In this document: one piece after another, positions 1 through 64,000 of the stretch
How the letters are laid out: each line of letters opens with the position of its first letter
Position numbering within the stretch: position 1 is the first letter of the stretch
Assembly: GCF_020906515.1 (NCBI RefSeq)
Contig: NC_085851.1
Span: 310,001 to 374,000, forward strand
Length of the DNA: 64,000 nucleotides
Direction: 5' to 3'
Source: Vanrija pseudolonga
Lineage: Eukaryota; Basidiomycota; Tremellomycetes; Trichosporonales; Trichosporonaceae
Translations under genes and position numbers: made by a program
The notes under the pieces: model-generated
The model's input: the letters and a program-made list of their open reading frames with translations, nothing else
What the model was told of the DNA's origin: nothing
The model's database searches: none

Positions 1-1
1 G

Positions 2-307
2 GCGTTTCTGCGCACAGCTCAAGGCCTCGCGGCAGCCCTTGGTACACCCTCGAGCGAGCTGCCTGAAGTCGAGGACGTCCTGCTACCCGAGTTCTGGCTT
101 GGCTACTCCTGCACGCCCGCTCAGCAGGCACGCGACCGGACCCACCTGGCAGGCATCATCGAGACACTTGGCCGCTTCAAGGTTGTCTGCAAGACACTCG
201 ATCAGTACAAGGCGACTCTCACACCCGCCCAAGAAGCAGCCGAGCTCGTGCCGAACCGCTCTATCCTCAAGGTGCTTCAAGGCCGTCCAGGCGGTGCTGG
301 AAGCTAG
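2..307 (+). CDS. F-box-like family protein, C-terminal fragment (cut by window start)
   Basis: The frame is open from the window edge and ends at a TAG at 305-307, so only the last 101 residues are seen. They match the C-termini of the two downstream copies: EAFLRTA corresponds to EAFLRIA and EAFLSSA, then an acidic LPEVEDVLLPEFW block (DVDDVLNPEFW downstream), then LDQYKATLTPAQEAAELV (YKATLTPEQAAAELV downstream). It is therefore the 3' end of another member of the tandem F-box-like array that fills 1-3.6 kb. The N-terminal F-box-like part lies outside the window. In F-box proteins the C-terminal part usually recruits the ubiquitination substrate; no repeat type is recognisable here, so the role is inferred from the family only. 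Confidence 0.75.
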   Translation, partial: AFLRTAQGLAAALGTPSSELPEVEDVLLPEFWLGYSCTPAQQARDRTHLAGIIETLGRFKVVCKTLDQYKATLTPAQEAAELVPNRSILKVLQGRPGGAGS

Positions 308-708
308 ACCTTCATCACCGAGCTTCAGGGGCTTTTCGGTTCAGACAGCACCACACGCCACCCATCCCTGCTAGCACAATGGGTGTGAGCAGATATAAAG
401 GGCATTCATGAATGCCAAATGAACTTCACCTCATTGTGCCCTTGGAGAGGGGTATCGGCCTGCATCATCACTAACAATGCTCTATCACCGCCTGCTGACA
501 CTGCTTGCAAGTGGCTATTGTGCTCTTACTATCGCTCGCTCCTGGCACACGCTCGCACCTTCATTTACATCACATCATTGACCACAGACACCCCATCACC
601 GCTGTTGACAGCGTCCAAGCCCATCGAGTCCAAGTGTACATATATGTCGTATCGACCTGCCATCTCGCCACTCGCCGCACCAACTGGTTCTCATAGCTAT
701 CGGCCATC
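308..708. other. Intergenic region between F-box-like paralogues
   Basis: About 400 bases without a supported gene. Short open frames here are not conserved with the flanking paralogues. It presumably holds the terminator of the upstream copy and the promoter of the copy starting at 709. Confidence 0.5.
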
Positions 709-1455
709 ATGGCATCTAGCTCGGTAACTGGAGATGCTTCCCCACCGCCCATCAAGTCACGCCTCGATCCGAGCTCCTTCCCCGAGATCATCGACGAGAT
801 CATCAAGCATGCCGACCGCGAAACCCGCCTCGCCGTCCGCGCATCAAGCCAGGCGTGTCGTGACCGCGTCGACGCCAAGCTCCTCAAGCACGTCATAGTT
901 GACAACAAATTCATCAACAAAGGAGTGTACGCCATACGCATCCTAGACCGGGAAGACATAAGGCTACCCCTGATTCCCTGGAAGAGCGTCGACGGTCAGG
1001 CTCAATCTGACACCGACGCCCAATTGTGGCAGCGGAGCCTTGATGAAGCCCGCCGATTAAAGCATATCAACATCGTCGACTGCTCCAACAGGTTCCTGTG
1101 GCCCGAGAGCATCTGCTTTCGGGAGGTCAGGTATACCCGTCTCCACTATATCTACGAGATACATCCGCCCCGATCGGTGCGCAACACGAGTCTCCCCTTA
1201 GCGGACCGACTCGTGATATTCGGTCTTTACGTGCCCAAGCGGCTGCCCCCGATGCATTCCGCGCCAAAGGGGGCCGACGGGGCCAAGGGCGAAGGGAGGT
1301 TCACGATCCTATGGATGGTCACTGTGAACCTCGTCAAACCTCACTTTATTTGGCAAGACCGCCAGAACAATTTACCCTTCCACTCCCATCACGCTCCACG
1401 GCCGGCACGGGAAGCTGCCGCTGCTGCCCTTCAGGCGCCGCCCCGAGAGGGGTGA
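709..1455 (+). pseudogene. F-box-like paralogue, truncated at the 3' side
   Basis: The ATG at 709 opens a frame whose first about 195 residues align with the intact copy at 2596. There is an F-box-like helix block (SSFPEIIDEIIKHADRETRL, then AVRASSQACRDRVDAKLLKH), a middle segment with LKHINIVDCSNRF (VKHFKVIDTAHGF in the intact copy), and ADRLVIFGLY (SDKLVVFCRC). Similarity ends near base 1310, about halfway through the family length. The remaining residues to the stop at 1455 look like out-of-frame filler. The next family-like stretch, in another frame from about 1328, restarts earlier in the protein than where this one stopped. That is what a deletion between two tandem copies would leave. 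An intron joining the two frames cannot be excluded, but would give a protein with a duplicated middle part. Confidence 0.5.
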
Positions 1456-2230
1456 CGCCACCGGCCAGCCGTCACCTATCGCCCGGTGGAGCGCGAACGC
1501 GCCCCAGCTCAAGCACGTCAAGGTCATCGACGCGTCTAACTCGTTCCAGTGGCCCACGGATATCTACTTGCCAAGCCTCAAGTACACGCGCTTGCACCAC
1601 ACGGAGCGCACGAACCAACCAGCGGCTGAGAGCCTCGTCTTCTTTGTCCGGCTGTTTCCTGCGCATCTCCCGAGGATGTACTCGACCGGCGCGAACAACA
1701 TTGTGACGTACACTTCCCCTCGCAAGGTCGTTGTGCGCCTTCTTCCGGGTAGCTTCTGCTCCTCCTCGCGTGACCTTGGCGACTTCCACCCCAGGTGGTC
1801 GCAAGTCAAGCACCTCGTCGTCATCGCCCCCACCGGCTTCGGTGAATTCCCTGGTGGCTGGAAGGGCTTCAACCAGCAGCTCCACCAGCTTTTGGAGATG
1901 ATGAGCAGCAGCCTCGACGGACCCAAGAGCGTGACGTGCGTAGGACTTGCCGAAGCCTTTCTCCGCATTGCTCGCCACTCCGTGAAGGACAACCTCGACC
2001 TGCCCGACGTCGATGACGTTCTGAACCCCGAGTTTTGGCGGTCGACTTACTTCAACCCCGCTCAGAACGTATACAACCGAGTGGAGCTCGGCCAGCTCTT
2101 GCACACCTTGGAGCACTTCAACGTCAAGTGCGTCACGACAAGCAAGTACAGGGCGAGTCTCACGCCCGAGGACGCGGCTGCCGAGCTGGTGGCGAATGGA
2201 GCCCTCCTTGGGTTCCGCGTTGACTGGTAG
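1328..2230 (+). pseudogene. F-box-like paralogue, lacking its N-terminal F-box
   Basis: This frame is open from 1328 to the stop at 2228-2230. From about base 1376 it matches the intact paralogue from residue 65 to the C-terminus: LKHVKVIDASNSF, VVVRLLPGSF (VVIHLLPGSF), SVTCVGLAEAFL (TITCVGLAEAFL), DVDDVLNPEFWRS (EVDDVLDPEFWRS) and LTPEDAAAELVANG. No ATG or F-box-like segment precedes it in frame; the first ATG is internal, at 1568. The C-terminal half is well preserved, so the truncation may be recent, or the frame may be reached by splicing from the copy starting at 709. I treat it as the 3' remnant of a second copy fused to the 5' remnant of the first. Confidence 0.5.
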
Positions 2231-2595
2231 AGTAGTAGCAGCGCAGGCACTGGCGGGGTGCCCTCCATGCATTAACTGGGATTGTCGGCCGATTATGGGT
2301 CGTGGTTTTGATTGGGCCCAGACGGCAGGCATGGTGATCCACTACTTGTCGGTGCGACTGCGGCGCGCCGCGGAGGGCTCAAACGCCCCCGTCACTCAAC
2401 TCGCACCGAACAACAAATCCGTTTTACACACACAACTGGTTGGCTTTCTTGTTCACTCCTCACTCACCAGCCATTCATCAACTGCACACTTGGACAATAA
2501 CAACTCCTCGGCCTAGACCAAGGTAGCTGAGCAAGTGAGTCAGTTAAGTACCACCCGTACCGCAGCACACCCTGACTCTTGGCCACCTCGCAGCC
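2231..2595. other. Intergenic region, promoter of the intact F-box-like gene
   Basis: About 365 bases with no supported gene; it precedes the intact copy at 2596. No clear TATA box or repeat was seen. Confidence 0.5.
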
Positions 2596-3636
2596 ATGTC
2601 CAACCGCGAACCAGCAACGGCCCCCGCCCGACCCCACCCCAAGGTCATCATCGACTACCGCTACTCCCCCGAGATCATGGACACGATCGTCGACAGCGCC
2701 GACCGAGGCGCGCTGCTCGCCCTCCGCGCCACCAGCAAGGAGTACCAAGACCGCGCGGACGCCAAGCTGTTCAGGCACATCAGCCTCGGCATGACGGTCA
2801 ACAAGCACATCCGGCTGCGCGACCCCTGCGACCGCAAATTGCCGCTGCGTGTTCGTGAGAACATGGCTCAGCACTGGAGCCTCTACGCCCCCCAGGTGAA
2901 GCATTTCAAGGTCATCGACACGGCGCATGGCTTCTCGTGTCCGGAGCGGCTGAATCTGCCACCGGTCGAGTATTCGCGTGTTCACAACGGCGCCCATCCA
3001 GGTCATTCTTTCGGCGTTGCATTTGAGCCCGTCTCCGACAAGTTGGTGGTGTTTTGCCGCTGCTTCCCAATGCAGGTGTCTCTGAAGAGGATGGTGATGA
3101 ATGCTGGGCCCAGCAGCATGGGACTCGCTGCCGGTCTCAAGGTCGTCATCCACCTTCTGCCTGGCAGCTTTGATTTCTACGCGCGCGACACCTTCGTAGC
3201 GACATGGGCCAAGGTTCCCGACCTCGTTATCATTACAGCAAGCTCCGCGCTGTCTACCAGTGACGCTTGGGTCCACCTTGGACACCACCTCGCTCGGCTT
3301 CTGAGAGTGGTTCGCAGGCGCAACGTCCCCATCCAGACGATTACGTGCGTGGGTCTAGCCGAGGCCTTTCTCTCCAGCGCCCGCCGCTACGAATCCGACG
3401 CGGCGTGCAACGCACCCGGTTGGCCTGAGGTCGACGATGTCCTTGACCCCGAGTTTTGGCGCTCAAATCCCACCACCCCCGCTCTATCAACCTACCATGA
3501 GGCCCAACTTGGCCAGATAACCAAGACCCTCCGCCAGTTCAACGTCAAGTGTGTCACGATGAGCCAGTACAAGGCGACCCTAACTCCCGAGCAAGCTGCT
3601 GCTGAACTGGTGGCCAACAGCCTGCTTCTGAGCTAG
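2596..3636 (+). CDS. F-box-like protein (intact member of tandem family)
   Basis: Single-exon frame of 346 residues. Residues 20-65 have the look of an F-box: PEIMDTIVDSADRGALLALR, then ATSKEYQDRADAKLFRHISL, with the expected leucine/arginine spacing (a Skp1-binding helix pair in known F-box proteins). The remainder has no recognisable LRR, WD or Kelch repeats but is shared with the neighbouring copies, including VVIHLLPGSF, ITCVGLAEAFL, EVDDVLDPEFW and YKATLTPEQAAAELV. If it is a true F-box protein, it would act as a substrate adaptor for an SCF ubiquitin ligase. That is inference from the N-terminal motif. The tandem arrangement with broken neighbours suggests a rapidly duplicating family. 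The start is the first ATG in frame and matches the position in the copy at 709. Confidence 0.75.
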   Translation: MSNREPATAPARPHPKVIIDYRYSPEIMDTIVDSADRGALLALRATSKEYQDRADAKLFRHISLGMTVNKHIRLRDPCDRKLPLRVRENMAQHWSLYAPQVKHFKVIDTAHGFSCPERLNLPPVEYSRVHNGAHPGHSFGVAFEPVSDKLVVFCRCFPMQVSLKRMVMNAGPSSMGLAAGLKVVIHLLPGSFDFYARDTFVATWAKVPDLVIITASSALSTSDAWVHLGHHLARLLRVVRRRNVPIQTITCVGLAEAFLSSARRYESDAACNAPGWPEVDDVLDPEFWRSNPTTPALSTYHEAQLGQITKTLRQFNVKCVTMSQYKATLTPEQAAAELVANSLLLS

Positions 3637-3707
3637 CTACAGTGCTGAATGGCGGTGTATGCATCTGGGCAGAGATTTGCCCCGCCCTGCGTCACCTCCT
3701 CTCTTCC

Positions 3708-4142
3708 CTACCACCATGTCGTTCCGGAACCCTTCGTTCCGACACCGACACCAGAGATCGGCGCCGCCTTGCTCTGGATAGCTTGGAGCAAGCGGGCAAG
3801 TTCAGCCAGCTGCTGCTGGATGGTGTTCCCGCGAACCTCGATACCAGCCCTCGCCTCGCTACGCTCCTCCTTGGGGCTCTGACTCGGCGTGTCGTCGCCC
3901 GAGAGCGTGGCGAGCACGTCGCGGAGGTACTCTTCGACCGAGGCGAGACCCGTTTTGGCGGCGTCGAGGTCGGCGTTGACGGTGGCAAGTTGGTCGTCGG
4001 TGAGCTCGGGCTGTGGGACATCGCCTGCGGGGGTATCGACCTCTCGCAGCTGGATGGCGGGGATGCTGCCTTCGATGGGTGACGGGGCGGCGGCTACTGA
4101 CCCGGCCAGTGCAAAGATGGTGACAAGGGTAGCGAGCTTCAT
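3708..4142 (-). CDS. Small secreted protein of unknown function
   Basis: The chosen start (ATG at 4142-4140) gives 144 residues that begin with a clean signal peptide: a short basic n-region (MK), a hydrophobic core LATLVTIFALAGSVA, and a probable cleavage after AAA or AP. The mature part is acidic and helical in character (ELTDDQLATVNADLDAAK, then NTIQQQLAELARLLQAI), with no cysteines and no recognised domain. The frame stays open upstream for another 53 residues rich in Pro/His, but that stretch precedes the signal peptide and is more likely 5' UTR. A TATA-like CATAAAAG lies about 90 bases upstream of the chosen start. Role unknown; a cell-wall or secreted helper protein is possible. Confidence 0.75.
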   Translation of the reverse strand: MKLATLVTIFALAGSVAAAPSPIEGSIPAIQLREVDTPAGDVPQPELTDDQLATVNADLDAAKTGLASVEEYLRDVLATLSGDDTPSQSPKEERSEARAGIEVRGNTIQQQLAELARLLQAIQSKAAPISGVGVGTKGSGTTWW

Positions 4143-5167
4143 GGTGTGGGGGTGAGGATGTGCCGGTTTGGGTGGATGAGGATGGGACGGTTGTGAGGAG
4201 GTGGGCTTCTGCGCGGGGCGAAGGAGGCCTTTTATGCCAGTCCCAACTGCAAACGAATGCTTGGCATGGCTGGCGGGTTGGAGTCGTGATTGCCATCCCA
4301 CCCTGCCCCGGCGTATCGATCGGAGGCCGTTCCGCCACCAAAACAGGTAGGGAGCCCACGGTGACCTCTACCTCACGATGATCATGTTCCCAGGACACCC
4401 AGGACATGGTCAATCTCGGAGAGGGGCGGGGGTGATGAAACACGCCGGAGAGGAGACGCGTCATGGTCGAGAACATGTTCCGAGGCTCGACCCGCCAGTG
4501 CTCGGTGCTGGATCCCGCTCGAGAATTACATACGTATGTCTCTCATGCGTAATGTAATGTCCGGCACCATCCCCGCCGTCGGTGTCGCGAAGAAGCGACC
4601 TGAAACGCAATGACCGCGGTCGCGGGTCAGGTACAAATACATGCCGTCGTACTACCATGGATACAGCCGCTCGCAATGTTCGCCTGCTGCATGTAGCCCT
4701 TCAGAACTGGCATTGGGGACGCGGAACTGGTGCTTGAGCAGTCTCGCGTACATTCTTCAGGTGGCCGGTGACACGGCAACGATGTGGCGACTAATATGTA
4801 GTTCATTCCCATCCGCCACGCCGCCACGCGCCACAAAGGGGTTTGTCACTTCTTGGCATGCGGAGCCCCGGGTCTAGTTTAGCACCGCCCGAGATCGTCA
4901 CGGGACCGCGGAACGAGTACTGACGAACGTGTCACTTGTAGTAGAGCAAGAGGTTGGTTCATCACTGCACACCTGCAGCGTGTATATGCATGGTGTGTAC
5001 AGAGTTTGGCATGGGTATACGAGAAAAGAGCTTAGGGGCCGCTTACGCCGTGGTCTGGCCACGGCGTGCCCTTTGACATGATCTGGAGACAACGGAGAAG
5101 GGGGACGTCACGGGTCTAGGATGGGGCGTTGAGGGGGATGGTCGGGGCAAGTCGCGCTGCTGCGCGC
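4143..5167. other. Intergenic region of about 1 kb
   Basis: It lies between the start of the small secreted protein gene and the 3' end of the first WW gene. Apart from the TATA-like element, nothing with coding or repeat character stands out. Short frames on both strands lack splice structure and family resemblance. Confidence 0.5.
4228..4236 (-). promoter_or_regulatory. TATA-like element of the small secreted protein gene
   Basis: On the minus strand the sequence reads CATAAAAGG, 86-94 bases upstream of the ATG at 4142. This suits a core promoter and supports choosing the inner start codon. Confidence 0.45.
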
Positions 5168-6057
5168 TTACCACTTGCTGTAGCTCGAGGTCTGCGAGTA
5201 CGACTGGCCGCCGCCGCCGAAGAAGGGAGGGGGGCCGTTGGGGGGACGCGAGTTCTTGCGCTTGCTGATGAGGTGCGAAAGCAGCAGGGCGCCGCCAGCA
5301 CCGATACCGCCCGCGAGCATGGTACCGCCAAAGCCCATGCCGCCGCCCGAGTTGCCGCTCGAGTAGCCCGAGTTGTGCGAGTTGCCGGCAAACATCTTGT
5401 GGCCGAGGCCGCCGGCGGCCGCGCCGACGAGGAACGAGCCGATGCCGCGCTCGCCGTTGGCGCCGCCCTCGCCAAACTGCACCTCCGAGCCGGGGGGACC
5501 GCCGCCGGGCGCGGCGCCGCCGTTGTCAAAGGCCGCACGCGTCTGCACCTGCTCGTCCGAGGGCTGGCCGGGGGCCGAGCCGGGCTTCTGCCAGGTCACC
5601 TCGCCAGTCGCGGTGTTGGTGTAGTAGATGCACTTGTACGTCTCGTCAAAGTCGCGCTCCCTGGGTATGTCAGCGAGGGAGCGAGGGCACGTCACACTGA
5701 AACTCACCATCCAGGGGGGAGGTCGTCGGTCGCGCCCTGCGCAAGGTGGCCGCCGCCAGAGGGGGCACCGCTGCCGTACTGGTTCGAGCCGGCGTTGTAG
5801 CCGGGCTGCTGGTCGCCGTAGAACGACGAGGCTGCGCCGCCACCGCTCTGCTGCTGCTGGCCGCCCCACTGGTTGTTCTGCTGGCCACCGTACTGGTTGT
5901 TGTTGTTGTACTGGTCGTTGCCGCCCCAGCCGCCGCCCTGCTGCTGCTGACCGCCCCAGCCACCACCCTGCTGCTGCTGCTGGCCGCCCCAGCCGCCCTG
6001 CTGGTTGTTGTTGTAGCCGCCGCCGTACTGGTCGTTACCGCCGTAGTTGTAAGACAT
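5168..6057 (-). CDS. WW-domain protein with Gly/Asn/Gln-rich N-terminus and glycine-zipper tail
   Basis: Two exons, 6057-5708 and 5660-5168, give 280 residues. The 48-nt intron (GTGAGT..CCCAG) splits the first WW tryptophan codon: LPPGW then ERDFDETYKCIYYTNTATGE and VTWQKP, a complete WW domain with both tryptophans and the YY pair that binds proline-rich ligands. Residues 1-100 are a low-complexity, prion-like segment of GGW, QQQ and NNN units. After the WW domain come two glycine-rich hydrophobic stretches (GIGSFLVGAAAGGLGHKMF and GGTMLAGGIGAGGALLLSHL) followed by KRK, resembling a glycine zipper that could insert in or pack against membranes. A shorter paralogue with the same order lies just downstream on the same strand (7082-7788). 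Function unknown; similar WW/Gly-rich proteins in fungi are uncharacterised to my knowledge. Confidence 0.85.
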
Positions 6058-7081
6058 GGTTGGGTTCGTGTGTGAGAGTGTTGAGGGGGGAGAGTGTTGA
6101 GAGAGTAGATTGTGTGAGTGAGAGGGGGGATGAGGGCACGTCTTGGGTCTGACCTTATAGTGCGGGATGAGGCGGTGGGGGCGGTGAGGCCGGTAGAGGG
6201 TTGGGGGGGTACGTGTCGCGCCGCGGCTGTGCAGTGCAGTGGTCCGGTTCCTTGGCCGCGTTTTGATCCCGCCGGCACTGACTGAGCACTGGCCACCTAC
6301 AGTCTTGGCGGCGTCTCTCGAGGCAAGGCGGTGAATAACACGACGTCATTGATTTGATTCCGCTAATAAGCAGCTCATCGTGGCAGTGGCTTAATCTGCA
6401 CAGCTTTAATAACAACAGCAGTGCCGCGACTGGATCGACTGGAACGACTGGAACAATGTGAAGCGGCATTCTGCGAGAATGACGGAGATGGCAGGACGCA
6501 GGAAGCAGTGCCCAGCTCGATCTACGACGATCTGAAACGCGACTATCGAGTCGTTGGGGCAACAGTAAGGAGAGGCGACCGAGCAAGGCCAAGACACCGC
6601 CCAGTGGAGGCGGGTGCGGCGGCGCCTCTTCGAAGCGAGGAGCAGTCAGCGGGTGCTTGTGCTTCACGTACTGCTTACTGGCCGACGGTGGGTCACTGAC
6701 GCCGACTGCCGGGCCCAGACTCGTGGCGGACGCGCGACTCTTTCCGGCCGGTGCGTGTTCGCGTGGCGTGGCTGGTGCGAGGCATGCAAAGTGGACGGAC
6801 GCGTCCGCAACCACGCTCGCGACTGCGACCGCGTCGTCGTCAGGGCGCGCTCACGTTGTTATCCGCATTAAGCATGACTGCACCGCCACACTCGCCACCT
6901 ATTCATGGGCTGGGTATCAAGCTCAGAGCACACCACATGACTCCTGCTGGCGTACTGCACTGATAACAACACTCATGGACGTGTATGCATGCCCTAGGAA
7001 CGATACGAGACAATGCGAGTGGACTGGTACAACATGAACCCAAGAACGTGAGACTCGGAAAGAGAACGACGCGCGGCCACC
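6058..7081. other. Intergenic region between the two WW genes
   Basis: About 1 kb, the promoter of the first WW gene plus the terminator of the second. It contains a TG/AG-rich leader just upstream of 6057. No gene is supported on either strand. Confidence 0.5.
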
Positions 7082-7788
7082 TTAGCAGTGGTGGTGGTGG
7101 TGGTGCTTGCCATGCTTGCCGTACTTGCCGCCGTGGTGGTGACCGCCGCCGCCGTGCGAGTTGTTGTTGTTGTTCTGAAGAGAGTCAGCCTTGTCACAAC
7201 ACAAAACACAGCCGCACTCACGCTGAGGAGCTTGCCGAGCAGGAGGCCGCCGGCGGCCGCAGCACCGCCAATGGCGAGGCCCGTGCCGACGCCCATGCCG
7301 CCGCTGGGCTTGTTGGGCGGGGGCGCGTACTGCTGCTGGGGGTATCCGCCGTAGCCCGGGTTGTAGCCCTGCTGTGGGGGGTAGTACTGCTGCTGGGGCT
7401 GCTGCTGGGGCTTGTTGGCAAAGATCTTGTGCCCGATGGCGCCGGCACCCGCGCCGACGAGGAACGAGCCCATGCCGCGCTCGCCGTCGGCCGCACCGCC
7501 CGGCGCGCCGGCCTCGCCGTACTGCCCCTGCTGGTTGTACTGGTTCTGGCTGTTGTAGTCGTGCTTCTGGTCCCCGTAGTACGAGTTGGCCTGGCCGCCC
7601 GCCTGCTGGTTGTACGCTGGTGGCGCGGACGCGGGGTGCTCCCACTGCGTGATGTTGGTCTCGGGGTTGACGTAGTAGTAGGCGTTGTAGTTGGCGTCCC
7701 ACTGGGCGATCCTGCGGGGGTGTTAGAGGGCGTTGGTGGTGGCGAGGGGGGCGACTTACCAGGGGTGGGGGACGGAGGGGGCGGACAT
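7082..7788 (-). CDS. WW-domain protein with glycine-zipper and His-rich C-terminus
   Basis: Three exons, 7788-7760, 7711-7222 and 7174-7082, encode 203 residues. The first exon gives only MSAPSVPHP plus part of W. The WW domain then continues as IAQWDANYNAYYYVNPETN and ITQWEHP. A Gln/Tyr/Asn-rich linker follows, then GMGSFLVGAGAGAIGHKIF and GGMGVGTGLAIGGAAAAGGL, the same glycine-rich hydrophobic pair as in the neighbour at 5168-6057. The last exon adds a striking tail of NNNNN, GGGGHHHGGKYGKHGK and six histidines before a terminal Cys, a possible metal-binding segment. Both introns split in the expected phases and carry GTAAGT/GTGAGT donors. The shared domain order makes the two genes tandem paralogues. 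Function unknown. Confidence 0.85.
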
Positions 7789-8182
7789 GGTGAGTGTGGT
7801 GGGTGTGGTTGGTGGTTGTGGGTGAAGTTGCTTGGAGAGCAAGTGCGTGTGTGAGTGCGTGTTGGGGGAAGAGTCAACTTGCAACCGCCCACCGCCGCTT
7901 AAGTATCCCTTGCTGCCATCCTTTGTCTGTGCCAAGAATAATCCAGACCGAGTCAATTCATGGCACAAGGATGTTTCGTGCAGCAACAGTGCCCCCAGAA
8001 AGTGTTGCGCTCGGCGCCAAGATCGGCGTCGGGCCGCGCTGTTTCAGACATCGCCGCGACGGCGCCCGGCCACCACACGCGTCATGCAGTGCTCCGACAC
8101 GTCGGAAATACCCCCGCCATTGTGCGATTTCATCGCTAATCTGCACCGCACGCATCATCGACTGCAATAACAGCCAGCTATC
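7789..8182. other. Divergent promoter region
   Basis: About 390 bases separate the second WW gene (minus strand) from the ABHD11-like gene (plus strand). A TG-repeat-rich leader lies next to the WW start. No additional gene is seen. Confidence 0.5.
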
Positions 8183-9393
8183 ATGAGCAGTATGCGGATA
8201 CTTGGCACTGCGCGATCGCCAGCAGCGCGACCGCGTCTACCGACGCTGCCGAGCGCGACCGGCGCGCGCGCCCACGCCCGTGCCTACGCCAACACGACGG
8301 TCGACCTCGCATACGACGTCTTCCCCCCGCCCAAGGCGCGCCCCGAGGCCGCGGGCCAGAGCCTGGTCATTGCCCATGGCCTGTTTGGGTCCAAGCAGAA
8401 CTGGCGCAGTCTGGCCAAGGGGTTCGCGCAGAAGCTCGGCATGCCGGTGTACACTGTTGTGAGTGGGCGAGCGGCGAGCGGCGAGCGTAGCGAGCGCGAG
8501 AGCGAGCCGAGAGGCGCGACCCTCACGCTGCCGACGTCGCAGTCGAGAGGCGCCGCGGTGACTCACTGCCCCGGCAGCGCGCCACTTGCTCGCACAAACA
8601 AGCTCACGCTGACGCCCCGCCAGGACCTGCGCAACCACGGCGCGTCGCCGCACGCCACGCCGCACACATACGCGGCGATGGCGGACGACCTGGCCGCCTT
8701 CATGGCCAAGCACGACCTGCAGCGCGTCAACCTCATGGGGCACAGCATGGGCGGGAAGGCAAGCATGGTGGTTGCGCTGAGTGAGGCCTTGAATAAGCCG
8801 GTTAGGAGCTTGATCTCGGTGGACATGAGCGCCGCCGCGACCAAGCTGAGCCCGGAGTGAGTGGGCGTGTGGGGCATTGCCTCGTCGCCTGGTTGTGGTC
8901 CCTCGGCCCTGCTCGGCGCGCTGACGCGCGCCTCGCACCTCGCAGCTTCGTCTCGTACATCGACGGCATGATCGAGATCCAAGACGCCCACGTGCCCTCC
9001 CGTGCCGCCGCCGACGCCCTGCTGCAGAAGTACGAGCCCGCGCTCAGCATCCGCCAGTTCCTGCTCACCAACGCCGTGGCGCGCGACGACGGCGTGATCG
9101 ACTTCCGCATCCCGCTGCGCCTGCTCAAGCTGCAGGTGGACAATCTCGGCCGGTTTCCATTCACCCCGCCGCCGCCTGTCACGCCGACATCCCCGCAGTG
9201 GGACGGGCCGGCGCTGTTCATCAAGGGCGGCGACAGCAAGTACCTCAACAAGTACAACATCCCTGTTTGCCAGGCATACTTCCCCAACATGCGCCTCGAG
9301 ACCCTCGAGGGCGCCGGGCACTGGGTGCATGCTGAAAAGCCCAAGGAGGTCGTCGAGCTCGTGTACGAGTTTGTCAACTCGGTCAAGGAGTAG
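8183..9393 (+). CDS. Alpha/beta hydrolase, ABHD11 (IMO32) type, probably mitochondrial
   Basis: Exons 8183-8458, 8624-8856 and 8946-9393 give 318 residues. The order is that of ABHD11: an HG oxyanion segment (IAHGLFGSKQNWRSLAK), VYTVDLRNHGASPH, the nucleophile elbow GHSMGG with its serine, VDMSAA, then FVSYIDGM, SIRQFLLTN, LFIKGGDS, and a final GAGHWVHAEKPKEV carrying the catalytic histidine. The N-terminal about 35 residues are Arg/Ala/Ser-rich without acidic residues, typical of a mitochondrial presequence. ABHD11 family members are mitochondrial serine hydrolases; the human protein is linked to protection of lipoylated 2-oxoglutarate dehydrogenase. The first intron (165 nt) is the longest in the gene. 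The final exon is convergent with the oxidase gene at 9585. A second in-frame ATG at 8192 could also serve. Confidence 0.9.
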
Positions 9394-9403
9394 GCGCGGG
9401 CGC

Positions 9404-9487
9404 GCGTCACTAGACGAGGCCACGGCCGTCAACTAGACGAGGCTGCGGGCGTCACTAGACGAGGCTTCGGCCGTCACTAGACATATG
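9404..9487. repeat. Short tandem repeat between convergent genes
   Basis: Four imperfect units of about 23-25 bases, each containing CGTCACTAGACGAGG or a close variant, start just after the stop codon of the ABHD11-like gene. The last unit is truncated into CGTCACTAGACATATG. The repeat sits in the roughly 190-base gap between two convergent genes and could affect their 3' ends. Confidence 0.7.
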
Positions 9488-9584
9488 TATCCATACGGAA
9501 TGCCGCGGGCAGATACTTTACACGAAGGAGGCAGTGTACACAGGAAGGAGCGAAGCGTGGCTTGGCCGCGAGTCGCTTGCGGCT

Positions 9585-11336
9585 CTACGCCCCCGCGTTG
9601 CAGGTAAAGTCCCAGGCATCGGCGCCGCCGTCGCACTCGCCGAGCCCAAGCCCCCACCAGCGCTCAACCACGCGCGCGACGGCCTCGCGCGCCGACAGGG
9701 TCTGTGTCTCCATCCTGCTCTGTCAGCTGCGTCCTTGAGCCGTCACTCACGTCGACACCCATGGCTCGAGCGAGGCGAGGTAGTGCAGCCCGCGGATTGG
9801 CTCGACCGGCGCGTACGCGGCTATTGGCCTAAGCAGGGGGTAGCTCTCCCACACCTTGCGGAAGACCCAGGACGGCTTCTCGCCAAAGATGCGCTCCAGG
9901 TGGTCGTCGTCGATGGGGCCAAGTGAAAAGATCTTGACTACGCGCTCGCCGTTGATCGTGCGCTGGTACGAGATGGACTGGAACGGCGGGGCCGGCGTGC
10001 CCTCCTCCCGCGCCGTCCAGCCGGTCGTGAAGACATGCGACGGGATCTTGGCGCCGTCCGTGAAGCCAAAGTATGCCGGGTCCGGGTGGTCCGTCTTGGT
10101 CGTCGCGAACGTCGTGTGCAGGTGGACGTACTCCTGCGGCGGGATCGCCTCGTCAAAGTGTTTTTCGAGCTTCCGCGAGATCGGCGACGACGCCCACGGC
10201 GCAGCGAAGAAGACCTGGTCGTAGACGTCGTCCGTGTCGTCGGAGACCACGCGGAACTGGTCGCCCTCGAGCTCAATATCGTTCACGACCGTGTTGAGGC
10301 GCACGTCGGCCTTGGCGTCGTTGAGGAAGGCTTCAAAGATGCGCCAGTTGCCGCCCTCGACAGCGACGGCGTCGTCGGTGGCAAGGGACACGGACGCGCC
10401 GAGCGCGTGGATGACGTCGAGGTCGGACGCGTACTGCGGGGTGAGCGCTGCTTCAACTCGACACTCACGTTCACCCTCGTGCTCGGCTCAATCATCTCCG
10501 AGATCCACCGATCGCTGAGCTTCTCGCCGCGCGCCCAGTCGACGCCCTTCTCGGACGTGAGCTCGGTGCTGAGCTCGACAGTGGCCGCAAACTCCTCGAT
10601 CGAAGGCAGCGCGCCGCGCGCAGCAAGCCACGCGGGGTCGTACAGCCGCTTAAACTTGCGCAACAGCGCCGTCGTCGCCCGCCCCTGGCGAAACGGACTG
10701 AGCGCACCGTACCGCCGGAACGCGGCGACCCCAGTCCAGATCTTCCCCCACCACCCCTTGGTGCCGTCGGTCGTGAAGAGGAACTCGCGCCCGTCCCAGA
10801 TCCCCACGCCGCCGTCAAAGTCGACGTCGTAGGTGGTCAGGTTGAACAGCTGCGCGAGTGAGCGAGCGTCAGCGAGCGAGCAAGCGAGCTTAACCGCCAT
10901 TCACCTTGGCCGCGTTCACGAGGTTGCGGTTCGCGCCGACGAATATCGCCGCGCCGAGCTCGCTCGCGTCGACCGTCGTGTCGTTGTGCGCGAACACGAC
11001 CGTGCTCCGGCCGCCGACGTAGGCCTCCTTATCGTAAACGACCACTGGGGCGAGCAAGCTGCCGACAGGCTTGCCGGCACGCGCCTCGGCGATGCGCGCG
11101 GCGCGTGTGAGAAACCATGCGGCCGCGGACCCGGAGGCGCCGGCGCCGACGACGGCGACGCGCTTGGGGGACGTTTGGCCCAGCACGACCTGGTGCGGGG
11201 CGTACGGGTCGAGATGGGGCGGTGTGGGTGTGCGAGTTGGCGGCGCCGCCGAGAGGGCGGGGAAGTAGAGCACGCCGAAGAGCGCGAGGAAGACCGAGCC
11301 GATGAGGACTGTGCGCGGGGTCAGCCAGCTTGGCAT
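9585..11336 (-). CDS. Prenylcysteine oxidase-like FAD enzyme
   Basis: Four exons, 11336-10905, 10849-10469, 10433-9751 and 9714-9585, give 541 residues. After an N-terminal signal anchor (VLIGSVFLALFGVLYF) comes the FAD-binding GxGxxG motif VAVVGAGASGSAAAWFL, then VVVYDKEAYVGGRS. The middle carries LFNLTTYDVD, EMIEPSTRVNYASDLDVIHA and VEGGNWRIFEAFL. These last match prenylcysteine oxidase segments (RVNYGQ.. and AVEGGN), as does the late block GLHYLASLEPWVSTMETQTL (YLNGIEWAASAVE in animals). The known reaction splits prenylcysteine into cysteine, a prenyl aldehyde and H2O2 during turnover of prenylated proteins. A lumenal or vacuolar location follows from the anchor. The last exon ends with GGADAWDFTCNAGA. 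An upstream in-frame ATG at 11423 exists but would bury the anchor. Confidence 0.85.
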
Positions 11337-11933
11337 TTTGGGGATGTGGGAGAGGGAGCGATGGCGGTGGCGAGGGCGTCCGGCTGTTATATGTTGTTCT
11401 GCGGAGGATGGCAATGACGACATCGCTCGGGCGCGATGGTGAAACCGATACCTGCTTATTGTTTCGTCCGCGTCGTTGGTCCTCTTCGTCGTCCTCTTCT
11501 CACAACCGTGCTGCTGCTTGCTTCACTCGGCTCGGTGGCGCTGCTGCTTCGCCGCAAGCACGACACGCACACCACTCGCCGCGGCGATGCCTCTCGCGCT
11601 CACGACCTCACGACCTCACGGCCGCCGCACCGCCGCCGCGGCTCCCGCGCTCACGCTCCCACTCCCACTCCCACCCCGCAATGTCTAAACTGTGCATTAA
11701 ACTGATGTGGCCTCGCGGCAATGATATACTATACTGGCTACACAGAGCCCATGATGATGCGGGCGCGCCGGCGCTGGCACTGAAAATCCTACTTTAACAA
11801 CGCGCCACTGTTGGTCAAGTCACTGTTCGAGACTGTCCGTCGCTCGTCCTGTCCGCTCAACCACTGTCCAACGTCCCATCCACCCAACCACTGTCCGCCC
11901 AACGTCCCAACCCCCCCGCCACGGCTCCCGCCC
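11337..11933. other. Intergenic region of about 600 bases
   Basis: It lies upstream of the oxidase gene and downstream of the 786-residue protein gene (both minus strand). Nothing beyond CAC-rich and CT-rich low complexity was noticed. Confidence 0.5.
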
Positions 11934-14349
11934 CTACGACAGGAAGAACGTCTCGGCAACCCGCACCTCCTCCTTGTCGCGCACCTCGCTGATTTCGGCC
12001 TGCAGGCTCGCGTTATCGTGCACCATCGGGTTGCAGCTGCGACGCCGGGTCGCAAGCTCGCGCTGCTTGGCCTCGTACGCGTCGTAGCTGGTAGGCGGCT
12101 CCTTGGGCTTGGTGCTCAGCTTGCGGCTCAGGCTCGCTGCGCGGAGGCTCGTCGCGCTCGTCTTTGTGCTGAGCTTTCTCGACAGCGACTGCGCCGACTT
12201 GCGCCACTTGGACTTTGTCGTCGGCGTCGTGGCCGTCTCGTGGTCGCCGTCGTGCGAGTCGGGCGGCGTACGCAGGCCCATGGGCGACGGCGGCGCCGAG
12301 TCGAGGAACGAGTTGTGCGTCAGGCTCGTGCCGTGACCGAGGCTCGAGCCGTGGCCGAGCAGGGAGGGCACGGCGTGCGTCGCCGTCGACCCGTTGCGCT
12401 CTGGCGTCCCACTGTGCCCGTAGCCCAGGAGCGAGCCGTATCTGCGCACAGCAGCAGCACGGTGCTCAGCCATCGACCCGACGCCAGCACTCGAAGCATG
12501 CCCGTTCTCCGAGGCGGCGTGCTCAAACGAGCTCGGTGTGGCCGGCTCGTTGAGGTTGGAGCAAGGTCCAAACGTTGCCGAACGCGTGACAACGCGGATG
12601 TCGAGCGGGCGGACCACATCGTGCGTCTCGTCCGACGACGCGTCGGCCGAGCGGTCATACGGCGACTTGTGGAGGTTCCTCAGCGACGGCTTGGTGCGGC
12701 GCAGCGTGGGGCCTGTGGCCGAGCGCGGAAACGTGTTAAAGCTGCGCTGCGCGGTGGGGAGGAGCGGCTCAGCCCCCTCCATCTCCTCCGGCTCGGTCGT
12801 CCACAGTCCGCGGGTCACAGCGTGCGACGGCATAGCAGCAGGTGATGCACCAGTGTGCTTGGGGCGCACAATGTCGCTCAGGTCCGGCACCTGCGTTGCC
12901 GGCTCGGTGCGGTCGGCAATAGGCGAGCGTGGGATGTCCGCGGCATTGACCTGCAGGATGTCGACCGTGTCGATCTTGCGGAGCGACGGCTTGGTGCGTA
13001 GCGGTGCCGTGGCCTCGGGCTTCTCGCTGATCGACTGTAGGGATGGCTTAGTGCGGAGGACGTGCCCGTCGTTGCTCTGGGTGGTGAGGTTGGACACGAG
13101 GATGTGGGCGTGCTCGTCCTCGGAGACTGGGGTGCGCTGGGACGGCTTGCCCTCGAGGCGGGCGAGCGCGGCGGCTCTGGCTGCGGCTGCGGCCTCGGGG
13201 GACACCTCGAGGTCCATTGGCGCCGGCCGGTCGCCAGGCATGGGCATGGGCTCGCTCTCGTCCGGCTCAAAGGTCGGCACTGGGACTCTTCTCGACTTGC
13301 GCGCCGCAGCAGCAGCAGACGTGGGAGCGCCGCCCACACTGTGCCCCGTCTTGGAGGACACGACGCTGGCGTGCTTGTCTGTCTGGAGCTGCAGGCTCTG
13401 GCGGCGGATGGTCGCGCGGCGCTCAATGACGGCCGACGAGCGCTGCATGTCGAGCAGCACGCCGTGGACACTGGCGGGCGCCTTGACCTTTTCGACCTTG
13501 AGCTGGTTGTTGTCGAGGCTCTTGTCGAGCGCCATCGCGGCTCTCTGCGACGTCGTCATGTACGTCGTCGCGTAGACCTGCGCGGCCGACTGGGACTGGC
13601 GCTTGGCGGCCTTGACCGCGGCCTTGCTTCTTCTCTTCTCGGCCTTCTCCTCTGCCTTGAGCTCGGCCTTGGTCTTGGGCAGCTCGCCAGACGACTCGTC
13701 GCGCCAGGTCGGCGATGACGAGGGCAAGGAAGACGGTGGTGTGGGCAGCGGCGGTGGTGCCTCGGCCTTGGCCTTCTTGCCCTTGAACTTGTTGAACAGC
13801 GACATGAAGCCGCCGCTCTTGGCCTCGGGCTTGGTCTGCGGTGGTGGCGCGACATGGGTCGACGCCGGCGCCGTCTGGTACTCCTTGGGGATCGAGGGGA
13901 CCGGTGGCATCGGTCGTGGCTGTGACCTGGGTGGTGGACGTCTCGCAATGTCAGCGCGTCGTCGACTTGGCCTTGACTCACCGTTCCGAGATGGTGCTGG
14001 CTCGTTTTCTCGCCTTGTCCGCCTGGGTCCTAGCCATGGACCTCAAGCTCTGCATAGATCGCGAGAGGGACATGCGCTTCGAGCGCTTGTCATTAAAGCC
14101 GCCAGCAGCGTCGCCAGAAGCGTCCGGGGCGTCTAGCCGCTGGTATGCCCTTGCCCCCTCTGCCTCGGTCAAGTCCTTGAGCGACAGCGGGGGCGTCATT
14201 GGCGTGGACAGATTTGGGCTCCCTCCGCCTGGTGTTCGGTCGTCAGAGTTGTCTGTTGTCGTCGTGTGGGACAGGGAGGGCGGGTTGCTGGGCCATCGGT
14301 CAAGCTCTGTTGGCCGAGGCAGCGAGTAGTCGATGCCGGTAGTCGCCAT
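11934..14349 (-). CDS. Large serine-rich basic protein of unknown function
   Basis: Two exons, 14349-13982 and 13926-11934, joined by a 55-nt intron (GTGAGT..CACCCAG), give 786 residues. No catalytic domain is recognised. Visible features are an N-terminal Thr-rich leader, a Lys/Glu-rich helical stretch (KTKAELKAEEKAEKRRSKAA), three copies of an RTKPSL motif (HVLRTKPSLQ, APLRTKPSLRKI, LRRTKPSLRNL), two copies of LSRKLSTK, and many SP/TP sites. These suggest a phosphorylated scaffold-type protein with basic docking motifs, for example at the cell cortex or cytoskeleton. That is inference from composition only. An alternative ATG at 14376 would add nine residues. Confidence 0.7.
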
Positions 14350-16314
14350 GGTGGTGGTGGTGGTGCGCGTCGTCAATCAAGCAGCAGCTAGAGCAAGTGT
14401 CAGCAAGTGGGTTCATCTTTGCGATGGAGCGCAGTGGAGCAGTGATGGCAGTGATGGGCCGGCCGTGAAGATCTCTTGCCGTAGATGGCAACCGACAGCC
14501 ATCGGCTGCTCTACCCTGGCCACAGAATGGACAATCAAGGTGGTAGTGCGCCTCGTCGCGGCGCCCAGCTCATCAACGCCCAGCGCCGTCATTGTGCGCC
14601 ACCTCGCGCCCTATTGAGCCACCAAGGGGCAATCATGGCACATGTCAATCACAATACGCACGCACGCACTGAATCGGAAATGGAAGCGGCGGCGCTGGGC
14701 GTGGGGCGCGTGGTGGTGGCGGCGGGCGGTGATGTCGCCGTGCAGAGAGTCAAGTGGCAAGAGGCGAGTCGAGTTTGTTGTCGGCGCGAGTTGGCGGTCG
14801 TCGGCGTCGGCACAAGACAATGTCGGCAAGATCGTAAATTCCTCAACACAGTCGAGGAAGAAGCAACGCAAGCAAGTGTTGTGTGTGTACCGGATTGTTG
14901 GAGCGCAATGTTGTGGCGACAGCAGCAGCAACGAGCGACCAACGAGGCAATGTGTCGTGAGGCGAGAGGCGGTGTGGTTGCGGGCCTTGATACCCGTGGG
15001 ATGAAGCGGCGCCAGTGTCGACGTGATCGTCGACACACTGTGTTGAGCGAGCCCAGCAACAAATTAACGAGGCACGCGTGGTGTGCTGCGAGAGAGGTGC
15101 AAGGCAGCAACAACAAGATTCTGGGGTGGAGCCGGCGCTGCCCCAGGAACCTTGTCGCAGAGTGTCTCGAACGCAGCAGGCAGGAGCACTGCTGCTGCTG
15201 CTGCTCTGCTCGTCGCTGCGTTGTGCCTCGCCCGAGTCTGTCGTCGTGAAGGGTCACACGACGACGGTGCAACGAGCTAGCTGGGCAGGCGCTGCGTGCG
15301 CTGCGTGCGGGGTAGCGCGGTGCAGCGACGACCATGCTGTACTGCACCGGATCAGCTGGACAACGACGGCTGGGCGAGGGCACGGCGCGCGCGAGGAACG
15401 CCAAAACAAACCCTGGGCCGGCGTCAACAACGGCTGCCGGCATCGCAGGAGCTGAGACACGGGGTAACGACCGAGTCGTGCACCTGCCTGCCTGCCCCAG
15501 CCCACCGAGGTTGGCCTCCCTGCCTCGTCGCTCGCCCTCACGACCGCGCCGCCTCAGCACGCAGCATGCATGCAGGCACACCGACGACCGGCCAGACCCC
15601 CCCTCACCAGCCAGCCATCACGCCAGATCGACCACAGAGTTATCGTCGCCAGCCCGGAAACCTAATCACCCACGCACTGAGGGAGACACTGTCGGCAGCA
15701 ACTGAGCGCATCTCGTCGCCCCACGTTTCGTCGGGAGTGCCTTGCTTCCGGATACCGCTTCCAGCAACGCTATTTGGCGTGGTGGTGCTGCAGACAGGCA
15801 GGCAGGTGATGCTGCTGCTGCCCCAGCCAGGTGATGCAACCACGCTAGCTGCCCCTCTCGGAATGTGCGTCGATTCGGTCTGTCACGGCCTCTCGAGCTA
15901 AACTCGTCGGGAAGACGGGGTAGATGTTTGCGGGCGCGGGGTTGGTGTTTGCGGAGCTGGTCAAGCAGGGTTGCAGCAGCCTGCCGCTCACATCCTCCGA
16001 CGCGCCCACCCACCTTCACCCTGCATGCATCGGCCACTTGCACCCCCACCACAGGTTACACCCACGGCCTGGACCACCAACAGCCAGTGCCTGCACGTTT
16101 CACATCCACCCACCCTTACTCGTACAAGTACAACACCGCAGGCACTTACAGCACCCGCAGACACTGGTTCCGTCGGCCACCACAACCTCTTCAACCACCC
16201 ATTGAGAGCAGCTCGGTTGCAAGTAGGCCCAAGCCCAAGTAGGAACACACACATGAGTATACAATATTACTGGTCCAACCCAGCACGACCGGCGGTCCAA
16301 TCCAGCACGCCCGA
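14350..16314. other. Long intergenic region of about 2 kb
   Basis: It lies upstream of the serine-rich protein gene and downstream of TFC4. Open frames occur on both strands (up to about 310 codons) but are Arg/Cys-rich, lack the intron pattern of neighbours and resemble nothing known to me. Short GCT runs occur near 15190. A long promoter or a non-coding transcript is possible; nothing is demonstrable from sequence alone. Confidence 0.4.
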
Positions 16315-19300
16315 CTAGCTCAGCGCAAGCCACTCGTCCGACACAACCTGCACGAGCTCCCAGGACGCAGAAGCGCTGTAGATGAGCACGAGGTTGTGCG
16401 CCGCTTCCCGTCCCAGAGAGCCGTCACGCAGACGCTTGCCCTCCTCTTCGTCATCTTGTTCGGCAACTCGGGACCGCACAGATTCGAGCACAGTCTCGTA
16501 GTGTTTCACTGCGAGATGCACAATGCCTGTGCGTAGAGTGTCAGTTTCACGTCGGCGTCACTTGCTCCACACGAGTCCCGCCTGTCGGCATCTCGCGGCA
16601 TGCTCACCCAATCCGTGAAAGGCACGCCCATAGTTGTATTCCACCTCTTCTTGCGAAACGACGTCTTGTGGACTGAGCTTACGGTAACGCGCCAGGAACG
16701 CTAGACCCTGGGAATCGATTATCAGAGATGGCTTCCCAAGTTGCCATATTGACAACCAGCAACCTTACCTGCGCGATCTGGTAGTTTCGGTTGTCAGATT
16801 GGCGCACAAGAGCTCGCCCAAAGAAGGCTTGAGCAATGAACAAGCACAGTAAGGGGTCGTATTGGTTGACTTCGTATGCCCGGAGGAAATAGACTGTGGC
16901 GGTGAGCAAGTTGGCTGGTGAGAATCACTCACACAAAGCGCTCTGATAACTCTTGGCAGTAAGCATGTTCTGGCCGTACAGCGCATTGAAGACGGGCGAG
17001 TGCTTTGTTGGCTTAGGGATCTCCGTGGCTCCTTCGACAGCCCCAGATGGGTCGGCGGATGCGTCGGCTTCCTCTCCATCCCCTTCCGCCTCCCCGTCCT
17101 CGTCCTCCTCGGGCTCATCGTCCTCGTCCACTTCTTGCGTTCCCGGTCTCCAGGGTTGCGACGACTTGCCAGCCGTCTCGTCGACCTCGTCGTCAATGTC
17201 GATAAAGTCGCCCAGTCGACGCGACTGTCCCGTGGTCTGGATCTGTGCCCAGCGCTGCACACGAGAGTTGTAGCGGAGCTTGACACCACAAACCGCCTCG
17301 TCGTAGATGCGCAGTTCACGGTGAAGGAACTTTTGCAAGGCCAGGTTTTGCCAGCTGGATTGCTGCTTGTAGCCTCCGCCCATGGCTGAGAGCATCAAGA
17401 GGATGGGCTCTGGCCTGAACTGGTGCAGCTGAGACAACCGCTTGCAGTTGTCGACGATTGTGTCGTAGGCTCCGAGGCGCATGGCGCAGGCTGGGCAGTC
17501 AGCACGGTGTTGCTGCTTCGCACTCACCAATGATGGTCAGCCTAAGAGCAACCTCACAGCGACGGCTGTTGAAGGGACCCGACCACACGACGTGATCCAG
17601 AATGCCCATGGCATAGACGGTGCTCTTTCGGTCCTTGCTCATGAGCACACAGCAGTACTGCGTCGTCAGCGTCCAGCCCTCCGCCCAAGCCCACCTTGAT
17701 GGTGATGGCAAGCCAGTCCTCCGACTTGATGCCATAAAAGTCCTCCTGTCGGCGAATGGCATACTCGAGCTTGCCCTCAATGGGCTTGTCATGCTCTTCG
17801 TTGAAGCCCAGTGTGCGCTCAAGGCGATCCTGCATGTCCATGACTTCAGAGTCAATGTTGCTCTTTGCGCTCTTCTTGCGGTTCGTGATGACCCGAGTGA
17901 CACCCTGGTCGTGAGCTTGTGAACGGTCAGACCTGCACCTACCCTATTCTTCGAGAAGTTGCTCTTGGCCAAGCGGAACGTCTCGATCATCCTGTCCGCA
18001 GCCTCTGTGAAGGCCTCCAAGGCCCACGGCTCGCCTTCGTTGAGCTGCTCCTCGGCAGCCTCGGCGTCCTGGAACAAGCGCTTCATCGTGTCGGCCATCT
18101 GCTGCTGCAGCGAGATCTTGGTCGCCTTGCGCTCGGCCGGCGCACGCTCGCCCTTGGCGCCACGCTCACGAGCACGAGTAACTGGTCGTCAGCCTGTGCA
18201 ACTCCCAAAGCCACTTACGCTCAGTGACAATCTCGTACGCCTCGTCCTTCTGACCCATGTCTTCGAGAACACGGGCGAGGGCCATACGGGCTTCTGTGTT
18301 GGACTTGTCCATGTCGACGACTGGGGGTGAGCGTTGCACAGTATACAAACACATACCCCAACGAAGACTCTCCAACGCGGCATCGTAGCGCTGCAGGTTG
18401 TGCTGGCAGAGACCGAGCTTGAAGATGACGGCTGGCTCGTCGTCGACCTAGGGGTTAGTTGCGTCCGTACGCACAAACCCACCCCAACACGATCATGTAA
18501 CGATGCCCAGAACTCGATGGCCGACTCCCACAGCTCGCGCTTCATCAGGGCATCGCCGAGCTCCTTGAACATCCTGGAGTGGATCAAGGCGTCGAGCTCC
18601 AAGATCTCGTTGATGTGCACCTGGCGGGTCAGAATCCGACAGACACATGTAACCCACCATCGCTTCAGTGTCCTGGCCAAGACGGAGACGCGCGAGGGCA
18701 AGACGGTATCGCAGCTGGGTGTCCAGGTCATAGCCACCCTTGGACCCCTCGGCGTCCTCGTCGTCGGCCTCTTTTGGCGGCTCGTACTCGCTGTCGTCGT
18801 CGATCGCGTCCCAGCCCTTCTGGTTCTTGCGCCCCTGGATCCATCGCTGGCCACGGTGGATGGTGCTGACCGCGCTTTCGACGTCACCAGAGAGGAGCAG
18901 GTAGTCGACGTACACGACGATGTGCTCCAGCTGCATCGTGTTCTGGTCTGGGCCGGCGCGTTGGTCTTCGGGGCCGCCAAACGCCGCAAAGTGGTACAGG
19001 AAGGCGTCGCCAAACACGTTGCTGCCAAACACAAACTGCTTTGCCTCGTGGATGAGCGGATGGATGTCCATCAGCATGTTGAAGTCGCGCAGGAAGGCAG
19101 GTTCGATGCGGTGGATCTTCTTGTAGACGTCGATCGCCTTCTTGTCCTTGTGGAGCTGGCGGTAGACGGTGGCCAGCTGCCACAGAATGTCCAAGCTCGA
19201 AGGGTCGATCTTGAGGGCCTTTCGTAGACAGTAGAGCGACTGGTTCTCGTTTCCGTCGACTCTGGAGTGGGTCAGCCAGCCTCCAGACACCGCACCCACT

Positions 19301-20099
19301 TGAACTCCTCGGCCAGCTCTCGCCACAGGCCAATGTCCTCCTCAATGTGGGCAGCACAGAAGCGCATCTGTCTGCTCATCTCGTGCTCGCCCATCTCTTC
19401 GTAGATTGACGCGAGTGTAGTCCACGCCGCTTGAACCTGCGAGTCGTGACGGATGACTTCGAGGAAGAGGTCGACCGCCTCGGCCCGCTGCGCGAGAATG
19501 TATGCCATGTTGGCGCGACCGAGCATCTGCTGGACCTCGTAAGTGGGTCGGTGGGCGCGGTGTACCTGTTGGGTCAGCAGTGGCGATGGCGTCCTTACCC
19601 ACCCTTCGTCGTGGCTTCTTCGATGCCTGTGGCAGCTCCTCCTCGTCCAGCGCCGCAAGGTCGTTCTGGAACCCGGCGCCGCCAACACCTTCTCCCTGGG
19701 CCGGCTGGCCTTCCGTCCCCTCCGCGGGTGGTGCACCTGCAACGTAGCCTGCGAGACGCCTTCCTGTCAGCGCGTTCCCATGATCAGAACTTACTGAAAG
19801 ATCGCGTCGTCTGGTTGGGGTGCAGCGGGCTCTGGTTCAGGTTCGGCGGCGACGACGGCGTCCTCGTCTCTCTCGCCGTCCTCGTCGGGCTCGTCGACAT
19901 ACTCGTCGTCGCTGCCGTCGTCGCCGTTGTCGCTGCTCAGGGCGCCGTTTTCGCTGTACTCGTCGCCTTCGTCGTCTTGGTCCTCGACATCGTCTTGCAT
20001 CTCGTCGTCTTGGATCTCATTGTTGTCCGGGTCGACGTCCATGTGTTCGTGGGCCTGCGACTGCGAGCCGGATGCCTCGGCGTCGACAAAGCCAGACAT
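16315..20099 (-). CDS. TFC4: TFIIIC subunit TFC4 / tau131 (TPR protein)
   Basis: Fourteen exons give 1078 residues: 20099-19795, 19759-19603, 19565-19300, 19261-18658, 18620-18483, 18447-18357, 18320-18219, 18181-17943, 17904-17695, 17657-17528, 17490-16933, 16893-16769, 16707-16608, 16526-16315. The order is that of the TFIIIC tau131 subunit: a long acidic N-terminus, HRPTYEVQQMLGRANMAYIL opening the first TPR array, WTTLASIYEEMGE, QSLYCLRKALKIDPSSLDIL, then an acidic insert, the second array (QNLQRYDAALESLRW) and the C-terminal TPRs (FYFLRAYEVNQYDPLLCLFI). TFC4 links TFIIIC to TFIIIB at tRNA and 5S genes in the nucleus. Length is close to the yeast protein (about 1025). Most introns are only 36-50 nt. 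The exon 1/2 junction (35-nt intron ending GGAAG) is the least certain. Confidence 0.9.
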
Positions 20100-21661
20100 G
20101 GTGGCGAAGCGGCCGTGTACGCTCAAGTGGGAAGCAACTGTCGAGCTGAGCGTCCCAAAACCTGAATTGTGAGGGCGTAGGGCTGCTCGTTGGGAGGGGA
20201 AGGTGCTTGTGGCCGAAAGTTGAGTGACGACGGTGGATGTTGGAGATTGAAGTGGAGGAAGGTGGAGGTCCTGACATCAGACACAACTTCCAAGGCCAGG
20301 CTTGGACCGTAGCCGTCACAAATGCACCTCCTCTTCACGAACACTTCAGTGTGCCTATGTGTGCATCTACCTCGAGCTGTGCATCGCTCTCCATCGTCCC
20401 TTCTCATGCATGCAGTCCATGTACTCATTGTCACTCGTCACTCGCTCATCCTCCCCTCAAGTCCGCTTTGTTGACACTGGTTCCGGAAATGACTTCATCG
20501 CTTACGTCAGCGTGAAACTTCGCACCCATTCGCACCAAAGACAACTTGACTTGTCGACTTTTGCTCGCATCATCTCTGTTCATTCTCCATCTCTCAACCC
20601 ACAACGATGACATAGCAACGAGTGAGTACTTGCGCCTCCGACAACACGCCCGACACGACCACGCCGCCACACCGCCGCGCCGCCGTTCCAAAGACGAAAA
20701 TTTATCCCATTTCACCCAGCCGGGGGAGCAAAGCCTCCTAGGCGGTTGCAACCTCCCCGCACGACCGTCTTGGTCGGCGCGGACATGGAGGGGGCGCCGT
20801 CGCTTCCGTGCGAAGAGGGACCCATTTCATAGTTACCCTGAGGAACTCGACGACCGCGGCGTGGTTGTGCGGCGGCGGCAACGACAGCGCGACGACGAGG
20901 AGCCGACGCTGACGACGACGCAGGGTTGTAACGATACGCGATACGATGGGGATCATGTTGTCGAGTAGATGTAGGATATGAAAGTCTTTCTGGAACGTGG
21001 GCCGCTGGTGCCGGAGCAGGCTGGGTAGCATGGTGCGGTGCGACGTGGGTTCATGTGGCAGTGATGAGCGATGAGCGAGAGCTGGGTGAGCTGGGGCCTT
21101 GGGCCTGGAGGATGTGCCATGGTTGTCAGCCCCGTCTCGACCGTCTCCTGCTCGAGTCTGCTGTCAATGACCAGTCTCCTGTCTTCATATCCATAGCTCT
21201 AGGATGCAGCTTGCGTGCGGCGCGTGTGATGTCCTGGTGCACGGAGTTGCGGCAGTGATTCCTCATCTTGGCTGTTCTCGACTTGGCTGGCAGTATGGAG
21301 CGGGCCTAACGCAGGCATCCGCGCCTGTTGACACGAATCCCCTTACGCACACCTAATTTTCATAGGCACGCCAATCCCGTCGAAACTGTCGGCGAACACT
21401 TACCGCCGACAGGATTCAGGGTCCATTTTGATCCCGTCCTCACCCAGGATTGGACGGTAGCAGAAGTTGCAGCGCCGTTGGACCCTGGGTGCGAGACGAG
21501 CTGCAGATTCTTGCACTGGCAGCCAGCCAGCCAGCTGCCAGCCAGCCCTGCCTGCACCCAGCTCCTGCTGCCTCCTGCTGCCTCTGGCACCCGCTCGCTC
21601 GTTACCATTACACTTCTCCACGACGAGTCTTGTTCTCCATCCTTCAAAAACTTCAAAAAAG
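20100..21661. other. Divergent promoter region between TFC4 and RPL3
   Basis: About 1.5 kb with no supported gene. Just upstream of RPL3 there is a run of CAGCCAGC units (about 21510-21560) and a CT-rich leader before the ATG, as is common for strongly expressed ribosomal genes. Confidence 0.5.
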
Positions 21662-23167
21662 ATGTCTCACCGCAAGGTGCGTAGCCTGCTCACAGCGGCA
21701 GTCGTGCCCAATCGATCCCTCTGCTCGCGCTCTCGCCGACTCGACCGACTCGCTCAACGTCTGCTGCTCGCCTCGCCCGATTGAAGATTTTGAGACGGAG
21801 GGAGGCCAAGGGATGGGGAGGAGAGATGGTGTGATGGCGGAGACGAGGCCTCGGATCGACACAGAGCGGCTTCTCTGCAGCCTCGAGCCTTCGACACCAA
21901 CACCGCTGGCAGCAGATTTGAGCGAGCAACTAGCACACGAGTCAACTTGCAGAGGGATCGACCTAGCGCACGACCCCAAACACAACCTCCCCACCACACT
22001 GCTAACACTTTTCAGTACGAGGAGCCTCGTTCGGGTTCGCTTGCCTTCCTTCCCCGCAAGCGTGCCGCCAAGCACCGCGGTTACATCAAGTCGTTCCCCA
22101 AGGATGACGCCAAGAAGCCCGTCCACCTCACTGCCACCCTTGGCTACAAGGCTGGCATGACCCACGTTGTCCGTGACCTCGACCGCCCCGGCTCGAAGAT
22201 GCACAAGCGTGAGGTTGTCGAGGCTGCCACCGTCGTCGAGACTCCCCCCGTCGTCGTTGTCGGTGTTGTCGGCTACGTCGAGACCCCCCGCGGTCTCCGT
22301 TCGCTCACCACCGTCTGGGCCGAGCACCTCTCCGACGAGGTCAAGCGTCGCTTCTACAAGAACTGGTACAAGTCCAAGAAGAAGGCCTTCACCCGTTACG
22401 CCAAGAAGCACGCCGAGAACAACGGCGCTTCGGTCGCCCGCGAGCTCGAGCGCATCAAGAAGTACGCTTCGGTTGTCCGCGTCCTTGTCCACACCCAGCT
22501 CTCCCTCACCGGCCTCAAGCAGAAGAAGGCCCACCTCGCCGAGGTCCAGGTCAACGGTGGCTCGATTGCCGACAAGGTCGAGTTCGCCAAGTCGCACTTT
22601 GAGAAGACCGTCTCGGTCGACCAGATCTTCGAGCAGGACGAGTGCATCGACGTTATCGGTGTTACCAAGGGTAAGGGTTACGCCGGTGTCATCTCCCGTT
22701 GGGGCGTGACCCGTCTTCCCCGCAAGACCCACCGTGGTCTCCGTAAGGTCGCCTGTATCGGTGCCTGGCACCCGTCCAAGGTCATGTTCTCGGTTGCTCG
22801 CTCTGGTCAGGACGGTTACCACCGCCGTACCACGATCAACCACAAGATCTACCGCATCTCGAACGGCTCGGACCCCAAGTCGGGCTCGACCGAGTTCGAC
22901 CTCACCGAGAAGACCATCAACCCCCTTGGTGGCTGGTCGCACTACCCCGACGTCAAGAACGACTTCCTCCTCGTCAAGGGTGCCCTCCCCGGTACCAAGA
23001 AGCGTGTCCTTACCCTCCGCAAGGCCCTCCGTGTCCACACTTCGCGTGCCCACCTTGAGAAGATCCAGCTCAAGTTCATCGACACCTCGTCGATCCTCGG
23101 CCACGGCAAGTACCAGACCCCCGAGGAGAAGGCCCAGTTCCTTGGCCAGCTCAAGATCAAGGCTTAA
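21662..23167 (+). CDS. RPL3: 60S ribosomal protein L3 (uL3)
   Basis: Exon 1 (21662-21676) encodes only MSHRK. A 339-nt intron follows and exon 2 is 22016-23167, giving 388 residues, the usual length. Diagnostic segments are [51 protein letters not shown], the W-finger region [15 protein letters not shown] near the peptidyl transferase centre, and [13 protein letters not shown] with the QDG loop before it. uL3 is a core large-subunit protein that shapes the peptidyl transferase centre and accompanies early ribosome assembly. Codon choice is strongly biased to C- or T-ended codons (GTC, CTC, AAG, CGT), as expected for high expression. The long first intron right after codon 5 is unlike the 35-60 nt introns elsewhere in the window. 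Confidence 0.98.
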
Positions 23168-23573
23168 GCGTCTGGATCTTTTTAGGGAGAGTCGGAGGTT
23201 ACCTGTACATTCTTACACCGATGCAACATGGGTGCATAGCATTGGGGTGGGGCAGTGGAGGACTGATATTGTGTGGAAGCCAACTGACGAGGCCAAGACC
23301 GGAAGTGGATGCTGCACGTGACTCAATGCAACCGCAGGCATCTTGCCCATCTCAGTATCATCCCCGACAGCACCATCACGTCCTTTGCATCGTATGCGAG
23401 CACTGCGATATCTCATAGCATCGCCTCTACGCGCTCTACGCACCAAACACACCGCGGCGTCACGTCCCGCGGTTTCATCGATCGCCGCGCGCCATAATTA
23501 CCATACTTGCCTTTCCGCGTCTCTTGGCACCTTTGCTCAACCACCCACCTCACCTCGTCACCACCACCACACA
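23168..23573. other. Intergenic region between RPL3 and the small-domain cluster
   Basis: About 400 bases: the RPL3 3' UTR and the promoter and 5' leader (CACC-rich) of the first cluster gene. No purine tract like those before three of the other cluster genes is present. Confidence 0.5.
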
Positions 23574-24008
23574 ATGTCAATAGACTCGACGCTCCCCGAA
23601 CGGCCATCAGTGTACTGGCGCAACAGCCGGGACGAGGAGGAGGCCGACGTCGCGGCCGGCAAGGTGCCGCGCGACGAGGCGTTCATGGCGTCGCTCTTCC
23701 CGGACGCGATGCTCGACCCCCTCGAGCCGATCGAAGCAGCGTACGAGGCCGACGTGGCGGCGGCCACAGCGACTGGCAACGGCGAGAACACGTACCCCGC
23801 CCTCTATGCCGCCGTCGAGAAGGTCGTCCTCGCGCTCAACGACCTCAACGAGCAGGGCGAGGGCGCGTACATCGAGACGGGAGAGCGCGAGCGCCTCGCC
23901 GAGTGGATCGAGCAGGTGATTGAGGCGCGCGGCATCAGCATCAACGACATGGGCCGCGTGCTTGGCTTTGGGTCGGGCGAGATCACCGACGAGTGGCGCG
24001 ACTGGTAG
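23574..24008 (+). CDS. Cluster protein 1: short member of RPSxxW / PDA-domain family
   Basis: Single exon, 144 residues; the ATG at 23574 follows a CACCACCACACA leader. It carries the family core with almost no N-terminal extension: RPSVYWRNSRDEE, SLFPDAMLDPLEPI, AAYEADVAAA, LYAAVEKVVLALNDLNEQGE, YIETGERERLAEWIEQVIEA, and a C-terminal DEWRDW. Four more genes with the same core follow in tandem up to 28.3 kb. The core (predicted mostly helical) recalls bacterial DUF5713-type proteins, which also show YPD, an LN pair, IET..RE and a final R[DE]W; this comparison is from memory and unproven. The protein is acidic. Function unknown; it may represent the core-only form of the family. Confidence 0.8.
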   Translation: MSIDSTLPERPSVYWRNSRDEEEADVAAGKVPRDEAFMASLFPDAMLDPLEPIEAAYEADVAAATATGNGENTYPALYAAVEKVVLALNDLNEQGEGAYIETGERERLAEWIEQVIEARGISINDMGRVLGFGSGEITDEWRDW

Positions 24009-24182
24009 TGGTAGCTGGATGTATGGGTAGCCGGGGCTGGGTGACTGGACTCGACGCGGCCTCCTAACGCGGACCTCCACGGCTTGGCGCGGCGCGTCAA
24101 CAACGGGGGCAAATCGTGTGGCAGTTGGCGGGTGTTGCAACGACGAGTAGTCACTGACCGAGCACTGTGGTCACCGCTGGGT

Positions 24183-24231
24183 GGAGGAAGACGAGGAAGG
24201 CAAGAAAGACGGGGACGGCGAGGAAGACGGG
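24183..24231 (+). promoter_or_regulatory. Purine tract upstream of cluster gene 2
   Basis: A GAGGAAGAC/GAGGAAGGC-type run, followed within a few bases by GGTTGACGC, lies about 210 bases upstream of the ATG at 24441. A TATAAA follows at 24264-24269. The same purine module, at nearly the same distance, precedes cluster genes 4 and 5. Confidence 0.5.
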
Positions 24232-24440
24232 TGGTGGTTGACGCCCGAGTCGCGTCGCACACTTATAAACCATGCAACTCTCCTCACGTCATCTTCCTCC
24301 ACCTCTCCATCGCCCCGCCTTCCACACGGCCTCCCACTCTTCTTCTTCGTCCTTTACTCCCAGATCGACGCTCGCCGTCGATCCCCCAGACCCCCGCCGT
24401 GCACCCACCCTCCACCCTGAGCTCACCACACCGCCCCAGC

Positions 24441-25385
24441 ATGCCTGTCTACCGCACGAAGAAGGCCAAGCAGGCCGCCGCGGCCAAGGCCAAGGTCGCC
24501 CAACGCGGCTCGCAAGTCTCTACCGCCAAGGCCAACCCGGCGCGTCGCCCAACCCGCTCAACCACACCGCGTAGAGCGTCGCCCACCTTGGACAAGGTGG
24601 AAGATGCGGCCCCGTCAACCGAGGACGAGGAGATGCTGGAGGAAGAGGAGGAAGCCGAGGAGGAGGAGGAGGAGGAGGAAGAGGAGGAGGAGGAGAAGGC
24701 CGAGACGGCGGTGAAGGCGGAGAAGGCGGTGAAAGCGGAGAAGGCGGAGAAGGCGGAGAAGGCGGAGACGGCGGTGAAGGCGAAGAAGGCGGTGAAGGCG
24801 GAGAAGGAGGTGGAGGAGGAGCAGCTCACGCCCGCCGAGGCCGTGGCGAGGCGCGAGGCCAAGAAGGCAGCCGCTGCCCGTGCCAAGGCCGTTGCTGCCG
24901 GCAAGCTCAGGGAGTACGAGGCGAAACTCAAGAAGGAGGAGGAGGTGCAAAAGAAGGAGGACGCGCGGTACCGCAAGGAAGCGCTCGTTCACCGCCGCCC
25001 ATCGACGCGCTGGGCGATGCAGCGTAGCGACGAAGACGACAAGGTCGATGCAGGCAAGCTCAAGAAGCGAGACGCCGAGCTCGCCGACCGCTGGCCCGAC
25101 CGTTTCCTCGCGCCCCTCGAGCTCATCCTCCGCAAGTACGAGCGCGAGGTGGAGGCCGCCGCCGAGATCAAGAACGACGGCAAGTGCATCGCCGCCATCC
25201 GTCGGGCGGTGAAGAAGGTCGTCGTGGCGATCAACGACCTCGACTCCGGGCACAAGTACCCCTGGGTCCGCGAGCAGGAGCGCGAGGCACTCCTCGAGTA
25301 CGTCGAGGAGGTCGTTCAGGACGCCGGTGTCAAGCCGAAGGACGCGAGTGTCATGGAGCTGGTGGAGCAGTGGCGCGAGTGGTAG
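24441..25385 (+). CDS. Cluster protein 2: acidic and Lys-Ala-Glu repeat extension plus family core
   Basis: 314 residues from the ATG at 24441, which follows a TATAAA box by about 170 bases. The N-terminus is basic (PVYRTKKAKQAAAAKAKVAQ), then Ser/Thr/Pro/Arg-rich, then a run of more than 20 mostly glutamate residues (about 72-92), then KAEKA/ETAVKA repeats and a charged coiled-coil-like helix to about residue 190. The family core follows: RRPSTRWAMQRSDEDD, DRWPDRFLAPLELILRKYER, RRAVKKVVVAINDLDSG, EREALLEYVEEVVQDAGV and a final EQWREW. The alternation of basic and very acidic tracts is typical of chromatin-associated or histone-chaperone-like proteins, which fits the histone-tail copies in sister genes; this is inference. 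The open frame continues upstream of the ATG but through the TATA region, so the inner start is preferred. Confidence 0.75.
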   Translation: MPVYRTKKAKQAAAAKAKVAQRGSQVSTAKANPARRPTRSTTPRRASPTLDKVEDAAPSTEDEEMLEEEEEAEEEEEEEEEEEEEKAETAVKAEKAVKAEKAEKAEKAETAVKAKKAVKAEKEVEEEQLTPAEAVARREAKKAAAARAKAVAAGKLREYEAKLKKEEEVQKKEDARYRKEALVHRRPSTRWAMQRSDEDDKVDAGKLKKRDAELADRWPDRFLAPLELILRKYEREVEAAAEIKNDGKCIAAIRRAVKKVVVAINDLDSGHKYPWVREQEREALLEYVEEVVQDAGVKPKDASVMELVEQWREW

Positions 25386-25735
25386 TCCGAGGTGGGTGGG
25401 AGCGTGACGAACGCGACGTGGCTGACGCGACGAAGCCCGAAGCCATTGACCGATGAGGGGCACCGAGAGATGACTGAGAACCGCACTTTCATAGACATTG
25501 TTGTATCCCAATCCCAGGGCGCATAACAGCCGACAGCTTCATGTATCTAATTGCTCGTCATGAGGGAATCTCGTCGTGCCCACGGCTGAGAGGAGCAGCG
25601 TGGACGCCCCGTCGATCCCGTCGAGTCGTCCCTCTGGGTTCCACGCACACCCTCTTCCCCTCCTCCCACTCACCAACTCACCTCGGCCTTCCTCCTCCGC
25701 ACCACACCGCACCCTCACCCTCGTCGTCACACGCC
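25386..25735. other. Intergenic region between cluster genes 2 and 3
   Basis: About 350 bases. It ends in a CT/CAC-rich leader directly before the ATG at 25736. No purine tract was seen. Confidence 0.5.
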
Positions 25736-26192
25736 ATGCCCAACACCCACATCCCCACGAAGCAGACGGCACGCAAGGTCACAGGCGGCAAGGTACCCAA
25801 GCCGTACACCCCACCCGAGAGGCCGGCGCCCAAGAAGCCCGTCCGCCCGTCGACGATCTGGCGCGCAACCCGTGATGAAGACGACGACCTCAAGCCCCGA
25901 CGCGTTCCTCGACCCGCTTGACACCCTGATAGACTGGTTCGAGCTCAGCATCGCGCAGATCACGGCCGTGGCAACCGACTCGCGCTGCTTCAAGAAGGTC
26001 AAGTGGGTCGTCAAGCACCTCGTCCTCCGCCTCAACGAGCTCAACGAGTACGAGGAGTACATCGAGACGGGCGAGCGCGAGGACCTGCTCGAGTACATCG
26101 ACGACGTGATTGCCTATGCTGGCGTCAATATCGACGCGCTCAACACTGCGTTTGAGTGCGACTGCCTCGCGGACAACTGGCGCGACTGGTAG
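25736..26192 (+). pseudogene. Cluster protein 3: degenerate H3-tail-like N-terminus, frame broken before the core
   Basis: The frame from the ATG at 25736 reads MPNTHIPTKQTARKVTGGKV, in which TKQTARK and TGGK match histone H3 residues 3-9 and 11-14. A basic proline-rich linker and the family lead-in RPSTIWRATRDEDDD follow. After about base 25885 the family similarity moves to another frame (SPDAFLDPLDTLIDWFELSI, LVLRLNELNEYEEYIETGER, and a final DNWRDW ending at 26192), while the original frame stops at 25921. No GT..AG pair of usable length joins the two without removing conserved residues, so a single-base frameshift is the simplest reading. It may be a young pseudogene, an assembly error or a shifted reading. 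The core downstream is otherwise intact, which argues that any decay is recent. Confidence 0.6.
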
Positions 26193-26640
26193 CGTCGTAA
26201 AGTAGGTTGGGCAATGGAGGCTGTGACTGACGACCGCAGCACCAGAGCAATCACGGCTCCAATCACATACCATTCCGCCACACGGACGGCCACTCAACAC
26301 GGACATTCTGGATGCACTGCAGGCGTATACGGAGAGCCCAGTCGGCATGTATACATTGACTTTCATGAGGGCCTGGGTGGCGGAGGAAGGGAGGGAAGGC
26401 GAGGAAGACGACGCGGTTGACTCACCAGTCGGCACGCCATATATCTGCCGTGCGTCTCCTCCTCCTCGTCCTCGTTCTCTGCATCACCCATCTTCCAACA
26501 ACAACAACACCATCGCTCTCTCAACGTCTCCTGACCAACTGCACACCTCCCACCTGCTCTACACCATTATCATCGCCTTGGCTCTCTGGGCCCTCGTGCC
26601 CCGACTCCCACCGACACCCACTCCCACTGCACCCCCCACT
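26193..26640. other. Intergenic region, promoter of cluster gene 4
   Basis: About 450 bases. It contains the shared purine module (26381-26410), a TATA-like CATATATC near 26439, and a CA/CT-rich leader before the ATG at 26641. Confidence 0.5.
26381..26410 (+). promoter_or_regulatory. Purine tract upstream of cluster gene 4
   Basis: A GGAGGAAGGGAGGGAAGGC..GAGGAAGACG run, followed at 26415-26426 by GGTTGACTCACC. It lies about 230 bases before the ATG at 26641. Position and order match the modules upstream of cluster genes 2 and 5. Confidence 0.5.
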
Positions 26641-27216
26641 ATGAGGGACCCCTCCACCACCAAGCTCGCCACCAGCAAGGACGCCGCCAAGTCGGTTTCG
26701 GTTGGCACCAAGTCTCCTCGCGGGTGGCTCCCCACGAGCAACAAACGTCGCCATGACTCTCCCTACTCGAGGTCCACCAGCCCCGAGAGCACCGACTCCG
26801 TCCCGCCGTACTCTTACAAGAAGCTCCGTCGACCCTCGGCCATCTGGCGCGCCGAGCGCGAGAAGGAGGCCGCCCGTTTGGCCGCCCGCGACCTGGACCC
26901 CGCGAACGCATACGCGTTCAGCCTGTACCCCGACGCGTTCCTCAACCCGCTACACCTCATGCTGCGCCAGTTCGAGGCCGACGTGGCGGCGGCCGTGTCT
27001 ACCAACCCCGACCTTCACATCGTGTCGATCTACGTCTGCATCAAGCGGCTCGTCCTCGGGCTCAACAGCCTCGAAAAGTGGATCAAGGGAGACGAGCGTG
27101 AGATCCTCATCGAGTACATCGGCAATGTGGTCGAACATGCCGGCGTGGACCGTTTCGACATGATGGAGGAGTTTGGGGACGCGGCGGACATGGTTGAAAA
27201 GTGGTGCAAGTGGTGA
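26641..27216 (+). CDS. Cluster protein 4: basic Ser/Lys-rich extension plus family core
   Basis: 191 residues from the ATG at 26641. The N-terminal 70 residues are basic and Ser/Thr-rich and include TKLATSKDAAKSVSVGTK, which can be aligned loosely with histone H3 residues 18-28 (KQLATKAARKS); this is suggestive only. A bipartite-like KRRHD and KKLRRPSAIWRAEREKEAAR lead into the core: FSLYPDAFLNPLHLMLRQFE, ADVAAAVSTNPDL, IKRLVLGLNSLEKWIKGDER, EILIEYIGNVVEHAGV and a C-terminal VEKWCKW. The stop at 27214-27216 is followed two bases later by a GTGAGT..GCCCAG intron-like segment (27219-27260), in the same place as in cluster gene 5. The purine module lies upstream. Function unknown. Confidence 0.75.
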   Translation: MRDPSTTKLATSKDAAKSVSVGTKSPRGWLPTSNKRRHDSPYSRSTSPESTDSVPPYSYKKLRRPSAIWRAEREKEAARLAARDLDPANAYAFSLYPDAFLNPLHLMLRQFEADVAAAVSTNPDLHIVSIYVCIKRLVLGLNSLEKWIKGDEREILIEYIGNVVEHAGVDRFDMMEEFGDAADMVEKWCKW

Positions 27217-27787
27217 TGGTGAGTCGGCGGGCTGGAGGGGCGACGCGCTGACTTGCCCAGAGGCGACGAGACAGCAACGCGGCAACGACGAAACGTACCC
27301 AAGCCACGACACTATGTGAGCTACGACACACGATCAAGCACCCTCAGTACATAGGAACTGTTGAATACATGGACACTGTTTGTAGAAAGAGCGGGATGTC
27401 ATACGTCTAATGGGCGCCACACTCGCCACCCACCACTCGCACTGGACAACTTGGGTGAAGGAAGGTGAGCGGGATGGGGTCACAGGGGAGACGAGGAAGA
27501 CGAGGAAGGCGAGGAAGGTCTGGAAGGCAATGAAGACAACAGAGAGGGAAGACGAGGAAGACGAGGAAGACAAGGCAGGCGAGGAAGACGCGACCGGTCC
27601 ACTCACCATCCCAGGCTGCACTTGGCCTCGACCGGCTTTATCCTCACCCTCTCGCCTTCCACTCATCCTCTCTTCTCACCTGCTCTCTTCTCATCTCTTC
27701 TTCCTCCCCTCTCCTTCTCCAGGACGGTTCGCGCGTCGGCTCATACCCTCTCTGCGTTCGGCAAGACCCAGATCGCGCCCCAACACA
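27217..27787. other. Intergenic region, promoter of cluster gene 5
   Basis: About 570 bases: the 3' UTR of cluster gene 4 with a probable UTR intron (27219-27260), the purine module (27488-27590), and a CT-rich leader. Confidence 0.5.
27488..27590 (+). promoter_or_regulatory. Long GAGGAAGAC purine tract upstream of the H3-tail gene
   Basis: About 100 bases made largely of GAGGAAGAC/GAGGAAGGC units, followed at 27596-27607 by GGTCCACTCACC. It lies about 200 bases before the ATG at 27788 and is the longest version of the module shared with cluster genes 2 and 4. It could bind a GAGA-type or other purine-tract factor, or form an unusual purine/pyrimidine helix. Confidence 0.5.
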
Positions 27788-28255
27788 ATGGCCCGCACCA
27801 AGCAGACAGCGAGGAAGAGCACGGGGGGGAAGGCTCCTCGAAAGCAACTGGCCCCCCAGAAGCCACGTCGGCCGTCGGCAGACTGGTGCGACAGCCGTGC
27901 AAGCGAAGCCGCCCGTTTGGCCGCCGGCGAGCTCCTCCCGCGCTACGCCTGGGCCTCGGAGACGTACCCCGACGCCTTCCTCGAGCCCCTCGACGCGATG
28001 CTGTCCGCGTTCGAGGAAGACGTGGCGCTCGCCGTTACGACCGTCCCCGAGCTTCGCATCGTTTGCGTCTACCCCTGCATCAAGAAGCTCGTGCTCTCGC
28101 TCAACACTCTCGAAAAGTACATTAGTGGCGACGAGCGCGAGGATCTCATCGAGTACATGCGCAAAGTGATCGAGTTCGCTGGCATCCGCTCCGAGGACAT
28201 GGAAGCGGAGTTTGGGAGGGTCGAGGAAGTCCTCGAGAGATGGTGGGAGTACTGA
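27788..28255 (+). CDS. Cluster protein 5: histone H3 tail copy fused to the family core
   Basis: 155 residues, single exon. After the initiator Met the protein reads ARTKQTARKSTGGKAPRKQL and then A: identical to histone H3 residues 1-21 (K4, K9, S10, K14 and K18 all present). It diverges at once into PQKPRRPSADW, the family lead-in motif. The rest is the family core: WASETYPDAFLEPLDAMLSA, FEEDVALAV, CIKKLVLSLNTLEKYISGDE, REDLIEYMRKVIEFAG and a final LERWWEY. There is no histone fold, so this is not an H3 gene. Methionine removal before Ala would expose a free H3-like N-terminus. Codons in the tail (AGG, AGC, GGG GGG, CGA, CAA) are unlike those of highly expressed genes here, so it is not a fresh copy of an H3 gene. 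I infer a histone-tail mimic that could engage H3 readers or modifiers. Confidence 0.8.
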   Translation: MARTKQTARKSTGGKAPRKQLAPQKPRRPSADWCDSRASEAARLAAGELLPRYAWASETYPDAFLEPLDAMLSAFEEDVALAVTTVPELRIVCVYPCIKKLVLSLNTLEKYISGDEREDLIEYMRKVIEFAGIRSEDMEAEFGRVEEVLERWWEY

Positions 28256-29735
28256 TTGTGAGTGTGGCAACTGGAGGCGCACGCTGACTTTCCCAGAGGT
28301 TACGAGACGCCAACAACGAACCGCACTTGTACTGGGCTACCGGACATGCATGTACAAGTTCTTCATGTGCAGAGCATACGAGGGGGCTGCCAAGTACATG
28401 ACACGTTTGACGCGCCTTGTCCACATAGGAGGGGTCTGCACACGCATGTACATTCTGTATGTACATGCGTGTACTCGGCGAGATCCACGGCTGTTTTCTT
28501 CGCGAACAGAGGATCTTGCGAAGCCGTTCGATCGGATGCTGTCCGTTCTCGTGCCACATGGCGACGAGATCGCTGGACGGCCGAAATTGGAGGTCTCGGT
28601 GAGCCTCGAAGACGCCACGCCTCACCAGGGCTGCTCGCAGGGAGGCCAGTGTTGGGATCATGGCGTCGATCGTCGCGAACAGCGAGGACACACACCAGCT
28701 GCACCGGAACCTGTTAATGGCCCAGAGCTCTGTTGCCACATTGGTGGGGCTTGCTAGGCGGAATGGGGCTCCGTGAGCTGCGTGTGCCATCATCGAGCAG
28801 GAGAGGGGGTGGTTGGCCTCTCCGCCGAAGTACATTGGCAACCCGGTCGCCTCGTCGATGATGCCCGTGGCCCCATCATGACGCTCGTACCCTTGTCGCC
28901 GAATGACCTCGATCAAGTACGTGTACAGGGCGAGCTCGTCGTCCTCGAGTCGCCACGGGTAATCCTTCCCGCAAGCTTCACGTGCTCGCCAAATGGCGCA
29001 GCACAGGAAGGTCGCGATCTGGTTGGTCGTGGTCTGGTCCTTGAACATCAGGACCGCCACACCATCCGAGTTGCACTTGACGAGTGGGTTGCTGTACGCT
29101 GTAGAGCGGTATCTCTCCAGTCGCACTTGAACGCCCTCGACTAGGTCTGTGGGGTCCTTGTAATGGTATCGGTCAATGACCCCTTCCACGTCCGGCTCGG
29201 GGAGCGCTGAGAGCCACTATGGCTCGTCAGCCGAGGTGGCGGTGGGGCCGTAGAGCCATGCCTCGAATGCCGTGAGAGTGTCGCGAGCGGTAGCCTTGTT
29301 TTGATCGCCAATGCCCAGCCGGTTGCAGGCAGCTTGGTGGATCGGCGCGAGTCGACAGAGGATTCCAGCAATGGGTCTGGTATCCTCGCCGTCCGGAGCT
29401 TGGCATTCGACAATGGCGAGGAGGATGAGCAGCGCCACCATGTCCAGGCCGCCACCCTTCACAAAGTTGTATGCTGTGGGGACGAGGCGGACGTTGCCGG
29501 GGGAGTGTGTGGGGAACGGCAAGTCCGACTGCACAAGTTGGTTGACGAGGTCCGGCGATGGTGCGGTCGCCCTCTGGCTATCGGCAACGTTGAGGGCGTG
29601 CTGGATCTCGCTTGGCACCATCTCACTGAGACTCAAAGTGTCCCAGTTGGTGGCTGTTCCCGATCCGTATGGAGCTATGGGTCAGTAGGAGCAAGAACTA
29701 ATGCACCTACCTGGTCCATCGACGCTTGGTCCCAT
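28146..29735 (-). CDS. Unrecognised protein with an in-frame TAG
   Basis: Exon 1 (29735-29711, MGPSVDGP) is joined by a 36-nt intron to a long frame starting at 29674. The frame runs through NWDTLSLSEMVPSEI, KGGGLDMVALLILLAIVEC and LTAFEAWLYGPTATSADEP to a TAG at 29219-29217. It then continues in the same frame as WLSALPEPDVEGVIDRYHYK, PLVKCNSDGVAVLMFKDQTT, IATFLCCAIWRAREACG and WCVSSLFATIDAMIP until a stop at 28146. No donor site lies close enough upstream to remove the TAG by splicing. Both halves have clean protein-like composition, so the stop looks like a recent nonsense change, a read-through codon or a sequence error. The far 3' end overlaps the 3' end of the H3-tail gene in antisense; the true C-terminus is unclear. 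No domain recognised. Confidence 0.5.
28440..28472. repeat. Perfect 14-bp inverted repeat (hairpin) between convergent genes
   Basis: Left arm ACACGCATGTACAT (28440-28453), loop TCTGT, right arm ATGTACATGCGTGT (28459-28472). Additional CATGTACA/GTACATG copies lie at about 28345-28400. It sits just downstream of the H3-tail gene and within the antisense 3' part of the neighbouring gene, where it could act in 3' end formation of either transcript. Confidence 0.75.
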
Positions 29736-30506
29736 GGCCCATGCCAAGCGGAGAGGAAGAAGAAGTTGAAATGATGGGTGAAAGTAGGATGGAGAGAGAG
29801 AAGATCGAGATTTGACGGTTTAAGTACCTGTGCCACACGGGTGCCACATTCACCGAGGAAGGGCGTCACCCGTCGCCGGGGGGCGCACAACGCTGATCAT
29901 TACTGTCGGGCGCAGCCAGGTCTTATACCAACCGCAATTCACAGCGCCCTCGCTTCCGTGAACCGTTCTCCGCCCCGCTCTTCCCCACGCACTCCCACGG
30001 ACATCTTCTCGTGCTGTAGTGGACCTATGTAGGCGTCACAGCCGCCCCTTACCCAGTCGAGTGCCGCGCCCCGCTCTAGACGCGCCCCCAGACACCACGC
30101 CACGCGACTGACTTGTCTCACACCGCGTCATAAGCCCACCCAGCGCCCACATGCCACCTCGTTCCTCTGACTCGAGCGCTCGCCAAGCGGGCAACACACC
30201 GCGATCTTAGCCTAGCACGCTAATGATTTTCCGGTGGGCGGCGTCCGAGCCCGGGTATCGCCAAAACTCATCGACCTGACTGTCAGACATGGTTGCATCC
30301 GCGTGGCGCGGGTGGCCGCCCAGAGGAGGACCCTCTGGTGCGCTTGACGGCGGGAGTGGAGGCGACGCCTGGCAGCCCCCTACACTCCAAGCAAGAGAGC
30401 GGGGGCTGGGGGAGCAGCGAGGGCCACTTTTTGTGCATGCCAGCTGCGCATGCTGATGCCATTCATGCAGTGGACACTAATACAACAATGGACAGGCTCC
30501 CTCCTA
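29736..30506. other. Intergenic region of about 770 bases
   Basis: Promoter of the unrecognised gene (minus strand) plus the 3' flank of the RAD57-like gene. No gene or repeat was seen. Confidence 0.5.
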
Positions 30507-32119
30507 CTAATCAACGACACCGACCGCGACTGGGTCGTCGCTGGGGATGTCGCCACCCTCCCAGAACTCGGCGGGCAGGTCGCCAAAGTCATCGTACACT
30601 TCCTCAACAGCCTGCTGGGTCTGCGCAGGCGCGACTGGCTCGGCTTCCTCTGGCTCCTGCTCTCCAAACTTGGCGAGCAGCCGCATGTCTCGCCGGCGCA
30701 GCGCTGGTCCAAGAGTGACCGGCTTGAACGTCCCGGGTAAAGAGTGAATCCCAGACGGCATGATCACGTAGTCAAGCATGCCCGGGCCGGAGAACGGTGA
30801 GAAGACGACGTGCAGGCGGCGGACGAGGGCCGGCTTGTCATCAAACTCGAGCCCAAGGGGCACAGTCGCCGCCCCAGCGTCCGTCTTGCGCTTCTTGCCG
30901 TGCAGTATGTCGTCCTCGGCGAGCTTGCGCCGGCGGCCAGTCCGCGCGAGCATGATACGCACGTTGACTGCGTTGGCCCACACGATGCCGAGGCTCGCCT
31001 CCTTTGCGACACCCGGGCTCTGGCCCGAAAACAGGCGAGCCTGCGTGCCATACAACATGGGAGGGAGGGGCTGCGCGTGGCCCTCGTCTAGTGCTGAGGT
31101 CTGCGACGACGAGTGTGACGACGGCGGCGGCAGGTTCCGGTCGGCGAAGAAGACATCGGACACCTGGTTGACCACGACGATCGCGAGGTCGTACTCCACC
31201 GCCAGGGCCTTAAGCCGGTCTGCAACGGTACACAGATGCCGTGAGCGTTGCACTAACCCCATGCTTGACGTGGCCGTCTCGCCGCGGAGTAGCGCCGTGA
31301 TGCTGTCGATGACGAGGACGCGTATTGGCTTGTGCCCCGGCGCGCGTCGCTCTTCCAAGTCCTCCTCCGTCGCAAGCTCGCCCCTGAGTGGCGAATGCTT
31401 CCCCAGCCGCCGGCTCTCAAGCATGTGCGGGATGATGAACTGGAGCGTGTGCTCGAGCGAGTCAATGTCCCCGATGCGGCTGGTGTGGATGTTGTCGAGG
31501 AGCTCGGAGATCGGCGTGTCGGCGCCCGCGCGGGCCAGGAGCGCAGGGGCGAGCTCGACGAGCCGGTCGGTGGATAGCACGCGCTCGGAGGTAAGGACGA
31601 TCGCGCCGCCTGGGCTCGCGCTCAGCCCTGGCACGCCGGCCGCGAGCGCGAAAGTGGACGTGAGGTGCGACTTGCCCGCCGCGCTGGCGTCAGCTCTGCT
31701 GGTATCGAATGCTCACCTCTCGCCCGTGAGCTCCGTCAGCACGCCGGTATGTATCCCGCCGCCGAGCGCCTCATCTAGGTCGGGATCGCCTGTGCGGATC
31801 CACGGGTCGCCTTCCTCGAGCTCGTCGCCGAGGAGCTCGGTGAGCCGGTGCGACGCCGGCATGAGCGCCGTCGCGACGTCGCGGATCAGCTCTTGTGCAA
31901 GCTTGCTGCTCGCTGCTATGCCTATCCCGCCGGCGCGGAGCTTGCGCGAGACATCCGAGTGCGGGAGGAGGAGGACGTCGGCGGCGGTGGAGAAGCCCGC
32001 TGGTGTGGTTAGCTGGGCGCGGCGCGACGTTACTTTGGCAGCTATCCACCTCGCTTTACTGCTGCTGCTTGCGCTGGCTTGAGGGGGAGCGTGTCGAGGG
32101 GGAACGAGGCAAAGGACAT
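30507..32119 (-). CDS. RAD57: RAD57-like RecA/RAD51 paralogue
   Basis: Exons 32119-32060, 32012-31717 and 31683-30507 give 510 residues. Exon 1 encodes MSFASFPLDTLPLKPAQAAA, continued by LTTPAGFSTAADVLLLPHSD, the small N-terminal helical domain of RAD51 paralogues. Then come TGDPDLDEALGGGIHTGVLT, a Walker A motif GESAAGKS created exactly at the exon 2/3 junction, Walker B IRVLVIDSITALL, and AVEYDLAIVVVNQVSDVF. The insert before LARTGRRRKL (the region implicated in DNA contact in relatives) is long, and the C-terminus is acidic. In yeast RAD57 pairs with RAD55 to help load RAD51 on ssDNA during homologous recombination. The gene might also be called XRCC3-like; RAD57 is preferred for the GGGI..T.ELTGES pattern. 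Nuclear. Confidence 0.8.
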
Positions 32120-33813
32120 TTGCCACTACATGCTCCGAGGTGGTTGAGTGAGAGGGCAAGAGTGGGGGTGTGGTGGCTGGGTCGAGGTGGAGGAAAACCA
32201 AACAAGGGCGAGAGGGTGGATGACGCGACTGACGCGACCGATTTCGGGCCACCTCCACTTTTCTGGCCGTCACCCACTGAAAAAGTTGAGACTGGGTGCT
32301 GGGTGGTGGGGAGCCAGCGAGCTCGACAGCGACACTGTCCGACACGGCCTCCCTCATGGCAACCTGACTGCCTGGATGAACTGTATTCTGCGAAGGGGAC
32401 GGTGCTACAGCGTGCGAAGCATGCATTGGCCTACGTTTCCAATAATTCCAGCTCGGCGCGGCGTCCCTAGGGCGGTCGGCTCACCGAACGTCTTCGAGGA
32501 ACCTCATCGACCTGCCGGCTGCCCAGCCAGCACTTGCTAGGACCTGGAGGGCACATCTGGAGGTCTCTCACACCGCACACGCCAAGTCTGACCCCTCTGC
32601 GTGCCGTCACGAGACGTGGTAGTGCTATGCAACGTGTAGCGGGGCCGCGAGGGTCCTCACCCACATTCCTTCATAATCTTATCGTGCTGGCTCCATCGGT
32701 CTCTCCCCCTTGTTCGTCTTCACCAGGCTGAGAACTACCTGCTCCGCCGGGCCCATGGGCCAGCGCCCAGACGGACCTGCTCCACTCACTGCCACGCCCC
32801 TGCGCCTCGCTCAGACTCACGCCCGCTCACCACAACAGCAGCACACCATTCCTCGGCAATTGCCAAAGCACTCTATCACTATCGTGAGCACGCCACATAG
32901 CCGACGGTGAGCAAGGACTCGACTCGATCCTCGTCTCGCACTCAAGGGCTAGGAAGGATGGGCAAGACGACATCGACTTGTCTCGCACCAGGGCCTCGGG
33001 CCGGCGCTCACAGACTGACACTTGGCGTGCGGTCGGGGCCACGCAGATTGGGGGCATGGCGAATGCGGGGGTCTCCATCGGCATGCCTTGCTCTGGGCGC
33101 GTGTGCGGCACGACGCGTCTGTGAGGCCCGCTCAGAGTCGTCGCCGTGCCCTCTCCTCACACTGAACATGCCAGAGTCACTGAAAGCCGACGCGCCCTCG
33201 GCCGTTGGCAGCGAGCGAGCGAGTGGGTCTGGAATTGACGGTACTGCGCCGACGCGCGCCCTAGGAGCAAACTGAGCACGTTTAAGCCGAAATCCATATA
33301 CCAGTTATCGTGCCATCGGCTAGCTACGAGTGGCGCTGGTCGACTCCCTGGTTCTACTGGCCCAGCTTGAGCGATTGCACGTGTAGGGGCAGGGCCAAGG
33401 TTCTATGACGCTCCACAGCGTCCTGCGCGTCTCTATGCACCATTGCGCGCGCAAGCTCTGTTGAGCGCCCACTGGTGGGATATTTCCAACCATTGGGCCC
33501 TCGGTGCGCCGGGCTCATTCGTCGAGCTTTTGAGGGTGCAAACCCTGAAAGTAAGGCGTGATGGCCATTGCTCGTTTTCCGAAGAGTGACGAGCCACGGC
33601 CAGGCTGGGCTGGTACGACTCGAAGCACGCACGCACCAGCCGCGTAAAAAGTCACCCCCACTTTAGCCCGCGGAGTGGCCCGTACCCACCCACCAGTGTG
33701 ACACGTTCTCCCCCGTCCCCCCTCTGCCCCATTTATTTCCACGCCCTCTTCTCATCTTTCTTTCTTCTTCATCTCTCTCTCATCCCCCCCATCCTCCCCC
33801 TCTACCACTAAAA
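32120..33813. other. Divergent promoter region of about 1.7 kb
   Basis: It lies between the RAD57-like gene (minus) and MET6 (plus). The final about 100 bases before MET6 are a pyrimidine-rich leader (TTTCTTTCTTCTTCATCTC, then CCCCCC runs), typical of a strongly expressed gene. No gene is supported. Confidence 0.5.
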
Positions 33814-36276
33814 ATGGTTCAGTCTACCGTTCTCGGTTACCCCCGTGTCGGCACCAACCGTGCCGCCAAGAAGGTGAGCTTTGACCCGACACCTCCACCT
33901 GGCCCGAGGAGCTCGCTACCCTCGTGGCCCTCACCCTCTCCTCCTCCCTCCCTGCTCGTGGCCAGTGGCCCGAGCTGCCTTTCCTGACACTAACGCACTA
34001 CACAGGCCACTGAAGGCTACTGGGCCGGCAAGGTCACCGAGCAGGAGCTCCAGGACGCCCACAAGGCCATCCGCAAGGAGCGCTGGGAGACCCTCAAGGA
34101 GGCCGGCGTCGACTTCATCCCCTCTGGGTAAGTTACACACCTCTTGAGCTCTTGATTAACGAGCGGCGAGTACACCTTGTACGACTCCCTGCTCGACCAC
34201 TCGTTCAACTTCGGTGTGATCCCCCAGCGTTTCGTCGACCAGAAGCTCTCGGACGTCGACACCTACTTCGCCATGGGCCGTGGTCACCAGGACCGCGCCA
34301 AGGGCATTGACGTCGCCGCCAACGAGATGGGCAAGTTCTTCGACTCGAACTACCACATCGTCAAGGTCGACCACACTGCCGACCAGGAGTTCACCCTCAA
34401 GCGCAACCAGGCCCTCGAGGAGTACGAGGAGGCCAAGGCCCTCGGCATTGAGACCCGCCCCGTCCTCTTCGGCCCCGTCACCTACCTTTCGCTTGTCCGC
34501 AAGGCCCGTGACGCCCCCGCCGACTTCAAGCCCATTGCTCTCCTTGACAAGCTCCTCCCTATCTACGTCGAGGTCCTCGAGTCGCTCAAGAAGGCCGGCG
34601 CCAAGGAGGTTCAGCTCGACGAGCAGATTCTCGTCACCGACCAGGGAGAGGCCCTCGCCGCCGAGTTCAAGAAGGCTTACGCTGAGCTCGCCAAGGTTGG
34701 CCTCCCCATCACCCTCACCACTGCCTACGGCCGTGTTGGCAAGTCGATCGAGTTCATCAAGGACCTCCCCATCTCGACGCTCCACATCGACCTTGACCGT
34801 GAGCCCAAGCAGCTCGACGCCGTCATCGCCGCCATCAAGCCCACCAAGATCAACCTCGAGCTTGGTCTCATCTCTGGCCGTAACATCTGGAAGAACGACC
34901 TGAACGCCTCCAAGGCCCTTGCCGAGAAGGCCGTTGCCGAGCTCGGCTCGGACCGCGTCCGTGTCGGCACCTCGTCGTCGCTCCTCCACACCCCCCTCAC
35001 CATCGCCGTCGAGAACAAGCTCACCCCCGAGCAGCTCTCGTGGCTCTCGTTCGCCAAGGAGAAGGCTGGTGAGGTCACTGCCCTCGCCGCTGCCCTCAAC
35101 GGCAAGGAGTCGGCTGCCTTTGAGCAGAACGCCAAGGACATTGCCGCTCGTCGCGAGTTCGAGCGCACCTCGGACTCTGCTGTCCGTGACCGCGTTGCCG
35201 CCATCACCCCCGAGCAGCTCAAGCGCAAGGCCGAGTTCCCCGTCCGTCGCGAGGCCCAGAAGGCCAAGCTCAACCTCCCCAAGTTCCCCACCACCACCAT
35301 CGGCTCGTTCCCCCAGACCAAGGAGATCCGTGTCGCTCGTGCCAAGTTCGGCAAGGGTGAGCTCACCAAGGAGCAGTACGAGACCGCCATGGAGGACGAG
35401 ATCAAGTCGGTCGTTGCCATCCAGAACCGTCTTGGCCTTGACCTCCTCGTCCACGGCGAGCCCGAGCGTAACGACATGGTCCAGTACTTCGGCGAGCAGC
35501 TCACTGGCTTCATCTTCACTCAGCTCGGTTGGGTCCAGTCGTACGGCACCCGTTACGTCCGTCCCCCCATTGTTGTCTCGGACGTCTCGCGCCCTGCCCC
35601 CATGACCGTCCGCTGGTCGGCTTACGCCCAGTCGGTCTCGGAGAAGCCCATGAAGGGCATGCTTACCGGCCCCGTCACCATCCTCAACTGGTCGTTCCCC
35701 CGTGCCGACATCAGCAAGGAGGTCCAGTCCAAGCAGCTCGCCCTTGCCCTCCGTGACGAGGTTGTCGACCTCGCCGAGGCCGGCATCCGCGCCATCCAGG
35801 TCGACGAGCCCGCTATCCGTGAGGGTCTCCCCCTCCGTCGCGAGGACTGGGACGCCTACCTCACCTGGGCCGTTGACTCGTTCCGTCTCTCCACCTCGGG
35901 TGTCGAGAACGACGTCCAGGTCCACTCGCACTTCTGCTACTCGGACTTCGGAGACATCTTCCCCCACATCCAGCGTCTTGACGCCGACGTCATCTCGATC
36001 GAGGCCTCCAAGGCCGACCTCAAGCTCCTTGACATCTTCAAGCAGCACGGCTACTCGAACGAGATCGGCCCCGGTGTCTACGACATCCACTCGCCCCGTG
36101 TCCCCTCCGAGCAGGAGATCAAGGACCGCCTCAAGGCCTTTGCCGAGGTTATCCCTGCCGACCTCCTCATTGTCAACCCCGACTGTGGTCTCAAGACCCG
36201 TGCTTGGAAGGAGACTGAGGAGTCGCTCACCAACCTTGTCAACGCTGCCAAGTGGGCCCGCGAGAACCTCCAGTAA
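33814..36276 (+). CDS. MET6: Cobalamin-independent methionine synthase (MetE/MET6)
   Basis: Exons 33814-33873, 34006-34127 and 34164-36276 give 764 residues, the family's usual length. It transfers a methyl group from 5-methyltetrahydrofolate polyglutamate to homocysteine in the cytosol. Seen: QSTVLGYPRVGTNRAAKK at the N-terminus, YDSLLDHSFNF, FAMGRG, RNIWKND, TSSSLLHTP, then the C-terminal catalytic half with TTTIGSFPQTKEIR, VHGEPERNDMVQYF, YVRPPI, MLTGPVT, VDEPAIREGLPLR, the zinc ligands in VHSHFCYSDF, and NPDCGLKTRAW with the last zinc-binding cysteine. Codon use is strongly biased, as in RPL3, indicating high expression. The third exon start (acceptor after AACGAG) gives PSGGEYTLYD; the branch point is very close, so that junction is the least sure point. 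Confidence 0.97.
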
Positions 36277-37016
36277 AATGTTTTCCTCTCCCTCTCTCAC
36301 CCATTGTCACCACCACCACCGCATCATCATTAGCATGTAGGGTTTCAACAGCCTCAACCCTCCCCCAAATTTCCCTCACTTTGATACCCCCAGTTGTGTC
36401 CTTACAGCCGAGTTGTTGAAAAAGTGGCTATGCTTGCCAGACGGGCAACGCAAACATGTTTAGGTAGAAAAACGTAGTAGTCAGCAGTATAAAATGAAAG
36501 CCTGTTCAACCGGCACCAGATTGTTGCAAAGGCGCGGCGGTGAGGGATGGAGAATGGGTGTGGAGGAGGCGTGCCATGCTACGTCCTGGCCTTGCGAGGC
36601 CACGGTCCCATGTGGCTGCTGCCTAGGACTGTTGTCGCCGCTGTAGACTGGGTGCGTGCGGAAGAGGGTGCAATTACAACACGGCGTCTTCACCAGGTCT
36701 GGCACCTTGTCCCGCACCCCACTTCGGCGGCGTCGATGGAGGCTTGGGTCGAGGCAGCGGATTGGACGGATAAGGAGACCGGCCTCATTTCAACTGGGCA
36801 AGTTGGCCATGTCCCACGCTCCAAGCCCTCGCCATTCCACGACCGCATTGCATTGTAAGACTCGCGATAGCACTACACTATAGTACTAATTTGGAGACGT
36901 GAATAGTTTACGAAGCTGTAGTGCTTGGATCCCGAAAAAAAAAGAAAACGGACGCCAGCGCCCATGTTTTTGGTTGGGGTTGGCGACGACGCGACGCCTG
37001 TGACATGCCACGACCT
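36277..37016. other. Intergenic region between convergent genes
   Basis: About 740 bases: 3' UTRs of MET6 and the GH128 gene. A (CAC)n-like stretch follows the MET6 stop and an A-rich run (about 36936-36950) lies near the other terminator. No gene seen. Confidence 0.5.
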
Positions 37017-38635
37017 TTACTTGCCCTGAACCTGGCGCAGAGTGTTGAGGTAGTGCTGGCCAGTGGCGGTGAGGGAGCCGTCGCCGTTGTTCATCTTCCA
37101 GCCGTTGTTGACGTCGACGAACGCGTAGGCGTAAATGTCGGGCTGGGACTGGAACCAGGGGACGACCTGGGAGATGAAGTTGTTGATGGTGCCCTGGTCC
37201 CAGGGGGACTGGAAGCCATTGGCGGGGTCGAGGACGCAGCCAAACTCGGTGATCCAGATCGGCTTGCCGTACTTGCGGTAGTGGTTGATGACGCGCTGCA
37301 CCGAGGCCAGGTCGGGCTGGTAGACGTGCACGGCGACAATGTCGAAGGGGACGTTGATCTTCTGGCTGAACGGCGTGAGGAACGTCTCGACGTCCTGGCG
37401 ACACAGGGCGGGCGAGACGAGCAGCGAGCCCTTGGCGGCCAGGGGGCCGATGTACTGGTTCCACACGGCGGCGGCGCGCTCGGGGCTCAGGTCCGAGCTG
37501 TCGCCTCCGGGGCAGTCGGGCTCGTTGAAGCCGAGGAAGTAGGGCGGCGCGGCCTTGGACGGCGAGTTGCCAAGGTACAGGTTCTGGCAGTCGCCGTACC
37601 GCGGCCCGTCGGACTGCAGCCCGCCGCGGTGGCCGTCGCCCCAGAGCATGGGCACGGCGACGGGCTTGCCGCTGTGCCACAGGAGAGGGCAGGTCCAGTC
37701 GTACCACCTGGTGTGGGTCAGCTTGGCCCGATGCTATGGCGCTGCGCTGGCGTCCTCACCATCCGATCAGGTTGTACTGGGTGAAGATGTCGTACGGGGT
37801 GCCGCCGGCAAGACCGGCCTTGATGCCGTTGGGGGTCAGGGGGGCCTGGGGTGTGAGCAGGGATGGGAGCAGCACCGATGCATGTACTTACCTTGTTGCC
37901 GTTGTTGGCAGGGGCAGGGGCAGGGGCAGGGGCAGGGTTGTTGTTGGCGGGAGGGGAAGCGTTGTTGTTGTTGCCGATGTTACCGCTGTTGGCGTTGTTG
38001 CCAGAGTTGGCGTTGTTGCCACTGTTGCCGCCAGTGCCGCCGTTGCTGCCACCCGCCACACAGTCGGTGGTCCAGATCTGGTTGGTGTTACCGCCCGCAC
38101 ACTGCCACGTCTGGAGGACGTTGCCGTTGTAAGTGTGTCCGTCGGTCAGGTCAATGCACTGGCCCTGGGTCGAGATGCGGTTGTCGTTGCTGAGGTTCCA
38201 GGTCTGGGCAGCGAGGCCGTCGTAGCACTGCCAGATCTTGAGCTTGATGCCGTTGCCGGGGTCTGTAACGTGGGTTAGGCAACTCGAAAGGCAGCGGGGA
38301 CCTGGCGGAGGGCGGATCTCCGCCACTCCGCCTGATCTCTCACACCACTTACAAGAACCAGCGTCGAGGCAGAAGTTGGTGCCGGCGAGCTTGACGGCGC
38401 CAGTGCCGGGGTTGATGACCCACTTCTGCGCGCCAGAGCCGTTGCAGCTCCACGCCTGCACGGGCGTGCCGTTGGCCCGGACGTTGCCCGCAACGTCGAG
38501 ACAGACACCGTTGTTGCCGTTCGGGTGGATCGCGACGCCGGCGCCGCCGCTGCCCGAGGCGGGGAGACAGACGGGGCCGGCGAGGAGCACGGGGAGGAGC
38601 GCGAGCACGCTGAGCGTGGTGGTGGTCGACAGCAT
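37017..38635 (-). CDS. Secreted ricin-type lectin plus GH128 (asl1-like) glycosidase
   Basis: Exons 38635-38353, 38262-37892, 37845-37760 and 37707-37017 give 476 residues. A signal peptide (MLSTTTTLSVLALLPVLLAG) is followed by a ricin B-type lectin domain with QxW-like repeats (VQAWSCNGSGAQKW, LKIWQCYDGLAAQTW, VLQTWQCAGGNTNQIW). A linker of GNN/ANSGN units and a (PA)n run leads to the catalytic domain: PNGIKAGLAGGTPYD, NLIGWWYDWTC, VPMLWGD, YFLGFNEPDC with the likely acid/base glutamate, IVAVHVYQPD, and WITEFGC with the likely nucleophile glutamate. GH128 enzymes cut beta-1,3-glucan; the lectin would target glycans. It probably acts in the cell wall or outside the cell. The 3' end is convergent with MET6. 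Confidence 0.9.
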
Positions 38636-40808
38636 CGTCTCTGATCTGGCCAGCAGGTCGGGGGGTCAGTGGGTGGGGAACGAACGAACGAGACAAAGTG
38701 ATCTACAGGCAGGCGGGTCTGTTCTGTTCTGTGCATACCTGCTGCTGCAGTCTTGACCTCCTCGCACCACTGTCACGCAAGGCAAGCAAGGCGAGGTAAA
38801 GCCAAAGCAAGGCTCAGCCCCCGGTCCGCTTGGCAGGACGCCACTCTGTACGCGCAGCGAGGGCACCACTGACGACGAGGTTGGCGGCCCTGCCTCCCCT
38901 TGCCCTGCCTGCCGTTACACCCAAGGCCTCGCCGCTCGACATTGATGGAAGACAAAGGCCGGAGGCTCAAGCCGTCCGCCGTGGCTCGGCCCGCCCTGTA
39001 CATCGTTTCCAGAGCAGCACTGACCTGACTCACTCACACAGGAGCAATGCACGCAAGGGACAACCCCAGATCAATCAGCGCGGGTCTCGACTGGACGCCA
39101 CGACCTGACGGCCCAGGGCGGCTCGGCTGGCTGGCTGGCTGCGGCGCCACACCCAGGCGCGGCGCGGCGCGGCGCGTCGTCGCGAATCTGCGTACACGCA
39201 CGTACTTGCATGTCCCCGAAATTTTGTTCCGCGCGGAAACGACCGTGTCGAGGGGAACGTGTATCATGTTTTCGTCGTTCCCTTGTTTGTTTGCAGTAAA
39301 CATTGTATGCATGCGCACACACATGTCGTACGTATGTACACGACTTGCTGTGCAGCGTCCTGTAGGACCCCGAGTCAGTCAGCCAGCCCGCTGCATCCCA
39401 AAGACCGCAGCTTGGTGCCGCCTGCCCGTCCACCCGCCCGCCACGGGCGCACGTGCCTCCGCCACCGGGGCGCGCGCGGCGGACATGGCGCCGATGGCGT
39501 GAAATCGGGGGCCATACATCTAGATACAAGTGACCGAGGCGGCAGCGAGCACCGAGCTCCAGCGCCGACTCGGCCAGCACTGAGGTGATGCAGAGTACTT
39601 AGTATACGCCGCCTTGTTTGTGCGTCAAGGAGGACAACAGCACGCGTCGTAAACAGTGCCCTCGATCCGTGGCAGCGAAGTAAGTACGTACGCGTGTTAG
39701 GGCCATAGGCGGTGCCGGCGAGCGCAACCGCCAACCGATGCCGTCCGTCAATCTCGGTGCCTGCGCCAGCCACCACCCAGACTCGGCCGCCTGCTGTTTG
39801 TTCATTGTCCACGGCGGCCTTAGCCAGCAGTGCGGTGATCCGCAACTGTAATGGGAGCGAGCCACAATTGTATGCACTGTAGCCACCACTCCCCACAGGC
39901 ACGTAGCCACAGCGCCAGCGCCTCGTGCAAGCTAAAGCCGCGCAGGCAAGCCTTGCACGCCCGGGCTCGCTAACTCCCACTCCCACGCCACCCACGCACA
40001 TCCAGCGCCATGCACCGGCTACTTGCCCAGGCTCATCACTCATGACGGCCTGGACGGGACAGAGGAGTATCTGGTGGGTGCGCTCAGCCGGCGAGCGCGG
40101 CAATGAGCCCGGCAAGGCGAGAGCGAGCTAGGTGCAGGTAGATGGATAACACCACAACGCGCTGACCCGAACCCCCGTCGAGAGAGAGTTGTCATCCCAC
40201 CCCCCGTCCCAAATGGCTACCCACTGGTGCTTGTTGGAGCGCTCCCCACGCGCAGACACACGAAACGGTTCCCCTTGGTCAGAGCGGGTCGGCAGTCGGC
40301 GCTCGATGTCCGCCGTCTGTCCACGTGGTAAACGGCCTGTACCAATGTTGGGCGGTGCCTTCGTTCAGACACTCACATCCATGCAGGGGGGTGAGGAGGC
40401 CTCTCTACCATCTTCCATGACCATGACGCGGCGCCGCGCTTACCTCGTGTCGTGCTGACTTGGTCGGCGAAGCCCCGTCGCCAAAAGTGCCACACGCATT
40501 ATGCAGTCCGTGTGACGGGTTAGCAATCCACCCAGTGTGTGGGGTCTCCACGGCTTGTGGCGGCGATTATTGCCCGATTGGGATAATCCTTCTCACCCAT
40601 GAGGTCATTCCTGACCAACCTTTGGTGCAATGAGCTTACATGGTGACCAGTGACGACGGGGGGAGCGCAAGCTCCTCGACGACACTGACGGCAACGACCG
40701 AATGCATGGAATAAAAAGAGCCCAGGTGACGTTCTTGCTTTGCTGTTATTGCCCACCACAACCACACCACACTCCCATCCAACCTCGCATCCACCGCCAC
40801 AAAAGTGG
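38636..40808. other. Long intergenic region of about 2.2 kb
   Basis: Shared promoter space of the GH128 gene (minus) and the ECM4-like gene (plus). Noted: GGCTGGCTGGCTGGCTGC near 39121 and a GCGCGGCGCGGCGCGGCGCG run near 39160. Open frames of up to about 245 codons lack convincing composition or splicing. Confidence 0.45.
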
Positions 40809-42165
40809 ATGGCAGCCATTGTCGCACCCACCCGCCTGTTCGCATCCAGATTCGCAAGACAAACTCCGGTTCTCGCGCGGTCAATTCAGCGTCCTCCCAC
40901 CACTTCAACCCTCATCCACCCCATCCGCACCTTTACATCCACAAAACTAACAACCATGGGACTCACCGACTGGGCTGCCAAGGACGGCGAGTTCAAGCGC
41001 CAGGTCTCGTCGTTCCGCGAGCACATCACCGAGGGCGGCCAGCACCCCCCTGAGAAGGGTACGTCGTCGGGGCTGCAACCATCGCTGACTTTCCCAGGAC
41101 GCTACCACCTCTACGTCTCGTACGCTTGCCCGTGGGCACACCGCACCCTCATCCTCCGTGCGCTCAAGGGCCTCGAGGACTACATTGGTGCGTGCGCAGA
41201 CGTCGATGCGAGCTAACCGCCGCCAGACGTGTCCGTCGTCCACCCCCACCTCCTCGAGGGCGGCTGGCACTTTGTCCCCTACGAGCTCAAGGACGCGCCG
41301 CCCGCCCCCATGTCGGAGCACAACAACCAGACGTTCCCCGGCGCCACGATCGACCACCTCCACCACAAGGACCACCTCCAGGAGCTGTACTCGCTTGCCG
41401 AGCCCGACTACTCTGCGCGCTGGACTGTGCCTGTGCTCTGGGACAAGAAGCTCAACACGATCGTGTCCAACGAGTCGTCCGAGATCATCCGCGACCTCAC
41501 CGTCGCGTTCAACTCGATCCTGCCCGACGGCCCGGGCAAGGACCTCGACACGTTCCCCGAGGAGCTGCGCAAGGAGATTGAGGAGTTTGAGGAGTGGTCG
41601 TACAACGACATCAACAACGGCGTGTACAAGTGCGGCTTTGCCACGACCCAGGCCGCGTACAACAAGGCTGCCGAGGCGCTCGCCAAGGCCCTGGACCGTG
41701 TCGAGGGCATCCTCTCCGACGGCCGCGAGTACCTCATCGGTGGCCGCCTGACCGAGGCCGACGTGCGTCTTTTCACCACCATCGTTCGCTACGACCCCGT
41801 GTACTACGTCCACTTCAAGACCAACTGGGGTTCGAGTAAGTGGCTCGACGACACTCGCACTTGCGACAGCCGCTGACACCGCAGTCCGTCACGACTACCC
41901 CAACATCAACCGTTGGCTCAAGAACCTCTACTGGAACAACCCTGCTTTCAAGGAGACGACCAACTTTGAGCGTAAGTTCAAGGCGGCGCGCACACACACA
42001 TCTGACACCTACCCAGACATCAAGGAGCACTACTACTACTCCCACACTCAGATCAACCCCCACCGCATTGTCCCCTACGGTCCCAACGTCGACATCGAGC
42101 CGCTCGACGACTCGAAGCGCAAGGCTGACGCTGCGGACGGCGCGCGCAAGGCTGCCAAGGTCTAA
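40809..42165 (+). CDS. ECM4: ECM4-type (omega/xi) glutathione transferase, S-glutathionyl-hydroquinone reductase
   Basis: Exons 40809-41058, 41098-41187, 41227-41835, 41885-41971 and 42017-42165 give 394 residues. The catalytic motif YACPWAHRTLI contains the cysteine that forms the mixed disulfide with glutathione; the family's RYHLYVS, LEDYIDVSVVHPHL, GWHF, TVPVLWDKKLNTIVSNESSE and IRHDYPNINRWLKNLYWN follow. The known activity reduces glutathionyl-(hydro)quinones. From the first ATG the protein starts with an Arg/Ser/Thr-rich leader (APTRLFASRFARQTPVLARS) typical of mitochondrial import. An in-frame ATG at 40956 begins MGLTDWAAKDGEFKRQ, the usual start of cytosolic members. One gene may therefore make both forms by start-codon choice. 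Confidence 0.9.
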
Positions 42166-43003
42166 GTCGATGCGACGGGTTATTAGGAAATCAAGTTAGT
42201 ATCTAGTATCATCTGCAGTGCACGGTGTGTCGACTGTAACTGGGCGCGGGTGATCATGGAGTGGAGAGTACGAGGATTGGGGTCGACGAGCACATGGCAC
42301 CCAAGACGCCAGACGACGTCGAGAAGCGGGCCGACGGTGCGGTCGTGATGCTGGCGAGGCTTAGTGAGACACTAAAGGCGGCGACATAGTCCGTCCAGCA
42401 AGGCAGAGGAGGCGCCCGACCGCCGCCACGACTTAGCGAGTAGCGAGTGGTGCCACTGACATCGCCCGCGCCGCATCGCCGACGCCGCATGGTGCGGTCG
42501 TCGGACCCCGTTGATCGCCGCGGCGGCGTTATCAGTAAGCTCAAGCTAGCTGCTGGCGCCGAAGCCAAACGATGCTCATCACGTATGGACGACGTCAGCA
42601 GTGGCCATGCGTTGGGGAGCTCGAGGTGTTGGTACTTGTCGCAGCGAGCACAGCATGCTCTCTTGGCGTCAGTAAGCCTGATTACGATGTCATCCATGAT
42701 GAAGAGCGTCGTGACGACGTTATCCCGGTATCCCGACGATATACATCCAACTCGGCCACCGAGAGACATGGTTTAGTTTTTCCGCTAGGAATAGCAAGAC
42801 TGGTTTTTCCGTGAGGCGGCCGGGCCCCGCGGGGGATTGACTGATGCTGCTGCGAGCTACCGTGGCGACCATCCATGGCTGTGGTGAACGCCGAGACGAG
42901 ACGATGGGATGCACGCTGCCCGGCCGGCCGTCGGGCAAGCAAGCAGTCATAAGCGGCGTGTGCTGCTGTATCGCTGCGCCCCTCACTCACTCAACCCACG
43001 ACA
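42166..43003. other. Intergenic region of about 840 bases
   Basis: 3' flank of the ECM4-like gene and promoter of the acyl-CoA ligase. No gene or notable repeat. Confidence 0.5.
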
Positions 43004-44944
43004 ATGGCCAAGCAGCCCCCCACCCTGGCCGAAACCGACGCCATCATCACGTCGCAGCCGGCGTTCGCCCTCGCCGACGTGGTGATAAAGGGCATCACGC
43101 ACAAGGCCTGGGCTGCCCAGCCGCCGACGTACCGCGCGTACCTCCTCCCGCGGTTCGAGCGCTGGTCGGACAGGACGTTCATCGACGCGCCGCCGCCCGA
43201 GCCGCGGCCGAAACACGAGCGCGAGAGCATCACGTACGGCCAGGCGCTGGAACAGGCGTACGCCGTGGCCGGGTTCCTGCGCGCGCGGGGCGCCGGCGTG
43301 GGGACCAAGATTGCCATCGTGGGCTTCAACTCGATCAAGTAGGTGTGGGGGTGTGCGAGGGAGGGAGGGCAGGCTGGCTGGCTGGCTGACCCACCGCAGC
43401 TGGGCCGTCGCGTGGGTCGCGATCCACCTCATCGGCGCCGTACCCGTCATGGTGAACGCGGCGCTCACGCCCGACGCCCTGCTGCACTCGCTCAAGATCA
43501 CGCACCCGGCGCTTGTGCTCGCCGACGCGCAGAGCGGGGACACGCTCGCGCCGCTGGCAGACAAGCTGAGAGCCGCGGGCGTGGGCGACGTGTACTCGTA
43601 CCATCCGAACGGGCACCTGAAGCACGCCGTCCCGGTGCTCGACTTTGCCTCGCTCGTGGGCCAGAACGCCGCGTTCGTCGAGCAGGTCAAGCGGGGCGAA
43701 GGGCTCGAGACGCTGGGCGCAGATTCCGACGGCACAATCTTCTTCACTTCCGGCACGACGGGATACCCCAAGGCTGTGCTCTCGTCCCAGCGTGGCGGGC
43801 TGCACAACTACCTGTCGTCGTATGTTGGTGAGTGGGCGTGGGGTAGTCACATGGCGACGAGCTGAAGCTGGGCTTAGCCCCCCTCCGCGCCGCGCTCCGC
43901 ATGGGCGCGCCAATCGACATGGCCATGGCGCTCGTCATGGCGCAGGACTCGCCGCCCGTGACGCTGCTCGCCGTGCCGCTCTTCCACGCGACAGGATGCT
44001 TTGGGCAGCTCGTGCGCGGCGTGAATGACGGCAACAAGATTGTGCTGCTGCGCCGGTGGAACGTGGACGACGCGGTTGCGCTGATGGTCGAGCACAAGGT
44101 CGACATGGTCGGCGGCGTGCCCGCTATCCCTAATGCGATCCTGCAGAGCGGCAAGCTGCCCGCCGACTTTGTCATGCGCGGCCTGTCGTATGGCGGCGCG
44201 CCGCCGCCCGCCCGGCTCGTCGCGGACATTGTCAAGCGCTGGCCGACGGCGGGGGCCGCCACGGCGTGGGGCATGACAGAGACGAACGCGATCCACACTA
44301 TCCACGCCGGGCCGGATTACCTCGCCCGCCCTACGTCTGCCGGACCCCCAGTGCCGACGGTGCAGATCCGCATCGTCGACCCCGAGACGCGCAAGGAGCT
44401 GCCGCAGGGCACAGCAGGCCTCGTGCTCGCCAAGGGGCCCAACGTCATGCTCGAGTACTATGGCAACCCGAAGGCCACGGCCGCGGTGCTCGACAAGGAC
44501 GGCTGGCTCGACACGGGCGACGGAGGGTACATTGACCCTGAGGGCTGGCTGTTCATCACGGACCGGAGTGAGTGGGACGTTTGGGGTTTGCTGACGAGTT
44601 TAGTCAAGGACATAATCATCCGCGGCGGTGAGAACATCCCCTCGACAGAGGTCGAGAACGCGCTGTTTACCGACTCGCGCGTGGCCGAGGCCGCTGCGGT
44701 GCCGATTCCGGACGACACGCTCGGCGAGGTCGTCGGCGTCGCGGTCTCGCTGCGCAAGGGCGCCAAGGCGACCGGTGACGAGCTAATTGCCATCGCTAGC
44801 CCCAACCTCCGGCCCCATGCGCGCCCCGTCTTCATCTGGGTGTCGGACACCCCGCTTGATCGCAACGCCAATGGCAAGCTCGTCAAGAAGGACATCAAGG
44901 GCAAGCTGCTCACTGCGTTCAAGCGCAGCAAGGGCAAGCTGTAG
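43004..44944 (+). CDS. AMP-forming acyl-CoA / coumarate-CoA ligase-like enzyme
   Basis: Exons 43004-43338, 43400-43827, 43878-44567 and 44604-44944 give 597 residues. ANL-superfamily motifs are in order: the P-loop-like FFTSGTTGYPKAV, LFHATGCFGQ, YGGAPPP, the adenine-binding AWGMTETN, YYGNPKATA, WLDTGDGGY, the hinge DRIKDIIIRGGENI, and the C-terminal catalytic lysine in RNANGKLVKKDIKGKL. The enzyme would activate a carboxylic acid with ATP and join it to CoA; the substrate (fatty, medium-chain or aromatic acid) cannot be told from sequence. The C-terminus is KRSKGKL; GKL is a weak match to the peroxisomal PTS1 signal, so import by PEX5 is possible but unproven. Confidence 0.9.
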
Positions 44945-45119
44945 AGTGTGTCAGAAGTCATAAGAACAAATGCAGTGTATGTCAGCAGCAGCACACGCCC
45001 GCACAATGGATAAAAGTAGCATGCTGCTAGTCTACAAGGTGTCAACAAGGGAGGATGAGGTGTCAATGGTGTGAAGTGAATGCTTGGTGGGGTGAAATGT
45101 GCCTTTCGGAGCTGCGGTC

Positions 45120-46340
45120 CTAGCTCTCGTCCATGGCCGAGTCATGGTACTCGTGCTGGTGCTGGTGCACCTGCGTGTTGTGGAATCGCTCATCGACCGG
45201 TGACGGCGGCGGCGCCTGGTATCGGCGCATGCGCTGCACGTTGAGCTCGGCGAGCAGGCGGTTCGTCTCCTCGTAATTGGCCTGCGCGCTCGCGTCCATC
45301 TGCGGTGGCGGCGCGATGCCACTGTGCCCTCCCATCATGGTGCTCTGCGACGCAAAGGGCGATACAAGTTCGGGGGACGACACATACGGCGACGACAGGT
45401 CGAGGCTTGGCGTTTCCATCAGCCCGTGGCCGTCGCGGGCGTAGCGATAAGGAGTCGGAACAGCAGAGTACGGCGTATGACTCATGTCCATCGTATGCGA
45501 CGAGTGCGGCGTGATGTTCACAGACGAATGGCCGTGGTGCGACGACGACGACGCGTGTCGGGCCTGGTGCTGGGTAGTGGTTAGCAATCCGCCACTGCCA
45601 CAATCGCTTACCAAAGAAAACAACAATGAGTTCTGGCTCGCATATTCGTCACCCCACTCTCGGATACGCTCTTCGGCCGTCCACTCGTCTCCGCGGAACG
45701 GCGTGCTCGACGGCGGGCTGTGGCGAACAGGCGAAGACGACATGCCGACGTGTGCGTGTCTCGACGGCGTGTGTTGTGGTTGGTGATGGTGCGGCATGGG
45801 CTGGCTGTTTGCACGAGCGCGGACATAGGCACGAGCCGCGGGGGATGACGACGAGTGAGCCCCCTGTTGTGGTGGCTCTGGCTGCGACACTGGGAGCGAG
45901 TGCGAGAGAGACGAAGACGAGTGCGTTGGCGCTTGCAGGCGCTCCCAAGCTCTTGCGCGGCGGCGCTCGACACCACCAGTTCTCATCCAGGCGGCAGTGC
46001 TGCTTTCTGGCTCGTCGTCGTCAACGTCCGTGGCCGAGCCGTAGCCTGAGCGCCGGTGCGGTGAGCTCGAGCGCAGCACCTCCATGTCGTCGTGCTGGTC
46101 ATCGCTGCTGCTGGTAATGTGCTGTTGCATGCCCGACGCCTCGGCGTTGAGCTCGGGACGCCACACGGGCGCAGGGGGCGGAGGAAGGGCAAAGCCGCCG
46201 TTCCCGCTGGCCTGCTTCCACTCGGCACGGCGACGGCGCTTGAGCAGCACCTCTAATGGCGAGGCGAGCGAGTCGGCATAGCTTGACGGCGACGGCGAGC
46301 GGCCGCGCTTGGCTCTCGTCGGCGCCACCATGTCCCCCAT
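45120..46340 (-). CDS. Ser/Pro/His-rich nuclear-type protein of unknown function
   Basis: Two exons, 46340-45612 and 45569-45120, give 392 residues. The 42-nt intron (GTAAGC..CTAACCACTACCCAG) is a multiple of three and stop-free, so an unspliced form of 406 residues is also open. The N-terminus has KRGRSPSPSSYADSLASPLE and VLLKRRRRAEW, an NLS-like basic cluster. The middle is Ser/His/Pro-rich. A short conserved-looking stretch DEWTAEERIREWGDEYASQN sits before the intron, and a helix NYEETNRLLAELNVQRMRRY near the C-terminus. No known domain; a transcription or chromatin co-factor is conceivable from composition. It is divergent with the NSRP1-like gene (about 530 bases between starts). Confidence 0.75.
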   Translation of the reverse strand: MGDMVAPTRAKRGRSPSPSSYADSLASPLEVLLKRRRRAEWKQASGNGGFALPPPPAPVWRPELNAEASGMQQHITSSSDDQHDDMEVLRSSSPHRRSGYGSATDVDDDEPESSTAAWMRTGGVERRRARAWERLQAPTHSSSSLSHSLPVSQPEPPQQGAHSSSSPAARAYVRARANSQPMPHHHQPQHTPSRHAHVGMSSSPVRHSPPSSTPFRGDEWTAEERIREWGDEYASQNSLLFSLVSDCGSGGLLTTTQHQARHASSSSHHGHSSVNITPHSSHTMDMSHTPYSAVPTPYRYARDGHGLMETPSLDLSSPYVSSPELVSPFASQSTMMGGHSGIAPPPQMDASAQANYEETNRLLAELNVQRMRRYQAPPPSPVDERFHNTQVHQHQHEYHDSAMDES

Positions 46341-46868
46341 GGCTGTTGGGTCGGGTGTTGGCGGCGGCGGCGGCCTTGGTCAGCCCAGTGGCGGGTTGGA
46401 CCCAAACACTAGGGTGTGGGAGGATGGGCTAGCGGTAGGTGGGTCGTAGAACAGTGAGAGAGGGGGAGCAAGCGAGGGGTGTTGTGGGAGAGCTGTCTAG
46501 GGAACAGCAGTGTCGTGAGGTGTCTCTTTGTGAGTCGAGTAATGTGTTGTTGGTGGAGTGGTGGAATGTAACGGGGATGACAAGATGGAAGGATGAGGGA
46601 AATGAGCAGCATTGAATCATAGCAGCTTCAGGTCGTCGCATCAGTTGGGATGATGGGTGGGTTGGGATTAGACGCCGCGTCAGGGGCAACCTCAAACGGC
46701 GTCATTTACAACCCGATTATAATTTACTTGGGTGTGTCATTTAAAGTCGAATTAGAAATTGACAATAACAACAAGACGTCCATTAGGCTCGCGGGGTTGC
46801 CACTCAACCAGCTCAAAAGTCAAAGTCGATCATCAACCTCGGTGTCATCTCTTTCACCCTCCATCGAC
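46341..46868. other. Divergent promoter region
   Basis: About 530 bases between the unknown minus-strand gene and the NSRP1-like gene, relatively AT-rich near 46730-46780. An in-frame open stretch upstream of 46869 is judged to be 5' UTR. Confidence 0.5.
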
Positions 46869-48215
46869 ATGAGCGACGGCAAGATTTCCTTCTCGTTTGG
46901 CGGCAACGCAGGAGGGTCAAAACCAAAGGCTGCGGCAGCGCCAGCCGCCGCGCCCATGTCCAACATGGAGCTGCTCATGGCCAAGGCTAAGAGCAAGCAG
47001 GCGGCGCCGGCCAAGAAGCCCGTCTCGGCCATGTTCGGCGGCGACGACGATGACGACGATGGGCCATCACGAGCCCCGCCAAACCTCCTTGGTGGACCAT
47101 CACGCAAGGGGGCGCAGGGCCAGCCGCCACGACCGCCCGCCAACCTCCTCTCACGGTCTGAACGGCGAGCGCAAGAGGAGGCCAAGAAGATTGACGCCGC
47201 CGTGTTCGACTACGACGGCGTGTACGAGGACATGAAGGCCGCCGAACGGAAACTCGAGGATGCGCGCAAGGCCGAGGACGCGGAGAAGAAGCCTCGGTTC
47301 ATTGAGAGCGCTATCGCAGCAGCGCAGACCCGGAAACTCGACCGCCTACGGGCCGAAGAGAAGATGCTCGCGAGGGAACGCGATGCCGAAGGTGACGAGT
47401 TTGCCGACAAGGAGACCTTCGTCACCGAGGCGTACAAGAAGCAAATGGAGGAGGTCCGCAAGGCCGAGGAGGAGGAGGCGGAACGTGAGGGTGAGTGCGC
47501 CGAAGACGCCATCGACGCTGACACTGCAGCCGCTCTGAAACGGAGTAACAAGGGCCCCGGCCTCACCTCGCTCTACAAGTCGATGCTGGACGAGCAAGCG
47601 GCCAAGCACGAGGCGGCCGTATCCGCAACGCAGGCCAAGCCTGCCACTGGTCCATCGCTTGCCATCCGCCCGCCAACAGCAAAAGACGACACATTCGACG
47701 ACGAAGAGGAGTTTGACCCGCTGCTGGCGCGGGAGGCCAAGAGCAGCAGCGCCAGCTACAAGGTCGGCAGCTCGGGGATCAACAGCGCGACGGGCAAGGA
47801 GATGGAGATCAACGACGAGGGCGAGGTGGTGGACAAGCGGTCTCTCCTCAAGGCAGGCCTCAACATTGTCAAGAAGCCGCAGGCGGCCATCCCCAACTCG
47901 CTGCTTACGGGCCAGCGGTCCGAGAAGACCAACGAGCCGTACGTCTCGCGCGCGGTCGGCGCGGCGGCAGGGTACCGAGACCGCATGGAGCGCGAGCGGC
48001 GCCGCCTCGCCGACCAAGTGCGCGAGGAGGAGGAGAAGAAGCGTGCCGCGGCGGAAGCGCGCGCCAGGGAGGAGGAGGAGGCTGCCCGCCGCCGTAAAGA
48101 AGGCGACGATGGCGAGGCGGAGCGCAGGAGGCAGGAGGCGAAAGAGCGCTTCTTGGCGCGCAAGCGGCAGCGCGAGGAGGATGGCGAGGCGGGGAAGAAG
48201 AAGCACAAGGAGTAG
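46869..48215 (+). CDS. NSRP1/CCDC55-like nuclear speckle splicing factor
   Basis: From the ATG at 46869 (MSDGKISFSFGG) the protein carries the DUF2040/NSRP1 block: AAVFDYDGVYEDMKAAERKL, then EKKPRFIESAIAAAQTRKLD, RLRAEEKMLARERDAEGDEF and ADKETFVTEAYKKQMEEV. The C-terminal half is a long Arg/Glu-rich coiled coil ending GKKKHKE. NSRP1 relatives are nuclear splicing regulators. A canonical intron lies at 47491-47529 (GTGAGT, CGCTGAC branch, CACTGCAG). It is 39 nt and stop-free, so the spliced product is 435 residues and the unspliced one 448. I favour splicing because the signals are complete. Upstream in-frame codons to 46650 precede the FSFGG start and are probably UTR. Confidence 0.85.
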   Translation: MSDGKISFSFGGNAGGSKPKAAAAPAAAPMSNMELLMAKAKSKQAAPAKKPVSAMFGGDDDDDDGPSRAPPNLLGGPSRKGAQGQPPRPPANLLSRSERRAQEEAKKIDAAVFDYDGVYEDMKAAERKLEDARKAEDAEKKPRFIESAIAAAQTRKLDRLRAEEKMLARERDAEGDEFADKETFVTEAYKKQMEEVRKAEEEEAEREGECAEDAIDADTAAALKRSNKGPGLTSLYKSMLDEQAAKHEAAVSATQAKPATGPSLAIRPPTAKDDTFDDEEEFDPLLAREAKSSSASYKVGSSGINSATGKEMEINDEGEVVDKRSLLKAGLNIVKKPQAAIPNSLLTGQRSEKTNEPYVSRAVGAAAGYRDRMERERRRLADQVREEEEKKRAAAEARAREEEEAARRRKEGDDGEAERRRQEAKERFLARKRQREEDGEAGKKKHKE

Positions 48216-48448
48216 TAGTAGGGCGTATACAAATGCATGGTTGGCGTGGTGGAGGCTGTAGCGGGTCCTTGGTAGCCAGATGCGTGTCGCGTTTCAGATG
48301 TCGCGGCGGCGATCCCGCCACGCACGTCATAGCAACAACACTCGCGTTCCACCTCGCCTCGTCTCGTCTCGTCTCGTCTCGTCTCGTCCATTCCCTCTCC
48401 ACGAGCTCATGCCAGACCAACCCAAGCACCGAGGCAAGCCCCTCCCCC
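48216..48448. repeat. Short intergenic region with (CTCGT)n microsatellite
   Basis: The roughly 230-base gap before the GDP-fucose synthase gene contains about seven CTCGT units around 48357-48388, in the position of the promoter or 5' UTR. Confidence 0.6.
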
Positions 48449-49736
<1,288 letters not shown>

Positions 49737-49880
49737 CCCGCCGCGTAACACACCCTACACATGCATATCCCTCGTACACTGCTAAATCTTCTACGATGCT
49801 CAATTGAAAAAAGGTGTACAAGCTTTGTCTTTGTTGTCATGAACGCTCTAGCCGCCGTGTTTTGATTACACCCGCGCCGC

Positions 49881-52349
49881 TTAGAACTCGAAGCCAGCCT
49901 GGCGGAACACGTTGAGGTCGGTGCCCGGGCGCGCCTGCTCGGCGAGCTCGGGCATGTCGAGCGCGATGAGTGCGCGGCGCAGCGTAGACCACAGGCTGTA
50001 CGCCTCGGGCGCGGCGACGCCCATGGGGTCGGTGGGCTGCATGGCGAGGGCAGCAAGGACTGAAAGTGTGTCAGCAAACGCCACAACCACACCTCGCGCC
50101 ACTTACAATGCTCGGCGGCCTCGCGGTGCACGCCAATGTTGAGACACGCGACACCGAGGTTGGCGATCGCACGCGTAAACGTAGGCTTGATCTCCAGAGC
50201 GCGGCGGTAAGCATCCACGGCCTGCTCGGGCTCGCCGCCGTTGGCCAGAGTCGCGCCGAGGCGGTTCCAGAGAAGGTAGTCCTGCACTATCAGCCCCTGC
50301 AGGAATTGGGTGTCGGCAACGGCGGAAGCATGCCCGGGGTCGTCGTCTAGGGAAGAGGGCAGCAGCGATTGTGGTGGCGGTGGAGATACGCGTCGGCCCC
50401 TGCCATGTGCAGCAGGCTCGGACTCGAGTATCCGCACCTGCTGCAGCAGCTCGCGCGTCGACAACGCCCCCTCCCTACCCCGTTGCCGTTGGCTGCTGCC
50501 TCCTCCGCCGCCCGCCACTCTACTCACGTCTGGACGCTCGCCAAGAGCCGCGACCCAGCACGATCGCGCCTCGCCAAACTCGCCCATCATGTAGTAGAGG
50601 GTGCCGAGGCCGACTTGCACGTCGGGGTCGACGTGGCCAGCGTTGGCGTACTGCTCGCGCGCAAGTGCCAGGAACTGGTCAGTCATGCGCTGGTGCAGAG
50701 CCCATGGGTTGTCGCTAGCGACAAACTCGGCGCGCGAGGGCGCAGCGCCGGCATGAGTTGGGTGCAACGTCGTGAGCAGCTGGTGCAGCGTGGTGAGCGC
50801 CGCGAGGTCGAGCGACTCGTTGACGTAGGAGATGGCGAGGTTCTGCGTTTGTCAGCCAGCGCGACAGTGTCAGCAGCTCACGGTGAGGAGCTCGGCCGCG
50901 GCCCGCTTGGACGCCGGGTCGTCGTTGATCTCCTTGCGGCCCTGCTCGAACGCAGCGAGGGCCTTGTCCTCCATCTCATTCTCGGCCTGGGTACGGCCGA
51001 GGATGGCCCACGCCTGGGCGCGCGAGATGCCGAGGAGGTCAATGTCGGCCTGGGTGGCACGCTCGAGGAACGTCTCAAGAAGGAGCGCACCGTCGGAAAG
51101 CGAGCCGCCGCTGGCGAGGGTACGCGTCGCCTCGAGCCAAGCAGCCACGGGCTGGTGGGTCGTCTCAAACTTGTTCGGGTGCGTAAAGTGGTAGTCGACT
51201 GGCGCGGGGAGTCCGTTCTCGGCCTCGCCTCCGTCCAGCCAGCGGCCGGTGCCAAACTCGAGCTGCTCGTCAAGGCCAGTGTGGCCAATGTCGCTGCGTG
51301 CGAGATCGGCGTTGAGAATGTCGAGCGTGTCGTCCTCGCCGTCGACAAACTGGGCGAGCGTGTCAGCCCCTCGCCCCCCTTCCCACGCCCTCGCCCCAAC
51401 TCACCTGCGAGAACTCCTTCTCCCACTCGGCGAGCTTGTTCAAGCGCTCAGCCTCGGGCTTGAGGCTCTCCCACACGGCATCGAGGTCGCCCTTGAACTG
51501 GTCCGAGTCTTCGATGCCGTCCGTCTCGTCCTCAACCTGCGGGGGAGGGTGCACGGCCTCCTGCTCAGGCTCCTTCTCGGCCTCGCGCGCGGCGTCGGCC
51601 TGCGCCTGCGCGTCGGCGAGTGCAGCCTCGAACGCCGCGTCCATCTCAGGGCCGTGGTGGATCTGCGCCGCGGGGCCCGCGACCGGCCCCTGCTGCGCCT
51701 GCGCCCCGTACATGGGCTGCAGTCGGCTCTGGTACATGCCCATGCCCATACCGCCGCCCATGCCGCCGTACATGGGCGCATACGACTGCTGGGGCTCGTA
51801 GACGGGCTGCTGCTGCATCGGAGGGGGCGCCGCGCGGCCCTTGCCCTTGCCCGTGTGGAAGTCGGTCGCCCACCCGTTGTTCATCTGCGCTTGGGGCGGC
51901 TGGGCAAACTGCTGCGGTCCGGGGCTGGGCGACGCCGACTGGTGCCGGTCCCACACGCCGCGGAAGTCAGGCTGTGCCTGCTGCTGTGGGGGCTGGGCGA
52001 GCGCCTGCGCCAAGTTGGACAGGTTGAACGGCTGGGCTGGGCGCGAGGCTAGGCCAGGATGCGCCTGCGAGGGGCCTGCGCCGGCTGAGCGGAATGCCTG
52101 CGAGCTCGGGCCCGCCGACGGTCCGGCCATGCGGTCCTGCGTTGTCAGCGGTGCGTTGGGGGGTGAAGAGCGGCAAGCGGCCTCAGGCCGCCAGTAACGG
52201 CGGCGGCGGTGAGGGTGCTGACGCCGCCTTGTTGGAGGAGCTAGGCGACGTACGCGAAAGAGAGAGTTGTCCACACCCTCGCGCTTGAGGACATTGTTGA
52301 GCGGGTTGGCTGGAGCAGCGCAGTCTGCGCCGTTGAGTAGCCCGTTCAT
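49881..52349 (-). CDS. PEX5: Peroxisomal targeting signal 1 receptor PEX5
   Basis: Exons 52349-52254, 52136-51405, 51349-50882, 50842-50528, 50281-50107 and 50059-49881 give 654 residues. The N-terminus has ADCAAPANPLNNVLKR, with the conserved cysteine used for export ubiquitination, followed by a Gln/Pro/Gly/Met-rich disordered segment. Two WxxxF motifs (GWATDF and EWEKEF) bind PEX14/PEX13. The C-terminal TPR array includes LLGISRAQAWAILGRTQAEN, VGLGTLYYMMGEFGEARSCW, DYLLWNRLGATLANGGEPEQ, AVDAYRRALEIKPTFTRAIA and the bundle tail LWSTLRRALIALDMPEL. It binds PTS1 (SKL-like) C-termini in the cytosol and delivers cargo to the peroxisome. The intron 50282-50527 is 246 nt, a multiple of three and stop-free; if retained it would add 82 residues between TPRs. 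Confidence 0.93.
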
Positions 52350-52801
52350 GGTGGTGGTGTGGGAGAGGGAGTTGTGTGGAAGTGATGAGTAAAGGTCACG
52401 AGTGTTGAGGTGAGATGGGAAGAGAGTCGAGAGACTGACTGGCGGCTTGCCGCGACGCCGGTCCGCCGCCGAGTGGAGGATGCTGCTCGAATTCCATGTA
52501 GAACGCTGTGGGGTAAGCAAGCAAGCGGGCGCGCGGAAGTATTTTTTGGCTGGACTGGGCGGGGCTGGGCGTCGCAGGTAGCCGCCGCCGCGTCGTTTTG
52601 CCGGTTAGAAGACTGGCCGCGCTGGCCGAGGTGGGTGGTCACTGCTGACTACAAAAAGTGGCACATGGCGACAACTCGGCCCCCGCAATAGCCGTGATAA
52701 AATAGCGTCATCCACGGCCTCGGCATTGACAAAACACGGCTTTGGGCATAATAAAAACTAAATACACTGTTGGATTGCTTGTTGTACACCTCTTCTGATA
52801 A
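52350..52801. other. Intergenic region of about 450 bases
   Basis: Promoter of PEX5 and 3' flank of the FHA gene. AT-richer segments (AATAAAAACTAAATA near 52750) suit a terminator of the FHA gene. No gene seen. Confidence 0.5.
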
Positions 52802-55800
52802 CTATAAATTGCGTCGGCTTCGAGTAGCACGCGCAGGAGCAGACACTGCAGCTAACTTGGCATCGGCCTTGACAGCAGCGGCGCGGCGTCGAGTAGGAGC
52901 TGATGCCGGCTCGGCATCGTCGGCAGAGTTCTCCTTGTCGGCAACTGCTGGCGCGGTGGCGGCGCTCTTGCGTGTAGGAGCGCTGGCAGTGGTTTCGTCT
53001 TTCGCCGCCTTGCCCGCCGCCTTGCTACGAGAGCGCACAGCGGGAGGTGGGATCTTGGACTGAGGCTGCTCGGCGTCGCCTAACACCTTGCGGGTGCGAG
53101 TCTTGGTCGCAGCCGGCTTGGGTGCCTCGGCCTTGGGTGGTTCGGCTTCGACCTCGGGGCTCGCGGTGGCTCGGGTCGAGCGAGCCGAAACGGTGCGGCG
53201 CGTCGGGGCCTTCGGGGCGGGGGCGGCAACAGGCACGGTGGCAGCTCGTTCTTCCGTGGCGGCGGTGGCATCGTCGCCCGCCTCAGAGACGGCAGCAGAC
53301 TTGGCTCGTGTCGTGCGGGAAGAGCGGGCTGGGGCTGATACTGGCTCCGGCTCCTTGCGAACAGCGGTGCGAGTACGCGTACTGCGCGCCTTGGGCTCAG
53401 GGGCAGCAATTGGCTCGGCTCTGGAGGCCGCAGGCTTGTCGGTGGTCGCAAGCTTGTCGGCGGCCTTGGCTCCACGGGCCGACCGCGTGGGCAGTCTGGA
53501 TCGGGCGGGGGGCGCGGCCTTGACAGGAGCCATCTCCTTCACCGGCATCTCCTTCACCGGCTCTGGCACCTCCTCGGGTTCAGGCTCGTGCTCCTCCTCC
53601 TCGCCTTCCTCGGCGTCGTCCTCCTCGGCATCGGCGTACATGTCGGCGATGCCGTCGAGCGCAGGGGTCGGCGGCGCATGACGCTCGGCGTACATCTCGC
53701 GTACGCCCTTGAAGGACGGTGTGGGTGGTGCAGGCGCTGCGGGCCGGAACACTTCCCGAACACCAGTGAGGTCAGGCGACTCCACCGTCTCGCTCTTGTT
53801 CAGCATGTGACGAAGGCTGTTGAGGGCAGCTGGGGTCTTGAGGGGCTTGGGCTGCCGCAGCATCTCCCGCACGCCGGCAAAGGACGGCGTTGCGTCGACC
53901 TTCGGGGTCTTGAGCAGCTGGCGCAGTCCGTCAAAGGCGGGCGTCTTGGGTGCCGCAGGCTGCTTGAGCATGTCGCGGAGCCCGACGTACGAGGGCGTTG
54001 AGGGACCGGCAACCTGTTCATCCTCGACCTCCTCCTCCTCCTCCTCCTCGGTGGCCGGGGCTAACATGGCACTCTCGAGCACAACCTCCGCGCCCGTCGT
54101 GGGCGTTGGTGGCAGGGACTCTGACTCGCCCTCCTCGATGACTGCAACACGAGGGGTGACCGGGGCAACGCCACGCGTGCGGTAGGTACGATCGCCGGCG
54201 CTCGCCGACATAGAGACGGAAGGCGAAGGGACGGGGGTACGCGACGGAGTGTCGGGGAGCACAAACCCGACCGTGGCGCGACGAGGAGCGGGGTGTGCGC
54301 CGACAGACGAAGGCGCGATGGCAGTCTTCTTGCCGCTGGCAGTCTGCAGGCGCAGGGCACCGAGGCGTCGCTTGATATCGTCCATTGGTGTGCGGGGCAC
54401 GACCGGTCCAGGATCGGGGCTGGCAGCCAAAGCGCGATGCGAAGGCGTCGAGAATAAGTTGGTCAGAGGGTGCGGGTCCTTGCGATCGTCTTGCACTGGC
54501 GAGCGGAAGCCAGACTCGGGCGGCGCGGGGAGAGCTCGCGGGGTCGCGAGCAGCTCGCGCTGCTTCTTGACATCGACTGATGCCGGGCGTCGGCTCGGGG
54601 TCGCAGCGACCCTCGGCGTGCGCGGCGGAACCACCACCTCGGGCTCAACTTCCTCGACTTCCCGTGCAGGCGTCCTAGGCGGGCGGCTCGGCTTGCCCAT
54701 GTTGCCGGGGGTGGGGACGAATCGGTCGGGATGAGGCTGCTGAGGAGTTCCGATGGGCACAAAGCGCACGGGAGGCCCACCAATGCCAGCTAACGACATG
54801 CGGGGTCCGGCAGCCTGCTGGCGCTGAACCTGAGGTGTGTAGAAGCGAGAGGGCAGCTGCCTAGGGGGTGTAGCTTCCGTGACGAGCTCGTCGCGGTCAA
54901 CCTCGACATCGACGTCGGCCGAGATGTCCGCCTCGTCGTCTTCGCTATCGCCGGCTTCGACTTGAGGGTGTTCGTCGCGCTCTTCGAGCTCCTCGCTTTC
55001 GTCCTCGTCGTGTTCTTCGAGTTCCTCCTCGCTTTCCTCTTCCTCCTCGCCATCGTTAACCTCAAACACTTCGTGCACAAAGTGGGTGACGGGTACGGGT
55101 CGGCCCAGGTCGTCAATCGAGTACTCGGCCGACTCTTCCAACTCCTCGTCAGAGTTCTCCTCGACGTCCTGGGCGTTTGCAATAACGACAGGACTGATGA
55201 AAGCGATTGGAGGCGCAGAGCCATCCTCGCGATCGGACTCGTCCTCCTCGCTCTCGTCGTATTCGCCCTCGTCATCGCCATCATCCTCCTCGCTGTCACT
55301 GACGTGATCGGGGTGGGCGTTGAACACAAACTGGCCGGGCTGTACTTGTCAATACTGGTCAATATGAAAAACACTCACCAGCGAGACATCGGCCTCGACG
55401 GAATCTCTGTCCGAGTCCGAGTCGTCAAAGCTGACGTCGACCTGGCCGTCCTCGTAGACCCACTGCAGTGGGTGATTCTCCTTGTCGTCGGCGTCCTCGA
55501 AGCTGTCCTCTTCTGACGAAGACTCGGACTCGGCTTCCACGGGCGCCACTGGCGCCGGCGAGCTCTTGCGGCGCGACGAGATGGAGCCAGGGCTCGACGA
55601 CTTGCGGCGGCGCGTCTCGATCTTTGAAGAGCCAAGCTCGGTCTCGACTGTAAACTGCCTCGTCGTCTCGAACACCTTGCGGGCAGATCGCAGCAGTAAT
55701 GCCTTGCGGAGGGAGTCGGAGCCGCGAGGGGTCGAATAGGCCAGGTGGGCGGAGACGGGAGGCGTGGGCGACGACGGCGCCTTTGCAGGGGACGCGTACG

Positions 55801-56823
55801 GCGTCTCGCCGCCCAGTGGGAGAGGGATCGACTTTGGCGTCTTGGGCATGAGCAGCGGTGCAGGCTCCTCCTCGGCATCCTCGAACGCCCCGGGTGCTGG
55901 CGGGGGCGGCACTGGTTTTCTTGTCCGCGGCGCCACTGACGTGTTTCGTGGGTCCGCCCTCCGCTTAGGCTGCGGAGTGAGGAATGGGTTGGGGTTGGAC
56001 GCCGCCTTGGGCTCCTCGGGCTCCTCGTCCTTTCGCTCCAGGTAGAGCTTGTCGCCCTCGTCGCCCTCGGCCACGTCGACGAGCTCCTCAAACTCGAGCT
56101 CGTCGGCTTCCACTTCGGTGGATAGTGCCGATGGCACAGGTGTCGCTCCCAGTAATCCAAGCGTGCTCGGCCTCCGCTTCATCGGCGAGGGCTTGAACCG
56201 GCGTCCCTCGGGCACAATCGACAATCGGTGCGACGCCCGCCGCCTCAGAGGCGTGGATGAAGAGTCGGCCCCGAGCGAGGCCTTGGCAGGCGATGCTGGC
56301 ATTACCCGCACCGCAACAGGCGACGAGTAACCGAGTTGAGTGCCGCCATCGCCGTAGGTAAACCTAAACAGCTTCTTCCTGATGGCGAAGGTATCTCCGT
56401 CGGCGAGCACGATAATGTTTGGTGGGATGTAGTTTGTCTGCTGGCCACCAGCAGGGGTGTGGACGACGCCGTTGGAGCCGTGCACGATGAGGCACGCCTG
56501 AGATGTCAGTTCTAGGGGCTAAACACACATTCAAAGCCAACGCACAGATCCAGAGTCGACGTCGAACTGCAGCTCGGCATGCAGCTTGGACACGTCAGGG
56601 AGGTAGAGGCGGACCTGGGGCGGGTGTCAGCAGAGGGGTACCATCACTAACAGCGTCGATAACCCACATCACAGTCATAGTCGCGCCCGATGGTGACGCG
56701 CTCAGCGTCAACAGGGAACGCAGAGACCACCTTGCCGCTCTTGCGTGCGACGAGCTCGAGCGTGCCGAGTACCTGCCGCGTCTCGACCTCGGGCGATGCC
56801 TCGCGCGTCGTGTCGGTAGACAT
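52802..56823 (-). CDS. FHA-domain protein with Ki-67-like TP-x-F-x-G-x-R-E repeats
   Basis: Exons 56823-56668, 56614-56546, 56497-55379 and 55339-52802 give 1293 residues. An alternative acceptor 9 nt downstream would drop PGQ. Residues about 15-110 form an FHA domain: VTIGRDYDCDVRLYLPDVSK, LHAELQFDVDSGS and LIVHGSNGVV, with the phosphothreonine-binding Gly-Arg, Ser and His/Asn positions. Long Ser/Pro-rich and acidic segments follow. Then come seven repeats of about 18-25 residues (TPSYVGLRDMLKQP, TPAFDGLRQLLKTPK, TPSFAGVREMLRQP and so on to TPALDGIADMYAD). The last 300 residues are Lys/Arg/Ala/Thr-rich, ending ATRSRRNL. N-terminal FHA, TP-G-[VL]-[RK]-E-[ML]-[LF] repeats and a basic chromatin-binding-like tail reproduce the Ki-67 layout. 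A mitotic-chromosome or nucleolar role is inference. Confidence 0.85.
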
Positions 56824-57815
56824 GGTGGCTGCCTGCTCTGGTGTCGTAGGAAACTTGCTGGACACGGGACAGGACTGTCAATGTTGCTTGGATAGAGTGG
56901 TTGGAGATGATTGTTGCAGGCACTCGTCGTTGTATTTGTTTATGTCCTACGGAAAGACAGTCACGCTTGGGAAGGCAATTTACGTAAGTTGATTTGTTTG
57001 ATCCCGCCGAGGGTATTTTTCATGATATTTACTGTTTAATTAATCCCAAAGTTGATGTGTGCCGCCGTTGCCATGGCGTCAGTGCCCCACATTTAGTAAT
57101 GTGAGTAAGCCGTAAGACTAATTCGGGTTTGACCGTGGCATTGTGGGGTGCTGGGCGGGTTGTAATTCGACGAACGTGCATTTCTGCTGCACGCGCGTCA
57201 GTGGCAACATTGTGAGTGATCAGGACAGCAGCACACCGAGGGAGGGAGGGCAAGAGAGGCAAGGCAAGGCGAGGCAGCACTGGGAGAGAGTTGGCTGCGG
57301 GGAAGGGCCAGCTGCAGGGAGGAGCCAGGTGACGCCATATGCAACCACATTAGCTTGCCGCTGTTGCTGCAGCACCACGCGCCGTCGTTGGCACCACTGC
57401 ACTGCACTGCACCACCCACTGGCACCTGCCCCACTCGCCCAAACCAAACGCGTATCCCTCGCGCGAGTTCCCTTTGGAACCGACCGACCAAACCGGGGTG
57501 CCTCCACAAAGCGCCTCGCCGGTCGATGCAACACCTTGCCTTGCTTCCTCCCCGTGTTCATATACATATACACGAGCATCTCACAGCCGCGACTTGCATC
57601 GTAAAAATACCCACTGGGTTGTCGGTGCCAAGTCTGCAGGCCAAGCTTTGACGTAAACTCCCGCTTTGTTGGCCGGCCAGCCAGCCTTCCTCCCATCGCG
57701 TGCACCACCCAACGCACAACCCCTCCCCCTGCCGCCGCCGCCGCCGTTGCCGCCGCCACCCCCCTCCCTGCCACGACCTTTACTCTCAACATCTCGCATC
57801 ACAACCTCTCTCGAC
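56824..57815. other. Divergent promoter region of about 1 kb
   Basis: It lies between the FHA gene (minus) and the transporter (plus). AT-rich near 57015-57050; a CCGCCGCCGCCG-type and CT-rich leader directly precedes the transporter ATG. No gene is supported. Confidence 0.5.
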
Positions 57816-59819
57816 ATGACAACTCCCCCTTCTTATGGCTCCACGCCGTCCACCCCTCCACCATCAGGCATGACACCCACTCCGCGCCGCCGCCGAAGGC
57901 GACACACGCACGCGCCCGGCGCGTCGGTGCTCTCGTCCTTTTCGAATCTCGCCAACACCATCATCGGGTCTGGCGCGCTCGCCTTCCCCGCCGCATTCGC
58001 GAGTATGGGCATGATCCCAGGCATCGTGTCATGTCTCGTCTCGGCCACCACGGCAGCCTTTGGCCTGTGGCTCCTCAGCCGGTGCGCGACCGTCGTGGGC
58101 GTCCGACCGGGCGACGAGGGCCGCAAAGCCAGCTTTAACGAGGTGGCGCGTCTGGCTTTCGGAAAGGGATGGGTCACGCGCGTGTTTGATGTAAGTGGCG
58201 TGGCATGGTGTGCATGCACTGACTCTGCAGCTCGCAATCGCAATCAAGTGCTTTGGCGTGTCGGTGTCTTATCTCATCATCTGCAAGGTGCGTGTGCTTC
58301 GTGGTCGTGTGGGGAGGGAGGCGCGCCGCCCGTTGTTTATGCCGATGAACACGGGGCGGGGGTACGCGTTCCGTCACACACCCCTCTTGCCACCACAATC
58401 ATGCCCCACAGAACTCTGGAGCTTGTCACTGACATCCCCCAGACCCTGCTTCCTCAGGTTTCCGTTACGTTTGCACACCTCTTCCACACGAAGATCCCGG
58501 ACGGCTCGTTCCTGCTCTCGCAGACGTTCTGGCTGTTGGCCACCGCCCCGGTCGTCGTGCCACTCTCCTTTATGCGAACTCTCGACAGTCTCCGTTTCAC
58601 GAGCCAGATTGCCCTCTCCTCTGTGGCATAGTGAGTAAGCTGGCGGCGTGTGGCGGCCGCGTATCGCTCACAGACGCCCCGCTAACGATCTCCAGCATGG
58701 TTATCGTTGTCATCGGATGGTACTTTATCAAGGGACCTGACCCCAACCGTGGCGAGGTCGTCCTCGCTCGTTTTGGCCCCAACACGCTGGCCGCGTTCCC
58801 AGTCCAGGTCTTTGCGTTCACCTGCGCGCAGAATGTACGGCTGGCATTGTGCGAGCTTAGCTGACGCCCCAGCTCTTCCCCATTTACAACGAGCTCAAAG
58901 ACCGCACACAGCAGAAGATGAACCTGGTCATTGGCTCGTCCATTTATGGTGCGGCGGCGGTGTACGAAGTGGTACGTCATGGAGAGTCGAGCTATTGCTC
59001 ACCCACAGCTCGGCATCGTCGGCTACCTCACGTTCGGCTCCAAGGTCAGCTCCAACGTCATTTCCATGTACCCTGCCGAGTCGTTTGTGGTCGCTATCGG
59101 CCGCCTGGGCATTGTCTTCCTCGTCGGCCTCTCGTACCCGCTCCAGGCGCTCCCGTGCCGATCCTGCATCTACCTTCTCACCTCGGGCATCATCAAGGGC
59201 AAGAAGCACAAGCCAGTGCCCGCGCCTGTCGACTACGAGAGCGAGGAGGACTCTGACGAGTCGTCCCTGCTGGGCAACGAGAACGACATGCTCGTGCCCA
59301 AGGTCGGCGACGCGGCCCACGGCCCGTCTGCCACCGAGATGCCGGCGAAGAAGTTTGTCGGTTTCACCATCGGCATCGTCGTGGCCGGTTACACGATCGC
59401 ATGGCTCGTGGACGAGCTGGATGTCGGTGAGTACGGAGACTACTACCACTAGCCTGGAGGTATATTAACATTACAGTCCTTGGGTTCGTTGGCTCGACAG
59501 GATCCACCATCATCAGCTTCATCCTCCCCGGCTTTGTGAGTTGGCCCTGTTACCGCTGTTAGCCGCTGCGTGCTGCGTAGCTCGCCCAGACAACCCTGGA
59601 CTAGCTGCGGCGCCATCAGGCAACCAGCTGCGGACGTTTGACTCGAACTGACACGGCGTTTCACAGTTCTATTTCCGTCTGTTCCGCAACGAGCCAGGAC
59701 ATACCAAGTGGCTGGCGCTCGCGCTCGGTGTGTATGGCGTTATCGTCATGACCTTCTGTCTCACGTTCAACATTCTCAACTTGAAGACTGGTCCTGGCAA
59801 GAAGGACGTTCCGGTGTAG
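57816..59819 (+). CDS. Vacuolar-type amino acid transporter (AVT5/6/7, AAAP family)
   Basis: Eight exons, 57816-58190, 58231-58287, 58443-58630, 58696-58834, 58873-58971, 59009-59426, 59477-59535 and 59667-59819, give 495 residues. The N-terminus is cytosolic and Pro/Arg-rich. TM1 is the diagnostic SFSNLANTIIGSGALAFPAA, with further helices at IPGIVSCLVSATTAAFGLWL, LAIAIKCFGVSVSYLIICK, TFWLLATAPVVVPLSF, MVIVVIGWYF, PVQVFAFTCAQNLFPIYNEL, GIVGYLTFGSKVSSNVI, GFTIGIVVAGYTIAWL, VLGFVGSTGSTIISFILPGF and LALGVYGVIVMTFCLTF: about 10-11 segments. An acidic loop YESEEDSDESSLLGNEND precedes the last helices. AVT proteins move neutral or acidic amino acids across the vacuolar membrane with protons. The exact AVT subtype and substrate are not decidable here. 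Confidence 0.9.
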
Positions 59820-61333
59820 GCTGGCTAGCAAGCGAAGGGCGAAGCAGAAGACATTGATATCCAAGACATTGGACACTCCCTCCCACCACCTCCATCACCA
59901 TAACTCAAAGAAGAGCTAGAATACAGATGTACTGTAATGTACGATGGCGCGTGCGTGGCGAGCAAGGCTGCATGAGTTGAACAGGGACGAGGTTAGCGAT
60001 CCGCCACGCCACCTCCCGGCGGCAGTGTGCGCATGTGCTGCGCCCCTCAATGAACAGCGAGGTATGCAGCCGCCGTGTTATGTTCGAGACCAGGCCCATC
60101 GGCGGGCGGCGAGTCGGAGTTCCTGACGACTAGAGGCACCGCGCACAAGGTGTCGTAGGCATGTGGCGGCACGCGACGCACCAATGAGCCGAGCGCAAAC
60201 TCCCGTGCGCTCGCTCGCTCGCTGGCTCGCTTGCATGCGTCGTCGTCGGCGTCGGACAAGACGACTGGCTGGCTGATGGTTGCCGCAGGCTCGGTTACGG
60301 ACCATGGCTAGGGCTGCTCGGATCATCACATGGCGTCGTAGGTTTGTTCAGGGCGGCGGCCCCAGGACAGTCGGCAGCCGCAGCCGACTCCGAGTCCGGC
60401 GGGGTGCCTTTGTCCGGTCGACGTCGGCGGCGGAGCTGGGCAACCGACCCGAAGGCGTCCACAGCGACCGCCCCTCGCCTCATGACTGCGCTCCGGCGTT
60501 GCCTCGCCGGTCGCGGCGCCGGTCGCCTCAGTCGCTCGCGGTGACACTCTCGCAGCGCTTGCTGACTGATCCCCGCGAGCGCACCAGTCACCCCCGCTCG
60601 CGTCATGCAATTCGGAAAGCGCGCCACGATAAGCTGGGCGCTGGGTCGCTCGCTCGCTGTGCGATTGGCCTTGTGCGCGCCGCCTCGCGCAGCTCGCGTA
60701 CACGGCGAAGCGGGGCAGTGTTCGCATAGGCCCAGCAAGCGTGCCGAAGCCTGCCGGAGCAAGGGACAGGCAGGCAGGCGCCGGCAGGCAGCAGGCAGAT
60801 AACGCAGCCGCAGTGTGTTCTGAAATTTCTTCTGCTGGCCTATCCAATCAAGCCCGGCAAGCGCCCAGGGACGGTCCGTGTCGGAAGAAACGCTGCAGAG
60901 GGACGAGGGACAACGAGGTGAGTGTCGGCTCTGCGCCACGACCCATGCGGGTGTTCTTGCCTTTCGCCCCGCCAAGAGAGCGTGCATCGTCTGCGCCGCA
61001 TGGGCACGCGGAGAATCGGCACGTAATCTGCTGTTGCAGCTGCATGCTAGCGAGCGAGGCAAGTAGGCGCCGGGCGCTTGGCACTGCCCTACACCTCGTG
61101 GTACACCGAGTGGGTCGGCGCTATACTCGGCTGCATGCTTGGGCGGGTCGAGTGGGGCAGCTACGTCAGCAGGTCGGTCGGATGCTGGCGAGTTGGGGGT
61201 TTGGGTGGCGAAGTGGATGCACATGGCGCGTGTGGTGGGGTGGGGTTGGTGGGAGGTGGGTGGCGCCTGCTGGCCGCTGCCGAGGCTGGGCAGCGGGGGC
61301 TTGCTGCCGGGTCGGGTCCGACGCCTTGCTCGC

Positions 61334-61428
<95 letters not shown>

Positions 61429-63356
61429 ATGCGGCGTCGCTGATGCATGTGTCGCCGCTCGCAGCGCAGCTCGCAGCTCGCCGGACACATCCCGAGGTCA
61501 GTGAGGTCACGAGCCAGGGGCAGCCATGGCACACCGAGTCGACTCGTCATGGCAGGTAGGTAGGTGCGTTTGAGCGTCAGGGGTCGGCGCAGCGCAGCGC
61601 TGCCTTGCCTGCCTGCCTGCCTGCCTGTCGCCTGTCGGCAGAAACAACAGGGCTAGCTAGCGCAGTTGAATGCCATCGATAATAATGGGGGGTTGCACGC
61701 GGTACCAGTCGGCGCCATGCCCTGTTTAGAGGTGGTGCTAGTCTGCCCGCGGGCAACGTTGGAGTGGGGCTGTAGCAGGAGCATGATGCATGAGTGGCGA
61801 GACGACCGACGCCTCGCAGCAGCAGACAATAGCCTTTAGCCCCTCTCATTAGGGGGATTGGTTTAATTCGACTCGGGATCTTGCACCCCACCCAGCCCAA
61901 AACTTATTCCAGAAACACGACCGAGGGCAGCTTGGTTGTGGGGGTATTACCTCGGCGTGTGTTCCTGAGCATCGCCCGCCAGTCAGCCAGCCAGCAGCCC
62001 GCTGTACGCCGTTGCCATCTCACTCTACAATCCAATCACACACCCGTCACCATCTCTCTCTCCCTCTCTACCTCCGGCCCTTGCCTCGGCTTCACCCTCC
62101 CCTTCCCCCGTCCCCCTTCCCCCTCCCCCCCTCCCTTCCCCCCACCTTCCTCGCTCGACGCCGCAGCCCCCGGTTGGCTGTCCAGTTGTTCGACTCGGCC
62201 TTCCTTCCCTCCCTCCTCACCGCGCCGCACATTCATTCCAATCAACAAGAACCACCACCTACCACCTTTTGTATTGTAGCATCATTTTTACTACCACTAC
62301 GGCGGATCACATCTCGACGACGACGACTACGCCCCATCACCACAACCCACAACCACACCTACCCCCCACCTCCCCCTCCCTCCACGCTCACTCGGCCCCA
62401 CTCGACACCGCCGTCACCGCCCTATCGCCGCTGGTCGTCCGCCCACCTCTGCTGCTACTTACTTTTGGCAGCATCAAGTCCTTGGCACGCCAGCTGCGCC
62501 TACTGCATAGAGAAGGACACCTCTTGACCGACCGACACACGTACCGGTCACAATTGGCACTTTTTGGAGCGGCACTAGGTGGGTAGGTCGGTTGTACGCT
62601 GCGTGCATGCCATCATGCCATGTCGCCATCGCTAGCATCGTTGCCGTCGTCCACCACGCTCACACAGCATCAGTAATCAGCACCTGCTCCGCCACGCTCG
62701 TCATTGCCTTGTGGTTCAAGTCAGCTGCATCTCGGCACCGCGTGGCGCACACTTTGTGTGCTCCGCTCTATTTCAACCCCCATCGATAACTTCATCTCGC
62801 TCCGAGTAGACCTCGGCCGCCGCCACCCGACCGACGACTAGCCGAGCGCTGCTCGCTCGCTCGCTCCACTGCTCGTGCGCCAGCCCATCTTAGTCTGGAC
62901 AAGAGCATTTCCCGCCATCACCCGCTACCTGCGCAGCAAGCAAGACAAGCGAGAGGCAACAACCGTGCATACGGGTGAACGGGTTTGGCCGGTAACACGC
63001 GCTACCCACCTATCCCCTTGCCGCCGCGCCGCCGTTCATCTAGGCCCACATCACAGACCCCCTCATCGTCGCTCCTGACGGCTCAGGCGCAGTCGACCAC
63101 CACGCCCTCCACACCGCCGCCGCCCTCGCTGGCACGGTGACTCTGACTCGATCCGACGGGTGACGACCCCACCAGGCTCGGACACCTCGACCTCACCCCC
63201 ACCCGCCCCCACCAATCCCCACAGTGACATCGACCTCAAACAGAGCGTACACCAATCTAGGTCGCCCCCTCGACACGTCCGCCGGCTTGACGGCTCCTCC
63301 CTCTCTCTCACCCCCCCCCCCCACCCCACCCCAGTCCCCTCCCTACTGCCATCTCA
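59820..63356. other. Long gene-poor region of about 3.5 kb
   Basis: Between the transporter and the last gene. It holds a pure (CTG)n tract (61335-61428), CTGC runs near 61600-61630 and, from about 62040 to the ATG at 63357, a long pyrimidine-rich stretch with C-runs that looks like the promoter and leader of the last gene. Open frames, including a polyglutamine one on the minus strand, have poor coding character. Confidence 0.45.
61335..61428. repeat. Uninterrupted CTG/CAG trinucleotide repeat, about 31 units
   Basis: A perfect run of GCT/CTG covers about 94 bases. It is not inside any gene I can support. Translated, it gives polyLeu, polyCys or polyAla on the plus strand and polyGln, polySer or polyAla on the minus strand, so open frames run through it in every phase. 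Confidence 0.9.
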
Positions 63357-64000
63357 ATGAGTGGACATGAATCGGCGCCCCGCAGTCCGGCCGCCGTCTC
63401 CCCGCCGCACATGTTTGGCATCTTAGATCGCTCTCCATCGCCCCGAGCGCGTGTCTCGACGCCAAGTCGCCTGCCAAGCATCACACACCACCAGCCGCTC
63501 GAGTTTGACGACATGGGCGGCCCAAGTCGTGTTACGCCAAAGGCAGCAGTGTTCGGCTTCTCACCCCCAAAGGTCGGAGGTACGCTACCTCCACCTGGCT
63601 TGGGAACATCGCCCGTCGCCGCGTCGATCCTCTTGACAAAGGCGGGGGCAGCACGGCCAATCCTCAGCCCCCAGCTCGTCTCGTCGCCCACCGCAGACAG
63701 CCACTTTCCCTTCTTCCCAGATCCTTCAGCTGGAAGCCCAAGACCCACGGCGGTCTTACCTTCCTCGCCCCGCGGCCCAGCAGGCGAGTTTCCCCCACGC
63801 TCGCGCCGCAACTCGGCGGCTATCGTCAGCATCTCCCTGTCGTCGCGCAGCCGCTCAAGAACGCCGCGTGGAAGCGCGTCAGTCCTCCCTGCACGGTCTG
63901 GATCGGGCACGCCAAGTAAAGCCCCAACACCAAGGGCCGAAGTCCCACCATCACTCCTCACAACCGGCAGCGGCGGAGCAGAAGCGTGGGCACCTGGCGT
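63357..64000 (+). CDS. Ser/Pro-rich protein of unknown function, N-terminal part (runs off the window)
   Basis: The ATG at 63357 opens a frame of 214 codons without a stop to the window end. It starts MSGHESAPRSPAAVSPPHMF and continues with many SP/TP sites (ILDRSPSPRARVSTPSRLP, FGFSPPKVGG, ILSPQLVSSPT, RRNSAAIVSISLSSRSRSRT). No domain is recognised in this part. The density of SP, TP and RRxS sites suggests a phosphorylated, largely disordered N-terminus of a regulatory protein. A long pyrimidine-rich leader precedes it. Whether an upstream coding exon exists cannot be told. Confidence 0.6.
   Translation, partial: MSGHESAPRSPAAVSPPHMFGILDRSPSPRARVSTPSRLPSITHHQPLEFDDMGGPSRVTPKAAVFGFSPPKVGGTLPPPGLGTSPVAASILLTKAGAARPILSPQLVSSPTADSHFPFFPDPSAGSPRPTAVLPSSPRGPAGEFPPRSRRNSAAIVSISLSSRSRSRTPRGSASVLPARSGSGTPSKAPTPRAEVPPSLLTTGSGGAEAWAPG

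Follow-up and report, generated by a model that had tools for sequence, protein, structure and literature searches.

Candidate histone H3-tail mimic fused to a bacterial-type helical module in Vanrija pseudolonga

The 64,000-nucleotide stretch analyzed here (the window), from the genome of the yeast-like fungus Vanrija pseudolonga (Trichosporonales), contains a gene, m5, whose product is, on balance, best read as an endogenous histone H3-tail mimic fused to a bacterial-type helical module. The translated reading frame opens with MARTKQTARKSTGGKAPRKQLAPQKPRRPSADW, and the residues after the Met, ARTKQTARKSTGGKAPRKQLA, are identical at all 21 positions to residues 1-21 of H3 as encoded by two genes of the same genome (C1 and C2). 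Chance can be excluded as the source of this likeness, since the local score of 103 was reached in 0 of 5000 shuffles. A Pfam scan of m5 gave no match to the histone fold domain (PF00125) at E<=10, and AlphaFold2 predicts helices behind the tail. Both structural claims of the preliminary description, (i) that m5 after its Met reads as H3 residues 1-21 and (ii) that a non-histone helical domain follows, were thus borne out. The features discussed below are listed in Table 1.

Table 1. Location of m5, its parts and its paralogs in the window
Feature	Position	Strand	Description
m1	23574..24008	+	Paralog without basic tail, laid out like the bacterial proteins; PF18977 score 20.3 bits against a cut-off of 27.3
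m2	24441..25385	+	Paralog with a long Lys/Ala/Glu-rich tail; H3 match not significant (1842/5000 shuffles)
m3	25736..26192	+	Paralog with a decayed H3 tail; frame change near the CCCC run 25895-25898
m3 tail, TKQTARKVTGGKVPK	25757..25801	+	12/15 identical to H3 3-17; 0/5000 shuffles
m4	26641..27216	+	Nearest paralog of m5 in the genome, core 58% identical; basic tail with marginal H3 likeness (139/5000 shuffles)
m5	27788..28255	+	155-aa protein, H3(1-21) tail and helical DUF5713-like core
H3 tail of m5, ARTKQTARKSTGGKAPRKQLA	27791..27853	+	21 codons, 13 differing from the compared H3 genes, all synonymous
m5 core, residues 27-155	27866..28252	+	Predicted all-helical; related to bacterial DUF5713-like proteins

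The H3 motif of m5 directly follows a Met, and the frame is open farther upstream, up to a stop at 27383, with additional in-frame ATGs at 27410 and 27530. Because of these ATGs, we can only infer that the N-terminus is free at the H3-type Ala after removal of the Met. A start at 27788 is favored by its context (A at -3 and G at +4) and by the retention of the Met of H3 itself, as well as by the database sequences P0002 and P0004, which start at the same Met.

Codons of the tail are informative about its age. Over 22 codons including the Met, m5 differs from the C1 H3 gene at 13 and from the C2 gene at 15, all differences being synonymous, and these two H3 genes differ from each other at 6 of the same codons. 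In comparison with three H3 genes (C1, C2, and C7, the last covering 19 of the 21 tail codons, so that the final two were compared with two genes), m5 has 13 private codons among the 21 of its tail, corresponding to 15 nucleotides and 0 nonsynonymous changes. About 27-31% of random changes are expected to be synonymous under neutrality. The resulting probability that all private changes are synonymous is 3e-9 to 2e-8; this figure treats changes as independent and places the private ones on the m5 branch, while some may belong to an unknown source gene. Since all 15 private nucleotide differences are synonymous, the tail is apparently an old copy, held at the protein level in the V. pseudolonga lineage. 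Near-identical nucleotides were not found, in agreement with the earlier claim that the tail is no fresh copy of a local H3 gene. The H3 genes themselves carry introns, in codon 20 in the C2 (L007) and C7 (L018) genes and near codon 56 in the C1 gene (L006); when read by eye, the C7 gene has further introns one base past the start codon and after K4.

The remark that tail codons are unlike those of highly expressed genes also agrees with the data. Codons AGG, GGG, CGA, CAA, ACA, and GCG occur 0 times, and AGC once, among 1003 codons of the RPL3 and MET6 reference, and the codon adaptation index is 0.109 for the m5 tail, 0.305 for the m5 core, and 0.704 for the C1 H3 tail. For the array of paralogs in which m5 resides, codon choice in the tail is not clearly unusual, with a simulated P of 0.11 under the usage of the m5 core and 0.03 under that of four array genes. 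Thus, the synonymous sites of the tail seem to have reached equilibrium with the codon usage of the array, which points to an old separation from H3. A distinctly improbable alternative is that the tail was captured recently from some other H3 gene with codons that were different from the outset, belonging to another species or to a local paralog since lost, so that no selection in m5 needs to be invoked. It draws on the scope of the comparison, which took in three H3 genes of the V. pseudolonga genome. However, the resemblance of the tail codons to array usage is expected after long residence, and P0002 in a relative already bears a diverged tail on an orthologous core.

Five paralogs, m1-m5, are arranged in tandem, head to tail, at 23574-28255 after RPL3 (22157-23167), with m5 in last place. 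Beyond the array lie a 300-aa minus-strand open reading frame (28146-29048), which overlaps the end of m5 and has no Pfam match at E<=0.01, an open reading frame with a Rad51 match, and methionine synthase. In m2, a long low-complexity Glu/Lys/Ala stretch separates the basic start from the core. The frame change in m3 may be a sequencing error, a real frameshift, or a true intron; sequence surrounding the CCCC run is missing from the source annotation LOC62_03G003676 (P0131), as though it had been taken for an intron. A search of the 24.87 Mb genome with the m5 protein gave 8 matches. Five are the genes of the array, one is another part of m3, at C3:335757 on the contig of the window (C3, 4,264,791 bases), and two are the beginnings of H3 genes. 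With m1 as query, the five array genes came up again together with one weak match (E 0.229); with the PF18977 profile, m1 was hit at E 0.0115 and a single other place weakly, at E 0.671. Since the m1 and PF18977 searches add only weak places elsewhere, the family appears to be confined to the array in V. pseudolonga. The m1-like protein P0129, encoded on contigs of up to 29932 bases, may mark the presence of the array in a further species.

The cores of these proteins lead to bacteria. In a profile search with the core, 90 proteins scored at E<=1 among 4277 candidates. The matches include three proteins that carry PF18977 (DUF5713), P0135 (E 8e-23), P0137 (1e-21), and P0138 (2e-21), one of them from Chitinivorax, and the Actinoplanes protein P0136 (3e-22), itself without a Pfam match at E<=1. 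A 23-row alignment has invariant W, P, E, E, L, G, and W; together with the profile matches, it indicates homology to DUF5713 members over the whole domain. The PF18977 cut-off of 27.3 bits is reached by the bacterial relatives P0135 (28.8) and P0138 (27.3). It is not reached by m1, by P0129 (21.4), or by P0128 from V. albida (23.2), the best score among the fungal-type cores scanned, and the Pfam scan gave no PF18977 match in m5, P0002, and P0004. Because of these scores, the fungal proteins scanned are here termed relatives rather than members of DUF5713.

When one peptide pattern was run against bacterial and archaeal genomes, with identities calculated to the metagenomic protein P0132, 62 loci were found. 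The first 14 listed of these (L020-L033) belong, by title, to Streptomyces, Kitasatospora, Actinoplanes, and other Actinomycetota. Thus, judged by sequence comparison, the m1-m5 cores are distantly related to bacterial DUF5713-like proteins, many of them actinobacterial, and this relationship makes horizontal transfer from bacteria to the Vanrija lineage likely. Among the minority of rows with a species name in the homologue searches, which were limited to proteins with exact word matches to the query, none is from a fungus outside Vanrija. A tree of 32 selected proteins places the 12 Vanrija-type rows (including P0129) on one side of a branch with support 96/91, and the m1, m3, m4, and m5 groups each hold together across species.

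The AlphaFold2 model of m5, built from a 32-row alignment, has a mean pLDDT of 89.9 over the whole model. Confidence is lower at the start (59 for residues 1-10 and 74 for residues 11-20), exceeds 90 in the blocks covering residues 21-140, and then falls to 83 and 72. The protein is thus predicted to consist of a flexible arm (residues 1-20, the less certain part of the model) and a helical core. Comparison of the model with solved and viral structures gave no convincing fold match and none that assigns a function to the core. In the m4 and m5 groups, GDERE or GDEHE stands in place of the (I/Y)ET(G/D)ERE motif seen in m1, m3, and the bacterial proteins examined, and the fold-forming residues remain. 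Based on this combination, we lean weakly towards a protein-binding module rather than an enzyme.

H3-type tails occur in relatives of m5 as well. Looking for the tail in related species had been proposed in the preliminary description, and it is present in both V. albida and a metagenome. The metagenomic protein P0002, of the m5 lineage, matches H3 1-21 at 14 of 21 positions (0/5000 shuffles) and retains A1-T6, R8, K9, G12-K14, P16, R17, and A21. The V. albida protein P0004, of the m3 lineage, has 19 of its first 20 residues as in H3, with R2-L20 exact (0/5000). In m3 of V. pseudolonga the H3-like start is changed or lost, and the tail of its metagenomic ortholog P0130 is not significantly H3-like (962/5000); other shuffle results are 86/5000 for P0126 and 1725/5000 for m1. 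Clearly H3-derived tails were therefore found in 4 of 9 proteins tested (m5, P0002, P0004, and m3), on two paralog lineages, m5 and m3; the m1-type proteins P0127, P0128, and P0129 lack a long tail and were left out of this test. The tails may result from one capture followed by losses or from two captures.

Of the four clearly H3-derived tails, two are eroded. The loss of the H3-like start in m3 and the tail of P0130 indicate that the tail is dispensable in some copies, and eroded tails together with P0130 count against a uniform tail function across the family. They could also suggest evolutionary debris, that is, a weakly constrained or unconstrained fusion in a birth-and-death array, caught before its decay. 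The frame change and damaged tail of m3 and the absence of a significant H3 tail in P0130 are what such an account would draw on; the 15 synonymous and 0 nonsynonymous private changes in m5 make it very improbable. Hence the earlier proposal of a selected mimic stood in one part, the H3-derived tail with synonymous-only divergence, and is weakened in another by the erosion of the tail in some relatives. The case for it is that of one gene in one genome, because an upstream start is possible, the m3 tail has decayed, and between m5 and P0002 conservation of the tail (14/21) does not exceed that of the core (77%).

Another possibility is that the tail has been kept solely for nuclear import: the H3 N-terminus serves Kap123 as a signal, and the array proteins would do no more than carry basic tails. 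In the Kap123 study, H3 1-28 is a nuclear localization signal, with key lysines K14 and K23, and the consensus is small hydrophobic-K-small hydrophobic-(X)6 or more-K (PMC5677370). Here, m5 has K14 within GKA and a lysine ten residues on (K24), and other Lys/Arg-rich tails are present on m2 and m4. However, such a signal would require neither 21 of 21 residues nor the R2-T6 segment kept by m5, P0002, and P0004, and in P0002 GKA is replaced by GKR, which lies outside the consensus as printed in that study (PMC5677370). Import as the sole function therefore appears unlikely, if still worth weighing. Because R2-T6, R8, K9, G12-K14, P16, and R17 of H3 are kept in m5, P0002, and P0004, the pattern, in these three sequences, fits recognition by H3 readers and writers better than import alone.

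The mimic reading suggests the following scenario. A bacterial-type DUF5713-like gene would have entered the Vanrija lineage and duplicated in tandem, and at least one copy would have acquired an in-frame H3 gene start together with its Met. After removal of the Met, the free ARTKQTARKSTGGKAPRKQLA would form a flexible arm on a compact helical domain, and this arm would be recognized by readers, writers, and carriers of the H3 tail. As an outcome, the m5 core may be brought to H3-tail binders, or those binders may be titrated. We infer nuclear location and binding of m5. Residues 2-22 of m5 match the 21-residue H3.1 chain of a solved structure (4lk9 chain B), and the V. pseudolonga genome has 6 chromo and 12 SET matches, which do not single out H3 enzymes. 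More tentatively, and with some doubt, we suggest that a domesticated bacterial domain was made a dedicated chromatin ligand by fusion to an H3 gene start (perhaps the first exon). The authentic H3 N-termini of the family, selected in some copies and remodelled in others, would then either compete with the cell's machinery for reading and writing H3K4/H3K9 or plug into it.

If true, m5 would offer a natural test of how the H3 tail acts off the nucleosome, of the writers and readers that engage it there, and of a possible cellular use of free H3-like tails as decoys or adaptors. Joining of an H3 start to a horizontally acquired domain would be a suggested route to such mimics. Antibodies to the H3 N-terminus might detect a band near 17 kDa in Vanrija.

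One close comparison is with PAF15/PCLAF (PF15715), which, like m5, is a non-histone protein whose N-terminus resembles the start of H3; this N-terminus binds the PHD finger of UHRF1, a reader of H3 residues 1-4, with a Kd of 2.2 μM compared to 1.5 μM for H3 (PMC7060239). By this precedent, a non-histone N-terminus can bind an H3 reader about as well as H3 itself. The alignment of the PF15715 profile to m5 residues 1-31 is weak (E 0.073), and m5 stays below the cut-off of the profile (14.3 versus 23.4 bits). No PIP box for PCNA, Qxx(I/L/M)xx(F/Y/H/W)(F/Y/W), was seen by eye at any of the glutamines of m5. Unlike PAF15, m5 carries a 21/21 copy, placed on a predicted structured helical domain.

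The G9a/EHMT2-methylated mimics WIZ, LIG1, CDYL, and ACINUS are, like m5, non-histones with an H3K9-like linear motif; their motifs were analyzed as segments of about 10 residues, whereas m5 has the whole of H3 1-21 at the protein start (PMC10611923). With the bacterial DUF5713 (PF18977) family m5 shares a core that is alignable end to end with DUF5713-like proteins, but those examined show no H3 tail. To our knowledge, cellular H3 mimics are short or partial, and among the open-access papers listed in searches aimed at such mimics, titles and the beginnings of abstracts mention no fungal non-histone protein with a fused H3 tail. The ascomycete Sarocladium strictum encodes a 261-aa protein, CC79DRAFT_544663 (P0050), whose remaining 239 residues have no Pfam match above cut-off. 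It opens with MARTKQTARKSTGGKAPRKQLA, exactly H3 1-21, followed by non-histone sequence, and is apparently a second, independent fungal case of an H3 tail on a non-histone protein.
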